From Tridacna crocea (taxonomy: Eukaryota; Mollusca; Bivalvia; Cardiida; Cardiidae): DNA of 64,000 nt. The notes under the pieces were generated by a model, which did not search any database, was not told the origin of the DNA, and was given only the letters and a program-made list of their open reading frames with translations. Positions 1 through 64,000 of this stretch are shown in pieces (positions within the stretch are counted from its first letter, which is position 1; every line of letters starts with the position of its first letter). The stretch spans positions 40,364,619 through 40,428,618 of the forward strand of contig OX031071.1 of the NCBI GenBank assembly GCA_943736015.1, in the 5' to 3' direction. The position numbers and the translations under genes are program-made.

Positions 1-208
1 AAAATGTTGGACTAGTCCAAATTGAAAGCATTTGCAGACGACAAAATAAATGTGAATCAAAAACTGAATTTTGATTTTGGAAGGGTAGAAAACATTGTGG
101 AAAAAGGAGAAAATGCTGGTTACCAGCATTTTCTCCTTTTCCCTCAATGTTTTCAAAAGGCTTTTTTCTCAGGGTTGTTAAAAGTCGGGATTGTGTGGTA
201 ATGGGTTA
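1..208. mobile_element. Palindromic TTAA MITE, copy cut by the window start
   Basis: The left end lies outside the window. A long hairpin occupies 88-154. Its core, 102-140, has arms of 19 bp around one central base (left arm reads AAAAGGAGAAAATGCTGGT). The right side reads GTGGTAATGGGTTAAT, resembling the GGTAAAGGGTTAA end seen in other copies. The same family recurs at 1193, 4373, 14810, 19560, 22905, 25180 and 58645. Confidence 0.75.
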
Positions 209-465
209 ATGGGTCAAAATATTGAATACTGGAGTTTTGTGGGTCAAAATATTGATAGCCCACAAACCACCAACAATTCAATTTAGGTTTTGATGAGATT
301 CAAATATTGAATACTGGCATTTTATGGGTCAAAATTTTTATAACCCACAAACCACCAACAATTCAGTTTAGGTTTTGATGAAATTTAAATATTGAACATT
401 GGCATTTTATGGGTCAAAACATTGAATAATGGCATTTTATGTGTCAAAATATTGAAAACTGGTGT
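209..465. repeat. Degenerate tandem repeat, about 85-bp period
   Basis: The phrase CAACAATTCAATTTAGG at 271 returns at 356 with one change, an 85-bp period. Shorter sub-repeats of the form GGGTCAAAATATTGAATA occur before and after it. The short reading frames across this stretch come from the repeat and are not genes. Confidence 0.7.
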
Positions 466-650
466 TTGTTTGTTTGTTTGTATTGTTGCGCAGCATCCCA
501 GTCAGCACATTTTTTGGCCATGTTGGGATGGAGACCACTGCTTCCTGGGTACTTCAGTTACTTTCCAGTGCTAAGGGAAGTAAATGTGTCTGCTCAAGGA
601 CACAATACAGTGCCCATACAATTACTGACATAAAAGATAATGGTACTCAC

Positions 651-687
651 CTTTTTTCAGTATTGCTATGACCTGTCCCATCAGCAA
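651..687 (-). CDS. Candidate 37-nt internal exon of a minus-strand gene
   Basis: On the minus strand the exon follows an acceptor ending TGGTTTCAG and is followed by a consensus donor, GTGAGT. In phase 0 it reads LLMGQVIAILKK plus one base (phase 1 out). It continues the frame of the exon at 2165-2245, with an intron of about 1.5 kb. I do not recognise the protein. Support is strong splice sites, an open frame and phase agreement. A 37-nt exon is short enough that chance remains possible. Confidence 0.5.
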
Positions 688-869
688 CTGAAACCACAAA
701 AAACATTACATAAAACATTCCAAACTAGAGGCGGGTTTCTATCACAAAAACCAATACCCACGCCCCTTCCTGCTCATCTCCAAACAATTCTTTTTTTTAC
801 GAGTAGCAATCATACTATTACTAAAGGTGATTGATTTGTTTGTTTATTTGGGGTTTAAAGTCTCTGTTG

Positions 870-1060
870 ACACATTTTTAGCTCACCTGGCACAAAATGC
901 CAGGATGAGCTATTGTGATGGGGCTAAGTCCTTTGTCTGTTGTCGTGTGTTGTCAACATTTTCTTTAAATGACATCTCCTCTGAAACTACTGGCCAGAAT
1001 TTCACAAAACTTTATCAGAAGCATCCTTGGGGTGTGGGGAACAAACAATACAAAACAGAA
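870..1060 (+). repeat. AGCTCACCTG-type interspersed repeat, terminal part
   Basis: A terminal hairpin, AGCTCACCTGGCACAAAATG followed by CCAGGATGAGCT, matches the start of the elements at 37826 and 63333. Their consensus is AGCTCACCTGAGCACGAAG and CTCAAGGTGAGCT. The downstream part has only weak similarity to those copies. Probably a decayed non-autonomous element. Confidence 0.6.
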
Positions 1061-1192
1061 TTTTGATTTTGGCATTTGGTTGCCAGATTTCAGTTTTATT
1101 TGGTAGAATTAGTCATCTGGTAAGATGGTCCCTGTATGTGTGATTGGTCAAAAAGATATCACACATCCATACTTTTACACCTAATTTGGCAA

Positions 1193-1421
1193 TTAACCCT
1201 TTACCAGACAACAAACTTTTAGCCTCGTCCAAATTGAAAGCATTTGCAGACAAAGATTTCAATGTGGGTAAGATTGAGCATTTTTTCTTTGATCAGGTAG
1301 AAAATATCGTGGGAAAAGGAAAAAAATGCTAATTACCAGAATTTTCTTTTTTCCGCAAATTGTTTTCAAAAGGCTCCTTTCTCAGGTTCGTTTCGAGTCA
1401 GCATTGAGTGGTAAAGGGTTA
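1193..1421. mobile_element. Palindromic TTAA MITE, complete copy
   Basis: The left end is TTAACCCTTTACCAGACAAC. The right end is GTGGTAAAGGGTTAT, an inverted match with the last base of the TTAA changed. The centre holds a decayed form of the family hairpin around 1308-1372. TIRs beginning CCC flanked by TTAA point to a piggyBac-type mobiliser. That is inference from termini only. Confidence 0.8.
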
Positions 1422-1944
1422 TCAATATTTCAACAATTTCAACTTTCACTAGTCTTCACACATCATACTTGTGCCAGGTAGACAGGTTGACCCATCACAT
1501 ATTATAAATTACCATTTATGAACGATTCTCCTTTTCCCATCATAATTTCTACCCGATTCATTAATAATTTTTCTCATTTTTAAAACAGCGTTTACGTAAT
1601 CGCTGTTTTAATATTATTTATAATATCAATCCTACAAAGAAATAAAACAGGTTTACAACTAAAACTCTGTGGTAGAATTCTTAGGAAATTACAAAAAAAA
1701 ATCTCCTATTCCAAAAATGCTTACTACCGGTATTTTATTATTGGATTATTTCATGATTTCTTTTTATTAAATCAAACAGTTCCACATATGTTTACAACTA
1801 AGAGGTACAGGTATTTCTAATTAAAGCAATATCTTTTTTTCCCCCAATTGCTCAATTTCCTACATTTTTTTTCCTGCTAAAGTGCAAAACATTCAAAATT
1901 TATTCTTACTCTGAATTTCTGATTAACAACCTCTTTTATTTTTG

Positions 1945-2140
1945 GGTTTAAATTAAAAATTCCAATTTGGTCTAGGTAGATTCTGGATCTACCTAGCCAA
2001 ACTGGAATCCTAATTTGGTCTAGGCAGATCTGGAATCCGTCTAGACCAAAGTAGAATTCTAATTTGGTCTGGACCAAAATAGAATTCCAATTTGGTCTAG
2101 GCAGATTCCGGATCTGCTTAGATTCCAGTTTGGACTACGA
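1945..2140. repeat. TTGGTCTAGGCAGAT palindromic interspersed repeat
   Basis: Tandem, partly palindromic units of the form TTGGTCTAGGCAGATCTGG and ATCTACCTAGCCAAACTGG. Relatives lie at 15815-15870, 20495-20560, 25500-25680, 32570-32600 and 33214-33260. No coding content. Confidence 0.65.
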
Positions 2141-2164
2141 CAAATATATTATGTGAAATGCTAC

Positions 2165-2245
2165 CTTTGAATATCTCAGTTCATTTCCAGTTGGTAACAT
2201 AAATTTCCCAGTGGAAGGACACAAAATCAAGTCTGACTGTTCTTC
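2165..2245 (-). CDS. Candidate 81-nt exon of a minus-strand gene
   Basis: The acceptor ends ATCTTTACAG and the donor is AAAG followed by GTAGCA. The exon is 27 codons, phase 0 at both ends. It starts EEQSDLILCPSTGKF and ends NELRYSK, an ordinary globular-looking composition unlike the AT-rich surroundings. It joins in frame to the exon at 4072-4245 upstream and the 37-nt exon at 651-687 downstream. Protein family not recognised. Confidence 0.6.
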
Positions 2246-2259
2246 CTGTAAAGATAATT

Positions 2260-3360
2260 GAGTAATAGTAATTTAATGAAATCATCAAACCAGATGAATC
2301 TCAGACAATTTTAAAACAATTCTATTAGACCTTATGCATATGTGCAGCCCTATTTACATATGTAATAAAAATTTAATGAAACATAATGACTCCCCACCCC
2401 CCACTATGAGTTTATAAAGGGTACATTCAGCATTTAAAGGGTTACAGTAGCAAGAGTTTTATGCAGTTGACCGCAAGTCCAACTAGAGCTATCACTAAAG
2501 GTGATTAATACCCCCTTGCAAATACTTGTCACTAAATAAATAAGCCATCAGAGGAGATGACAAAGTTCCCAATCCTAAGGTTTCCAAAGTCATAGGTTTT
2601 ATTACTGAAATATCTCAGTCCAATCAGGGGAAACTAGACCTAGATGTTATGCTCAGAGTTCTGCCAAGCATTCTACCTTATGGGGCCAATGGCCCGTCCA
2701 AGCCCAAACAGTGGGGCCACTTTTACAACATGGGGCCATGACTGAATTTCGGACATAAATTGAATATAATTATAGACTAGAGACAGAATACCCAATAAAA
2801 ATCAAACATTTTGTATGATAATTTAGCAGTTAGCTACATGTTTTATTGATTCTTATTAACAAAGAATTTCCTGCGCTTCAAGGGCCAAAGAAAAAGGAAG
2901 TATCTCACTTCGGCTTTTTGGGTTGCCCAGAGAGCTTGGTATTTGTCTTAGCCTCTTTTGGCTTTGTTTGACCAAAATAGCTTAGTTTAGATTTACAATT
3001 CTTCTTTTCGAAACCGTTATCTGTTTGTGAAAACGAAACTCATTGGCTCAAAATTCGGGGAACCCAACTTTAATTAAGTACTAAGCCAATCAGGATTGCC
3101 ATTACGATCCATAAAACTGCAGCACTCTCTTGCACTCCGGATCATTCACATTCATGTATGGTGAGATTAACGAACGACAACTCTGCTCGCATATTCACAC
3201 GAAAGTGAAATTGATTCAAACAAAACAGACTTCCGATGAATTTGTCCCTAGTAATCATCATACCTACATTGCATGACTCGTATTTTTAATGCGCCGGGTG
3301 GCCCCTCAGACATTTTTTTTTAGGGCCATCTGTAATTTTTTAGCGCCAATGCTCTGTATG
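2260..3360. other. No gene recognised
   Basis: Intronic or intergenic sequence. Near 2690-2740 and 3290-3345 there are GGGGCC-rich phrases (TGGGGCCAATGGCC and GGGTGGCCCCTC) in roughly inverted relation. They may be the ends of an old element, but no clean TIR or TSD is visible. Confidence 0.4.
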
Positions 3361-3361
3361 C

Positions 3362-3990
3362 TTATTAACATTTTCAGAAAATTTGATGTTCTTTGCCGAA
3401 ATAATTTCAGTTAGAGAGCTGTCAGAATAAAGAAAACCTATTTTTACTAATTCAAGGGCCACAACTCAGGTACTATTTCTGTAATTAGGGTGGAAATCGA
3501 ACTTGACCTTGACTTAGTACCCACAAACATTTTCAGAAAGTTTGGTGAAATTTCGTAGCGCGTTGTTCGAGTAAGAGAGTAGACAAAGTAAAAAATCTTT
3601 TTTTTTTTTTTTAACTGATTCATGGACCGTAACTCAGCTATTCTTTATGCGACTTCACTGGAAATCAAACTTAACCTAGATTTTATGCCCATATACATTT
3701 TCAAGAAGTTTGGTGAAATTTTGTTGAACATTCCTTAAGCTAGAGAACAGACAAAGTAAAACCAACCTATTTTTACTATTTCAAGGGCCATAACTCCAAG
3801 ACACTTCAACCGATCATCATGAAAATGACAAGTGCACAATGGCATATTATGACAAAGATGTACACAATGTTTGAGAAAGATTCATCAAAAGATGACAAAG
3901 TTATGCTCCGGACAAAACAGAACGGACGGACGGACGGAGTGATTCCAGTATACCCCCCACAAATTTTTTGTTGGGGGTATAATAAATCCA
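3362..3990 (-). mobile_element. Non-autonomous element with ~165-bp tandem units (AAGGGCCATAACTC type)
   Basis: Units begin with variants of CAAGGGCCATAACTC near 3453, 3620 and 3782, a period of about 165 bp. They contain the shared phrase TTTTCAGAAAGTTTGGTGAA. The right end has the CGGACGGACGGACGG tract and a terminal hairpin, TACCCCCCACAAA to TTTGTTGGGGGTATA, ending near 3985. The architecture (terminal hairpin, then internal tandem array) matches the elements at 26437, 54977 and 63333. It resembles molluscan pearl-type elements, assigned by structure only. Confidence 0.65.
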
Positions 3991-4071
3991 CTCATCACAT
4001 TTCGCAGACCTGTCAAATTGAGCTCTCAAAAATCTTACATAATGATGATTGTCAACAAACAAAGTACTGAC

Positions 4072-4245
4072 CTGATCCATTTCATCACTAATTAGCTGTG
4101 AAGGCAATTTAGAGATGGGTGGTGGAGCTGGAGCTCGAGGCCTGGACCAAGCTTGGCTAGGTGTACAGGTTGGCTATGGGGTTGGAGGTAGGGGCCCTCC
4201 AGGTGTGGGCTGGACCTTGGGCCTGTCTGGTTCTTCACAAAACTC
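4072..4245 (-). CDS. Candidate proline-rich exon with an internal in-frame TAG
   Basis: The minus-strand acceptor TTTGTTTCTGCCAG opens at 4245 and the donor GTCAGT follows 4072. The exon is 174 nt, 58 codons, phase 0 at both ends. It reads EFCEEPDRPKVQPTPGG..., then a TAG codon, then ...PAPPPISKLPSQLISDEMDQ. Both halves share one frame and a proline-rich style, so the TAG looks like a point change in a coding exon rather than a wrong frame. It splices in phase to 2165-2245. It could be a polymorphism, an assembly error, a decayed exon, or an alternative acceptor at the CCCATAG inside the exon. Protein not recognised. Confidence 0.5.
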
Positions 4246-4372
4246 CTGGCAGAAACAAATAGGACATTCACCCTTTCATTCATGGACATAATCAACATGC
4301 ATGAGTAATTATGCCTGATTAGATTTCATGTTAACAACCTGCATGCCAAAGCCTAAGGAGCAACAAATTACA

Positions 4373-4774
4373 TTAACCCTTTACCAAACGACAAAGTTTT
4401 GGAGTATTCTAAATTGAAAGCATTTGCAGACGACAAATTAAATGTGAATCAAAAATTGAAATTCGATTTGGGAAGGGTAGAAAACATTGTTGGAAAAGGA
4501 GAAAATGCTGGTTACCAGCATTTTCTCCTTTTCCCACAATGTTTTCAAAAGCTTTTCTTCTCAGGGTCGTTAAAAGTCCCTACTTTCGAACAATCCTTTC
4601 GAAAACATAGCAGGAAAAGAAGAAAATGCTGGTAACCAGCATTTTCTCCTTTTCCCACTATCTTTTCTACTCTTCTTAAGTCCAGTTTCAATTTTTTAGT
4701 TGCATTTATTTTGTTGTCTGCCAATGCTTTCAATATGGACAAGTCTAGAAAATTGTCGTTTGGTAAAGAGTTAA
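4373..4774. mobile_element. Composite of two palindromic TTAA MITEs head to head
   Basis: The left end starts TTAACCCTTTACCAAACGAC. The right end is the inverted form, ending GTCGTTTGGTAAAGAGTTAA. Each half carries a family hairpin: 4480-4546, with near-perfect arms around GCTGGTTACCAGC, and about 4601-4667. The two halves are inverted copies of each other across 400 bp. Either two elements inserted head to head or the pair moved as a foldback unit. Both ends carry TTAA. Confidence 0.85.
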
Positions 4775-5318
4775 ACCTCTCACTGGCTGGTCTTGTTTTA
4801 TGCTGTTTGCAAATGTCGTTATCAGTGGTTCTCATACCAGGTTAAAGGTTGATTGAGGCTTTGCAATCTTATCAGAACATGCATCCTCATATAAAAACAA
4901 GAGACCCATGTAAAAAGTCTATGTTACCGAACTCGTCTGTTACAGAAACATCCGTAAATCGTTTCAGAGCAGAAGCTTGTAAAGCACTGTAGATTATAGA
5001 CCAATAATATTAATGACCATAGATATTGTTTATTTCCAGTCATGTTTTGTTAATTGAATAGAAAAAATGTCTGGATTAATTTCCCTGACTATCATTTACA
5101 AAGTCCAAGTGCATTAATAAAAGGTTTTGGTGGCTTTCGGATCTAATTGAAGGAAAATATCAGAAGCCATGTTACATGGGGTATCGTTCCTGGAATTTTC
5201 GTTTCATTTTCAGAAAACAGTACGCTATCCTATTGGAGAATAGGTAGGTTTTTTACTTTGGATTTTAAGTTGATCACGGACAACCCAGCTTTGTGAAAAT
5301 AACTTTATTTAACTTGAA
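4775..5318. other. No gene recognised
   Basis: Flank between the MITE composite and LINE-A. I see no TIR, splice-supported exon or RNA gene. The exact 5' truncation point of LINE-A lies near its end, and I found no convincing target-site duplication. Confidence 0.4.
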
Positions 5319-7517
5319 GTGTGGGCTAGGTCCCGCACAACGGCAGAAAAATTGGGGCCGGGGGACACTCAAAGAAAAGAGGAACACTTTGATATTTTAG
5401 CATCCAAACTGAATTCTGGATCTTTGACTTCTCGTGACTGGTGGAAAACTATAAAACAATTTATGCACCCATCTCAGGTTGAAACTTCACAGGTACCTTC
5501 TCTTTTTGATGAAGGGAGAGATATGTTAATACTTGATGAAACTGAAAAGGCTAACTTACTTAACGACTTTTTTGCAAGCCAGTCAAGTGTTGACGACTCC
5601 GCTAAATCTTTGCCAGCTGATTATTATCCAGCTCCCTATGTTACACTAGATTTTATTGAGGTCACCCCTGAGGAAGTTTACAAGGTTCTGAAGAATTTAA
5701 ACATAGGAAAAGCTTCTGGTCCAGATGGAATACACAACAGGATTCTTTGTGAAGGAGCCCCCCAACTTGCTTTCCCTCTCTGCGATCTGTTTAATGCCTC
5801 TCTTAGTTTATGTGCCGTGCCTTCGTCATGGAAAATGTCAAATGTCTGTCCCATCTTTAAGGGTGGAGACCCATCTATTCCATCTAATTATAGACCAGTC
5901 TCTCTTCTGAATACTATCGAAAAGGTACTAGAAAAAATTATTTTTAATCATGTCTTCTCATATCTTTCCCAATCCAATTTTTTTACTCCGTTTCAATCTG
6001 GTTTTTTGCCTGGCGATTCCACAGTTAATCAATCACTGTTACTTTATCACAATATTTGCAAAGCTTTGGATAATGGACATGAGTTCCGCATGGTATTTTT
6101 TGATGTGAGTAAGGCATTCGACAAAGTATGGCATAAAGGTCTCTTATTTAAATTGCATCACGCTGGGGTTCAAGGTAGACTTTTAGAATGGTTTACTGAT
6201 TATCTTTCAGATAGATATCAAAGAGTTGTTCTCAATGGGAGCTACTCTGATTTAAGTATTTTAAGAGCAGGTGTCCCTCAAGGGTCTATATTGGGTCCAT
6301 TACTATTTTTAGTTTACATTAATGATATAGTCGATCACTTGGAGACTAATATAAACCTCTTTGCAGATGACACTAGCCTATCTCTAGAGATTGATAATCC
6401 TGATTCCTGCTGGGCTAAATTGCAGTCTGATATAAATAAGATTAATGATTGGGCACAAAAATGGATCGTCAAATTCAATCCTTTAAAATCTGAGTCATTA
6501 GTTATTACACGCAAAAATATAAAACTTGTACATCCTGACTTATTTATGTCGAATGCAAAAATATCAGATGTTCAAATTCACAAGCATTTAGGCATATATT
6601 TATCTCATGACGGTACATGGGAATGTCACATCAAAAAGTCCGTGGACAAAGCTTGGATTAGAATAAATATAATACGCACTCTTAAACGTCGTTTAGATAG
6701 GAAATCGCTCCAAACTATTTATTTTTCCTTTATACGCCCCTTAATTGAATATGCAGATGTAGTATGGGATAACTGTCCACAATATTTGAAAGAACAACTT
6801 GACAAAATTCAGATTGAATCTGCTAGGATAGTGACTGGCTGTACAAAATTAGCATCCCTTGATGATCTTGCCAAGGAGGCAGGATGGGAATCCCTGCAAG
6901 ACAGAAGGCGCAAGCATAAACTTATCTTATATTTTAAAATGGTCAAAGGTTTAAGTCCTAACACCTTGAGCTCATTAGTACCTCAAAATGTCGGTAGCAT
7001 AACCCCATACAGCCTCCGTGGGTCTCAAAATCATCGAATTCCTCAATGTAGAACCGAACATTATAAAAAGTCTTTCCTTCCCGCGGTCATTGAAATATGG
7101 AACGAGCTACCAATTGAAATACGAAATGAAGATTCTTTATCGTGTTTCAAGTACTATCTGAATCGGGACAAACCCAGTCCCAATAAGCTGTACTTTATTG
7201 GAGAAAGGAAGCTACAGGTTATACATACTCAAATCAGAAACAAATGTAGCTCTCTCGATCACCACTTATTTCTGAAAAACATTGTTGACTCTCCTCTCTG
7301 TACTTGTGGTGGGATTGAGACGAGTGAACATTTCTTTTTTGAATGTAATAATTATGATGCTACCAGGACTAGTCTATTTAATGCAATATCAGTATTTGGT
7401 AATATTGATCTTGAAATGTTACTCTTTGGGAAAGGTAATCTACTTTATCGTGATAACGAGAAAATTTTTCTTGAAGTCCAAAACTTTATTAGGCTAAGCA
7501 ATCGATTTCCAGTTTGA
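5319..7517 (+). CDS. LINE-A reverse transcriptase ORF (Jockey/CR1-like), 5'-truncated
   Basis: An open frame of 732 codons encodes the reverse transcriptase part of a non-LTR retrotransposon, which copies element RNA at a nicked target. Visible in order: a linker with the phrase TSRDWWKTIKQF (about residue 38), the RT entry motif GKASGPDGIHNRIL (about 129), NYRPVSLL, FFDVSKAFDKVWH, GVPQGSILGPLLF, the catalytic FADD at residues 348-351 (6360-6371), and a C-terminal CTCGG..HFFFEC zinc-knuckle-like motif. The APE endonuclease that precedes RT in this family is absent, so the copy is 5'-truncated. The first codon in this frame is GTG, so 5319 is only the edge of the frame. The frame has no internal stop, suggesting a fairly recent insertion. 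Confidence 0.92.
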   Translation: MWARSRTTAEKLGPGDTQRKEEHFDILASKLNSGSLTSRDWWKTIKQFMHPSQVETSQVPSLFDEGRDMLILDETEKANLLNDFFASQSSVDDSAKSLPADYYPAPYVTLDFIEVTPEEVYKVLKNLNIGKASGPDGIHNRILCEGAPQLAFPLCDLFNASLSLCAVPSSWKMSNVCPIFKGGDPSIPSNYRPVSLLNTIEKVLEKIIFNHVFSYLSQSNFFTPFQSGFLPGDSTVNQSLLLYHNICKALDNGHEFRMVFFDVSKAFDKVWHKGLLFKLHHAGVQGRLLEWFTDYLSDRYQRVVLNGSYSDLSILRAGVPQGSILGPLLFLVYINDIVDHLETNINLFADDTSLSLEIDNPDSCWAKLQSDINKINDWAQKWIVKFNPLKSESLVITRKNIKLVHPDLFMSNAKISDVQIHKHLGIYLSHDGTWECHIKKSVDKAWIRINIIRTLKRRLDRKSLQTIYFSFIRPLIEYADVVWDNCPQYLKEQLDKIQIESARIVTGCTKLASLDDLAKEAGWESLQDRRRKHKLILYFKMVKGLSPNTLSSLVPQNVGSITPYSLRGSQNHRIPQCRTEHYKKSFLPAVIEIWNELPIEIRNEDSLSCFKYYLNRDKPSPNKLYFIGERKLQVIHTQIRNKCSSLDHHLFLKNIVDSPLCTCGGIETSEHFFFECNNYDATRTSLFNAISVFGNIDLEMLLFGKGNLLYRDNEKIFLEVQNFIRLSNRFPV

Positions 7518-7959
7518 TAATTCTGTTTTCTACCTTTATGAAAAATTTTCATCAAGAATACAGACAATTACTATAGAATGGAACAAATTTATATTTTCAT
7601 CGTATAAAAGCCATTTAAGAACACTCCTTCACCTTATCTTCCTTACCTTATCTTTTCCATTACCTTATCTTTCCCCCTTCTCTCTTGTAATTCTCTCTAA
7701 CTCATTTCATAGTTTTCAATCAAAATATCTTTCTTCTATTCTAAAACATTATTGAATAATATTATCTTTTTATCGCTGTATAGCATATTAGTTTAAATTT
7801 GTGACTTGTACTCGCTAGTTTTGGCTTTCAACTTGGAGAAGAACATTATAAGCATTTGCTTTCGTTCTTATCCATTTTGCAAAAAAATTTTTGAACTGGA
7901 TTTGTAAATCATCTTGTACATTTTAGTTGATTTTGCAAATAAAATATGTTTAAACTAAT
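7518..7959 (+). mobile_element. LINE-A 3' untranslated region and 3' terminus
   Basis: A pyrimidine-rich 3' UTR ends in AAATAAAATATGTTTAAACT. The same terminus, AAATAAATATGTTTAAACTA, ends the TSD-bounded LINE-A fragment at 33213. This defines the family's 3' end, which lacks a long poly(A) tract. Confidence 0.75.
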
Positions 7960-8119
7960 AATCAAGCATTTTTCCCGAAATGTAAAATGCCAATTTCATC
8001 AATCCAGCGCTTGAGTATAAGAGTTAACAGAGACAAACATTACAAGAATCGTATAAACGAAGAATACCTTCGGACGTTCCTTATAGGATCAATGAAGCCA
8101 AGCGTCAATTGATGTTTGA

Positions 8120-8610
8120 TGGTTATCCTAAATAGGATGGTAAACATTGTCCAAAACGGAGAAAATGTTCGTTGCCAGTACTTTCTCATGTTCCTGCATG
8201 GTTTCAAAATACCTTTCCCTTTCTAAAAAGCCCCATTCGTTACGGTCATTAAAACTCATCACATGTATTGTAATCTAAAAGTTAAATCTCCGTTTTGAAC
8301 ATTGAAAGTCGTTTGTTTTGAAACAGTCTTGATAAAGTATATTTCAAATAAAATGGTAAATAAGTTAAAAAAGCTTTTTAACTGAACGACGAAATTTTGA
8401 CAAGCTCAAGGGAAAAAATCCGTTCAAAATACTTTTCGAAGTATTGATGGAACCTGTCTGAAATAGGATGGAAGATATTTTAGGAAAAGGAAAAAATGTC
8501 AGTTAGCACCGTATTCTCCTTTTTCAGACCAAAAGTTCACAAGCCCTCTTCCTAAAGACCTTTTAAACTCATAATTGGGGTAATAGAGGATTAGATCTAA
8601 GTTTCTATAC
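8120..8610. mobile_element. Two decayed palindromic MITE copies
   Basis: At 8135-8240 the phrase GTAAACATTGTCCAAAACGG and at 8470-8600 the phrase GGAAAAGGAAAAAATGTCAG follow the family layout, with partner arms TACTTTCTCATGTTCC and TATTCTCCTTTTTCAG. TIRs are eroded. Nothing else of note lies between 7960 and 8850. Confidence 0.5.
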
Positions 8611-8852
8611 AACATAAAACATATACGAGTAACAGTTAATCAGAACTCTATGCTATCACATAAAAATTTTCCTTCAAATGAAATGGAAAGGAGTTTCAGA
8701 AAAGTTCTGTACCAGGCGAGGCTATTTAAGAACAGGAAAATCATTAATGTATCGCAATATGTTATGCGAGCCTATATTCTTAACGCGCCCTCTAACAGTA
8801 CTTACAGTACTTTGATTAGAAATTTAATTGGCAAAGAAATGTCGTAATTTAA

Positions 8853-9228
8853 GGTAAGACCTGTGTAATGCACTTCCAGTGAACATTGGGCAAAACTTCT
8901 AATTGGTTGTTAAATAAGGATAAATAAGGATTTATGCAGAAATAATATTTTTTGCACATTTCTATCGGATCAGAAATTCCGTTTATGTCTATCTTGAAAC
9001 TTTGTTTTGATACTTTTCTGTGTTTTCTAAAAAGGGAGGTAACTATTATCTCTTTTTTCAATTGAGAATATAGCGGTTTTAGATATATAAATGATAATTC
9101 AAAGAAGGAAAAAAAGGAAAAAAATGAAAAGGTGAAAGTAGTTCAATAATACTCATTTTGAATTATAGCTAATTTTGCAGGATGATGTTTTAGTGGAAAT
9201 AGCTGTTTTCCATTACACAGGTCTTACC
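8853..9228. mobile_element. TTAA-flanked MITE, 376 bp
   Basis: Perfect inverted ends: GGTAAGACCTGTGTAATG at the left and CATTACACAGGTCTTACC at the right, each flanked by TTAA (8849-8852 and 9229-9232). No coding capacity. TTAA target sites suggest piggyBac- or Kolobok-type mobilisation. This family is distinct from the CCCTTTACC MITEs. Confidence 0.85.
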
Positions 9229-9232
9229 TTAA

Positions 9233-9540
9233 GCTAGAGAGAATTATTTCTCCGCCACAGTGACTATTTTCCTCCTGCCGAAAATCTGGAACTACTTTTC
9301 TCTTCTACCTTGCTAAAATTAGAATCTTGAAATAAACTGAAATACTATGTCGATAATGATAGATGAAAAATAATACAGATCTACTAAACTACTAAAATAT
9401 TTCATTTAGTCTATTTGTTTATCTTTTTAATTAAATTTTTACTTCTTTTTTCAAGAAAAGTAATATGTGAATCAACGAAATGAATGAATCTATGAAAACG
9501 CATAGGTTGATAGAATACCGTCTGCTACCGAAATAGAAAC
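9233..9540. other. No gene recognised
   Basis: AT-rich sequence between the TTAA MITE and the Crypton-like remnant. No start, promoter or terminal signal of the Crypton is visible. Confidence 0.35.
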
Positions 9541-12500
9541 TGGCTAACAGCAACAACAACGGCCTCCTTTGCTCTCGATTTTTCATTAGAAAATGAAAGT
9601 ATTGAAGAATTGTTGAAAAATAGCGAGTTTGATGGAATCCCAAATGTTGGTCAGCCTTTGCAGAATGTTTCTGTGCCTGTTTCACCAGGAAAATCGAGGT
9701 TTGGGTCAGTCGGTACTGAAGATATTAACAACTTTGTTCAGGAGCAACAGTAGAAAAACAATAAACAGAAAACAGCAACTGACATTAGACTGTTCACCCA
9801 ATTCTTACAATCACAAAGTGAATATAAAGCTGTTGAGTCCATTCCCCCAGTCCAAAGGATACTTGCACACTGTAAACAAGGGTCCGTCCAAATGAGAGTG
9901 ACAATGTTATTGAACAGCTATTTTTGTGTGGTCAGCTTGGACATGACACGCCAGAAAAAGTCACCAACTTATTGCATTTGTCATTCACCTTATACTTTGG
10001 AATGCGTGGTGGCCAGAAACAGCGGAACCTGAAATGGGGAGACATAGAATTACTAGGAGATGAGAACGGAGATTAATATTTAAGTCATATTAAAGAAAGA
10101 CAAAGAAAAACACGTTGTGGTTCGGACCCAAGGAATGTTCGAAAATTTAAACCGAAAGACTGGGCCTTTGATGATAAAAGAAGTTGCCCAATTGAGGCAT
10201 ACAAAGCGTTTCGTCAACACATGCTCCATTTTCAGCATCAACCATGCGGGAAATGCGAGAAAGAATGATGAATGGTTTAAACACATGCCAATGGGAAAGA
10301 ACCACATTTATAAATTAGCAAAAATTATGGTTTCTAAATGTAATTTAAATGAAGGTCGGAAGCTGACTACTCACAGCATTCGAAAGCATTTGCTACAAAA
10401 GTGCAATGATGCAGGGTTACCTGCAAATCGCTCAATGCAGCTTAGTGGTCATGAAAATGTACAAAGTGTAAACAGTTATTCAAAATTCAAAGAAAAGCAT
10501 CAAAAGCAGATCTGTAAGATGTTAAGCAGATAAAATCAAAAGAGATATTTTAATCCAAACTATTAGTAACGGTGGTATTGGTGTTCCTAATATATATTTT
10601 CTTGTTAATTCATTAAAGGCAAGTTGGATAAAACGATACCTTGACGATAAAAACACAGGAGTTTGGAAAAGCTTTTACAGAAAAGTATTACTCCCTCATG
10701 GAGGTAAATTGATTTTCGAATGTAATTTAAATGAACTTGACGTACAAAAGACTTTTCCTAAAAATAAATTCCTTCAAGAAATAATTATTTCATGGAACAA
10801 AATACGAAAACATCAACCAAACTGTAATATAAAAAAGGAAATCATGTGGAATAATTCCGATATAAAATGCAATGGTAAAATAATTTATTATAAAGAATGG
10901 CACGAAAAGGGAATGAAATCATTAGAACACTTCTTCGAATCAAGCACAAATAAATACTTTAACTTCGCAACTTTCCGTAACAAATACAATATAAAAAGCG
11001 ATTTCTTAAAATATTATAACATTATTGGAAATATTCCATTAGTGATGAAAGAAGCAGTTCAACATGAAAGTACAACTAATGGTGATAATATTCATTTAAA
11101 TAAATTAAAGGAAACTAATCAAATAACAAAAACTCTTTATAAACTTCAAATACGAAAGCAGTCAACGTTAACCAAAGCAGAAAAGAAATAGCAACACCTT
11201 ATTAACGAAGAACTGAATTGGAAAAGCATATATATGGAATCTTTTGAAGTGACATCCGACACATATTTACGAAGTTTCCAGTACAAGTTTATTACGCGAA
11301 TTATTCCAACAAATGTTTTCCTTTATAAATGTAAAATTAAACCTTCAAATATTTGTGATTTTTGTTCCAGTTACCTTGAAACGTTGGAACACTTATTTGG
11401 GGAATGTCAAGTCGTACAAATTTTATGGAATGAACTAAAGAAGCTTTTTCAAGCGAACAAAATTAATGTCAAGTTACATTTGAAAGAAATTTGTCTAGGA
11501 AGCTTTCAACATGGTGTAGATGACTATGTTATAAATTTTGTTTTACTTTTGATGAAATGTTTTATTTTTGACTCAAAAAATAAAAGCAGATTACCAAAAT
11601 TTCAAAATTTTAAACTGTTTTTAAATAATAGGATAATTTTGGAAAAGAAAACAGCCTTATCAAGGGATCAGTTGAAATTATATGAGAAAAAATGGGGAAA
11701 ATTCGTCGTATGACATCCATCTTTAACACCTTTTACATATCACAGTATGACTGAATCATGGCTCGTAAAAAATACCTCCTTTTGTTTGTTTTTTTTTTTC
11801 GCTTTTGCTCCTTTTTCTACCTATGATGCACTCTGTCATTCTATCTTGGCTTTTGCCTTTTTTACATATAAATTAATGCATGGCATAATATGTTACATTA
11901 TCTCTTACAGGGAGACACAGGTATTTTGGTGTAAGTTTGAAATCCATATTTGACTGGTTTTGATCTATTTTAATGTATATAGTCCACATGGCAAATGATA
12001 GAGTCTCAAGCTTTCTGATTCAAAGGTGAAAACCTTTTTACGCTTAAATAGAAATATAAAGTAAATCTTATCAGCCAGTGTATTTTTTTTTACCGTTTTC
12101 ATATTGAAATCAAAATATAAAAAATCACATTTAACTACAACTTGTCTTTAGACCTCGTTTTTGATGTTGATACTTCCGTTTAGATTATAATTCCGCTAAA
12201 TACATAGAAAACAAGTTTTTTTACTCCAAAACACCATGTGCATCTTCCATCATAAATACTGTATCGTGTATGATGTTGTCGTCATATTGTGTTATGGATA
12301 TTGTTTTGTATGTATGAAAGAAATAAAGCTTTAAAAAAAAGAAAAAAAAAAAAGATGTTAAGCTGTAAAACTGCTTCCGCTGGTTCAGCTCTGTCTAACT
12401 ACCCCAAGCAACCAACTTCCACAGTGCCTAGTTATACTACTGAAAACTCAGATAGTAGTTATCCCCTACAAATAAACTGCTCACAGTCTGTTCCATATCA

Positions 12501-12678
12501 TCAGCAAAGGGCTTCATCTGTTATGTCATCTCATTTTCATGGCACAACAATAATTAATGGTGGTACATTTTACTTTGGAAATGGAGGTAATATGTCATGC
12601 AAAGAGCAAGATCTCGCTCCACCTGTAAAGAAATATCGCAGAATTTTGCCCATTTCTTCAGATTCTGATAGTAATTAA
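9541..12678 (+). pseudogene. Crypton-like tyrosine recombinase pseudogene, split by an L1-like LINE
   Basis: The remnant encodes a DNA-cutting and rejoining recombinase of Crypton elements and their domesticated relatives (DUF3504 type). A first frame from about 9541 reads FALDFSLENESIEELL...FGSVGTEDINNF, hits TAG at 9751, then continues ...ATDIRLFTQFL...ESIPPV. After frameshifts comes LYFGMRGGQKQRNLKWGD near 9990-10050. The open part 10117-10527 holds WFKHMPMGKNH, the HSIRKHLLQK box (HxxR-type), LSGHENVQSVNSYS with the candidate nucleophilic tyrosine, then KMLS. At 12352 the frame resumes after the LINE and ends with HFHGTTIINGGTFYFG and a basic-acidic tail (PPVKKYRRILPISSDSDSN), stop at 12678. 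Stops, frameshifts and the LINE make it non-functional. No Crypton termini are identified. Confidence 0.8.
10528..12351 (+). mobile_element. LINE-B (L1-like) 5'-truncated insertion in the Crypton ORF
   Basis: This 1.8-kb insertion is nearly identical to 30587-32404, the 3' half of LINE-B ORF2 plus 3' UTR. It ends in a tail of A runs. A 12-bp target-site duplication, AAGATGTTAAGC, lies at 10516-10527 and 12352-12363. Removing the insert and one TSD copy restores the Crypton reading frame without a shift. The ORF2 segment is dead: TGG has become TAG at 11189-11191, and there are further changes. Insertion with an A-rich tail and a 12-bp TSD is classic target-primed reverse transcription. Confidence 0.95.
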
Positions 12679-12929
12679 AACTTTAGTTAAAATTAAATCA
12701 TTTTTTCATTTAACAGCCTTTTTGTTGAAAACACTCAATAAAAATGAGATTGCTGTATTGGCAAGTAATTTCATATTCCTAGAATGTTTTCTCCATTATA
12801 AAGAAACAAAATCACTTTTCAAGTTTTCAGTTTTTTTTCTTCAAGTGTTGAAGTGTTGTTACTGCACTACGGTGCACTCTTTACTGGCTTTTACAACCCT
12901 TTATGAGCCCTGTTGATTAAGGACCTCAA

Positions 12930-13110
12930 GTTGGAGCTGTTTAAAACATTGTGGAAAAGGGATAATAACGAGCATTTTCTCCTCTTCCCAGTTTTCTATT
13001 CATTCACAAACAAATCCCATTATTAGACTCAATTTAATTTGTTGTCTGCAATTACTTTCAATTTGGACAGGACCAAACTTAACTTACTTGTAAAGACTTC
13101 AAAGAGTTGA
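12930..13110. mobile_element. Decayed palindromic TTAA MITE
   Basis: AAAACATTGTGGAAAAGGG pairs loosely with CATTTTCTCCTCTTCCC. The right side carries the family phrase TTGTCTGCAATTACTTTCAA. Ends are degraded. The surrounding 12679-13420 holds nothing else I can name. Confidence 0.55.
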
Positions 13111-13421
13111 GGCAACAATCAATACATTCAGTAATTATTTCGATGCAATGAAAACTTGCAGTGTTAGAAATACCATATAATGGAATAATAAAACACGACA
13201 AGAACAAATTTTCAAAGTATTGAAACAGATGTACAAAAGAAATTGACAACAAATTTAGTTTTTATTTGATTGATTGTATGGTGTTTGCCTCCGTTTACAA
13301 AATTACTTCATATGACTTGCGTTTCCGAAGTGCACATATCCTTTCTTTTCGGGTTTGTTTCACCAGTAGCTTTATTTCACACAATATTCAGCGTAAGCCA
13401 TCGGCTGCTTTCCAACATTAC

Positions 13422-13495
13422 CATCGTCGATCAGCGGTTGAGATAGGAGTAAGTCCTGTCACTTTGGCTGTCGTCAATTCTCGGAAAAAATCCAT
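13422..13495 (-). CDS. Possible first coding exon, minus strand
   Basis: An ATG at 13495 opens 24 codons that begin MDFFRELTTAKVTGLTPIS, then a GTAATG donor after 13422 (phase 2). The composition looks protein-like. It could be an upstream exon of the minus-strand gene with exons at 4072, 2165 and 651, but it cannot join 4072-4245 directly because the phases disagree. Low confidence. Confidence 0.25.
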
Positions 13496-13499
13496 TGAA

Positions 13500-14009
13500 A
13501 TGGAAGTCTGTAGGTGACATATTGAAATTTATAAAATCTAAGTATTTGTTTGGTGAGGACTGAAAACATTGTTGGAAAAAAAGGAAAACTATGGTTGCCA
13601 AAAGTTTAGTACACCTACTTTATCAAAGGTTGCATAATTTAGTAAAGGGTTTGCTGACGGAACATGTATCCAATTTTAGATTTTTGAGCTAGCAACGGGA
13701 ACATGACACCACAACAAACAGTAATAGACTGAATGTTTATTGTCGATTGTTAGTTCGGGTTTTGGCATTCGCGCGGTGATATCTTGTAGCATTCAGATCG
13801 TCAGAGTAGAGCATTTCTAGAAAGTGACAAGAAATCACAAATTTGAGATAAAAAAAAAAACAGAGATCTGTAAGTACACGTTATCTTCTATGGAACTCTT
13901 AATTAGTCTACGGTCTATCTAAATTAATTCATTTTGTTTACTCCTGTCTCTCTTAGGGTTTTAATTTGATGTAAGAATGTTTGTTTGGTTTAGCACAGTC
14001 ATAATGTTT
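13500..14009. other. No gene recognised
   Basis: AT-rich sequence. A fragment near 13562-13590 (GAAAACATTGTTGG) resembles the inner part of the palindromic MITE family. Nothing else supported. Confidence 0.35.
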
Positions 14010-15890
14010 ATTAAGAACAGATTTTATACATATTTCATCGTGAGGTTATTCATGAACTTGGGCTAGAAACGCTTTATTTCAAAGAAAACAAAAGTGAAGA
14101 ATTCGTCAGCGGAAAATAATGTTACGAACTTGTTCCAATGCTATCTTAAACTTTTCATTTATGCAGAATCTGAAAATGTGTCACCCGAAAAAGAGTTTAC
14201 ACTACACTATCTATTTATATGTTTTCATTTTTTGTCTCATTTATTATTCAAGATTATGATGTTTGCACCTGTTTCGAAGAGAGAGAGAGAGAGAGAGAGA
14301 ATACATTGTTCATAATTGAAAGAGAAGAAATTGTTCTTTTCGAGAAAAATGTTTTCTACATTGTCAGAACATGCCCCTTCATCTATCTTAATCCATACGG
14401 TTTTCTCTGGCTATGAAGAAAAACGCAGAGGAAGAGAAAGACATTATATTAGTTGATTATGTTGACGTTTAGCGCAGTTTTAACGCCATAGGTCATATCA
14501 CGGAGGTCAGTGCACATGCGCATATGTTTCCTGGCTTTCTTACACCAGTACTGACACAACGTTCTTTCCAAGTCTTTGAATATTTTCTTACATGCATATC
14601 CAATAATATCCAAGAAACGAGCGTGTGTGTGTGTGTGTGTTTTTCTTTTTTACATTGGATGTAATGCTCTCACACATTGGAAAATTTCAAGCTTATCGAC
14701 TTTGTGCTAAGCAGCCAAACGATTAATATTGTGATAGTTTCGTTCTTACTTAAGATTAAGACAGATATAAATTTACCGGTGGCTAATTCTTATCCAAAAG
14801 AAATTTTTAGATCGACTAAACTGACAACATTTGCAGACGGAAAATTAAATGTAGCTCAATGATGATCTAATGGTTTAAAAATCATTGTGGAACGTTAAGA
14901 AAAATATTGATTACCGTCATTTTCTCTCTTTTTTTTTCAACAATGTTTCCCTTCTTTTTAAGGGGCATTTAAACTTTGGATAGTGTGGTTTAGAGTTAAG
15001 TACACAAAAACATTTTACGTATTTTTGTTCCCTTTTCCAACATTTTTCATGCTGAAACACATACTATTTATTTCTCAGTATATGTTTCTTTAATGCTCAT
15101 CAGTACGTGCTTATGGTTAATATCATTGTCCATCTTCAACTTATTTCTTACTTTAGCATCCAGATTAGCCTATTAGCTTAACTGAATAACAAAGATCTAG
15201 ATCGGACTGGCGATGTGGATGCACCTTTAAGTTATTCAAAACCTTGATACCATAAGATGTGTTTGTTGTTTAATAATCGTTGTCAGAACTGCTTTCTTAT
15301 TCAGTTTATTAATTGCATCGTGTTGATCGAAATTTAAAACCACAGTGCTAGGCAAATGGTTTATTGACATAGTAAGTATTTCAGAGCGTACTTATTTCAA
15401 TGTTTTAATGTTAATGTGCCTTGCAATATTATTTCAGTGAGGATAGAATTAAAAAAACGTTTTTGGTATTAGTCCCAATTAGACTAATCCACTGTAACGA
15501 TAAAAAAATGAATTAACAAAAAAATCTAATTTTTCTTCTTACTTGTCCTCAACACCTATTTTTAATAGCTAAATGATAAACTAATGGTTTGTCTCGATCA
15601 TTAGTTCGTAACAATTTCAGAATGGTATTGCGCTAACCATGATGTCTTTAAATGCTTTCAATTTAGTCCAGTCTAAAATTCTGTTGTTTAGAAAAGAGTT
15701 AACGATTAAAAGGGCTTTACACTCCAACACAGACAAACCAAGCTTTATCGAAATGTACGTCATTTAGCTACAACAGAGAGTTGCACATCATAATGTGTAT
15801 CAGGTTAGGTATGAACTAGTCCAAACTGGATTCTAGGCTGATCCGGAATCTGCCGAGACCGATGATTTTTTTTTGTCCGAACCTCATTAT
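14010..15890 (+). repeat. Long direct duplication, copy 1
   Basis: It matches copy 2 at 22066-23740 plus 25355-25590 in the same orientation. Shared landmarks include GTGAGGTTATTCAT, the (GA)n tract at 14280-14300, a SINE-like core at 14496-14590 (CCTGGCTTTCTTACACCAGT), a MITE at 14810-15000, the phrase CAAAGATCTAGATC and AACCAAGCTTTATCGAAATG near 15738. Copy 1 lacks about 1.6 kb that copy 2 has. No coding region is supported; the frames near 14094-14416 are low-complexity. Microsatellites: (GA)n 14280-14300 and (GT)n 14623-14640. Confidence 0.8.
14810..15000. mobile_element. Palindromic TTAA MITE inside duplication copy 1
   Basis: The family left phrase CATTTGCAGACGGAAAATTAA and the eroded hairpin ATCATTGTGGAACG / CAACAATG are visible. 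The orthologous copy at 22905-23095 shows that the insertion predates the duplication. Confidence 0.6.
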
Positions 15891-16421
15891 TATCCATATG
15901 TTCTATTCTAACAATGTTTCCAGAGTTTCTGATACGTGTTTGAAGTCGTCTGCAATGTTTGACTATTTTTATAATTTTCCTTATTTTTTTCGTCCAATAA
16001 AGAATTATAGTAAATTGTTCATAAATAGTAAGTGTCCATATTATAAAAATGATAGTATTAGAGTTCAACGGTGAATAAAGACCAAATTGCAGTGATGTGC
16101 ATGCTGATCTTTGTGTATACTTCCTGCTAAAATGGTTTGGAGATTGAGAATGGCGGAATAACTGAAGATTTGTTTTGACCAATCACATTTAAAGGAACCA
16201 TCAAGGAACCCATAAAATGGAATAAAAGAGATCATAGCCATTGTAGGTATATAAGAGTCGATAGTTTTAACGTAATGTAGATAACTATTTTTAACCTATA
16301 GAAAAATCTACTGGAAGCGAAATTTAAATCTTGGTCAGCTTTAGCAGTCAGTGCAGTCTGACCAGTGTCGATACTTATGGCAATTTCAGGGTGGTCACAA
16401 TAAGTTAAGTATATCTATGTA
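15891..16421. other. No gene recognised
   Basis: AT-rich flank of the mariner. Short frames around 15862-16182 lack splice support or recognisable motifs. Confidence 0.35.
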
Positions 16422-17740
16422 CGAGGGTCAGTCAAAAATAAGTGAGCACTGCCTCATAACTTTTTTTTATTTTTTTACGTAGGCTAACAAAACTTGGCAC
16501 GACTGTTTATTAATGTCTCGTGCAAAACTTGCGCGGGAAAAAACAACGTTACGTGACGTCACGTAAATATGACGTCATTACAAAACTGTCATGGCGGACG
16601 GTGCGTTCACGCTGACGCGCGACGAACAAGTAACATATATTAAAATTGAGGCTAGGTGGGGTAAAAGCGCGATAGAAATTCAGAAAGCACTCGAGGAAGT
16701 AGGTTCAGAGTTTGTACTTCGATATAGTTCTATCACCCGATGGGTAAGACAATTCAACAACGGGCGCAATACCGTTAGCAACAAGCACCTGTGCGGAAGG
16801 CCTTCGTCGGCAACGACCGGTGAAAATGTGGAAAATGTTGCAAAACTGCTGAACGATGACAGAAGATATTCATGTGATGAAATTGCTCTTGAGTTGGACA
16901 TAAGTCACGGGTCAGTTCATCGAATTTTAACGGAACGTCTGCAAATGAGAAAGATCGCAGCCCGATGGGTGCCCCACATGCTGTCGGAAAGTGAAAAACA
17001 CCAACGTGTTAACATTGCCCGTAAACTTCTAAAAAGATATGGTGAAGATGGCGATGAAATGTTACAACGAATCGTTGCAATCGATGCGACATTGATTCGG
17101 TCTTTTGAACCCGAATTAAAGCGCCAAAGCAGTGAATGGCATACAAAAATCTCCGAAAGACCCGTAGAATTCGGTCGAAGTCAGAACTGTGCCAAAATGT
17201 TGATGATCTTTGCGTATGATTTTCGTGGAGTATTGACGGCACACAGGGTACCAACTGGTGAGACTGTGAATAAAGAGTACTATAAGATGTATATTAGAAC
17301 AATACTTCGTCCAGCAATACGCCGAAAGCGCCAGGAGATGATTGACCGCACGCCGCTAATTTTTACACGATAACGCGTCACCCCATAAAGCCAACGTTGT
17401 CAAGGAGCTGCTGGAGTCATACCAGTGGGAAGTTCTTGATCATCCCCCCTACTCCCCTGACTTGAGCCCCCCTGACTTTGATTTGTTCCCAAAACTTAAG
17501 GAGCGCTTACGGGGAATACGCTACGAGAGTTTGGATGAACTTGAGTGTGCCGTGAACAGGGAGGTACGACGAATCAACTTTGGTAGCCTAGCAACCGGCA
17601 TCCAAGCGTTGCCAAAGAGATGGAATTCTGTCATCCAGTCCAGGGGAGATTACTTTGAGGTATTATAAGCACGTAATTTGTTTACTATGTAGTTTTAAAA
17701 AGTTATTAGGCAGTACTCATTTATTTTTGACTGACCCTTG
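16422..17740 (+). mobile_element. mariner transposon, full length, 1.32 kb
   Basis: TIRs of about 33 bp: the left reads CGAGGGTCAGTCAAAAATAA and the right is its inverse with about three mismatches, ending TTTTTGACTGACCCTTG. It is flanked by a TA duplication (16420-16421 and 17741-17742). Size, TA target and encoded DD34D transposase place it in the mariner family. Intact ends with a single frame lesion suggest a relatively recent copy. Confidence 0.95.
16591..17668 (+). pseudogene. mariner transposase (DD34D), one frameshift
   Basis: The transposase binds the TIRs through N-terminal helix-turn-helix domains and cuts DNA with a DDD triad. The frame starts MADGAFTLTRDEQVTYIKIE at 16591. It shows the linker WVPHMLSESEKHQR and the first catalytic Asp in VAIDATLI, where the usual DE pair is DA. 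The frame breaks near 17360 by a one-base shift, stopping at 17371-17373. The other frame carries the HDNA Asp (17369-17371) and, 34 residues on, the third Asp in SPPDFDLF (17474-17476). It ends RGDYFEVL with stop at 17668. The frameshift lies just before the second catalytic Asp, so this copy cannot make active enzyme. Confidence 0.93.
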
Positions 17741-17957
17741 TATGTGTTTGTGTATATGTGTTTAATATTCCAATTATAGAAACAAAAAATGTGAGCCACC
17801 AAACTTTAATGATGTGCTCGCTGATGTTTATCTACACTGTCTGCAAAATATTATTTAAGCTGCGAATCTCAGGAAAACGAAGCATAAGGATAAATTCATA
17901 ACTCTCAACTTTTTTTGCTTTCCTATGAAGGTGTTTACTTAATGTTATTGTAACAAT

Positions 17958-18053
17958 TTTAAATATTAAGAATCGAATAATATACAGTAGTTTGCTTTAT
18001 TGTATTTAAATGAATATCCACTGAATTCTGTATCTACCTAGCCAACTGAAATT
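17958..18053 (+). repeat. Interspersed repeat R, copy A, left part
   Basis: Nearly identical to 32405-32502 (ATATTAAGAATCGAATAATA and onward). The repeat is interrupted at 18053 by the foldback transposon and resumes at 20415. Its last six bases, GAAATT, are one copy of that transposon's TSD. Confidence 0.85.
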
Positions 18054-18820
18054 TACGGAATCCTGTTTCCGTCATCCACTTTTCGGACCTACCGGGAACT
18101 CGAAAAGTAGAAATTAGGCACACTAACTTCCACTTTTCTAGCAAAAAAGTTACCTCGAAAAGTCGAAAAGTTGAAGTTTTTGACCTGACAATTGTCATAA
18201 AACTTTCCACTTTTCGACTTCACCTTTGTCTAGAAAAGTAGAAATTAGGAAGCACTAACTTCCACTTTTCGCGTTAAAATGCAAGGTCGAAAAGTAGAAA
18301 AGTGGAAGTTTTTCACATGACAATTGTCTATAAAACTTCCACTTTTCGAAAAGTTGAAAAGTCGAAAAGTCGAAAAGTTGAAAATTCGAAAAGTGGAAGT
18401 TAGTCGATTAAAACTTCCACTTTTCTAGTTAGGACTAATTTTTCGTAGGATAAATTGGCCGCGTTATTATTTTAAATGTACACCGGACAAAGGAAGATGG
18501 CGGGAACGAATGGTAGAGGTTAAACATACACCAAATAAGTCTGATGTCAGCCATAATATGGCAACTCCATAATTTTCATTTTAAACCCGACCTTATCGCT
18601 TTGCTACGTCCTTCAGGGTAAAGACTTTAACGGTGTACACATTATTAGATATATTGAAATCATATGGCCTGCAACACGCGAAAAGGGGCATTCGGACATT
18701 GGCGTATAGTGTCGCTTCGTATCAGCCCGCGCAGTTCAACACTTTCCGTTTTATGTAATTTTCAATTTACCGCAAGTCTACTGTGGCACAAAATCTAGTG
18801 TGGTCTTAAAGTGCCGTGTC

Positions 18821-18853
18821 AGATCAGCCTGCACGATCTGCGCAGGCTGATCT
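18821..18853. repeat. AGATCAGCCTGC palindrome, nested in the foldback element
   Basis: 12-bp arms AGATCAGCCTGC and GCAGGCTGATCT flank a 9-base spacer, followed by GAGACGACAC. I associate this phrase with a common bivalve repeat. A second phrase of similar type (GTTAGCCTGCACAATTCCTG) lies near 19500. Both are cargo inside the foldback transposon. Confidence 0.7.
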
Positions 18854-19559
18854 GAGACGACACATTATGGAAATGTAGGAAAGCCCTTTTCGCATATTGC
18901 AAGCCATATATAGTTGATACTTTGGACACTGATTAGTCTTTAATGGACCCATTTCACCGAAAAATTTTCCCTGAAGATTGAGTTGCGATCTCAAAATGTG
19001 GCTTGATCGCCGCTGATCGCAAGTAATCGGCGGTTGAATGCACCTTGGTGTTCTGTAGTCGCACAAGGTCGAGGGAAAGTATTCCCCAAAAAATATCGAA
19101 ACCAGGTTTTTGACATGTCAAAAAACTAAGCTGCGACCTGTGCGATCTGGAAAATCGCAGATAGATTGCCGAAAGATCGTACAAGAAACATGATTGTAGA
19201 AAACTTTAAGTATAGACCCGATCAGTCTCGGAGATAACAGACTTAAACGGTGTACGTGGTTTAAAAGTATCTAAAACATGAATCAGAAAGCTGAAAGTAT
19301 AGACCCCGATCAGTCTCCTACATAACAGACTTAAACGGTGTACAAATTGATTGAGATTAGTCGTGGATTAATGTATATGTGACCCGTCACGCGAAAAAGG
19401 GGCCTTTTGAGCAGTCCGTTAAACCATTTTTTTAAAGGGATCTTATCCAATTCAGATTTACTTTGAGAAAACCTGCTATAGGCGAAAAGTTTCAACATGG
19501 TTAGCCTGCACAATTCCTGCAGTCTGACCAGATCGAGATGGTCCCTTTTCATGTGACGA

Positions 19560-19770
19560 GTTGCATATCATTAAACCTTTGCAAAATATTATTTAGGAAA
19601 ACATTGTTAGAAAAGGAGAAATAACTTTTTACAAACTATTTCTCTCACAATGTTGTCTACTCTATATTACACTTAGATTTCAATACACACTTTGAAATGT
19701 CGTCTGCAGTTTCTTTAAATTTGGACAGTCTTTTATTTTTTGTCATCTCGTAATGGGTTAAATGTGGTTT
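19560..19770. mobile_element. Palindromic TTAA MITE nested in the foldback element
   Basis: Family landmarks GAAAACATTGTTAGAAAAGG, CACAATGTTGTC, ATGTCGTCTGCAGTTTC and a right end CGTAATGGGTTAA are visible, though decayed. It is carried within the 18054-20414 transposon. Confidence 0.6.
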
Positions 19771-20414
19771 GAAAATGTCAAATTGGGCGCACGCTTAATG
19801 CGCAGTTCCTGACGAGATTTGTGTAACTATAAACTCAGCTCATATGCGGTATCGGATAAAGGTAGACATCAGACTACATGTACATGTACTTATTCGGTGG
19901 ACGTTTAACCTTTACCGGGTCCAAATACGAAGGACCGGTGACACAGGAATTTTTACCCGTACACCGGCTCCAACATTATTCGGTGGTGATAAACAAACAT
20001 CCCGTGATAATCAGTCCAAACTAGAAAAGTGGAAGTTTTAATCGGCTAACTTCCACTTTTCTACTTTTCAACTTTTCGACTTTTCTACTTTTCAACTTTT
20101 CGACTTTGTCTTTTCTAGGTCGAAAAGTGGAAGTTTTATTGACAATTGTCATGTGAAAAACTTCCACTTTTCTACTTTTCGACCTAACATTCTAACGCGA
20201 AAAGTGGAAGTTTGTGCTTCCTAAATTCTACTTTTCTAGACAAACGTGAGGTCGAAAAGTGGAAAGTTTTATGACAATTGTCAGGTCAAAAACTTCAACT
20301 TTTAGACTTTTCGAAGTAACTTTTTTGCTAGAAAAGTGGAAGTTAGTGTGCCTAATTTCTACTTTTCGAGTTCCTCGTAGGTCGAAAAGTGGATGGCGGA
20401 AACAGGATTCCGTA

Positions 20415-20640
20415 GAAATTTGTATTTAACCCAGGAAGATTTAGACGAAACGAAAATAATTTTATTTTGGTGCAGACCAAATAAAGATTTGAATTTGGTC
20501 CAGGCAGGCTTTAGATCTGCCTGGGTAGATTGCGGATCTGCCAAGTTTTCAATCTGTCATATGCCATATATACATCCACCCTCCAAGAACTATACGATGC
20601 TTGCCGAATTACACTCATGTAGACAGAGTACTGAGAAACG
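20415..20640 (+). repeat. Interspersed repeat R, copy A, right part
   Basis: It continues repeat R after the foldback insertion and matches 32503-32600 plus 33214-33330. It includes the uninterrupted phrase GGCTTTAGATCTGCCTGGG, the paralogous empty site for the LINE-A insertion at 32601. The frame across it has no coding support. Confidence 0.85.
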
Positions 20641-20667
20641 CTTTTAAATGAGTAATATTTTTGAAAA

Positions 20668-20940
20668 GTGACATCAATAGGTGTATCTGAAATGCTAATG
20701 AAAAGACATGACCTTATCTATCACAAAAACATCAACAAAGCAAAGAGGAATATTTTAATAGCCAAAGAAAGAATAGTGGTGAAATCTAATTGTGATTTCA
20801 ATAACAGGCAAAGATTGATTTCCGTGAGAAACAATCCCAAATTATTTTGCCGATTCTTGAAGGAAAATACAAGTATCCATAAAAGTATAGGAAGTTATAC
20901 ATGTACGTCAGAAACTTGGGAAAAAAATAATGTTTTATAA
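20668..20940 (+). pseudogene. Possible LINE linker-region remnant
   Basis: A 90-codon frame contains RHDLIYHKNINKAKRNILIA and NNPKLFCRFLKENTSIHKSIG. This resembles the stretch between endonuclease and RT in non-LTR elements, where phrases of the type NPKxFWxxxK occur. No catalytic motif is present, so the assignment is tentative. Confidence 0.3.
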
Positions 20941-22065
20941 AGACAATCAACCGTCTCTCGAAACCTTAAACCTGTCTTACGATTAAACTGTATAAAATGA
21001 TAGGATTTCAATACTTGAAATAAAAAAAAAAGGTAATTTAAAGTAGGTGAGGCCTACGTACAGATGGTATTGACGCCGAGTTTTTGAGACACACATGGCA
21101 AGAAATTATTCCGATACTATGCGCTCTTTTTAATAACGTGCCTCTGCGTGAAATTTTCCTTCTACAAATTATCATTACACATGTGTACAAAAAGCGGGAA
21201 GGGATTACCTTTCAAACTACTATCTTAAACTGGAATAACCCTCATAAATACAGTGTATAAGATACAGATTATGTACATGGAGAAAGAAAAGGGAAAAAAA
21301 AAGTATTTTTTTCTGGCAGGATATTTAACAATTGAAAAGAAAATGTATTTTACAATACCATGCTCGAAAGTAGTTAAGCAAGCAGTTGGGAAACTTTGCG
21401 CATTGGTTGATTTCAATGAGCCATTCGATTAGGAAGTGCACCAAAGTTTATTCAATCTAAAAAAAAATACAGGTTTCGGTATCATAATATTGATTCATTT
21501 GTTATCTATTCAATTAAACATGCATAGTTTTGTTAAAATAAATTGTCTATTACTAAACCATTCTCTCGAATCATTCACGCCAAAGAAGGGGACGTAACCA
21601 GTACAATGCATTGTATACTAAACACCCACTGCTTACCTAGATAAGAAATAAATATCATAGAGTAATTAGTGTGAAAGAAGATATTCAAGCTGTAACAGTC
21701 CTTTATAATAGAGAAGTAGTTAATGTTGTATTAATGTACAAAGACATGGGACCGATTTTGCTCACACTATGGAGAAAGACCAAACTAAGAACAAAACTAT
21801 ACAAACGGACGATGAACTAGTGACTAAATGAATTCACAGACACTTGAACGAACAAATGAATAAATTAAACTTGATAACTTAAGACTGAAACATAATGTTT
21901 TACTTACTCGCTCTCTCTCTCTCAAAGTAACTTCATCAAATGTAAACAGTTATGTTACATCATATAATGCCAATATGTATTTAGAACATTCAAACATGTT
22001 TTGTTTGTCAAATTTTCTCCTCTGCTTTAACTTTTAAAGAAATGTGTTTATTGCCAGAGAAATTG
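20941..22065. other. No gene recognised
   Basis: AT-rich spacer with a short (TC)n tract near 21910. No TIR pairs, exons or RNA genes are supported. Confidence 0.35.
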
Positions 22066-23977
22066 TTATTAGGAACAGGTTTTATACATATTTGACCGTG
22101 AGGTTATTCATAAACTTGGGCTAGGAACGCTTCATTTCAATAAGAAAACAAAACTGAGGAAGTCCTCAGCGGAAAAAAATGCTACGAACTTGTTCCAATG
22201 CTAACTTAAACTTTTCATTTATGCAAAATCTGAAACTTGTCACCCGAAAGAGAGTTTACAGTATACTCTGTGTTTTCATTTCTTTTCATTATTTATTATT
22301 ATCTTAAGGTTATAATGTGTGCATCTGTTTTGAGGAGAGGGGGAGAGAAGATGAGGGAGAGAGAGAGAGAGAGAATAAATCTTTCATAATTGAAAGAGAC
22401 GAAAGTGTTCTTTTCGAGAAAAATGTTTTCTACGTTGTCAGAACATGCCCTTTCATCTACCTTAACCTAGCCTTAATCCATACGGTTTTTCTGGCTATGA
22501 AGAAAACGGAGAGGAAGAGAAAGACTTTAGATTGGTGGATTATATTGACGTTTAACGCAGTTTTAGTTATATCACATCACGGAGGTCAGTGCACATATGC
22601 ATGTCTTTCCTGGCTTTCTCACACCAGTACTGACACAACGTTCTTTCCAAGTCTTTGAATATTTTCCTACATGCATATCCAATTCTTATATGCATATTTT
22701 CTTACATGCATATCCAATAATATCCAAGAATCGAGCATTTTTTTTTTTTTAGATTGGATGTGTTGCTCTCAAACATTGAAAAAAAATCAAACTTATCTAC
22801 TTTGTGCTAAGCAGCCAAACGATTAATCCTCAAACTGTTTTGTTCTAACTTAAGACTTAGACAGAAATAAATTTACCGGTGGCTAATTCTTATCCAAAAT
22901 ACAATTTTTCAGATCGACCAAACTGACAACATTTGCAGACGACAAATTACATGTAGCTTTATGATGATTTGATGGTTTAGAAAACATTGTGGAACGTTAA
23001 GAAAATAATGATTACTGTCGTTTTCCTTTATTTTTTCAACGATGATTCTTTTTAAGGGACATTTAAACTTTGGATAGTGTGGTTGAGAGTTAAGTACACA
23101 AAAACATTTTACGTATTTTTGTTCCCTTTTCGAACAGTGTTCATGCTGAAACACATACTATTTATTTCTCATTACATATGTCTTCAAAGTTCATCAGTAT
23201 GAGCTTATAGTTCATATCATTGTCCATCTTCAACTTATTACTCACTTTAGCATCCAGATTAGCCTATAGTGAAAAACAAAGATCTAGATCAAACTGGCTG
23301 TGTGGATGTGCATTTAAGGTATTCAAAACCTTGATATCATAAGATATATTTGTTGTTTCAAAATCGTTGTCATGATAAAATTGTCTTATTTAGTTTATAT
23401 TCATTGTACATGTATATAAAACCACAGTGCTAGGCAAATGGTTTATTGACAAAGTAAGTACTCCAGAGCGTACTTCCTTCAATATTGCTATGTCAGTGTG
23501 ACTTGCAACAGTATTACAGTGAGGATAAAATTAAAAAAAAGTTCTTGTTATGAGTCCCAATTAGACTCATCCATTAGTCTGAAAGTAACGATAAGATAAT
23601 GACTAAAGAAAAACAATCTAATTTATTATCCTATCTGTCATCAATACCTATTTTTAGCACGGAAAATAATAAACTGACAGTTTGTCTCGATTATTAATTA
23701 GTTCGGTACAATTTTAGAATTGTTTTGCGCTTAGCATGAATTTTTACTTCGCCCAGCGCAGTGGGAATTTTTACTTTGCGCAGGACGATCCTGAAATGGT
23801 ACCGATTCGTGCTCTGCGCAGAAAATAGTTATAAAAATCACACGTTAACCCCAATTATCGTTCAAAACTAAAAAAAAAAGGGGGGCGGGAATAAAGAAAT
23901 TATAGATCTAGACATAAAATTAGACCTTTTCATGACATGGTGGTCTATACAAGCCGTATTATTATACTGCAATGAAA

Positions 23978-24725
23978 TTTCTCGTGATCGGATTGGTTAC
24001 CATGCCGGGAACATTTATATCATGTACCCTGGCAAAAACCATGTGAAGCACGTTTCCTTTGTGAGTGTCCTGTAAACATCAGTACACTTACGACACAACA
24101 TCCAAAATGGCGGCGTCGATCGATTACCAGACTGCATGTTTATGCCCGTAAAAGTGCCCGTTTTAGTGACATGAGTTTCCAGTGACTTCAGTTTTCATTG
24201 AAATGGGGCACTCTGACGGGAATTTCGATTTCGTCTTCACACTCGAGTGGTGGGATTATAAAACAGGAAAATTTCACTTAACGCGCTTTGAAAGGGTAAA
24301 ACTTTGCAACATAATAAATTCGTTGTACGGTTAGGAGGCAGGGGACTTTAAAACTTATTATAATGCAAGGTAGTTTCTCGTGATCAGATCGGTTAAAATG
24401 CCGAAAACATATATCATGTTCGCTGTCAAAGACCAAGTAAAGCTACTTTCTCTTTTGAGTGCCCCGTAAACATCACTACACGTACAACACAACATCCAAA
24501 ATGGCGGCGTCGATCGATCACCAGACTGCACGTTTAAGCGCCAAACTGCACGTTTTAGTGACGTCATTTTCCAGTGAAGTCAGTTTTTGTTGGAATGGGG
24601 CACTCAGAAGGGAATTTCTATTTCATCAGCATACTCGATATGCGAGATTATAAAGCAGGAAAATTTAGCTTAACGTGCTTTAAAAGGGTAAAACTTTGCA
24701 ATATAATAAATTAACTCCTTGTACT
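23978..24725 (+). repeat. 396-bp tandem duplication with AAAATGGCGGC boxes
   Basis: TTTCTCGTGATC at 23978 recurs at 24374 (period 396). Each unit carries CAACATCCAAAATGGCGGCG followed by TCGATCGAT, and ends with GGCAGGGGACTT or a variant. The units are clearly diverged, so the duplication is not recent. AANATGGCGGC is the classic YY1 binding consensus. Whether it acts here is unknown. Confidence 0.75.
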
Positions 24726-24732
24726 TTCAAGT

Positions 24733-24951
24733 GGCAGGGGACTTGGAAACTTGTTCACGGCTGTGTCGAATCATGTCGCCACCTCACCTTCGGCTCGAGC
24801 CGAGTCCCCTGCCACCTGACCGTACAACTAATATTGTTCACGGCTATAACTAAAATTGTTCACGGCTGTGTCGAATCATGTGGCCAGCTTGCCTTCGGCT
24901 TGGGGCGACATAATTCCACACAGCCGTGAACAAGTTTCCAAGTCCCCTGCC
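24733..24951. repeat. Inverted repeat with 48-bp arms
   Basis: The left arm is 24733-24780 and the right arm 24904-24951, matching except for a few bases (GGCAGGGGACTTGGAAACTT and its inverse AAGTTTCCAAGTCCCCTGCC). The spacer holds further copies of TTGTTCACGGCTGTGTCGAA and a third CCCTGCCACCTGACCGTAC phrase. GC-rich relative to its surroundings. Confidence 0.85.
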
Positions 24952-24970
24952 AGCTGACAGTACTACTAAT

Positions 24971-25130
24971 AATGCCTAGCCAGATAGTTTAGTGGTTGGC
25001 GTACCTAACTCTTGACTTGATGGTCGAAGGTTCGACTCCCAGACGATGGAACATACCTTTCGGTGATTTTTCGCCTCTCACCTCTGAAGAATGGAAGAAA
25101 AACATTAATTCACATGGCGACAAAGTTGTG
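24971..25130 (+). mobile_element. tRNA-derived SINE, 5' part
   Basis: An A-box-like TAGTTTAGTGGTTGG lies at about 24988 and a B-box GGTTCGACTCC at 25030-25040, spaced as in a tRNA. The body phrase ATTTTTCGCCTCTCACCTCTG matches the minus-strand SINE at 33331-33512. The distal core seen there is missing or diverged here. The tRNA part does not form a convincing functional tRNA. Confidence 0.7.
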
Positions 25131-25179
25131 TCGGTAGTATCGTGATAAAGTCTAGCACTGACCACCTTGATATGCCCTT

Positions 25180-25405
25180 AACCTTCACCACAAAATCCCG
25201 ACTTTTAACATCCCCGTGAAAGAAGCCTTTTAAAAGCATTGTAGAAAAAAGGAGAAAATGCTGGTAACCAGCATTTTCTCCTTTTCCAACGATGTTTTCT
25301 TCCCTTCCTAAAACAAAATTGAAATCTTTAGTCGCACTTATTTTGTCGTCTGCAGATGCTTTCAATTTGGACCAGTCTACACTTTTCTTGTTTAGTAAAG
25401 AGTTA
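25180..25405. mobile_element. Palindromic TTAA MITE
   Basis: The palindrome GGAGAAAATGCTGG / CCAGCATTTTCTCC lies at 25251-25281, with family flanks TTGTCGTCTGCAGATGC and a right end TTTAGTAAAGAGTTAA. The left end begins near ATGCCCTTAACC. Only its right half is represented in duplication copy 1 (15655-15705). Confidence 0.75.
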
Positions 25406-25683
25406 ACGATTAAAACGGCTTTTCACTCCAACACAAACAAACCAAGCTTTATCGAAATGTACGTCGTTTAGCTACAACAGAGAGTTGCACAATGGCTATC
25501 ATGTTATATATATTAGTCCGAACTGGATTCTAGGCTGATCCGGAATCTGCGGAGACCACAATCGATTTTTGTTTTATCCGGACCCAATTAGAATTTTACT
25601 TAGGTCTAGACACATTCCAGATGTGCCTAGACCAAATAAGGATCCAAGTTTGGCTAGGCAGATCCGGAATATGCCAAGACAAA

Positions 25684-25889
25684 TCTTACGAACGAAGTCC
25701 GTAACAAAGAAACAAATGAATAAATGCATGGCAGAAATAAGGACCGGAGCGGGATTCGAACTCCGAACTCCCGGATGCAAAGCCAATACCCTAACCACTG
25801 AGCTAAAGAGATATCTCCCTGACGCAGTAGCCAGGTATTGTATTTAAATCGGGAGTAAGCCATGCAGGAAGGAGTGGTCTCCCGTAACA
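25684..25889 (-). repeat. TRIM 3' LTR with tRNA-like promoter
   Basis: Near-identical to the LTR at 26006-26211. Minus-strand order: TGTTACGGG end, about 75 bp of leader with ATTTAAAT, the A box (TAGCTCAGTGGTTAGGG), a B-box-like AGTTCGAATCC, then a tail with TTTGTTTCTTTGTTACGGAC and the terminus GTAAGA. The first B-box G is A in this copy. Confidence 0.9.
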
Positions 25890-26005
25890 CACCCCCTCTT
25901 AAAGTCATCATTTATTGATGACTCAAAGCCTTATTAGGCAGGAAGTCCGATTTTGGACAACAAATGGGATTAATGGCTCAATGGCCAATCCCGGACGAGC
26001 CCCCA

Positions 26006-26211
26006 TCTTACGAACGAAGTCCGTAACAAAGAAACAAATGAATAAATGCATGGCAGAAATAAGGATCGGAGCGGGATTCGAACTCCGAACTCCCGGATGC
26101 AAAGCCAATACCCTAACCACTGAGCCAAAGAGATATCTCCCTGACGCAGTAGCCAGGTATTGTATTTAAATCGGGAGTAAGCCATGCAGGAAGGAGTGGT
26201 CTCCCGTAACA
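26006..26211 (-). repeat. TRIM 5' LTR with tRNA-like promoter
   Basis: The upstream LTR in the minus-strand sense of the TRIM. A box TGGCTCAGTGG and B-box-like AGTTCGAATCC are tRNA-spaced. It differs from the other LTR at only a few positions, such as GATCC against GGTCC, which implies a young insertion. Confidence 0.9.
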
Positions 26212-26215
26212 CAAA

Positions 26216-26436
26216 TTTGAATTTTTTTCTCCTTAAAATTAAGGTGACTTCATATAAACCATCATTCAATTTAATTTGAAAAGGTTTCAGAGTAGGAGTA
26301 AGTTTTTAAGGTTTTGCACGTTAGCGGAAAAACTTGCGGGAGCAATTGTTGGAAAAATAAAGAAATTGCTTTCATTCATTCATTAAACCCTAACCACTCA
26401 TTTGTAAAGATTATGTGGACTAACACTATTAAACAA
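26216..26436. other. Spacer, no gene recognised
   Basis: AT-rich spacer between the TRIM and the tandem-repeat element. No recognisable feature. Confidence 0.35.
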
Positions 26437-27660
26437 GAGGTCCATGATGGTCCCATATCGCTCACCTGAGTAAAGGTCATCAATGAAGATAAATAACAAA
26501 TATCGAGTTCAAGGCCAAATGATAATGAAACAAGAGCAGCAAATTGTCGCAAAATACGCCTGTCTCACAGCCAGTTGTCGAGGAGGTTTTAATAAATGCA
26601 AAGGGCAGGTAATGCAACAAATATGTTTACAAAGTATCAAGTCAATTTTACTTGAAATGACAAAGATCTGTTCCGGACAAGCAAGAAATACTGTGTAAAT
26701 GAAGATCAAACTGAAATCAATGAGCGTTAGGTAGAGTTATTGTTCTTGAGCGTAATATTGGAACAAATATGCATTCCAAGTTTGAAGTCGGTCATACTTG
26801 AGATGGCAAAGTTATATTCCTCACAAGCACTAAATGCTGTAAAAATAAAGATCAAAGGGAAATAAAGACAATACAAAGTAAAGTTACAAATCTTGCACAA
26901 TGCACTTCCAAATATTGCAACTAATAAGTGTACCACATTTCAAGCCATTCCTACATAAGATGACAAAGTTTTAATCCAGACAAGCAAGAAATGCTATAAA
27001 ATGAAGATCAAGGGGGGGAATAACTCAAAATTCATTTTAGGAAGAGTTTTGGTTCTTTTGCACTGCACTCCGTATTATAGCAACAAAAAAAAAATGCCAA
27101 GTTTTAAGTTTGGAGATGACAAAGTCATGCTCCGATATATATTTCAAAGAATGTTCAATTACAAGGGCAAGTAATTCATTCTAATCCTATAAGACCAATA
27201 ATCTAACCCATCCGAGATCTTATCGTTATATATATTTTAACCAAGTTTGGTGCTGATTGGTTAATAAGTGTAGATGCTAAAGTGTAAACAAGATTTTTAA
27301 AGATTTCCTTGTGAAATCCGAGAACCAACAACATAGGGTCAATTTCCATGCCAGGGCCATAAATTGAAGTAATTTGGTAGAGGGTCACTAGATAATGCTA
27401 CATGCCAAATATTAAAGCTCTAGCCCTTACGGTGTGGGAAAAGAATATTTTTAAAGATTTCCGTCTTTATCTCTATGTGAAATCTGAGAACCCACAACAT
27501 ACATGTAGGGCCGGTTTCCACTCTAGGGCTATATTTTGAAGTATTTTGGTAGAGGGCCACTACATGATGCTATATGCCATATATGAAAGCTCTAGCGCTT
27601 AGGGTTTGGGATAAGACAATTTTTTAAAGATTTCTGGTTAATCTCAATGTTAAATCTGAG
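26437..27660. mobile_element. Tandem-repeat element(s), ~155-172-bp units
   Basis: It starts AACAAGAGGTCCATGATGGT followed by ATCGCTCACCTGAG. A first array (about 26490-27010) repeats GACAAGCAAGAAATGCT and AAATGAAGATCAA at roughly 155-160 bp. A second array (about 27290-27660) repeats AAAGCTCTAGCCCTTA (27415, 27587) at 172 bp. That unit is the reverse complement of the 166-bp array at 63591-64000. No coding capacity. Confidence 0.7.
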
Positions 27661-28049
27661 TTAGATGCTTAAAGATCCATTTCCACTGGTTATTTTATTG
27701 ATAAGCGTGGCAATGTAACATGTTGTAAAAACACACATGATACATGCCACATATATATTTAGATTAGTGCTTGCACGGATAATGGAACTGATAATTGAGT
27801 GTGTGCGTGCGGTCGTGCGTGTGTATGTGTGTGTATGGACATCATAAATTGTATACATAAAATAGTGATTCAGCCATTCTTCGTCAATTCATGCAGCCCC
27901 TTTTCCTTCCTTTATGGTGGCCTTATTCTCTGAGTCTACCAGATTGCTTCTCTTTTTGACTGTTCACCAAGCACATATTTTTGTTTATGGTATTTTTGAG
28001 AGCTATGATTCGTTGTATTATGTATATATGAACCACATCCATTTGTACA
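27661..28049. other. Spacer upstream of LINE-B
   Basis: It contains a (TG)-rich microsatellite at about 27797-27836. The true 5' end of LINE-B is not recognisable: no ORF1-like frame and no TSD partner for the 3' flank at 32405 is seen. Confidence 0.4.
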
Positions 28050-31000
28050 ATGAATGTAACAATCTGTACTTTTAATGTAAAAGGGTTACAGAGTAGGCAA
28101 AAACGCGAGCACATCTTTAAATGGTTAGAACAAAGTGAATATGCAGTTTGTCTTCTTCAAGAAACACACTCAACACCTCAACATAACATAGACTGGGCTA
28201 CTGAGTGGGATGGGAAGAGCTTCTTTAGTGGGCTTAAATCAAATAGTGAAGGTGTCGCTTTTCTCATTGACAAGAATTCAAACATTCAAGTAAGCAACTT
28301 CAATGAGATCTACATTGGAAGAGTGATAAGTATAAACATTAAAATATATGAGCAGGAGTTTCTTTTAATTAATATATATGGACCAAACAAGGACAATGAT
28401 AAACATATCTTTTCAAAACTACAAGATTACATTTCAAACAATACGGATAAAAGTATAATAATTGGTGGAGATTTTAATACAATCTTGAACACAGAAGTTG
28501 ATAAAAAGAACAGTAAAAATGACACAAATGAAAATAATCGAAAGCAGATTCTAAGATTAATGAATGAACACAATCTAAAGGACGTTTGGAGATTTCTTAA
28601 TCATGCCACTAAACAATACACATGGCATTCGAATACTAAACCGACTATTTTCTGCAGATTGGACTATTTCTTAACCTCAGAGTTTATAGATAATGTCATT
28701 ACAGCTTGTAAAATAAAACCTGGATACAAATCAGACCACTCTATTGTCATATTAAATATTAATTGTAATACCTCAAAGAGAGGTCCAGGATACTTTAAAT
28801 TCAACAACAGTCTATTACTAGAAGAAGAATATATACAAAGCATTAAAAGAAGCATAGATGAAATAATTACGGTTAACAAATGTAACCCTAAAACATTATA
28901 GGAAATCATAAAAAGTTCAATTCGAAACGAAACTATTAAATATGCAACACAAAGAAAAAAGAATAAAATAGAAAGAGAAGTGCAACTAGTACGTGAAATT
29001 GATAGACTAGAATTAAAAATTAGCACAACAACCAATGTAAATGAAAATGATATCGTCAATTTGAACACACTAAAACAAGAACTCGAAATTTTTTATACTG
29101 AAAAGATTAATGGCTATATTTTAAGAGCAAAAATCCAGCATATTGAAAATAATGAAAAGAACTCAAAGTATTTTGCAAATTTAGAAAAACGACATTTTGA
29201 ACAAAAAACTATTCATACACTCAAAATAGATAATAAAGAAATCAACGGTAAAGATGAAATTTTGAAAGAGCAACAATCGTTTTACCAAGACTTGTATAGA
29301 AAATGAAAGAACACGGACAGTGAAATAGACTTTTTTGATACTGAGTTGCCAATACTTAATACTGTTGATAAAAATAGCTGTGAGGGTGTTTTAACGGAGT
29401 ATGAATGTAAACAAGCATTATTTGATATGAAAAATGAAAAAAGTCCAGGATCAGATGGACTTACTGTTGAATTTTATAAAACATTTTGGGATACATTAAA
29501 AACCTGTTTTGTTGATTCAATAAATTATTCAATTGAAACTGGTAGTTTAAGCACGCTACAAAAACAAGGTATTATTACTCTTCTCCCAAAAGATGGAAAG
29601 AATCTAGAAAACTTGTCAAATTGGCGACCTATCACCCTACTTAATACGGATTATAAAATCGCGACAAAAGCCATATCAAATAGGATGAAAAAAGTTCTTC
29701 CGACCATAATAAATCCATCCCAAACTGGCTTATGAAAAATAGATATATCGGTGAGAATATAAGAATAATTCAAGAATGTATTGATTATCTAAATGATGAA
29801 AACAAACCTGGATTTATTTTTTTCGCTGATTTTGAGAAGGCCTTTGACAGTGTTAGCCATGATTTTATTTATCAATGTTTAAGAAAGCTTAATTTTGGTG
29901 ACACCGTGATAAAATGGGTAAAATTATTTTACACAGATATTAACAGCATAGTAATTAATAATAAACATCTCTCTAGTAGCATAGCTGTAGAACGCGGCGT
30001 CCGGCAAGGATGTCCGTTGTCTACATCAATTTTCCTCTGTTGCATAGAAATACTGGCGCAGTATATAGAAACTGATGATACTAATAAAGGTATCAGAATA
30101 GATGATGAAGAAATTAAACAATCACTGTTCGCAGATGATGCGACATATCTATTAGACGGTTCAGAAAATTGTTTTAATTCCCTCATATATATTTTAACAG
30201 AATTTGGTAAATTGTCAGGCCTAAGGCTTAACCATTCTAAATCAGTTATACTTAGAGTAGGGAGCATGAAACGACGTAAAATCCAATTCTGTAAAAATAT
30301 TCCCTTTATATGGACATCTGATTATGCAAAGACCCTTGGTATTGTACTTTCCAATGATCGTAATATAAGCTTGGAGCAAAACATTACTCCAAAGTTGCAA
30401 GAATTTAAAAATGTACTTAAATAATGGCATCATAGAAAGTTAACATTGCTTGGAAAAGTTACAGTTATTAAGACTTTTGCTTTACCAAAATTAATTTACC
30501 CCCTTACAGTTTTATCCAACCCACCGGAATATATTTTAAGGGAAACAAACTCATGTATTTTTGACTTCATATGGAATAAAAAGCCAGATAAAATCAAAAG
30601 AGATATCTTAATCCAAACTATTAGTAACGGTGGTATTAGTGTTCCTAATATATATTTTCTTGTTAATTCATTAAAGGCAAGTTGGATAAAACGATACCTT
30701 GACGATAAAAACACAGGAGTTTGGAAAAGCTTTTACAGAAAAGTATTACGCCCTCATGGTGGTAAATTGATTTTCGAATGTAATTTAAATGAACTTGACG
30801 TGCAAAAGACTTTTCCTAAAAACAAATTCCTTCAAGAAATACTTATTTCATGGAACAAAATACGAAAACATCAACCAAACAGTAATATAAAAAGGGAAAT
30901 CGTGTGGAATAATTCCGATATAAAATGCAATGGTAAAATAATTTATTATAAAGAATGGCACGAAAAGGGAATAAAATCATTAGAACACTTCTTCGAATCA

Positions 31001-31774
31001 AGCACAAATAAATACTTTAACTTCGAAACTTTCCGTAACAAATACAATATAAAAAAGAGCGATTTCTTAAAATATTATAACATTATTGGAAATATTCCAT
31101 TAGTGATGAAAGAAGCAGTTCAACATGAAAGTACAACTAATGGTGATAGTATTCTACTAAATAAATTAATGGAAACTAATCAAATAACAAAAACTCTTTA
31201 TAAACTTCAAATACGACAGCAGTCAACGTTAACCAAAGCAGAAAAGAAATGGCAACACCTTATTAACGAAGAACTGAATTGGAAAAGCATATATATGAAA
31301 TCTTTTGAAGTGACATCCGACACATATTTACGAAGTTTCCAGTACAAGTTTATTACGCGAATTATTCCAACAAATGTTTTCCTTTATAAATGTAAAATTA
31401 AACCTTCAAATATTTGTGATTTTTGTTCCAGTTACCTTGAAACGTTGGATCACTTATTTTGGGAATGTCAAGTCGTACAAATTTTATGGAATGAACTAAA
31501 GAAGCTTTTTCAAGCGAACAAAATTAATGTCAAGTTGCATTTGAAAGAAATTTGTTTAGGAAGTTTTCAACACGGTGTAGATGACTATGTTATAAATTTT
31601 GTTTTACTTTTGATGAAATGTTTTATTTTTGACTCAAAAAATAAAAACAGATTACCAAAATTTCAAAATTTTAAACTGTTTTTAAATAATAGGATAATTT
31701 TGGAAAAGGAAACAGCCTTATCAAAGGATCAGTTGATATTATATGAGAAAAAATGGGGAAAATTCGTCGTATGA
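28050..31774 (+). pseudogene. LINE-B ORF2: APE endonuclease plus L1-type reverse transcriptase, with few lesions
   Basis: ORF2 of an L1/Tx1-like non-LTR element. The endonuclease (28050 onward) starts MNVTICTFNVKGLQSRQKR and shows LLQETH, INIYGPN, GGDFNT and SDHS. The linker runs 28902-29306. RT follows with SPGSDGLTVEFYK, NWRPITLLN, ADFEKAFDSV, RGVRQGCPLS and catalytic FADD at 30128-30139. The C-terminal part has LTLLGKVTVIKT and a CDFC...HLFWEC knuckle. Four lesions break it: TAG at 28899-28901, TGA at 29304-29306, a one-base shift near 29730 and TAA at 30422-30424. Everything else is open, so inactivation is recent. The last 1.2 kb is nearly identical to 10528-11713. Confidence 0.93.
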
Positions 31775-32404
31775 TATCCATCTTTAACACCTTTTACATA
31801 TCACAGTATGACTGAATCATGGCTCGTAAAAATACCTCCTTTTGTTTTGTTTTTTTTTTTTTTTTCGCTTTTGTTCTTTTTTCTACCTATGATGCACTCT
31901 GTCATTCTATCTTGGCTTTTGTCTTTTTTACATATAGAATAATGCATGGCATAATATATTAGATTATCTCTTACAGGGAGACACACGTGTTTTGGTGTAA
32001 GTTTGAACTCCATATTTGACTGGTTTTGATCTATTTTAATGTATATAGTCCACATGGCAAATGATAGAGTCTCAAGTTTTCTGATTCAAAGGTGAAAACT
32101 TTTTACGCTTAAATAGAAATGTAAAGTAAATCTTATCAGCCAGTGTATTTTTTCTACCGTTTTCATATCGAAATCAGAATATAAAAAATCACATTTAACT
32201 ACAACTTGTCTTTAGACCTCGTTTTTGATGTTGATACTTCCGTTTATTTAGATTATAATTCCGCTAAATACATAGAAAACAAGTTTTTTTACTCCAAAAC
32301 ACCATGTTCATCTTCCATCATAAATACTGTATCATGTATGATGTTGTCGTCGTATTGTGTTATGGATATTGTTTTATATGTATGAAAGAAAGAAAGCTTA
32401 TAAA
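31775..32404 (+). mobile_element. LINE-B 3' UTR and A-rich tail
   Basis: It matches 11714-12345 base for base apart from scattered changes and small indels, for instance in the poly-T run at 31850-31865. It ends GAAAGAAAGCTTATAAAAA next to repeat R. The copy at 12304-12351 ends in a longer A tract. Confidence 0.88.
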
Positions 32405-32600
32405 AAGTTTGAATATTAAGAATCGAATAATATACAGTAGTTTGCTTTATTGTGTTTAAATGAATATCCACTGAAATCTGTATCTACCTAGCCAACTGAA
32501 ATTCGTATTTAACCCAGGCAGATTTAGACGAAACGAAAATAATTTTATTTTGGTGCAGACCAAATTAAGATTCTAATTTGGTCTAGGCAGGTTCTAGATC
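32405..32600 (+). repeat. Interspersed repeat R, copy B, left part
   Basis: It matches 17958-18053 plus 20415-20510 without the foldback insert, and so preserves that element's empty site at about 32498-32503 (GAAATT then CGTATTTAACC). It is cut at 32600 by LINE-A. The terminal GGTTCTAGATC (32590-32600) is one TSD copy. Confidence 0.88.
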
Positions 32601-33213
32601 AGTTATGCATGCACGGATTAGGAATAAATGCAGTGGACTAAATAGTGATTTGTTTCATAATTATCTTCGTAACAGTCAGCTTTGCACGTGCTCGGTGGAA
32701 TCTGAAGACGCCGAACACTATTTTTTCAGATGCAATTTTTTTGTTATCCAAAGACTGCACTTATTTAATTCTATTCAGCACCTTAATCCATTGAATGTAG
32801 ATTATCTTCTTTTTGGCAAACCATCCCTAACAGATCGAGAAAATTCAGAATTATTTGTATCAGTCCAGGAGTATATTCAACAAACTGGCCGATTTACTTG
32901 ATATAAGCATACTGTCGTATGATCTGACTTTTTCTTTTGACTATAGTGAGCAAATGGACAAAATCTCTGTCTGTTTGTCTGTTTGTATGTTTGTCTGTCT
33001 GTCGTTCTGACTCTCTGTCTGTCTGTTTATCTGTCTGTCTATCTGTCTGTCTCTCCTTCTCTCTATATCTCTTTCTTGTGTATTATAATTAGTTGTGGAA
33101 CACTTGTAAATTCATTATATTGTAGGGGGAGGGTCGATTTCTAAGTTGTTATAACTTGTGACCCAACCCCATTTCCATGTAAATTTGAGGGAAAATAAAT
33201 ATGTTTAAACTAA
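32601..33213 (+). mobile_element. LINE-A 3' fragment with 11-bp TSD
   Basis: A 613-bp insertion holding the last 98 or so codons of the LINE-A ORF (32605-32901; phrases IRNKCSGLNSDLFHN, CTCSVESEDAEHYFFRC, DYLLFGKPSL) and a 3' UTR with a (CTGT)n tract (32970-33060). The end is AAATAAATATGTTTAAACTA. The TSD GGTTCTAGATC lies at 32590-32600 and 33214-33224. It is diverged from the copy at 5319-7959, so it is a different source or subfamily. Confidence 0.93.
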
Positions 33214-33330
33214 GGTTCTAGATCTGCCTGGGTAGATTGCGGATCTGCCAAGATTCCAATCTTGCATATGACATATATGACGTCCACCGTCCAAGAACTA
33301 TATGATGCTTGGCGAATTACACTGGCAGTC
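33214..33330 (+). repeat. Interspersed repeat R, copy B, right part
   Basis: It resumes repeat R after LINE-A and matches 20510-20610, including GATTGCGGATCTGCCAAG and CCAAGAACTATATGATGCTT. Confidence 0.85.
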
Positions 33331-33512
33331 AATGACGCACCTATGTGTTTCCTGGCTTTCTCATACCAGTACTGGCACAACTTTCTTTCCAAAGCTGCTG
33401 ACCACTTTTCCCACTTGAATCAGAGGTGAGAGGCGAAAAATCGCCGAAAATAAAGTTTGCCTCAATTTTGTCACGAGTCAGATACGCTAACCACTGAACT
33501 AGCCGATCGGGC
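33331..33512 (-). mobile_element. tRNA-derived SINE, minus strand
   Basis: In the minus sense: a tRNA-like head with A box CTAGTTCAGTGGTTAGCG, a lost or degraded B box, the stem GGCGATTTTTCGCC, CTCACCTCTGATTCAAG, and a core ending AAGTTGTGCCAGTACTGG then GAAAGCCAGGAAACACA. The head and stem match 24971-25130. The core matches pieces at 14496-14590 and 22575-22670. Four loci thus define one SINE family. Confidence 0.7.
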
Positions 33513-33862
33513 TTTTTACTAGCAACATCTAGTATGTGCAGCTAGAACCCTTGAATTGTACGATTGATTTAAGTATGGTAGATATGGTCGTTAAACTGAG
33601 ATTGTTTGATAAAGAAGTAATAAAGACCGCCAGATGAACCTGTTCATGCTATCTTGATGATGAAACAGCCAAAGGTTTAGATTCTGTAACGCAAAAACGG
33701 GCGAGTCTAACATTTCCTCTGTAAACTAATTAATGTGTTTATCTTTAAACAGTATTTCATATTATATAGAGGTTTAATCAATATCTTTACATTTTGTCAT
33801 AATGTTTCTATGCCACAGGACCCTATGTACACCCAAATGGTTCTAATCTTAATATATAATTA
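33513..33862. other. No gene recognised
   Basis: AT-rich spacer without identifiable structure. Confidence 0.35.
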
Positions 33863-34115
33863 TATACTCTCTCAAAAAAGAAACGCATCATACAGAAAAT
33901 AGGAAATTTACTTCATATATTATTTTCATAATTTATGATATAAATAATTTACACAGGAATGCAAAAATTGGCACACTTCTTGTTCGTGAGTTCTTTTACC
34001 TTGGAATATCACAGTTTGTCACATATTGTCAATAAATCACTCATAAATTGTCAATATCTGGTATAATATTTCAAAAAGATAATCTGATGTTGCGTTTCTT
34101 TTTTGAGAGAGTATA
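33863..34115. mobile_element. TA-flanked MITE, 253 bp
   Basis: Perfect 25-bp inverted ends: TATACTCTCTCAAAAAAGAA at the left and TTCTTTTTTGAGAGAGTATA at the right, continuing to ACGCA / TGCGT. The interior is AT-rich and non-coding. Ends and TA flanks suggest Tc1/mariner mobilisation. Confidence 0.88.
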
Positions 34116-34589
34116 ATATTTGGATTGTGTAGTAAAAAAGTTAATCAAGATCGAAAGTTCAATCGTCTTTTGCTACTAGCATGAAATCGGGAGAGTTTAC
34201 AATTTTCCTTTTTCATATTACATGTACGATATATATCCATAATGATAATGTTTTTTGTTTTCATTATTAATGATGGCTCAAGAAGTTAATATTTGTAACG
34301 ATGTATTTTAGCATGTGAGATCGGTGGTCTCTATGTACTTGTAAATTAAATTGAAACTAATTTTGAAATTTAAATTGCACGGTTGCCATGTTATCGAATG
34401 ACCACGTAATTACCAGATGAGAAACATACACGTCAGCAGCGACACCATTTACTTTTTAGACAACGTTTCATACCCCATCTAAATAATAGGATTTATCTGT
34501 TGATCTGTAGAACACATTGTGGGAAAAGACGGAAGTATTATTCACTTATATTTTTAGTGCAGATCAGAAAGTGTAGGCACTTTTTAATC
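34116..34589. other. No gene recognised
   Basis: AT-rich spacer. A MITE-like phrase, AACACATTGTGGGAAAAGAC, occurs near 34510. Nothing else. Confidence 0.35.
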
Positions 34590-34936
34590 AAGATGGAAGA
34601 CGCTTTGCAGTAAGGAAAGAGTGATCTTCCCCAACACAAAATGTCATTATTTAAATGACAGAAAGCCTTATTCGGCAGTATTTCTATTATTTAGAGAACA
34701 AATGGCTCAATGGCAAATCTAGAACAAGCCCCTATCTTACGAACATGGAATTTTACAACAAATGTATAGCTACAATACAAACCGCACCTGATGGGATTTG
34801 AACCCGTGCGGCACAGATCCTCGAGTTTTAATAAAAGAAAAACACTTTAACCACTGAGCCAAAGAGAATAATTCCTTACTCAGTCGTAAGGTTTTGACAA
34901 GGCTATGCAGTAAGGAAGGAATTATCTGCCTTAACA
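34590..34936 (-). mobile_element. Decayed TRIM of the tRNA-LTR family
   Basis: A complete LTR (34735-34936) and the end of a second (about 34590-34636) flank about 98 bp. The internal part aligns with the TRIM at 25890-26005: the GAAAGCCTTATTCGGCAG and CAAATGGCTCAATGG phrases are shared. The primer-binding site is present but mutated (complement of TCTAGAACAAGCCCCTA, 34718-34734). The LTR keeps a tRNA-like A box (TGGCTCAGTGGTTAAAG) and B box GGTTCAAATCC on the minus strand. It is older than the 25684 copy. Confidence 0.8.
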
Positions 34937-37825
34937 ATTTCGTTAGAGTGTCCTTTGAAACGTTCGTTCGTTCGTTTGTTTGTTCGTTTTCCGCTCGTTC
35001 GTTTGTTCCTTTCCATCTCTCTACCTTCCGTCCCTCCTTCCTTCTTTCCTTCCATCTTGCATTCAATCAATCATAAAAAATGTTTGTCTGCTTGTCCCTT
35101 TGACTGTCTGTCTATCCGTCCTTCTGCCTGACTGCCGCTTCCGGACAAAATTGCTTGATTTTCGATTGAAAATTTGGTCACTTTATTCAGAGCTTTTACA
35201 TGGTTTGGCGTATTTTCACACTTTAAAATCTAAAAAGAAATTGTTGCTATCTGTTGTTTGCCAGAATGAAATTTGGCTTAGTAGTTTTTCTCTTGATGAA
35301 CGAGTTTTCTTTTAATTATAAGTCGCTGAAATGCATTTACTTATTGTTATGACTCAAACCGTTTCACAGATAAGTTTATTGCAAATCAGTTAAAATATTA
35401 AAAAAAAGTATATAAATCAAATTTTCACTGGATAAGCAGAGTCAGGCGATGCGTGCCTCTTCATAGAAACATTTTGTATTTCTCTCATTTTTTTCAGAAT
35501 TCACTGGTCATCGTTTCCTAAGGCGTACACTAGTTTCACTGATTTTTATCAAATATCATCCGGTAGCTGTAAAGTTACATGTATTGTATTTTCTTTTTTA
35601 TCTATTTATCTTTCTTTTTTTTTTTTTTTCATCATCATTATTTTTTCCCATTCATTCATTTTTCAATTATTTATATGTAAATTTATTCATTTTTCAATGG
35701 TTATTTACAGACAGTTTCCTTCAAGGAGGCAAAGATAAACCAGGGGGTTTTGTTCGAGTACAAATTTTAAGTTGTGATAACATTTTTAAGCAAAATAGCA
35801 TTTAGTCGACTTTTAAAGTATCTCACATTTTTTTGAGTTATAAAGCACATTGAAAATTGTACATTGTAACAAAAAGTTTGCATTTCTCTGCCGTAAGGCT
35901 CGTACAACATGGCGATATTATTTTGAAAATCTAATGAAGAAAATTTTAGATAAAAAACTAGAAATTTAATGATTCTAGTACATTTCTCCCAAAATCGTTC
36001 ATATTTCTTAGCCATACGACCAATTAATAAAAATCTGACAAAAATCGACACATGTTCTACTTATTCTGAGGTAAAGGTTTGCTATTTGGTATTTAACGCA
36101 GCAAATACAGCATATTTTAACATTAGATCACATTCCTGTTGAAATTTGACAAAAACACAACGAAAAATCCATTTCAGATTTTTAAAAACACAATTTTGAT
36201 TAGATTGTTACTATCTAACTTCAAATAAAAGCAAAAAAAATGAGTAAAAATCATATTTAGGCTGCTTTACTCATTTTGGAGCAGATATTCTCCACATACC
36301 CCTGTTATTTCTTGCATGATTTAAATTAAACGATGTTTATCCAACCTCGACATAAAATATAATAGGGCAACCGCATTGTCAACAATGTTCAGTCCTTAAA
36401 CCCCACATCCCTGCATAAAATAGAAATTTGTCCGCCTGGCACGACATAAACAGTGCATAATTGTTAAATTGAATTTTGAAAACGTTTACATTTCTTTAAG
36501 GCTCAATACAGACCAAAATATCAAAGTAGTTTATACATTTAAATTTGAATCATACCATTTAAAAGCATGAAAAATATTCTGGAAATGACAGTCTACTGTC
36601 GTGTGGTCGGGCCACATGTTAGTCGCTCGCATAAAAAAAAATAATTTTGAGATCAGGCCAAAAAAAGGCACTGCTAACAGATTTTAACTTGGTTTTGGAA
36701 TTATTTCTCTTTCAGCGACAAACAGTTGGACCGACCATAAAATGACAGATTTAACCTAAACCCTAACCCAAACCCTATCTTTACAATATTGTCTAAACTT
36801 TCAAATGCAATGATATAATTCAAATGCATTTTAACATCCGCTTTGTTTACATTTGTCACTTATTACTACTTTAAGGTTCGGCTCTTTCGTTTAGTTAAAT
36901 AGGAAATACAGTCCGAAAACGAGTTAAACCAGATCTGTTTTTTTTCTTTCGTCATTATAGGAAAGAAAGGTGCATTTACTTAGAAAATAATTCAGATTGT
37001 TATGTTCCTAGATAACGGAAGTGTGATTAAAACCAAGCCTATATTTTTAAAACTAAGTTTGAGTGTAGAAAAATGTAGAGTTAACCTTTTGGAATCTTCT
37101 GTCATTTTGAGGGTTGGAGTAGGCAGAGAGGACATAACTCAGCCAAAAATACTAGGTTTTATACATTTTGATGTTTTTTTTTTGTAGCTAGATAACTAGG
37201 GTCAGACATAATTCAAGTTTAAATTGTTAAAGACGAATTAAGTTCTTTTCTTTTTTTCAAACAAATCTGATACAAAGAAAAGAAATAAAAATTGCCGGAG
37301 TTATTTATTTATTTTTCGAAGTGATATTTTTTTTAAATATCTCAGGCATGTTATAAATGACTAATATAAAATTCAATTTGGAATAAGACAATGTTTATCT
37401 GACATCGATATGTGGAGGTAATAAAAGAATAGAATTATTTCAATGTGAACACTGTTGAGAATGTCAACACTAGACCCATGCAAAAAATTTAATGTGTCTG
37501 TCTGGCACGGAATATACATGCTCGTGAGCCAAGGTTACGTTCACTACGTGGATCCTACCTTGGAGGATCGAGCCCTATTTCGAAATTCTCGCTATACGCT
37601 CCCTATTGGATGCTGGTTATTACTCCCTTTACATCTCATTTCTGATGGCATATGAAATAGTGTTTTACCAACCGCTTACGAATACAATAATTCAACATGA
37701 AGTAATTACCACAAACGTACTTCGGCATTCCATCGTCAGGCGCTGGAATAGAGCTTAAAACCTCCGATAATTGATTGGTTACGCTGAAAGTGTCTGTAAA
37801 TATTGATCGTCTATGTTCCTTTTTT
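34937..37825. other. Long stretch without a recognised gene
   Basis: It begins with a CGTTCGTTCGTT / CTTCCTTCTTTCC low-complexity region (34960-35060). A poly-T stretch lies at 35600-35625. A telomere-like AACCCTAACCC phrase near 36755 is too short to matter. Short frames at 35584-35805 and 37455-37655 have no motif or splice support that I trust. Confidence 0.4.
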
Positions 37826-38045
37826 AGCTCTCCTGAGCACGACGTGCTCAAGGGGAGCTTTTAGGGTGACGATGTGTCCGTCGTCCGTCGTGCGGTCTAA
37901 ACAGTTTCTTTAAACATCTTCTTCTCCTAAACCGCCAGCCGATTTTGACCAAACCTGGCTGGAATGTTCTTCGGGAGGTTCCCTTTAAAAAGTGTTCACA
38001 GAATTTGATTCCATCAAAAACCTCTAGTTGCCATGACAACTAAAT
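37826..38045 (+). mobile_element. AGCTCTCCTGAGCACG-type repeat element, 5' part
   Basis: The terminal hairpin GCTCTCCTGAGCACGACG / TGCTCAAGGGGAGC is followed by the GTCCGTCGTCCGTCGTG tract and CTTCTTCTCCTAAACC. The same order is seen at 63333. It lacks the downstream tandem array and fades after the phrase TTGCCATGACAACT. Confidence 0.75.
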
Positions 38046-40270
38046 GGAATTTTCCAAGAAATTCTTTAAAAATCATCTAATGATATTTATGTCTTGTATT
38101 ATTTTGACATACGGGCCAAATTACTCTGTAAATATTATATTGTACCTTGATTGTGGTATAGATCGGAGATCAGACTGTATTTTTGCAGCCTGATCTTAAT
38201 GTGTGCTAACCATGGAGGATATCCATGTTACAAATGCGTAATATTATTCTTTATATATAGAATTTTTTTTGGTATGGATTTTTTTTTATCATTATTATTT
38301 CTTTTAAACGCAATGGAAATATTGTATCACTTTTCAAGAGACTGAAATAGTCTGGTTTGGATTTTAACATTTATCAAGTTTCAAACGCTAGAGAAATTTC
38401 TCAATAGGTTGACAGAGAATAAAACGTTTAGATTTTCCGGGATAAATCATTGACAACAAAAAGTGAAAATGCTCTTTAAGTTTGCTATACAAATGTATGC
38501 AATTGTTACGTCCCTTATTTTTATCGGCTGATTTCACGACAATTATTTTTGAACTAGTAAAAGGAATAAAATTGTCAAAATAAGGATTTTCGTCATTTTA
38601 CCACAATGTTTTCATAAACCTTCTGTCTAATATGGATTTTTTTATTTATTTATTTAAATAAGTGGGTAAAAAAATTGTACGTAGTAACAGTATGTAAGGG
38701 GACGTATAAATTGTTATATGCATAGTTTTTGGTAATGTTGTATTTTAGGCCGGTAGTCTACATTTACAATAAAAATATTGTATTTCGTGTCTATCGCTAC
38801 ATTATTTGATGCAAGAAGTTTATATTTCACTCTCGTAGGTATTCAAAGTCGCAAAGCTTTGACGTAGGTGTGAAGTTGAAACACCATTAGAAATATTGTA
38901 AGTACATGTAGAATCAGACTTCTTTCCTACCGTGTTTCTTTTAAAAAATTGAGAATGTATAGTTATGAATGAGGGGTATTGTCGTAGTCTTGCCGTCTGC
39001 GTCGTCGAGCAAAAACTTTGAATTTTTTATAATATCTCTGTTATTACTGTAGATATTTGTTACAAAAATGGACAAAATGTTAATTATCAAAAGGGTTCCT
39101 ATGCAACAAGATCAGGGAACCAGCCATCAACGTATTCTGGTAGATTCCTCCAATCTGTGGAGCACTCTCTTTTGAGATATGTCTGTACACGTCTAGAGTA
39201 GATCCATAACTATAAACTAATAATTAACACATGTGAAGTAGTACTAACGCCATCATCCACCTTGTAATAAAGTATTTACGCATTACACTTTCACAGTTCT
39301 GTTTACGGCGAATGCTAAGGTCCACAGATCTCTTAATATGTAGTGCATAACACATAGACCTTGTTATTTTTTTTCTATTTTTTCGACAGGGTTATATCCA
39401 TTTTTTACTTAGAATTGTCACTGAAAGTTAAGATCCACTAAAAGGGACCGAAACGCTTTTTCATTGAATACACAAAATGGCCGTATACATACTATAATAC
39501 CGACCCCAATGCAGCATAAAAAAGTCCATTAAATCCTTTAGCGCAATACAGATTTTCTTTTTCTACTTAAACGTCACAGATTTGATATGATTATTTTCAT
39601 TCGTGAAATTATAATCTGGAATGTTCAAATGGACTCAATTGGTAAATCTTTTCTTTTGGCACACCTTTACTTCAGCGTGCGTGTGTGCGTGCATATTTTA
39701 AGCACACTCTCCAAGAAACTTTCCTACGCGGCATTGTTGAATCCCTGTTCACTCTGTAACGTTTGGACGTGTGTACAGGCATTCCGGGGAACGATGTAAT
39801 GACGCGCACGTCATTGATCGAGATAGGTTTGGCGAAGGTTCGTTTTTGGTTATGAATGGTATTTGGCAAGGGCTTAAGTCACCCCTAATCTCAGTTAACG
39901 GTGATTTAACTGATGATGGTATAGAGACAAAACTGCCGAGTTGTTGTTCCATATGTGCTAGCGCAAACCGTATCTTACAGTATGACAAGCTCGGAACGAC
40001 GTAAATCAGCTCAATTGTACCCTTTTTCAAAGTCCGCCGTGTATTTGCTTGGTCATGCCAAAGATCGTCTTGTTACGTCTCCATTTCTGAAAACAACTTT
40101 TTTTTTCAAGTGTAAAGTTTGTTATAACTCCATCCGAAAATGGCTGTGTTGGAAAATTCCCGACTTTTCCAATTGTGACTGGCTAACTGTATCCAAAACA
40201 CATAGTCAGTTAAACCAAAAATTTGACCTATTTACGCAAAATCAGTGTCGCCAGTATTGCCGATCAAATT
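38046..40270. other. Long stretch without a recognised gene
   Basis: Mostly AT-rich. A moderately CpG-richer patch at 39700-40090 carries several overlapping open frames on both strands but no recognisable domain. It could be a 5' exon or promoter region, unproven. A phrase near 38970 (GGGGTATTGTCGTAGTC) looks like a fragment of a dispersed repeat. Confidence 0.35.
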
Positions 40271-40278
40271 AAAATGCT

Positions 40279-40309
40279 ACACACACACACACACACCCAC
40301 ACCCACACC

Positions 40310-40372
<63 letters not shown>
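40279..40372. repeat. (CA)n(TA)n microsatellite
   Basis: ACACAC runs, interrupted by CCACAC units, pass directly into an AT run ending near 40372. Confidence 0.95.
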
Positions 40373-40652
40373 GGGAATATATTTTATGTGAAATTAATAT
40401 TCAAAAGTGTACTATTAATAAATTAATGACAGAGAAGATAATCTAAATGCCAAAAAATATTAAGAAATAGTGAGGTCAAAATGCCACTAGTCTCGAATTT
40501 TCGCATGTCCCCACAACATATTGACATTATGTAGCTCCGCTATTTTAAATCGAAAAATTAAGCGCATACATGTATTTTACTGAAGTAAAAACATGGCTGC
40601 TATCAGCTAATTTAGAAAATTTATTGTACTAACTTATTTATTTTTTCGTTCC

Positions 40653-40700
40653 GGTGTAATGCAGAGAAATGACCCTCCCCTACAAAATTACCCAGAAAGT
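40653..40700 (+). mobile_element. Terminal fragment of the CCGGTGTAAYGCAGAG element family
   Basis: CCGGTGTAATGCAGAGAAATG followed by ACCCTCCCCTACAAAA matches the outer TIR of the 44972-48757 element and the fragment at 54456. Confidence 0.75.
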
Positions 40701-41777
40701 GCTTCTCATAAAACACCGTTACATCATGTGTGAGGTATATGACGTCAACCATGACATGACTGATGAACAAAGTTTAGATTTACAAATTGATAGAAACAAG
40801 GTTAAGTCTTGATTTTTTTTATCTCTCAGTATGAAATTTTATTTATTTTATGTGAAAACACAATCTACCACAGTAGAAATGTTGTTTAAAAGTGAACACG
40901 AATGGACTTTACGGCCTTGCTTTAAAAATCTTCGACTTTTTATACTGTTACAAAAGTGATAATTTATATCTAAAATACCATCTTTTCTGTTCAGTTAACA
41001 AAGTGATTTCCAGACTAAAAGAGGACATAGTAAAATTAATTCATTTTAGGATGTATTCGTTTTCATGATGTATCTTTTTTTTACGAATCAGTTATGGAAT
41101 TTAGAAAACAGTAAACAAGTAGTTGAAAATGCATAATATGAATGAATTCAGTTAGAATTACATTTTATTCTAGGAACTTTTTAAAACTTGTAGGTGTTGG
41201 TATGTTGTAAAATTATACAGTTTTATTGATTGATACAAGTTTAATTGCTCATCTAATAACTGTTATGGTGGTGACGAACGGGAAAATGTTATGTTACGGA
41301 TGCGAAAATAAAATATAGATGACAACTACGAAGACAAGGGTTATGATATACTCATTTACCAGATGCAATGGTCAATTTGATACATTTTTGGCTCATTTTA
41401 TTCCAGAAAGAAAGTATAAGTATGCTATCAGACGAAATAAAGATAAAAAGTAAACACTATATGAATTCTTAACCAAATAGACCTACCGAGTTTCAAATTG
41501 AGTGACTTTAATCAACAGAAAATCGAAGCTGCTCTTGAAGAAAAGGCTGAGATGTGTGACCTGCAGGCGATTTGAGGTTATTTTACAGTTATCTGATTTC
41601 CATAGTGTAATAACATAAAGGTTTACAAGCTTTCAAAGTAACAGTTTCTATTTATTTGAGTTAAATTTTGAATGACACAAAAGTGGAAAGTTTATCACCT
41701 CCATAATAAAAAATCACAAATTGTTGTTTGACTAGGGATATTTCTCATAGTGACTTCACATTGCATTAGTTTACTTT

Positions 41778-41986
41778 TTACCCTTTCCCGGCCAAAAGAG
41801 TAACTTTTATTTTCTAATGTCTGCATCTACAGTTCTATTGCACACTGAAGGGACAGTTAAGTTATAATCTAGATCAAGAAATGTACAGTGCAGATCAGAG
41901 ATCAGACGGCAAATTCTGTGGTGTCTTATCTTGATCTGTACGATACCCAAAGCTTCTTATGTCGTCAACGGTGACGAAAGAGTTAA
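41778..41986. mobile_element. Decayed TTAA MITE, second type
   Basis: Ends TTACCCTTTCCCGGCC and GGTGACGAAAGAGTTAA are loosely inverted. Internal inverted phrases AATCTAGATCAAGAAATGTACA and TGTACGATACC lie around a GCAGATCAGAGATCAGACGG centre. Assignment is tentative. Confidence 0.45.
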
Positions 41987-42280
41987 CATAATACAAAGAC
42001 TGCATTCAGCATTACCCATATTGATATAGAGTAAATACATATATAAAACTTTCACTATTTACAAATAATAGTATAATTTTGTATGACATTTTGAAATTGT
42101 AAAACTGTTAAGTAAATTACATGTTTGTTATCCCCATTTATTCATTACTGTCTTGAAGCACTCTGATCAGAAGGTGCCTCATAATAAACACGTTTTAACG
42201 TTTTAACTGTGTTTAGGGTCTGTATTCATCAAACATTCTTAAGAGCATTCGAAGTCTAATTCTCAAAGAGTGCATGTGTA

Positions 42281-42367
42281 CATTTGAAAGTGACACAAAA
42301 TCGACTTCTGATTGGCTACAACATTTGGTTAAGCCAATCGGAAGCTGAGTTGTGTGACTTTCAAATG
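42281..42367. repeat. Imperfect hairpin
   Basis: The left arm starts CATTTGAAAGTGACACAAAA. The right arm ends TTGTGTGACTTTCAAATG. The central parts CTTCTGATTGGCT and AGCCAATCGGAAG also pair, around a loop of about 15 bases. Probably a MITE core. Confidence 0.75.
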
Positions 42368-43611
42368 TAGAAATTCTGGTGAATAAATAATAATAAGACT
42401 AAGAATATTCCTTTGGATATCATTTAAGTGTGATATTCGGCTCACCTTCGTAATGGAAACATGTCATTTATAATTAATAATTGACCAAAACTATTATGTC
42501 CAATATACAAATAATAAGTTTACTTTGAAATGTTACATGTTCAAAGTCACATCTAATCTAACAGTGTTTTAAGTACATGTATTGTGAGTAAACCAACTCT
42601 GATAGTATAATTTTCATTTGAAAAAAAGTTAAAAAAAATCTTTTGCAACGACTTTTTCCATGCATTATTTAGAACCTCGAAATAAGTTAGTAGAGAAGTC
42701 TTTTGTACTTTATGATTGCTCCAAGTATACAGAATAAAAAAAAGTTTATAGTGTTCAGTGGCTGTGTTAAAATTTTGATACTTTTTCTCCATTCTAACAT
42801 GCAATCAATATCAAAAAACTGAACTCCGTAACGAACTAAAACATCTGATTTTTTCATCTTCAATAATTTCAAAAACGTTGATACATTTTTTCTTATATAA
42901 AGAACATTCCGAACATTGAAATTCAACTAGTGAAAACATGTTTGCTTAAGATGACTTTTTTGACATTTTCTCACTTAATTATGGGTCAAATATTTGGTTT
43001 TGACGGAAAATACGTCTTTTGCAAATAATAACATGTCCGTTTCATTTGAAAAGAACCTTACTTTTCCATGTCTTCTATTCACTGAGGAAAGAAATCCATC
43101 CATTTTAGTCCAAAATTAATTGAAATTAAATTTCAACAGTTAAGATTTGGAGCAGTCTTGGCATTAGATATCCCAAGATTCATCTCTGCTAGCGCTCAGG
43201 TCAAGAGTTCGTTGACTAGGCACTGCACAGCGCAGACCTTTTCCCGAAAAGTTCCAGGTGATATCACCAGTACTTTATTTATTGCTATGATATGAAAGAA
43301 GTATTTTAAGGGTGATATAAAATACGATTAAAACGAAAACCTTTTCTGTTAGGATGAAACTGGTGGAAGATGATTAAAGCCATACCAGCAGAGAAATTTG
43401 AACCAACCAACCCCGACGATCCATCCATCGGTAGGTTGGACTTCTTTCGTTGAGTATTTTATTGAAGCTGATTACCGCAAAATAAAAGTACTGTATAAGT
43501 CGATATTTACGCGTGTCGAAAAAATTGCAAATTACCGATTTCAGACAGTTTGCATTGGGAGATAATTGCGAATTCAAGACACTTGCTATTTGTTGGTATA
43601 TTTTGGGTTAA

Positions 43612-44066
43612 TTAAGCGAACAGAAAAGTGCTATTTTTTTCAATTCACGAAATCGCAAAAATATCCACGTCGCAAACATTTCACTTATAGAGTGTCGCCC
43701 TAGTAAGAGAAAAGTTTTGGTATTTTCACAGGTCTTCAACACTTTACTACACGTTGGTATTTTACTACCACTATCATTGTAAAACTTCAGAAGACATCGT
43801 GGGGATATAGCACGCATATCTGTTTTAGAGAGCATAAAACTGGTGGAGAACCATATCCTTTGTCCAAAAAAAACTAATAAAACAAGGAGAACTGTGTCCG
43901 GGAAAAATTATGTAAAATCCGTGTATCATCGTTCAGTAAGATTACCAGAATGGATGGGTTAATTAAGCGAACAGAAATATGCTACTTTTTTCAATTCGCG
44001 AAATCGCAAAAATATCCACGTCGCAAACATTTCACTTATATAGTATCGCCCTAGTAAGAAAAAAGT
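43612..44066 (+). repeat. Direct repeat pair of ~105 bp, 350 bp apart
   Basis: 43612-43716 and 43962-44066 both start AATTAAGCGAACAGAAA, continue CACGTCGCAAACATTTCACT and end AAAAGTT, with about eight differences. Both are preceded by GGGTTA. Confidence 0.85.
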
Positions 44067-45185
44067 TACCAGTAGCATTACCGGAATGGATGGAACAATG
44101 TATGATGTTTACCGACGTACCTGTGGCGACTACTTTTGTAAAAAAAATAAACTTTAAGACCGGATGGTTTTAGTTGTTTTACATAATTTCTCACGTCACC
44201 CAGTCCTAAGATGGCTTGAACTTTGTCTCGATTGGATAAGTTTTTTTCATGACCCTAAGTTATATGGCCTAAATTCTGCCATGCAAAGTAGCAGCAACCT
44301 TTGCTTCGATACACTTCGATACGAAGTGCTAGTAAAAGAAACTTCTTAAATTATGGGTGGATGCAAATGACCACCGAGGTAACCGGAAGAATTTCAAAAG
44401 CTGATTTAAACACGAAATAAACCAAAGGCTAATGTCGATAGCTTAATGCTAAAGACATCTGGGACTAAATAGATTTATCTCCATCAACTTTACTTGTGAA
44501 CTGAGAGTATAAACCAGGAGGTCCGTAAATACCCGAAACCGTCACCTGGGCTTGTATACCTTTGCGAACAAAGATATTCGATGCCTTTGTGTTTTTTTTT
44601 TTTACAAAATCGATAGAAAAAAAAGTATTTCGTGCTTTAATGGTAGTTGTGTCGTTGAATTAAACTGGATAAACCGTTTGTTGCCTTGCTTTGAGACAAA
44701 ACCAAAAATCATTAACAGTGATTACTAGCGTACACGTATTTCAAGTCAAGAGCTGTGCTCACGCAATTTGAAATTGTTTGTGTCACACACATGAAATAAG
44801 GAAATTATTAAGTTTTTCTTGGCAGATGTCTTGAAATTACTTTGAATGTAGCTTTAAGAATGCATTTAAATATTATTTTCATTTCAAGTACACCTGGAGA
44901 ACAGATGCCTGTGCATTACTGTAATTAAAATGAAAACCTTCTCTGTCCAATGCAGTATCAGCGCGGCTGAGCCGGTGTAACGCAGAGAAATGACCCCCCT
45001 TACAAAATGACCCCCCGTGTCATTTTACTACGTAGAGGAATGACCCGGGTCATTATTCTACGTAGAGAAATGACCCCAGACCGTAGAAAAAGGACCCCCT
45101 CTAGCTGTAGTAGAATGACCCCCTCATGAAGAGAAAGGACCCCCGTAGAGAAATGACCCCCCCTTTTTTTCCTTATGGCATTATT

Positions 45186-45470
45186 GTTGCTGCTGATGCC
45201 GATACTACTACTACTACCATAACAACAACAACTACTACTACTAGTATTCTTTTACCCCATTTTTGCCTTAACATTGTTGTTGGTGCTGATGCTGCTGATG
45301 TTTTTACTACTATTTCTACTACAACTACTACTACTACTACTACTACAGCTGCTGCCACTGTAACTACTTCTAGAACCACTACTACCACTTAAACTTCAAG
45401 TACTGCTACTTCTGCTGCTACTACTACTACTACATCTACTACTTCTTTTTCTTCTTCTTCTCCTTTTTCT
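45186..45470. repeat. (ACT/AAC)n trinucleotide microsatellite in the left TIR
   Basis: Runs of ACTACTACTACC, ACAACAACA and CTGCTGCC. The inverse, TAGTAGTAGTTG, occurs at 48335-48545 in the right TIR. The threonine-, alanine- or valine-only frames across both are artefacts. Confidence 0.9.
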
Positions 45471-46109
45471 CATTTCTTAGTCTATATTATACGAAGTGTT
45501 CTACAACGATGAATACTATTTTTGTATTGAAAACTGATTATTATAATATTGTGTATTTACAAATGCTGGTTATACAGTATTGAACATCAGTATAATTATT
45601 AACATTTTACGGTGCGGTATCGGTGGGATCTTGGTTGTTTTAATTGATACCGCAAAGCTTCTTGATGTTGCTTTTGCTGTTTTTTTTTATGTGTGTGTGT
45701 GTTGTTTCTTTGTTTTTTTGTTTTTTTTCGAGGCTAATTGCTTGAACCCTAGGGAATCATTTAGAGCAATCTTAACGATAACCCTCATCCGGACTTTTAA
45801 AAAAACTTTTGGGATCCACGCGGAGTTTATGTTAGAATTTTGTTAATTATCTATTATTTACTAAATCAAAGTAAAATCAAGTATATGTACATATCTGTGA
45901 TTTAGATACTCCATAATTTGAAAATACATCACATCCGGTTACCTTGGTGATGGGAAAATCCCGAAAACTAATCATGCATTTTTCCGTCAACGTGGGTTGA
46001 AGGAACAGTTACCGAGAAACGCTCGCTAGCGAAAAAAAGACTTGTTGCCTTTGAGATTCGACCCCTTGCAGGACGAGACATATGCTAGTACCAGCCGAGT
46101 ACTTATTAC

Positions 46110-46338
46110 TTAACTCTTTCCACACTAAGTAACTAACTCTAGCGGGTAAATGGTCCTTTTTGGTACTTCTGTTTCAAACTTTTGGACCAGTCTAAAAAAA
46201 TTCATTTTAAAAATATTGAAAACACCCTGATCAGAGGAGAGGGCTCATATACATGTAGGAACCCTCTGATTTTTGTCTACACTGTTTTCAAGTATCACAA
46301 GCGCCCTTTAAACAGGTCTGTACTGTTGAAAGAGTAAA
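46110..46338. mobile_element. TTAA MITE nested in the 3.8-kb element
   Basis: Left TTAACTCTTTCCACACTAAG. Right GTTGAAAGAGTAAA, an inverse with a degraded TTAA. The internal arms AGAGGAGAGGGCTC and GAACCCTCTGA pair loosely, between GAAAACACC and CTGTTTTC. Confidence 0.6.
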
Positions 46339-46734
46339 GAGCGAATGCCCTACAGATATGTTAACATGCAGAGAGTATATTTGCATGTGCGACTGTGTGA
46401 ACATAATCAAATTAGCAAAATTTGCGGTGGGATGCCGTGATATGTAATATGATGTTACACAGATCCTCTGTTATTCAAACAACGTATGTTGTTAAAAACT
46501 TAAATCCTGGTAAGACGTCGCGTCTCAAAAGGTTTCGGACTTATTTTTGTTATCGTACCAACGGTTATAAAATGTTCGAATCGCATGGCTTGCGGTGCAG
46601 TTTCGGCATGGTGGCTGTGCGGTTGTCAATTTACTTATGTTTGGGTCAATTTTCCATTTATAAAAGCAGATAGAACCTAGAGCCCTTAAACACAGAATCG
46701 TACCTAAGAGTCCTAATTCTTTGTAGTAAAATTG

Positions 46735-47052
46735 CGCAGGGTCATCATTCTACGAAGAGACATGACCCTGGTTCAATGTTCTACGTAGAAAAATGGCCCA
46801 GGGTCAATACTATATGCAGAAAAAATGACCCGGGGTCAATATTCTACGTAGAAAAATGACCCGGGTCAATATTCTACGTAGAAAAATGACCCGGGGTCAA
46901 TATTTTACGTAGAAAAATGACCCGGGGTCAATATTCTACGCAGAAAGATGACCCGGGGTCAATACTCTACGCAGAAAAATGACCCGGGGTCAATACTCTA
47001 CGTAGAAAAATGACCGTAGATTAATATTCGACGAAAACTAATGACCCAGGTC
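46735..47052. repeat. 31-bp tandem array of double palindromes
   Basis: About nine units of 31-32 bp. Each joins the perfect palindrome TTCTACGTAGAA to GACCCGGGTC or GACCCGGGGTC. The same two motifs occur in the TIRs of the enclosing element and at 54490-54540, so the array is probably an amplified piece of TIR. Confidence 0.9.
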
Positions 47053-47985
47053 TTTACCCCTTACCTGACATTTACGAATATTGTTCCATAATATCATAGA
47101 CGCAACATGAACACAGACCGGACCCGACTATTTAGCAGTTAGCACAGACATTGGTTTGGCAGCTAGATGTCAATTAATTTGGTGCAAAAGACCTTAAGGG
47201 GCCCATGTGTTTTACATGTATTATAGCAATAGAAAAAAGCTCTTACATTCTGGACTCTCATCGTTCAGACAAAAAGGCTGATGGATGAAGATATCCCTAC
47301 AGATTTAATCATATATCAATAATTATTATGCACTTATCAATATTTGAAAACTCACATAAATGGTCCATGGTCAGAGTGTGCAATTTCAAATCTTTTCCGT
47401 GTTGCAGGGGAAATAAACACAAGATTGGATGTGTTGCGACTTTTCCGCCTCTATTTCTCACACTGAGCTTAACAAGCTTAACCTTGTTCAAATAAACTGA
47501 ATAATATATATTATGCTTTAGATATGTACCGTCCGCTTCACATGCATTTGTCACTGATTTTTTGCCGATATTTTTTTTATTTTCATTCCGATCAAATCCA
47601 AACTTACCTCAGTTATACCAGCGTTTAGGCAAACTCAATGACGAAATTTAATTAGGATCTGACATCGGGTACAGAATTTACCCATAACCCCCCCCCCCCC
47701 CACATTTCAAGGATTGTTACAATATGGTATATGGGCAAATTCTGCGTATTTCTTACAGTGGGGGTGAATGGAGAATTTTTTGTCCATCAACCGATTTTGA
47801 CGAAATTTCGTCACAGAGTTTGTCTAAAAAGTTTACACATTTTAAGATATGTTTCATTATGATCAGTCGAAATATACTTGAAATATAGAGAAAAAATCAG
47901 TGACACTGGCAGATAGTAGAAGTAGTGCTAGTAGTAGAAAAAGTAGTGGTGGCAGTAGTAGCAGCAATAGTACATATAGAAGACG

Positions 47986-48325
47986 TATGAGGGTTGTCCC
48001 AGAATTACGTAGACTTTTGTTATAACTTTCATAGTATAGTTAAGGCAGAAATAAACAATTTCGGGAGCTGTGAACATTATATCTTTTGCACAAGTTTACA
48101 AATTTCAGCGCGGTATCTTGTCTGATTCTACAAGCTCTGGAGATAGATAGGGGTTTCGGAAACGGGGCAGTTTATGGCGACGTCATGACGTCGTTTGTAT
48201 TTTTATCACGACAAAGTTTAATGTTAGGGCTCATGCTATCAACAAAGTCTCCATCAACCTCTACACACTTATATGAATCTGATAGAGCACATTCTTCATA
48301 TTCTGATTCCATTTCCTTATCTTAA
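47986..48325 (-). pseudogene. mariner 3'-end remnant
   Basis: A mariner-like end, TGAGGGTTGTCCCAGAATTA then CGTAGACTTTTG, starts beside TA at 47986. On the minus strand the upstream sequence encodes YKCVEVDGDFVD, the typical C-terminal tail of a mariner transposase (compare the RGDYFEVL tail at 17640). Only the last 80 or so codons plus 3' UTR remain. It is a different mariner family from 16422-17740. Confidence 0.65.
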
Positions 48326-48789
48326 CAATCTTACTAAGCAGTAGTAGTTGTAGAAATAGTAGAAGAAGTAGTAGCATCATCAGCAGCAGCAGCTGTATAA
48401 GTAGAAGTAGTAGAAGTAGAAACATCAGCAGCAACAACAATGTTAAGGCAAAAAAGGGGGTAGTAGAATACGGAAAGTAGTAGTAGTAGTTGTTGTTGTT
48501 GTTGTAGTAATGGTAGTGGTAGTGGTATCAGCATCAGCAACAACAACAGTACCGCAAGGAAAAAAAGGGGGGTCATTCCTCTACGGGGGTCCTTTCTCTT
48601 CATGGGGGGTCATTCTACTACAGCTAGATAGGGTCCTTTTTCTACGGTCTGGGGTCATTTCTCTACGTAGAATAATGACCCGGGTCATTCCTCTACGTAG
48701 TAAAATGACCCGGGGGTCATTTTGTAAGGGGGGGGTCATTTCTCTGCGTTACACCGGAAACAAAACTTTTTTTAAACCCGTTTCCACAG

Positions 48790-50412
48790 AGCATGGCTCG
48801 TAAAAATACATTTTTTTATCTTGAAGGAGAAATGTTCTCGACTACTGTAACACAATTTGAAGAGCAAGCAGAACACAGTGAAGTAGAAGTGGAGAAGACA
48901 AATAAGGGGTTAAAGAGAAAAGTGGCATGGCAGTTAAAGTCTGATGAAAATTTAAAGAGAAAGAAGTATAAATTGCGACATCATGAATACAAATTCCAAA
49001 GCCAAGAAAAGGTTGTCAAGAATCAATCGCCACAAACTGAAAAAAATAAAGAAGGCATAAAAATCATACACAAAACGATTCCGAGCAGACCACAAGATAA
49101 TCAAAGTGTAATTGGTGATAGATGTTTCACAATTCCATGGAGAAGTCGAGAAATTGTTGGTAGGGAGGAACATCTACGAATCATGAAAAATTACCTGCTC
49201 CGTTCAGATCAAACAGAAAAGCAGATCGCGCTGTGCGGTCCTGGGGGCATTGGAAAAACTACTATTGCCTATGCATATGCTTATATGGAACAAGTTGAAC
49301 ATTATCGAGGTGGAATTTTTTGGCTATCAGGACCAAACGTCAAGGCTTTTGAGAATTCCGTGCGTCGTTTAGCTGCTGTTATTGGTACTATCGGAAGTGA
49401 ACCGATAGAAACGCAAGCAAAAACATTTAACTGGATTTCCCGTCGTCAGGATAGATGTTTGATTGTCCTAGACAATTTAGATCAGGAGGAAGTTCATCCC
49501 ACCATTCTGTCATGCATAACAGATCATGGAAAAACAGGACAGAATAATCACGTAATAATAACCACTAGGAGGAGTGCAGACAAGGCAAAGATAGATTTCA
49601 GTGGCATCAAATGCCTAACAGTTTCTGTATTATCTGACACCGATAGTACCCAACTTTTCAAGAAAGTATTAGGAAATGAAAATGACAAAAATGACTCTGA
49701 CATTCAGACACTTTGCAATAAACTGTACGGCCTGCCCCTAGCCATTGAACAAGCAGCAACGACAGTACAGTTAAAATATTATAAGGTTTCTGATTATATT
49801 GCAGAATTCCAAGAAAAAAGCACTCAGCAGTTAGACAATCCTGTATCTCCACAAACATCAAATAGTGAAGACCTAGTCAGGCAATCGGTTTGGACCACTT
49901 GGGGTATTAGTCTAGAAAACATCAAAAACATGGCTCGTTCACTTTGTCTCGACCATGCTGTTAGAAATGTGTTGCCTTTGTTGGCATATCTTGCAAAACA
50001 AGAAATAACTATTGAATTGATAAATGAAGGAAAGCCTGAAATTGAAGATGAAAACCTCAGAAAAATATTTGGTTCCGAGTTCAAGAAGCGTGAGGTCATC
50101 AGAATTTTAAAAGAAAATTCTGTTTTGAGAGACAGCAGTAACAACATGCTGGAAATACACCCGCTTGTTCAAGAATTTATTCGATCTACTCTAGAGCCAG
50201 ATGAACAGGAGAGGAGGCGTATAGCCGAGTTTTCTGTTGCCATGCTGAGCAAAGCCTGTGAAGAAGCAGCAGAGAGTACTGTATCGTGTGCAAGACTTGA
50301 AAATCATTGTGTTTCATTACTGCTTCATTTTGAAGGTATTGGTGACATCACTTCGAAATTATCGAATTTGCAGAAGCGCCTTATTGGGAAGTATTGGGAT
50401 TTGAAAAGAAAG
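48790..50412 (+). CDS. NB-ARC (STAND ATPase) exon
   Basis: A single large exon encodes a nucleotide-binding switch of the NB-ARC/STAND class, used in cytosolic sensing and scaffold proteins. From ATG at 48793 it reads 540 codons. Residues 1-100 are charged with basic patches. VGREEHL at 122-128 precedes the P-loop GPGGIGKTT (149-157). LIVLDNLD (223-230) is Walker B, IITTRR (255-260) the sensor, YGLPLA (312-317) the GxP motif and EIHPLVQEF (454-462) the MHD-like motif. A helical segment follows and may lead into repeats. The acceptor TTTCCACAG ends at 48789 and the donor AG/GTGAGT is at 50413. Phase is 0 at both ends. The ATG context GCATGGC could be the true start, with only UTR upstream. No TIR, Death or CARD domain is seen in the window. 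Confidence 0.88.
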
Positions 50413-51979
50413 GTGAGTTAAACAACATTTCCTATCTTATTTCACTTTATAATTTTTATTTTCTTCTTTTACGATACGAAGAAAAAAAAACATCATAACA
50501 AAAATGAGATGATACAAATGATCGTAAATAGAGAACAAAAGCTGAAAGCGGAGAACGCAATAGGTCGTATCAGTATTACAAACAGCAATGATCCGCAACA
50601 TTAAAACGTGTATTTAAAACTGATTCAAATACCGCTAATGGGAGCTGAAAGTAGAGAACGAAAGCCGAAAGCGGAAAACTCCAGGTTCGTTTATTTGCTC
50701 CACTGGATGAGACTTTTAAAATTGATTTACATAGTGTTAGCTTTTTCCGTGCATTGTTTTTGGAATCAGGGGGTAAGGTCGTTGTCTTTCTTACGGTATA
50801 CGAATGCAGCACAGATATATACTGTTTTCGGACAAATATTTCCCTGGGTTTCTCCAAACACTACTGATAGCTTTGTAAACTTTAATTTGTATAATATCAT
50901 GCTTAACAACTAAATCATCTATGATGGCGGTTTAATTACCTGTAAATATTAAAGGGTTGAGTGCAGATTTCTTGTGTTTTCATCGAGATATAAAATGCAA
51001 TTGCCTTATTACATTGCAAATAACGCTATAATTGCACTCGCTGTTCACTTAAATCACTTTTCGAAAATGATAGAGAGAAGAAATCATGGACAAATACGAC
51101 AGTAAATACCGGTAAAATTCCTTCGCGGACACTTGGTAGAACGGGCATGGGTACACAATCTATTTTTAGCCTTCAGCATTTTCTTTTTTTCGGTCGAAGG
51201 CGGCCATTTTGCTGGCTTTGAAATCATATACTTCGATACTTTCGATGATTCATCGAACAAAATTTTAAAAAAAATATTCTGTATATGAACAACACAATCA
51301 ACTATCTGAACTTGAGGCTAAGCTGACGATGTGTTGATTCGAGTGACCGTTTTACAGATAATTTTGTAAAGAATATGTGTACGTACCGTCGGCAGATCTG
51401 TCATCGATGAGTATCTATCTGTTTCCGATATAAGACTTGTTCTATCCTGTGTTTCTTGTAAGATATGAATCGAATGACGCCAACGTGTTGTGATCGAATT
51501 ATTAGAATATAAAAAAATGGTATCACAGCTGTTCATTTTTTCAATATTTTTGGTTTCCCAGTTCTAGGCTTATTTCTAATATTGTCCCTATCACGCCAAC
51601 ATTTCAAAAATTCTTAACACAGTGTATTCACTTCCTTCGGTCCTTTCTCCAACAGTTCTTTCACTATATACATTCCATCAAATCCACGATGACATGGTGT
51701 ATTTTTTTTTTTTTTTTTTATTTTAATATAGACCATAAATAGTTTGTATGAAATCTAAAATTAGATCCTACACAACAATTTGGAAAGTAGTCCCATTGCG
51801 TTCATCGAAAAATAGTATGCAGGTTTTTACATCATATGACCCGATTCTGGCCAATCAAAAAAAAAAAAAAACGGTTTTGCACCATGAGTGCAATTATAGG
51901 TGGGTAATTAGGTTTTTTACATCTCACCAAATCGGAAAAATATATATGTCACTGAAATTTACATGAAAAAAAAAACTAC

Positions 51980-52410
51980 AAATCATCAATAATTAACAAT
52001 CATAAAATAACAAAAAAAAGTGTTTTCATGGTATTTCTTTAAAAGGCTACGTAGCCTCTTAAGCTTTTGTTAGATTTCCCGCCAAAAGTAAGAAAAAAAC
52101 ATTGTGGGAATGTTAAGTGACTGGATCGTCACTTATGACGTTTCAATTCCATAACATAATAAACATGTAATTATTTTCCATAATGTCTTCTTCATCAATC
52201 ATCAATAATTAAGAATCATAAAATAACAAAAAAAAAATGTTTTCATGGTATTTCTTTAAAAGGCTACGTAGTCTCTTAAGCTTTTGTTAGATTTCCCGCC
52301 AAAAGTAAGAAAAAAACATTGTGGGAATGTTAAGTGACTGGATCGTCACTTATGACGTTTCAATTCCATAACATAATAAACATGTAATTATTTTCCATAA
52401 TGTCTTCTTC
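51980..52410 (+). repeat. 217-bp tandem duplication
   Basis: TGTTTTCATGGTATTTCTTT at 52021 recurs at 52238 (period 217). The units differ at only a few positions (for example GTAGCCTC against GTAGTCTC), so this is a very recent duplication. Each unit includes GGCTACGTAGCC and CATTGTGGGAATG phrases. Confidence 0.9.
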
Positions 52411-54455
52411 GGACGCTCTGTTTGAAGCTTCGTCTGTGTAGGAGTCGCCAAGGGGCTAGGTCATAGGTTGACAAAACCTATCACGACACAAAACATAGCA
52501 TAACATTTTTATTTGGGAGCAACTAGGGAAAAGCTTTCGTAGTCAATACAAAAAAGACAAATACAGTACAAAAAATGTGCCAATCTTTATATACTTAAAA
52601 TTCGCAACAAATTGCATTATGGTTTTGATATTTTGACAGTGTGTTCTGAAAGAAATGTGTTTGAATGATATCTTGTCAACGATACGAGGTTTTTGTAGCT
52701 GCGGGATAGAACTCGAACTGTTTCTTCTTCAATTAGTCGATGTGCTAAAGTTATCCTAGTGGCAAAATATTTTGTTGAAAAGCGATTTTTTATGCATGAT
52801 GAGGTTGCAAACATACCTGACATGTATAATGCTGTCATTATTTTTTTTCAATCCGAGTCCACAAAATTTTGTAACTTAGATACAAACGGCTACTCCAGCA
52901 TTTTATGCGTGTATCTCAGGTGGTATTTTCTGGCTATCATTTAATGTGAAGCAAAATAAGCAGGGCATGTTGGCTAAAATTGGGGAAAAAAGCTGCATCG
53001 GGCCATTGATGGGACTATTCAAGAAATGTATTGTCCAACCAACAATCAAGGCTATTACTACTCTGGCAACTGGCATTAACATTGTTTATGTACTCAAATC
53101 ATACTTGATTGTTTGGGTATTATACGCCTTATTGCAAGTATGGCGTTCTTGCAAACAGATTGACTCACTTCAGTATCATTGAATGTGCCAAATTTGAGAT
53201 TTCCCTTTTTATCGGATTTGTATAGCAACTTCGCTTACTATAACCGAACTGGCCGGAACCAAATACATCCCGCCTAATGACGCATCTGCGCTCACTTTCA
53301 GTTTTATTTAGCTGAGCTGTACCATGTTTTCGGGTTGGCATGAGCCAAATACTGAAATACAAGCTTGCGCTTTTAATTCTACTATCTATTTTAGCCAGTG
53401 CATCCCGTCCTCGTGTTTGTCACTCTCATAGATTAAGTCCTAAATGTGTACATGCAGTCCAAATCTCATGTCGGTCAGCAGAAAACCGTGTCAGATTGAT
53501 GCGTCCTGCTCGCTAAAACAACTTTGACTCTCCCAGCCATTGCTAGCTCCGCCAGCCAATTATGTAAAAACTGAAGCATTCACTACCTGATATGGAAAGC
53601 TTATTTTTCGTTACACAATACCATGCATGGCTTAATACTTTTCGAAGAATCCGCTTTTCGATCTTCTGATTTGTGATTGTGCGCTATTGAGAGATTAAAT
53701 TTATCCCACGGCCATCCAGTGATTAATAAGTTCTTTGCAGCACAAATACACAGAGTTCAAGATGAACATCGGTACAGGAAGTTCAGTCGCTATCATAGAC
53801 TATACCGTGTAGCTATTGAGAATTATATTGAACAATGTTTACAAGGCCATCAGCGGTGTGTCTCGAAAGCAACGGAGATATTTGTACGAAACAATTCATT
53901 CATGTATCGCATGGGTATGTAGTAAGAAATTACCGCACGTTAAAAGTAAACACTATGTAAGCCAACTTACATACATGTAGTTCATTGGTAGGATTGCAGA
54001 AACACCGGTTATAATTTTGAAATGACTTCTCGCTTTCATCTTCGCTTTCAGCTTTCGTTTTCGACTATTGACACTATCTGCACATGTCCATTACGAGGAA
54101 ACAACATCAGAATTATTACTGTAGTCTTAAATCTTGGTATAAAGCAGATTCTTGTTTAGACAAATAGGCTGTAAATGAGCCCAGAATGGCTCACTAAAGA
54201 CTTGTGTTTATTGCTAGATACCCCATAAAGCAATCAACACTAAGCACGCCTAGTTTATTGCTTATGTATTTTCAACTGAGTCGGCGTGCTGTATCGATCA
54301 CTAACAAAATTGATAAGTCTTTTAAATAATCATTTTACTGTTTCTAAAGTATAACTATAATCTGGATCGACAAAGGTTTTCACAGAAACAAAAACTTGTC
54401 TTGAAAAGAAAATGATGTCTGCTTGACAGGCCAACCGTATATTTTTTTCTTTTGC

Positions 54456-54545
54456 CGGTGTAATGAAGAACAATGACCCGCCCCTACAAAATGACCCGGG
54501 TCAATTTTCTACGCGTAGAAATGACCCGGGTCAATTTTCTAGGTA
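54456..54545 (+). mobile_element. Solo TIR fragment of the CCGGTGTAA element family
   Basis: GCCGGTGTAATGAAGAACAA, then two units of TGACCCGGGTCAATTTTCTA. It is followed by lower-similarity sequence. It shares the palindromic motifs of 46735-47052 and lies inside the NB-ARC intron. Confidence 0.75.
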
Positions 54546-54928
54546 TATAAAAAAACGTGCAGCAAGAAAGACATCGACGACAAACAAGAAGTGGAAAAGA
54601 AGAAGAAGAAGCAGGGAAGATGATTACAAAAAAACTGGTTATTTTCAGAATATTAAGATTTACATATTCATGCATTTTCACCGATACCAGGCGAGTGCTA
54701 TGAAGGGTTTTGCCCAAGGACACTACCACGGAAAGTCCAATTGATTTATTGAGGCACGAACCTGGAGCCTCCAGTTCACGCGTTCTACACTTTATCACCC
54801 AGCCGCGCAGGATCCATCACAGTTATTAAAACTGAAATTTATCTTTTTACTGCATCATATTTGTTTTAATAGTTTGTTTGTTTATTTAATTCTTCTTATT
54901 CTTAACGATCCTTCATATTCTCTTTCAG

Positions 54929-54959
54929 GACGACTTACAGCCATTAAAATTGACAGCAG
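54929..54959 (+). CDS. 31-nt candidate exon joining NB-ARC and protease parts
   Basis: The acceptor TATTCTCTTTCAG is strong. The exon reads DDLQPLKLTA plus one base. The donor GTTTGA is weak. Entering in phase 0 and leaving in phase 1, it is the kind of adapter needed between the NB-ARC exon (leaves in phase 0) and the protease exon at 60820 (enters in phase 1). The joined codon would be GAA. Its short length means transcript proof is required. Confidence 0.5.
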
Positions 54960-54976
54960 GTTTGAAATTCATTAAT

Positions 54977-55745
54977 TTTTTATACGCCCGTCGAAGACGG
55001 GACGTATTATGGGATCACCCATGGCGGGCGGCGTCCAGTTCTTTGTCCGGAGCATATCTCCAAAACTATACAAGCTAGGGTTATGAAATTTCATGGGTGG
55101 ATAGATCTCATCGAGGGAGAGTGCAGTGCACAGGAATCATAACTCTTGCTTGCTTATTTTTGAGTTATTGCCCTTTGTTGTTTTTCATACTTGAATTTTG
55201 TCCGGAGCATATCTCCAAAACTATACTAGCTAGGGTTATGAAATTTTATAGGTAAATAGATCTCGTCAAGGGAGAGTGCAGTGCGCAAGAATCATAACTC
55301 TAGCTCGCTTAACTTTTGAATCATGCCCATTTTTGTTTTTCATACTTGAATTTTGTCCGGAGCATATCTTCATAACTATAGTATCTAGGGTTATGAAATT
55401 TCATGGGTGGATAGATCTCACCGAGGGAGAGTGCAGTGCATAGAAATCATAACTCTTGCTTGCTTAATTTTTGAGTTATTGCCCTTTGTCGTTTTTCATA
55501 CTTGAATTTTGTCCGGAGCATATCTCCAAAACTATACTAGCTAGGGTTATGAAATTTCATGGGTGGATAGATCTCATCGATGGGGAGTGCAGTACACAGG
55601 AATCATAACTCTTGCTTACTTAATTTTTGAGTTATTGCCCTTTGTTGTTTTTCATACTTGAATTTTGTCCGGTGCATGCCCCAGCTTTACAACTTGGGGT
55701 AAGACGGGCGTATCTTGCGACAATTTGCCGCTCTTGTTTTACCTT
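54977..55745 (+). mobile_element. TATACGCCCGTC element with four ~155-bp tandem units
   Basis: It begins TATACGCCCGTCGAAGACGG and ends GACGGGCGTATCTTGCGAC, partly inverted to the start. TCCGGAGCATATCTCC recurs at 55046, 55201, 55356 and 55512, with a variant at 55668, giving periods of 155-156. Units contain GGGTTATGAAATTTCATGGG and GAGTTATTGCCCTTTG. No coding capacity. It is in the proposed intron, immediately after the 31-nt exon. Confidence 0.85.
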
Positions 55746-57607
55746 TTTAAGCAAGTTCCGACAGAAAATTTTGTATTTCTTTAGCCGAAATGTTTACTGT
55801 TTTATAATTCAAACACCGGCTAACATCCTGAGATGCTATGAATTTTAATAATAACTTCAGCTCATTTAGAATACATCAGAACATTGGGCTTACGGAAACG
55901 GGTGACTTGCGCATAACTTATTTATTAATTGATAATTGACAACTTATTATACCTCCCGCAACGAAGAATCACAATGGTTGCCTGCCAATGTCCGTACGTC
56001 ACAAATTTGACCGGCGAAATTCTCTGACAGTTTTGAGGTTACTGAAGTTAAAGTTACACACAGTGTTCCTTATGTATATGAAGTTGTTCATGAGCAGTTT
56101 TTTGTGAACCTGGTGCGATTTCTTGCGGAATTATCTCTCATTGAACTTTTTTCAACTTTTTTGCGAGTCATTTTCTTTTGTAGTTTAAATAATATAACTT
56201 GGGAATATCAAAAACGATTTAGAATTACAGTTGATATCCCTGAACCAAAGATATGAGTATGATACGCTATCAAAAGTAGAGCGATCACTAAACGTGGTCA
56301 TACCCCAACCAGCTCCTTGCCACAAAAAAGTTTTTTTTAACAGAAAGCAGAATGGTTTTCGAACAAAAAACAAGTACATATAAATTTGAAACAAAAGTTG
56401 AGACTACCTGCATGGTGGTGTAACAACATTATCACCCAAACTTAAGTAAGAGAGGTTTTTTGAGTAGTTACGTTACATTGAAACACGATGATATTTATGT
56501 TTTATAATGTCTGAACATTGATATTTTATCACAGGGGAGTGGGGGGTGGGGAAAGAAATCAAACAAGTGTTTTTATCTTTGAAATTGTAACAAATATATT
56601 TTGAGTATCAAGACTTTAATAACGAAAAGTTACAAGATGTATCTATGAAATTACAGAATGTAGTTGCATTATTGTTCCATTTTTATGTAGAAGCAAGAAA
56701 AAAGAAAGTTCTCCTTGATTACTGGAGACGTATCAGTATCCTTGATGTTAGTGAGGACTATAAATTTCGTGACCAGTCGCATCAATGGGACCTAAAGCTG
56801 CCTCAGTTTCATGACCTGTGCTCTCCATATTTCGCAACTCATCTAATGATGGCCAGCGAATATAACCTGCTAAACACGTATAAAATATTTAAATAGCCGT
56901 CTTTGTCTCATTTTCAACAGTCACTAAACTCGAACGAAAATCAACAAGGGTAAAAATGAGTTTTTCTTTTTCAAAACACAGGTAATAACGTGAATTTAAA
57001 ACACGTTGTAACGCAAAACAAAGTGGCATGAACGCGAAAAATCTAGTATTAACGTATTTTGAATTTAAATTTCAGTTTTAACGTCATTTTGGTCCTTGTA
57101 GGCTGTCGTCATATTTCATACCGGAAGTATGTTTTGAAAGTGCAGATTGTGTTTCCAAACAGGTTATATGAACTTAACTGTCAATACGATAAACAATGAC
57201 CGTGCACAATCATCACTTTCTAAACATATACTTACTGTTACTATTACAAATTACCATTTCCTTAGAAATCAGTACTGAACCAGTTTCCTAAAGCGAATAT
57301 TTATGTAAAGAGCTAAAACTATTTTGAAATAGCTCGTGCGAGGCATTGGCAATTAGTCGTTAATTTTCTATCAAGATTTCATTAACATGCTACACAGACC
57401 TTACACTTTCATCAATTTCAAAACATAATACTTTCACAATCAAAGTTAAACTTTTCAACATTATTTCAGTTATATCAAGGCGACACATCACATAAATAAT
57501 AAAAAAAATATTCCTTAGTAAATAATGGTATTACTTCCACTTTCATCGCCCTTACCAACTGTACAAATTCATTATGAGTAATGGCAGGTTTACTTGCATC
57601 ATATTAG
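55746..57607. other. Intronic or intergenic stretch, no gene recognised
   Basis: AT-rich. An 83-codon frame at 56645-56896 (phrases ARKKKVLLDYWRR, FATHLMMASEYN) looks less repeat-like than most, but I find no domain and no clear splice pair. A degraded terminal repeat is not excluded. Confidence 0.35.
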
Positions 57608-59375
57608 AGATGTACAAGCCGACACCGAATACGGAATATTGACAAGGAATACGGAGTTTAGACAAGGGGTTCGTCTCAAAATCTTCGAGACTATCGATAA
57701 AGGTAACCCGCTATTTAAGAGATGCTCGCTGTCGATCGTCTGCTTTTGCAAGGTACATGTACTTTTAAATAGACCACGCTAAAATTTCACTTCTCAGAGA
57801 ATCAAAACGATGTCTGTAATATTTATATGAGGAATTGTAACATATGTAACACATTGAGTTACGTTTGGCCGTAACTCTTCTCTGGATCGTATTGTGGATT
57901 TTAGTTCACCACACTTTGGTCTATTGCCATACAAGTAAACTACCAAAACATGAACTAAAAACATGAATCAGTTACTTTGGTAAAACCCTTCACGGTTTCT
58001 AAAGCCATGTTCCTCCATTTCCGTTATCCATGGTACCAAATAAGTCATCATATAGTTATGGGTACATGACATCTACCTTTTTTAACAACCTACTTAATAA
58101 TGAGGTTGGCTGGTCCTTTGACATACAAAAGTGATTAATAGACAAACTTTTCTACCAAGGTCAGCCTGATACTTTTCGCAGATGCACTAAGTCCCCTTTT
58201 TCCAGAATATACCTAAATGATATTTTGGTTTCATATGCAGGAGCTTGCATGCTCTTCTCACAAATGTGCCAGTAAAACGGCTTTCAGGGAGCCGCCGCAT
58301 GAACATGGCCACATTTTGTAGCAATCGTAAATCACTCTTTATTTATACAAATGTTAATACCAAGAAGTAAATCAAAAGCCAGAGGGAAAATTGACGAAAG
58401 TCTCCCAAACTATTCTTTTTCAATTTATGCGAAATTTAACGATATAAAATCTTATTTACCCATCACATGATCGTCGACGCCTGAGCAGTGAGATACGTGC
58501 CAATGGTTTTACAATGATTAGATTGCATTTTAGCATTCAGAAAACCTACGACAAGCTTAAAGTTTCAACTCAGGTTGCACTATGCAGTCCAAAAAAGGAT
58601 AATACGTATTGGTCGATACTTATCCCTCGGATGCTCGAAGGCATAGATCATGAATGGCTTTTGAAAACATTGCGGGAAAAGGATTAAATGCTGGTGACAA
58701 ACATTTTCACCTTTTCCCAAAATGTTTTTTACATGTACCTAATCAAAGACAGAAACCACCACCTAACCGGTTACTCCATAGATACTCATTTCTACGCATT
58801 ACTTGTAGGAGCCTTTGGAAAATATTGTGGCAAAAGGTGAAAATGCTCGTGACGAGCACTTTCACCTTTTGTCATTGTTTTCTATGCTATCAATAGGTGT
58901 CATATACACATAAGAAATTGCTTCATCCTTGCTGTTATTTAGGGTCAATTAGAGATACTATAGACATGCCTTATGGGGTAAAGGGTTAAGCTACATTTAA
59001 TTAGTCGTCTGCAATTGCTTTTATTTGGTCTGGTAAAAAAAATGGCAATGTAGTAAAAATTTAATTGTAAAAAAATCTGGCCTGTGTTCCAGTCCGATCA
59101 TTTTTGTTTTCTCTTTTATATTCGGACTTTACTCTGTCAGTAATACAGTTTCATTTTTTAACAAATTTACGTCCAAAAGTAAAGATGGGAAAAATGATCG
59201 GACTGAAACCCTGGGCGAGTAAAAACCATACAGATAAGACAGAAGAACGGTAGACGCGGATAGAGTAATTAGCGGATTACATTTATCGATAATCTCCTAG
59301 CTTCTGAGATGACCCCCGCTCTGATATTCCGTACTCCGTGCTCATATTCCTTATTCGGTGTCGGCTTGTACATCT
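57608..59375. mobile_element. Possible 1.77-kb TIR element
   Basis: AGATGTACAAGCCGACACCG followed by AATACGGAATAT at 57608-57640 is inverted at 59343-59375, with few differences. The flanks do not show a clear TSD. Inside are a MITE (58645-58988) and an inverted pair, CCAGTCCGATCATTTTT (59091) and AAAATGATCGGACTG (59191). No transposase frame. Confidence 0.55.
58645..58988. mobile_element. Palindromic TTAA MITE copies
   Basis: Two family hairpins, GAAAACATTGCGGGAAAAGG with AAATGTTTTTTAC and, at 58831-58872, GGTGAAAATGCTCG with CGAGCACTTTCACC. The right terminus GGTAAAGGGTTAA ends at 58988. It resembles the head-to-head composite at 4373-4774. Confidence 0.65.
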
Positions 59376-60537
59376 TTATTACAGCTTAAGCAATAATAAG
59401 CTAAATATAGTATTGGTCATTGCGCATTTTTCACTTTTCCTTCTTTCATTTTTCTTTCTTGTGGGGTCATTGTGGTTTGCATTGAGAATCAAAGCACTGT
59501 TACTTCTAATGGAAGGTGGTAGTAAAAACTTACTCAAACTTTATTAATATGACACTTTAAAATTTTCCCCATGGTATTATTGTATGACTGTTTTCCATAA
59601 AAACTTGAATTTAAGGGTTTTGTACGTGGCTTTAGATTGTAGGAAAGTTGATTGGGTGAAATGATAATGGTTTTAGTGTTTCTACCTGTAGTGTTGCGCA
59701 TTGTTGGGTGTTTCTCCTTTCCTTATGTATCTTCCATGTGGACATTTCGAAATAGATTATGATTAAGCTTAAACAATGCGTATTTCTAGAGCTATTTCTG
59801 TAACATTTAGCTCAGAAGTTCATTGTCTGTATGATTAGCTTGCACAGGTTTTTCAATCTACATTTCACACGTGAAATGACATGGAGGTGTCTGAGAACTT
59901 TTTTTTCTTGAAACAGACGAGTGATTCGTCTTCACCGAACTAAAATCTGACACTGCCGATGAAAAGGTGAGACCGGAAAGGTAATCTCCATCTAAGGAGA
60001 ACTTAAGCATTTGGAATAAAACAATGTCTACCATTGCCAGTCGTGTTTCAAAAGTAGAATTGTATCCAAATGTTTTAAAATCATTTCTAGATACGTTTTC
60101 AATTCATAAATGTCCAGAGAATTCTTTCAGAAAAGCCTTTGTACCACCTTTCAAACAACAAGTAGGCCCCTATTAATGTCAACGAATTTGATATAGACTG
60201 GAAGTGTGCATCCTCAGCATACTTCATATTTCCCATGGTATTAACATACATTCATTGATATAGACGTGTCACTACTGACTGTATGTTGTTAAAAATTACA
60301 ACAGTATGTTGTGTAGTATTACGGAATTGCAAGGCATTAAGAAGACAAGGAATACTCAAAGAGCATCAGAACATGTAGAATAATATTAGACAGCAAAAAT
60401 ATGTATGCCTTTGCCTTGTAAATATTCAGATCATTATATTTTATCATCATTTTTAGATCTACTACAGGCTCAGAGTTATTTTCTTTTCTTATTATATCAT
60501 TTATAACTTCTCAACAAGTAGATAAGGAAATGTCGAA
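59376..60537. other. No gene recognised
   Basis: AT-rich intronic or intergenic sequence before the solo LTR. No exon or repeat structure that I can support. Confidence 0.35.
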
Positions 60538-60744
60538 TGTTACGGGAGACCACTCCTTCCCGCATGGCATTCTCCCGATTTAAATACTATACCTGGCTAC
60601 TGCGTCAGGGAGATATCTCTTTGGCTCAGTGGTTAGGGTATTGGCCTTGCGTCCGGGAGTTCCGGGGTTCGAATCCCGCCCGGACCCTTATTTCTGCCAT
60701 GCATTTATTCATTTGTTTCTTTGTTACGGACTTTGTTCGTAAGA
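60538..60744 (+). mobile_element. Solo LTR of the tRNA-LTR TRIM family
   Basis: A 207-bp plus-strand copy of the TRIM LTR, TGTTACGGGAGACC to GTAAGA, flanked by a 4-bp TSD CGAA (60534-60537 and 60745-60748). It holds a consensus A box TGGCTCAGTGG (60622-60632) and a perfect B box GGTTCGAATCC (60666-60676), 33 bases apart as in a tRNA. The frame covering it is an artefact. It sits 75 bp upstream of the protease exon, on the same strand. Confidence 0.92.
60622..60676 (+). promoter_or_regulatory. tRNA-like RNA polymerase III promoter in the solo LTR
   Basis: A and B boxes both match the type 2 Pol III consensus. There is no TTTT terminator within the LTR. The first T-run (TTTTTTTTTT) is at about 60777-60786, so a Pol III transcript could run out of the LTR toward the exon. 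Activity is inference. Confidence 0.6.
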
Positions 60745-60819
60745 CGAATTGCTCATCTTTTTACTGCGATTGTATATTTTTTTTTTGCCCTATGTATAAT
60801 TACTAATTTTTTATAACAG

Positions 60820-61716
60820 AACCCGTGGTGGAGACCTCTTCCAATGAGAGTGTTTGGAGTTTTGTTCGAGAACTGGAAAAAGATCAAGAAGCCATTCAAG
60901 CAGTTGGAGTATGTTTCAACCCCGATAATAAACAGTTTGATGTAACTGTTGTTTCAAAACAACCGAAGAAAAACGAAAGCAGAGTGGAGAATTTTTTTTC
61001 TGAAAGGTCCTCAGAACTCCCAAGCTACATGCTGAAGGTCCGACATATGAGTGAAGAAGAAAAAGCTGTGACAGATTCTGAGGAGTACCGTGAATACTTC
61101 AGAGAACGTGATAACATGAAAAAACATATTGAATTTCAGCAAAGAATCTATGAACATTCGGTAAACTTATTCCATACCAACCGAAACGTTACAGGTGTGT
61201 TTTTTTCGCCTGTGAAGTCATCTGGATATGGAACATCAAAGCACCGTATTGAGAAAGAGCCTTGTGTTGTCGTCTATGTAAAAGTTAAGTTCGACAAGAA
61301 CCGGTTCCCTTTATGGTCTAAAAAAATCCCAGAGACCATAGATGGTATCAAGACGGACGTTAGGGAATCTTACTTAGAAACATTCATGCCACCAAAAGCT
61401 CCTGCTGTGCTTACTGGAAGTGGTTGCAGCATAGATGCGCATAAGCCGGGGACATTGGGTCCATTTGTTTGCTCTCGAAGTGGTAGAACTGGATTTCTAG
61501 TACCCCTTCATGTATTACTGTCACCAGAACAGCAAAAATATATAATTTTACCAAGTTCTCGATGTGGTATGATAGAATCTCACAAGTCGGTCTACGAAGC
61601 AGGAGGACAAGAGATATCAAGTTTGACGAACATCTACCTTTCTTCGGGGGATGCAACTCAACCTGGATATGAGGTTGGATTGGTTGTACCTGCCTCAAAC
61701 TTAGTTGCCACAGATG
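60820..61716 (+). CDS. Nal1-like trypsin-fold protease, exon 1
   Basis: Encodes the first half of a serine protease-like domain. The acceptor TTTTATAACAG ends at 60819. The exon enters in phase 1 and reads PVVETSSNESVWSFVRELEK onward for 297 codons. The N-terminal 130 residues are charged and partly helical, containing MSEEEKAVTDSEEYREYF. The protease start shows GSGCSI, GTLGPFV and GFLVPLHVLL, with the presumed catalytic His at 61509-61511. GYEVGLVV near 61670 lies where a catalytic Asp is usual (DxAL type); here it is Glu. The donor G/GTAAAT is at 61717, phase 1 out. No ATG with a good upstream context opens the exon, so an upstream exon must exist, possibly 54929-54959. Confidence 0.82.
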
Positions 61717-62415
61717 GTAAATTTTGTTTGGTTCCTTTGTAATGTTGAGGGAATTTTGTCTTTTGGACATATTGAACATTTTTTTAATCAATACCGTGAT
61801 CGCTTAAACTTTGCTGTCCAATAAAATAATCAAGTTTGATTTAATGAATGCTCATCATTATGCTGCATTCTATAGAACTTTATCAATTCCCCTAATATTG
61901 TATTTAAAATTCAGATTTTACTTGCTTGATATTTTTGGCGTAAAAATTCTCCCTTGTAAAATTATATGCGAACGGTGGTTACAAAAAAGAATCCTTGGCC
62001 TCAGCGTAAAATATGCATTTTATTAAACAATCGCTTAGAGGAGGGTACATAATCAAATCAATAGGTAAAAAAATGTTAAACATGCAAAATATTTCTTGAC
62101 ATCCTTCTGTGTGTGTGGCAGAGGCGTTCGATTTCGACCTGTAAACATTTTCCTATGTTGAAGCAAACCAAATTATTTCCAAATGAATGGCGTTTTAAGT
62201 CGCACCAAATAGTTTTCAGGAGTCTCTTTTTACTACCGAAAATAAGACAAACAGCATATTTCATCAGACTGAATGAGAATAAACTGTAACAGAATATATT
62301 TCAACCATTGCTGACGGATGCTTTAAACGTATCAAGGCAGCAAAACAGTAGCAGGTTTGAAATACAAATCACCAGCAAATATGTTAATATGCACATTTGT
62401 TCATTCTTTTTGCAG
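61717..62415 (+). other. Intron between the protease exons
   Basis: A 699-nt GT/AG phase-1 intron, AT-rich. Reading through gives an early TAA at 61740. No repeats recognised. Confidence 0.75.
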
Positions 62416-62843
62416 ACAATTTACAATACTATGGACTTGAAAACTATTACGGCGAGACAAAGGTTATTACAAAAGATGACCATGGTAAACTTTTGAGAAA
62501 AGTTGGTGCAACAACTGGATTAACAGTAGGTAAGTATGCAGGACCAGGTTGGACGCGTTTGGAAAGTGATGGGTCTGCGTCCGTTGATTTAAAAGGTCAG
62601 ATGCTAGTATATTCTGCACCTGACGAAAACAACCTGCTGAACGATTTTGCCTTACCTGGAGACTCTGGCGCTTTAGTGACAATTAGGGAAGGAACAACTG
62701 ACAAGCTAGTTGGAATTCTGACAGGGGGCAAGATAGGTGGGCCGTGCATGGTTACGCCTATTCAACCAATCGCCGATCGTCTTTTCATGGAAGGCTGGAA
62801 AATCTGTACTCCAAGAAGACATAATGATAATTGTTGGGCATAA
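62416..62843 (+). CDS. Nal1-like trypsin-fold protease, last exon
   Basis: It enters in phase 1 after the acceptor CATTCTTTTTGCAG and completes the protease. The phrase KVGATTGLTVGKY matches the KVGxTTGLT signature of Nal1-like peptidases. LPGDSGALVTI carries the catalytic serine (codon 62664-62666). A C-terminal strand and helix with GGPCMVTPIQPIADRLF ends in PRRHNDNCWA, stop at 62841-62843. With the first exon it gives a full-length trypsin-like domain of about 245 residues. No signal peptide or membrane segment is seen, so it is probably intracellular. Substrate unknown. Confidence 0.85.
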
Positions 62844-63052
62844 GGTGTAATTGAGCAGAAATATCAAAATTGACATAAATTGATATTTAATCGATGGGCA
62901 AGTCGAAGCTGTAGGAAACTGTCACGTTAGAACTATGTCACTTAACCCATTTTAACCTGAATATAATATACATAGAAACGTCGATGGCTTCAGAGTGAGT
63001 GGACTATACCTCATACCCACACATTTCATTTGTTTTTCTTGGCATAAAATTC

Positions 63053-63058
63053 AATAAA
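63053..63058 (+). terminator. Polyadenylation signal AATAAA
   Basis: AATAAA lies 210 nt after the stop codon, within TTCAATAAACAATAC. It is the likely end of the protease transcript, with a T-rich stretch following near 63076. Confidence 0.6.
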
Positions 63059-63332
63059 CAATACGAGGAGCGCTTGTTTTTCAGTTAGTGCACTAACACC
63101 AATGATATTTTGAACATTCTCACACGAGAAATCGAAAATGATACAAGTTTATGACTGGGGTCCACACGGACCTCACTTGGTATGATTAAGTTAGGAAATG
63201 TGTCGGTAGCATGAAGATTAAGAAATGAAGAGGTTTAGTTTTTCGTTTTCATACCTCAATAAAAAAAATCTGTTCATTTCTTATGATTAAACATCGCAGA
63301 CGACAACAGCACATATGAATTGTACTCTTTTT
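63059..63332. other. Short intergenic stretch
   Basis: Region between the gene end and the last repeat element. Nothing else recognised. Confidence 0.4.
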
Positions 63333-64000
63333 TTAGCTCACCTGAGCACGAAGTGCTCAAGGTGAGCTATTGTGATCGATCAATGTCCGTCGTCCGTCTG
63401 TCCGTCCGTTCGTCCGTTCACAATTACGAAACAATCTTCTTCTCCTAAACTAACAATCAGATTTCAATCAAACTTCACAGAAATAATCCCTAGGTGATGC
63501 ACTTTCAAAATACTTCAAAGATTTGAATTCCATGAAGAACCATGGCAACCGAGTGAAAATACTTTAAAAATCTTCTCGTCCAAAACCATAAGGGCTAGAG
63601 CTTTTATATTTGGCATGTAGCATTATCTACTGATCCTCTACCAAAATACTTCAAATCATGGCTTTAGTGTTGAAATTGGCCCTATGTTGTGGGTTCTCAG
63701 ATTTTACATAGAGGTAAAGAAGGAAATCTTAGAAAATCTTCTTGTCCCAAACCGTAAGGGCTAGAGCTCTCATATTTGGCATGTAGCATCATCTAGTGGC
63801 TCTCTACTAAAATACTTCAAATTATCGCTCTAGTGCGGAAATTAGCCCTATGTTGTGGGGTCTCGGATTTCACAAAGAGATAAAGAAAGAACTCTTAGAA
63901 AATTTTCTTGTCCCAAACCGCAAGGGCTAGAGCTTTCATATTTGGCATGCAGCATCATCTAGTGGCCTTCTACAAAAATACTTCAAATTATGGCCCTGGT
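63333..64000 (+). mobile_element. AGCTCACCTGAGCACG element with 166-bp tandem units, cut by the window end
   Basis: The terminal hairpin AGCTCACCTGAGCACGAAG / GCTCAAGGTGAGCT is followed by a GTCCGTCGTCCGTCTGTCCG tract and then an array. AGGGCTAGAGC recurs at 63591, 63757 and 63923, a 166-bp period. Units share ATATTTGGCATGTAGCATCA and CCCTATGTTGTGGG. Inverted relatives of the unit lie at 27290-27660. It continues beyond the window. Confidence 0.88.

Follow-up and report, generated by a model that had tools for sequence, protein, structure and literature searches.

A probable Helenus-type TRIM with A and B boxes in its LTRs in Tridacna crocea

Structure of the intact element

The window, by which we mean the whole 64-kb stretch of Tridacna crocea DNA analysed here, contains a complete element of 528 bp bounded by two LTRs. 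Its sense strand is the minus strand, so that it reads from 26211 to 25684, and its parts are as follows.

25684..26211, minus strand: complete element, 528 bp
26006..26211, minus strand: 5' LTR, 206 bp, starting TGTTACGGG and ending in the bases CGTAAGA
25890..26005, minus strand: internal region, 116 nt, without a long reading frame
25987..26005, minus strand: primer-binding site (PBS) TGGGGGCTCGTCCGGGATT, 19 nt
25902..25924, minus strand: predicted hairpin of nine pairs, upstream of the purine tract
25890..25900, minus strand: polypurine tract AAGAGGGGGTG, adjoining the 3' LTR
25684..25889, minus strand: 3' LTR, 206 bp
25680..25683 and 26212..26215, no strand: 4-bp duplication (TSD) CAAA, on both sides of the element

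The 206-bp LTRs of the original prediction were confirmed at these positions. They are identical at 204 of 206 sites and both differences are transitions (K2P 0.01); with so few differences between the repeats, the insertion is recent. The PBS follows the 5' LTR with zero spacer, and its 19 bases coincide with the start of the human tRNA-Pro 3'-end (reverse) primers, as printed in the available portions of PMC12217144 and PMC10993922. The tRNA-Pro identity proposed for this site holds against the published primers, and its length is 19 nt rather than the 18 nt first given. The purine tract closes the internal part, and both it and the 4-bp duplication, the latter borne out by the empty-site alignment described below, were found as predicted. 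The element was also said to lack coding sequence, which agrees with the open reading frames: no ORF of at least 150 aa, the length at which the ORF list starts, overlaps it, and the longest stop-free run inside it spans 88 codons when all six frames are read and no start codon is required.

Related copies in the window

Three further sites in the window bear on the history of the element.

60538..60744, plus strand: solo LTR of the element's family
60534..60537 and 60745..60748, no strand: TSD CGAA, the solo copy's own duplication
34597..34936, minus strand: divergent relative, with an LTR (34735-34936), a PBS-like start (34717-34734), an internal part and a partial 3' LTR
1819..2137, minus strand: paralogous empty site, a host-repeat copy without the insertion

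Over 206 sites the solo LTR shares 94.7% and 93.7% identity with the intact element's two LTRs, and it has the form that would be left by recombination between two LTRs. No empty site for it was found in the window, where its flanks, once joined, matched nothing but themselves. Some 80 bp downstream begins a 305-aa ORF (60825-61742, plus strand) with no Pfam match at E up to 0.001.

The divergent relative keeps the order of parts seen in the intact element, and 13 of the 18 bases of its PBS-like start are as in the element. Its LTR has diverged to 67% identity over 179 aligned sites (K2P 0.44). A blastn search with the intact element only recovers it at E=4e-13; profiles built including it give E=5e-39 for the LTR and 1e-43 for the internal part, and its second LTR piece on its own reaches E=0.022 with the LTR profile. 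Its 3' LTR is cut. The 4-bp TSD is seen at two copies, the intact element and the solo LTR. In the relative, seven of the nine pairs of the predicted hairpin are kept, five unchanged and two by changes on both sides, and two are lost. Conservation of the hairpin is a lead that comes from these two sequences.

At the empty site, the flanks of the intact element, when joined with one CAAA, align unbroken over the junction to positions 2137-1819, with 249 of 340 columns identical and 30 gap columns.

A and B boxes in the LTR

Each LTR of the intact element carries an A box and a B box, as does the solo LTR. The boxes were assigned from the A/B-box consensus, together with its description in the available part of PMC10886601.

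26117..26127, minus strand: A box TGGCTCAGTGG, 5' LTR
26074..26084, minus strand: B box AGTTCGAATCC, 5' LTR, one mismatch to GGTTC
25795..25805, minus strand: A box TAGCTCAGTGG, 3' LTR
25752..25762, minus strand: B box, 3' LTR, one mismatch to GGTTC
60622..60632, plus strand: A box, solo LTR
60666..60676, plus strand: B box GGTTCGAATCC, solo LTR

In LTR coordinates the A box occupies positions 85-95 and the B box 128-138, so that their starts are separated by 43 nt. The boxes had been predicted at tRNA spacing and are present at that spacing, the one departure being in the B box itself, which reads AGTTC and not GGTTC in both LTRs of the intact copy. GGTTC is found in the solo LTR and in the divergent relative, and the A box fits the consensus in all four LTR copies. 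When the B-box part of the search pattern is relaxed to [AG]GTTC in order to admit the intact copy, the paired pattern occurs five times in the window, four of them within the element's family, and in none of 30 dinucleotide shuffles of the window. The fifth pair (TAGTTTAGTGG ... GGTTCGACTCC, 24985-25039, plus strand) also has tRNA spacing; the LTR profile gives no match there, and it is perhaps a tRNA-derived SINE or a tRNA relic.

The boxes are better preserved than their surroundings. Against the divergent relative, 20 of 22 box positions are kept compared with 100 of 184 in the rest of the LTR when gaps are scored as differences (Fisher p=0.0005), and compared with 100 of 157 when gaps are set aside (p=0.007). 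The longest conserved stretch of the LTR in this comparison surrounds the A box (LTR ~79-98). Two other stretches, near LTR 15-31 and 196-206, are equally well preserved, and the B-box 11-mer taken by itself keeps 9 of 11 positions.

A tRNA scan of the LTR, proposed with the original prediction as a check, called no tRNA. With E values as high as 10 allowed, the intact element and the solo LTR gave no match to the Rfam tRNA model, which scored 21.5 bits on the divergent copy against a cut-off of 29. ARAGORN, run with the bacterial code, found no tRNA in the window. Since no good tRNA fold is present, the evidence speaks for the tRNA-like region being a promoter remnant rather than a tRNA gene.

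Which polymerase transcribes the element

Judged from these sequence features, the LTR may well contain a working Pol III promoter. The main competitor is a TRIM whose transcription depends on Pol II and a TATA-like stretch, TTTAAATA, the tRNA-like region being only what remains of a SINE or tRNA that inserted into the LTR long ago. The TATA-like stretch lies at LTR position 42 in both the intact element and the solo LTR, ~30 nt before the region of the presumed Pol III start, and the poor tRNA fold also suits a Pol II transcript. However, the stretch is missing in the divergent relative, in which the A and B boxes have nonetheless been kept at a K2P of 0.44. Moreover, a Pol II transcript that terminates in the 3' LTR should presumably need AATAAA or ATTAAA, and neither occurs on the LTR sense strand, the sole such motif in the element being internal. 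We regard transcription by Pol II as a real possibility, if on the improbable side.

The usual Pol III stop is a run of TTTT. No such run occurs on the sense strand across the 322-nt unit of LTR plus internal region, nor across the whole element, including its final 459 nt, counted from LTR position 70. This absence looked strong as a signal against shuffles of the 322-nt unit, of which 21 of 2000 were free of TTTT. It is weak when the comparison is with window stretches of matched GC content, of which 27 of 309 likewise have no TTTT; some stretches in this comparison may overlap the element. The divergent relative contains three TTTT runs, and the solo LTR is followed by TTTTT 14 nt downstream, in its flank.

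Identity of the element

The structure, duplications, PBS and boxes support the class proposed originally, a TRIM whose LTRs contain a promoter-like region of tRNA type and whose build resembles that of Cassandra. On its sequence the element is almost certainly a non-autonomous LTR retrotransposon (TRIM) of Helenus type, and we put the probability of the best explanation as a whole, namely a Helenus-type TRIM together with the mechanism proposed below, at roughly 0.92.

The other reading offered at the outset, under which lone tRNA-headed units or two tRNA-derived SINE copies standing in tandem by chance would mimic LTRs, would account for the fact that each repeat has a tRNA-like head containing A and B boxes. 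Within the window it is contradicted by the solo LTR with its CGAA duplication, by the relative of the same layout and by the paralogous empty site. The tRNA-like part starts ~80 nt inside the unit instead of at its 5' end, in two copies the 4-bp duplications directly adjoin the LTR ends, and the 19-nt PBS sits right at the LTR end with the purine tract at the other end. The divergent relative keeps the order of parts, and the empty site covers the whole unit. We therefore reject a chance pair of SINEs, which is very improbable.

Still less credible is membership in biv-TRIM, the other bivalve TRIM family (PMC6934838, as far as its available text describes it), a small TRIM likewise found as solo copies and with repeats of ~200 bp (202-218 bp, close to the 206 bp here); we reject it on a comparison by description, because neither strand of the element contains the inner segment TGATCCCAAAGGAC conserved in biv-TRIM or its GGGGAGA purine tract, the biv-TRIM inner domain measures 77-80 bp against 116, and a canonical PBS was not found in biv-TRIM.

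The element is instead well supported by its sequence as a member of the known class Helenus, to which it was likened by description. Kojima (2024; PMC10886601, here and below in its available portions) described 51 Helenus families in pteriomorph bivalves, across five bivalve orders, so the expectation that this kind of bivalve element was undescribed did not hold. Helenus elements are TRIMs in which boxes A and B of the LTR are set in tRNA-like sequence and in which a PBS and a polypurine tract lie between the LTRs. They are short and non-autonomous, with two LTRs and no coding region, all of which applies here, and the 528 bp of the element fall within their length range of 311-1263 bp. In animals they make 4-bp duplications, as CAAA and CGAA are here; tRNA-Pro is among their primers in bivalves, solo LTRs occur, and gypsy is the presumed helper (PMC10886601). 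Families were clustered in that work at a threshold of 75% identity. Box A is present in 'most' of them. The GGTTC of box B is reported as conserved, whereas the intact copy here has AGTTC. Many families have no consistent tRNA isotype, and a tRNA recognised by a covariance model, which this element lacks, is not given as a defining trait of Helenus in the available description (PMC10886601). Cassandra and Ajax resemble the element in being TRIMs whose LTR holds an internal promoter of Pol III type, but differ in that their promoter is derived from 5S rRNA and that they are known from plants and two nemerteans (PMC10886601, available portions).

Search for a helper and surroundings of the element

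Exact PBS strings were used to look for a gypsy partner, and none occurred again in the window. Seven of the nine window ORFs of at least 150 aa gave no Pfam match to an LTR-type integrase or gag domain; the reverse transcriptase matches in those seven ORFs stood with LINE-type endonuclease or zf-RVT domains, or alone. Pattern scans of contig collections returned 0 matches, as expected, because the collections are viral and prokaryote.

The window is otherwise rich in repeats and ORFs. A 1.8-kb repeat pair (10527-12337 and 30585-32406, plus strand) is 96% identical; its second copy holds part of a LINE-type ORF with a zf-RVT match, and endonuclease and reverse transcriptase ORFs lie upstream of it (28050-30424). 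Another pair, of 1.7 kb (14008-15642 and 22066-23739, plus strand), is 81% identical. A ~400-bp palindrome at 4373-4774 is 79% self-complementary and accounts for several matches to microRNA models that stayed below threshold; pieces related to it lie near 1-212, 1193-1417 and 25175-25406. The ORF at 16591-17373 (plus strand) has weak HTH_32 and Transposase_1 matches, both slightly under the curated cut-offs, and we take it to resemble a mariner-type transposase. A 542-aa ORF at 48793-50421 (plus strand) has NB-ARC and NACHT matches.

Proposed replication

For the Helenus-type TRIM favoured here, replication might proceed as follows. Transcription by Pol III would begin at LTR ~65-75, which is ~10-20 nt before the A box, or alternatively Pol II would start from TTTAAATA, and the transcript would extend across the internal region and beyond the 3' LTR. 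A tRNA-Pro would prime minus-strand synthesis at the PBS. The resulting strong-stop DNA would span LTR ~70-206 and could anneal to the corresponding segment of the 3' LTR irrespective of the transcript's end point; neither a poly(A) signal nor a fixed 3' end in the LTR would then be needed. The purine tract would then prime the plus strand. Gag, reverse transcriptase and integrase would be supplied in trans by an LTR retrotransposon, presumably, judging from Helenus in animals, a gypsy element that shares the PBS.

A more specific layout is tentative and, in our estimate, unlikely to be right in full: the element would be organized for read-through Pol III transcription, with R running from LTR ~70 to the LTR end, no U5 and a transcript end anywhere in the host flank, and the hairpin would act as a packaging or plus-strand priming signal for the helper. 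Neither this layout nor such a role for the hairpin is met with in the available part of the Helenus description, in which Pol III transcription itself is inferred and the reverse transcription of such a transcript by gypsy machinery is left to experiment (PMC10886601).

Significance

With the class already published as Helenus, the element comes as a small surprise. LTRs of this kind can pass for SINEs or tRNA relics in annotation. A single 64-kb window here brings together a clean, recent Helenus-type insertion, its empty site, a solo LTR and an old relative. It offers a system for asking how gypsy machinery reverse transcribes a Pol III transcript without poly(A).
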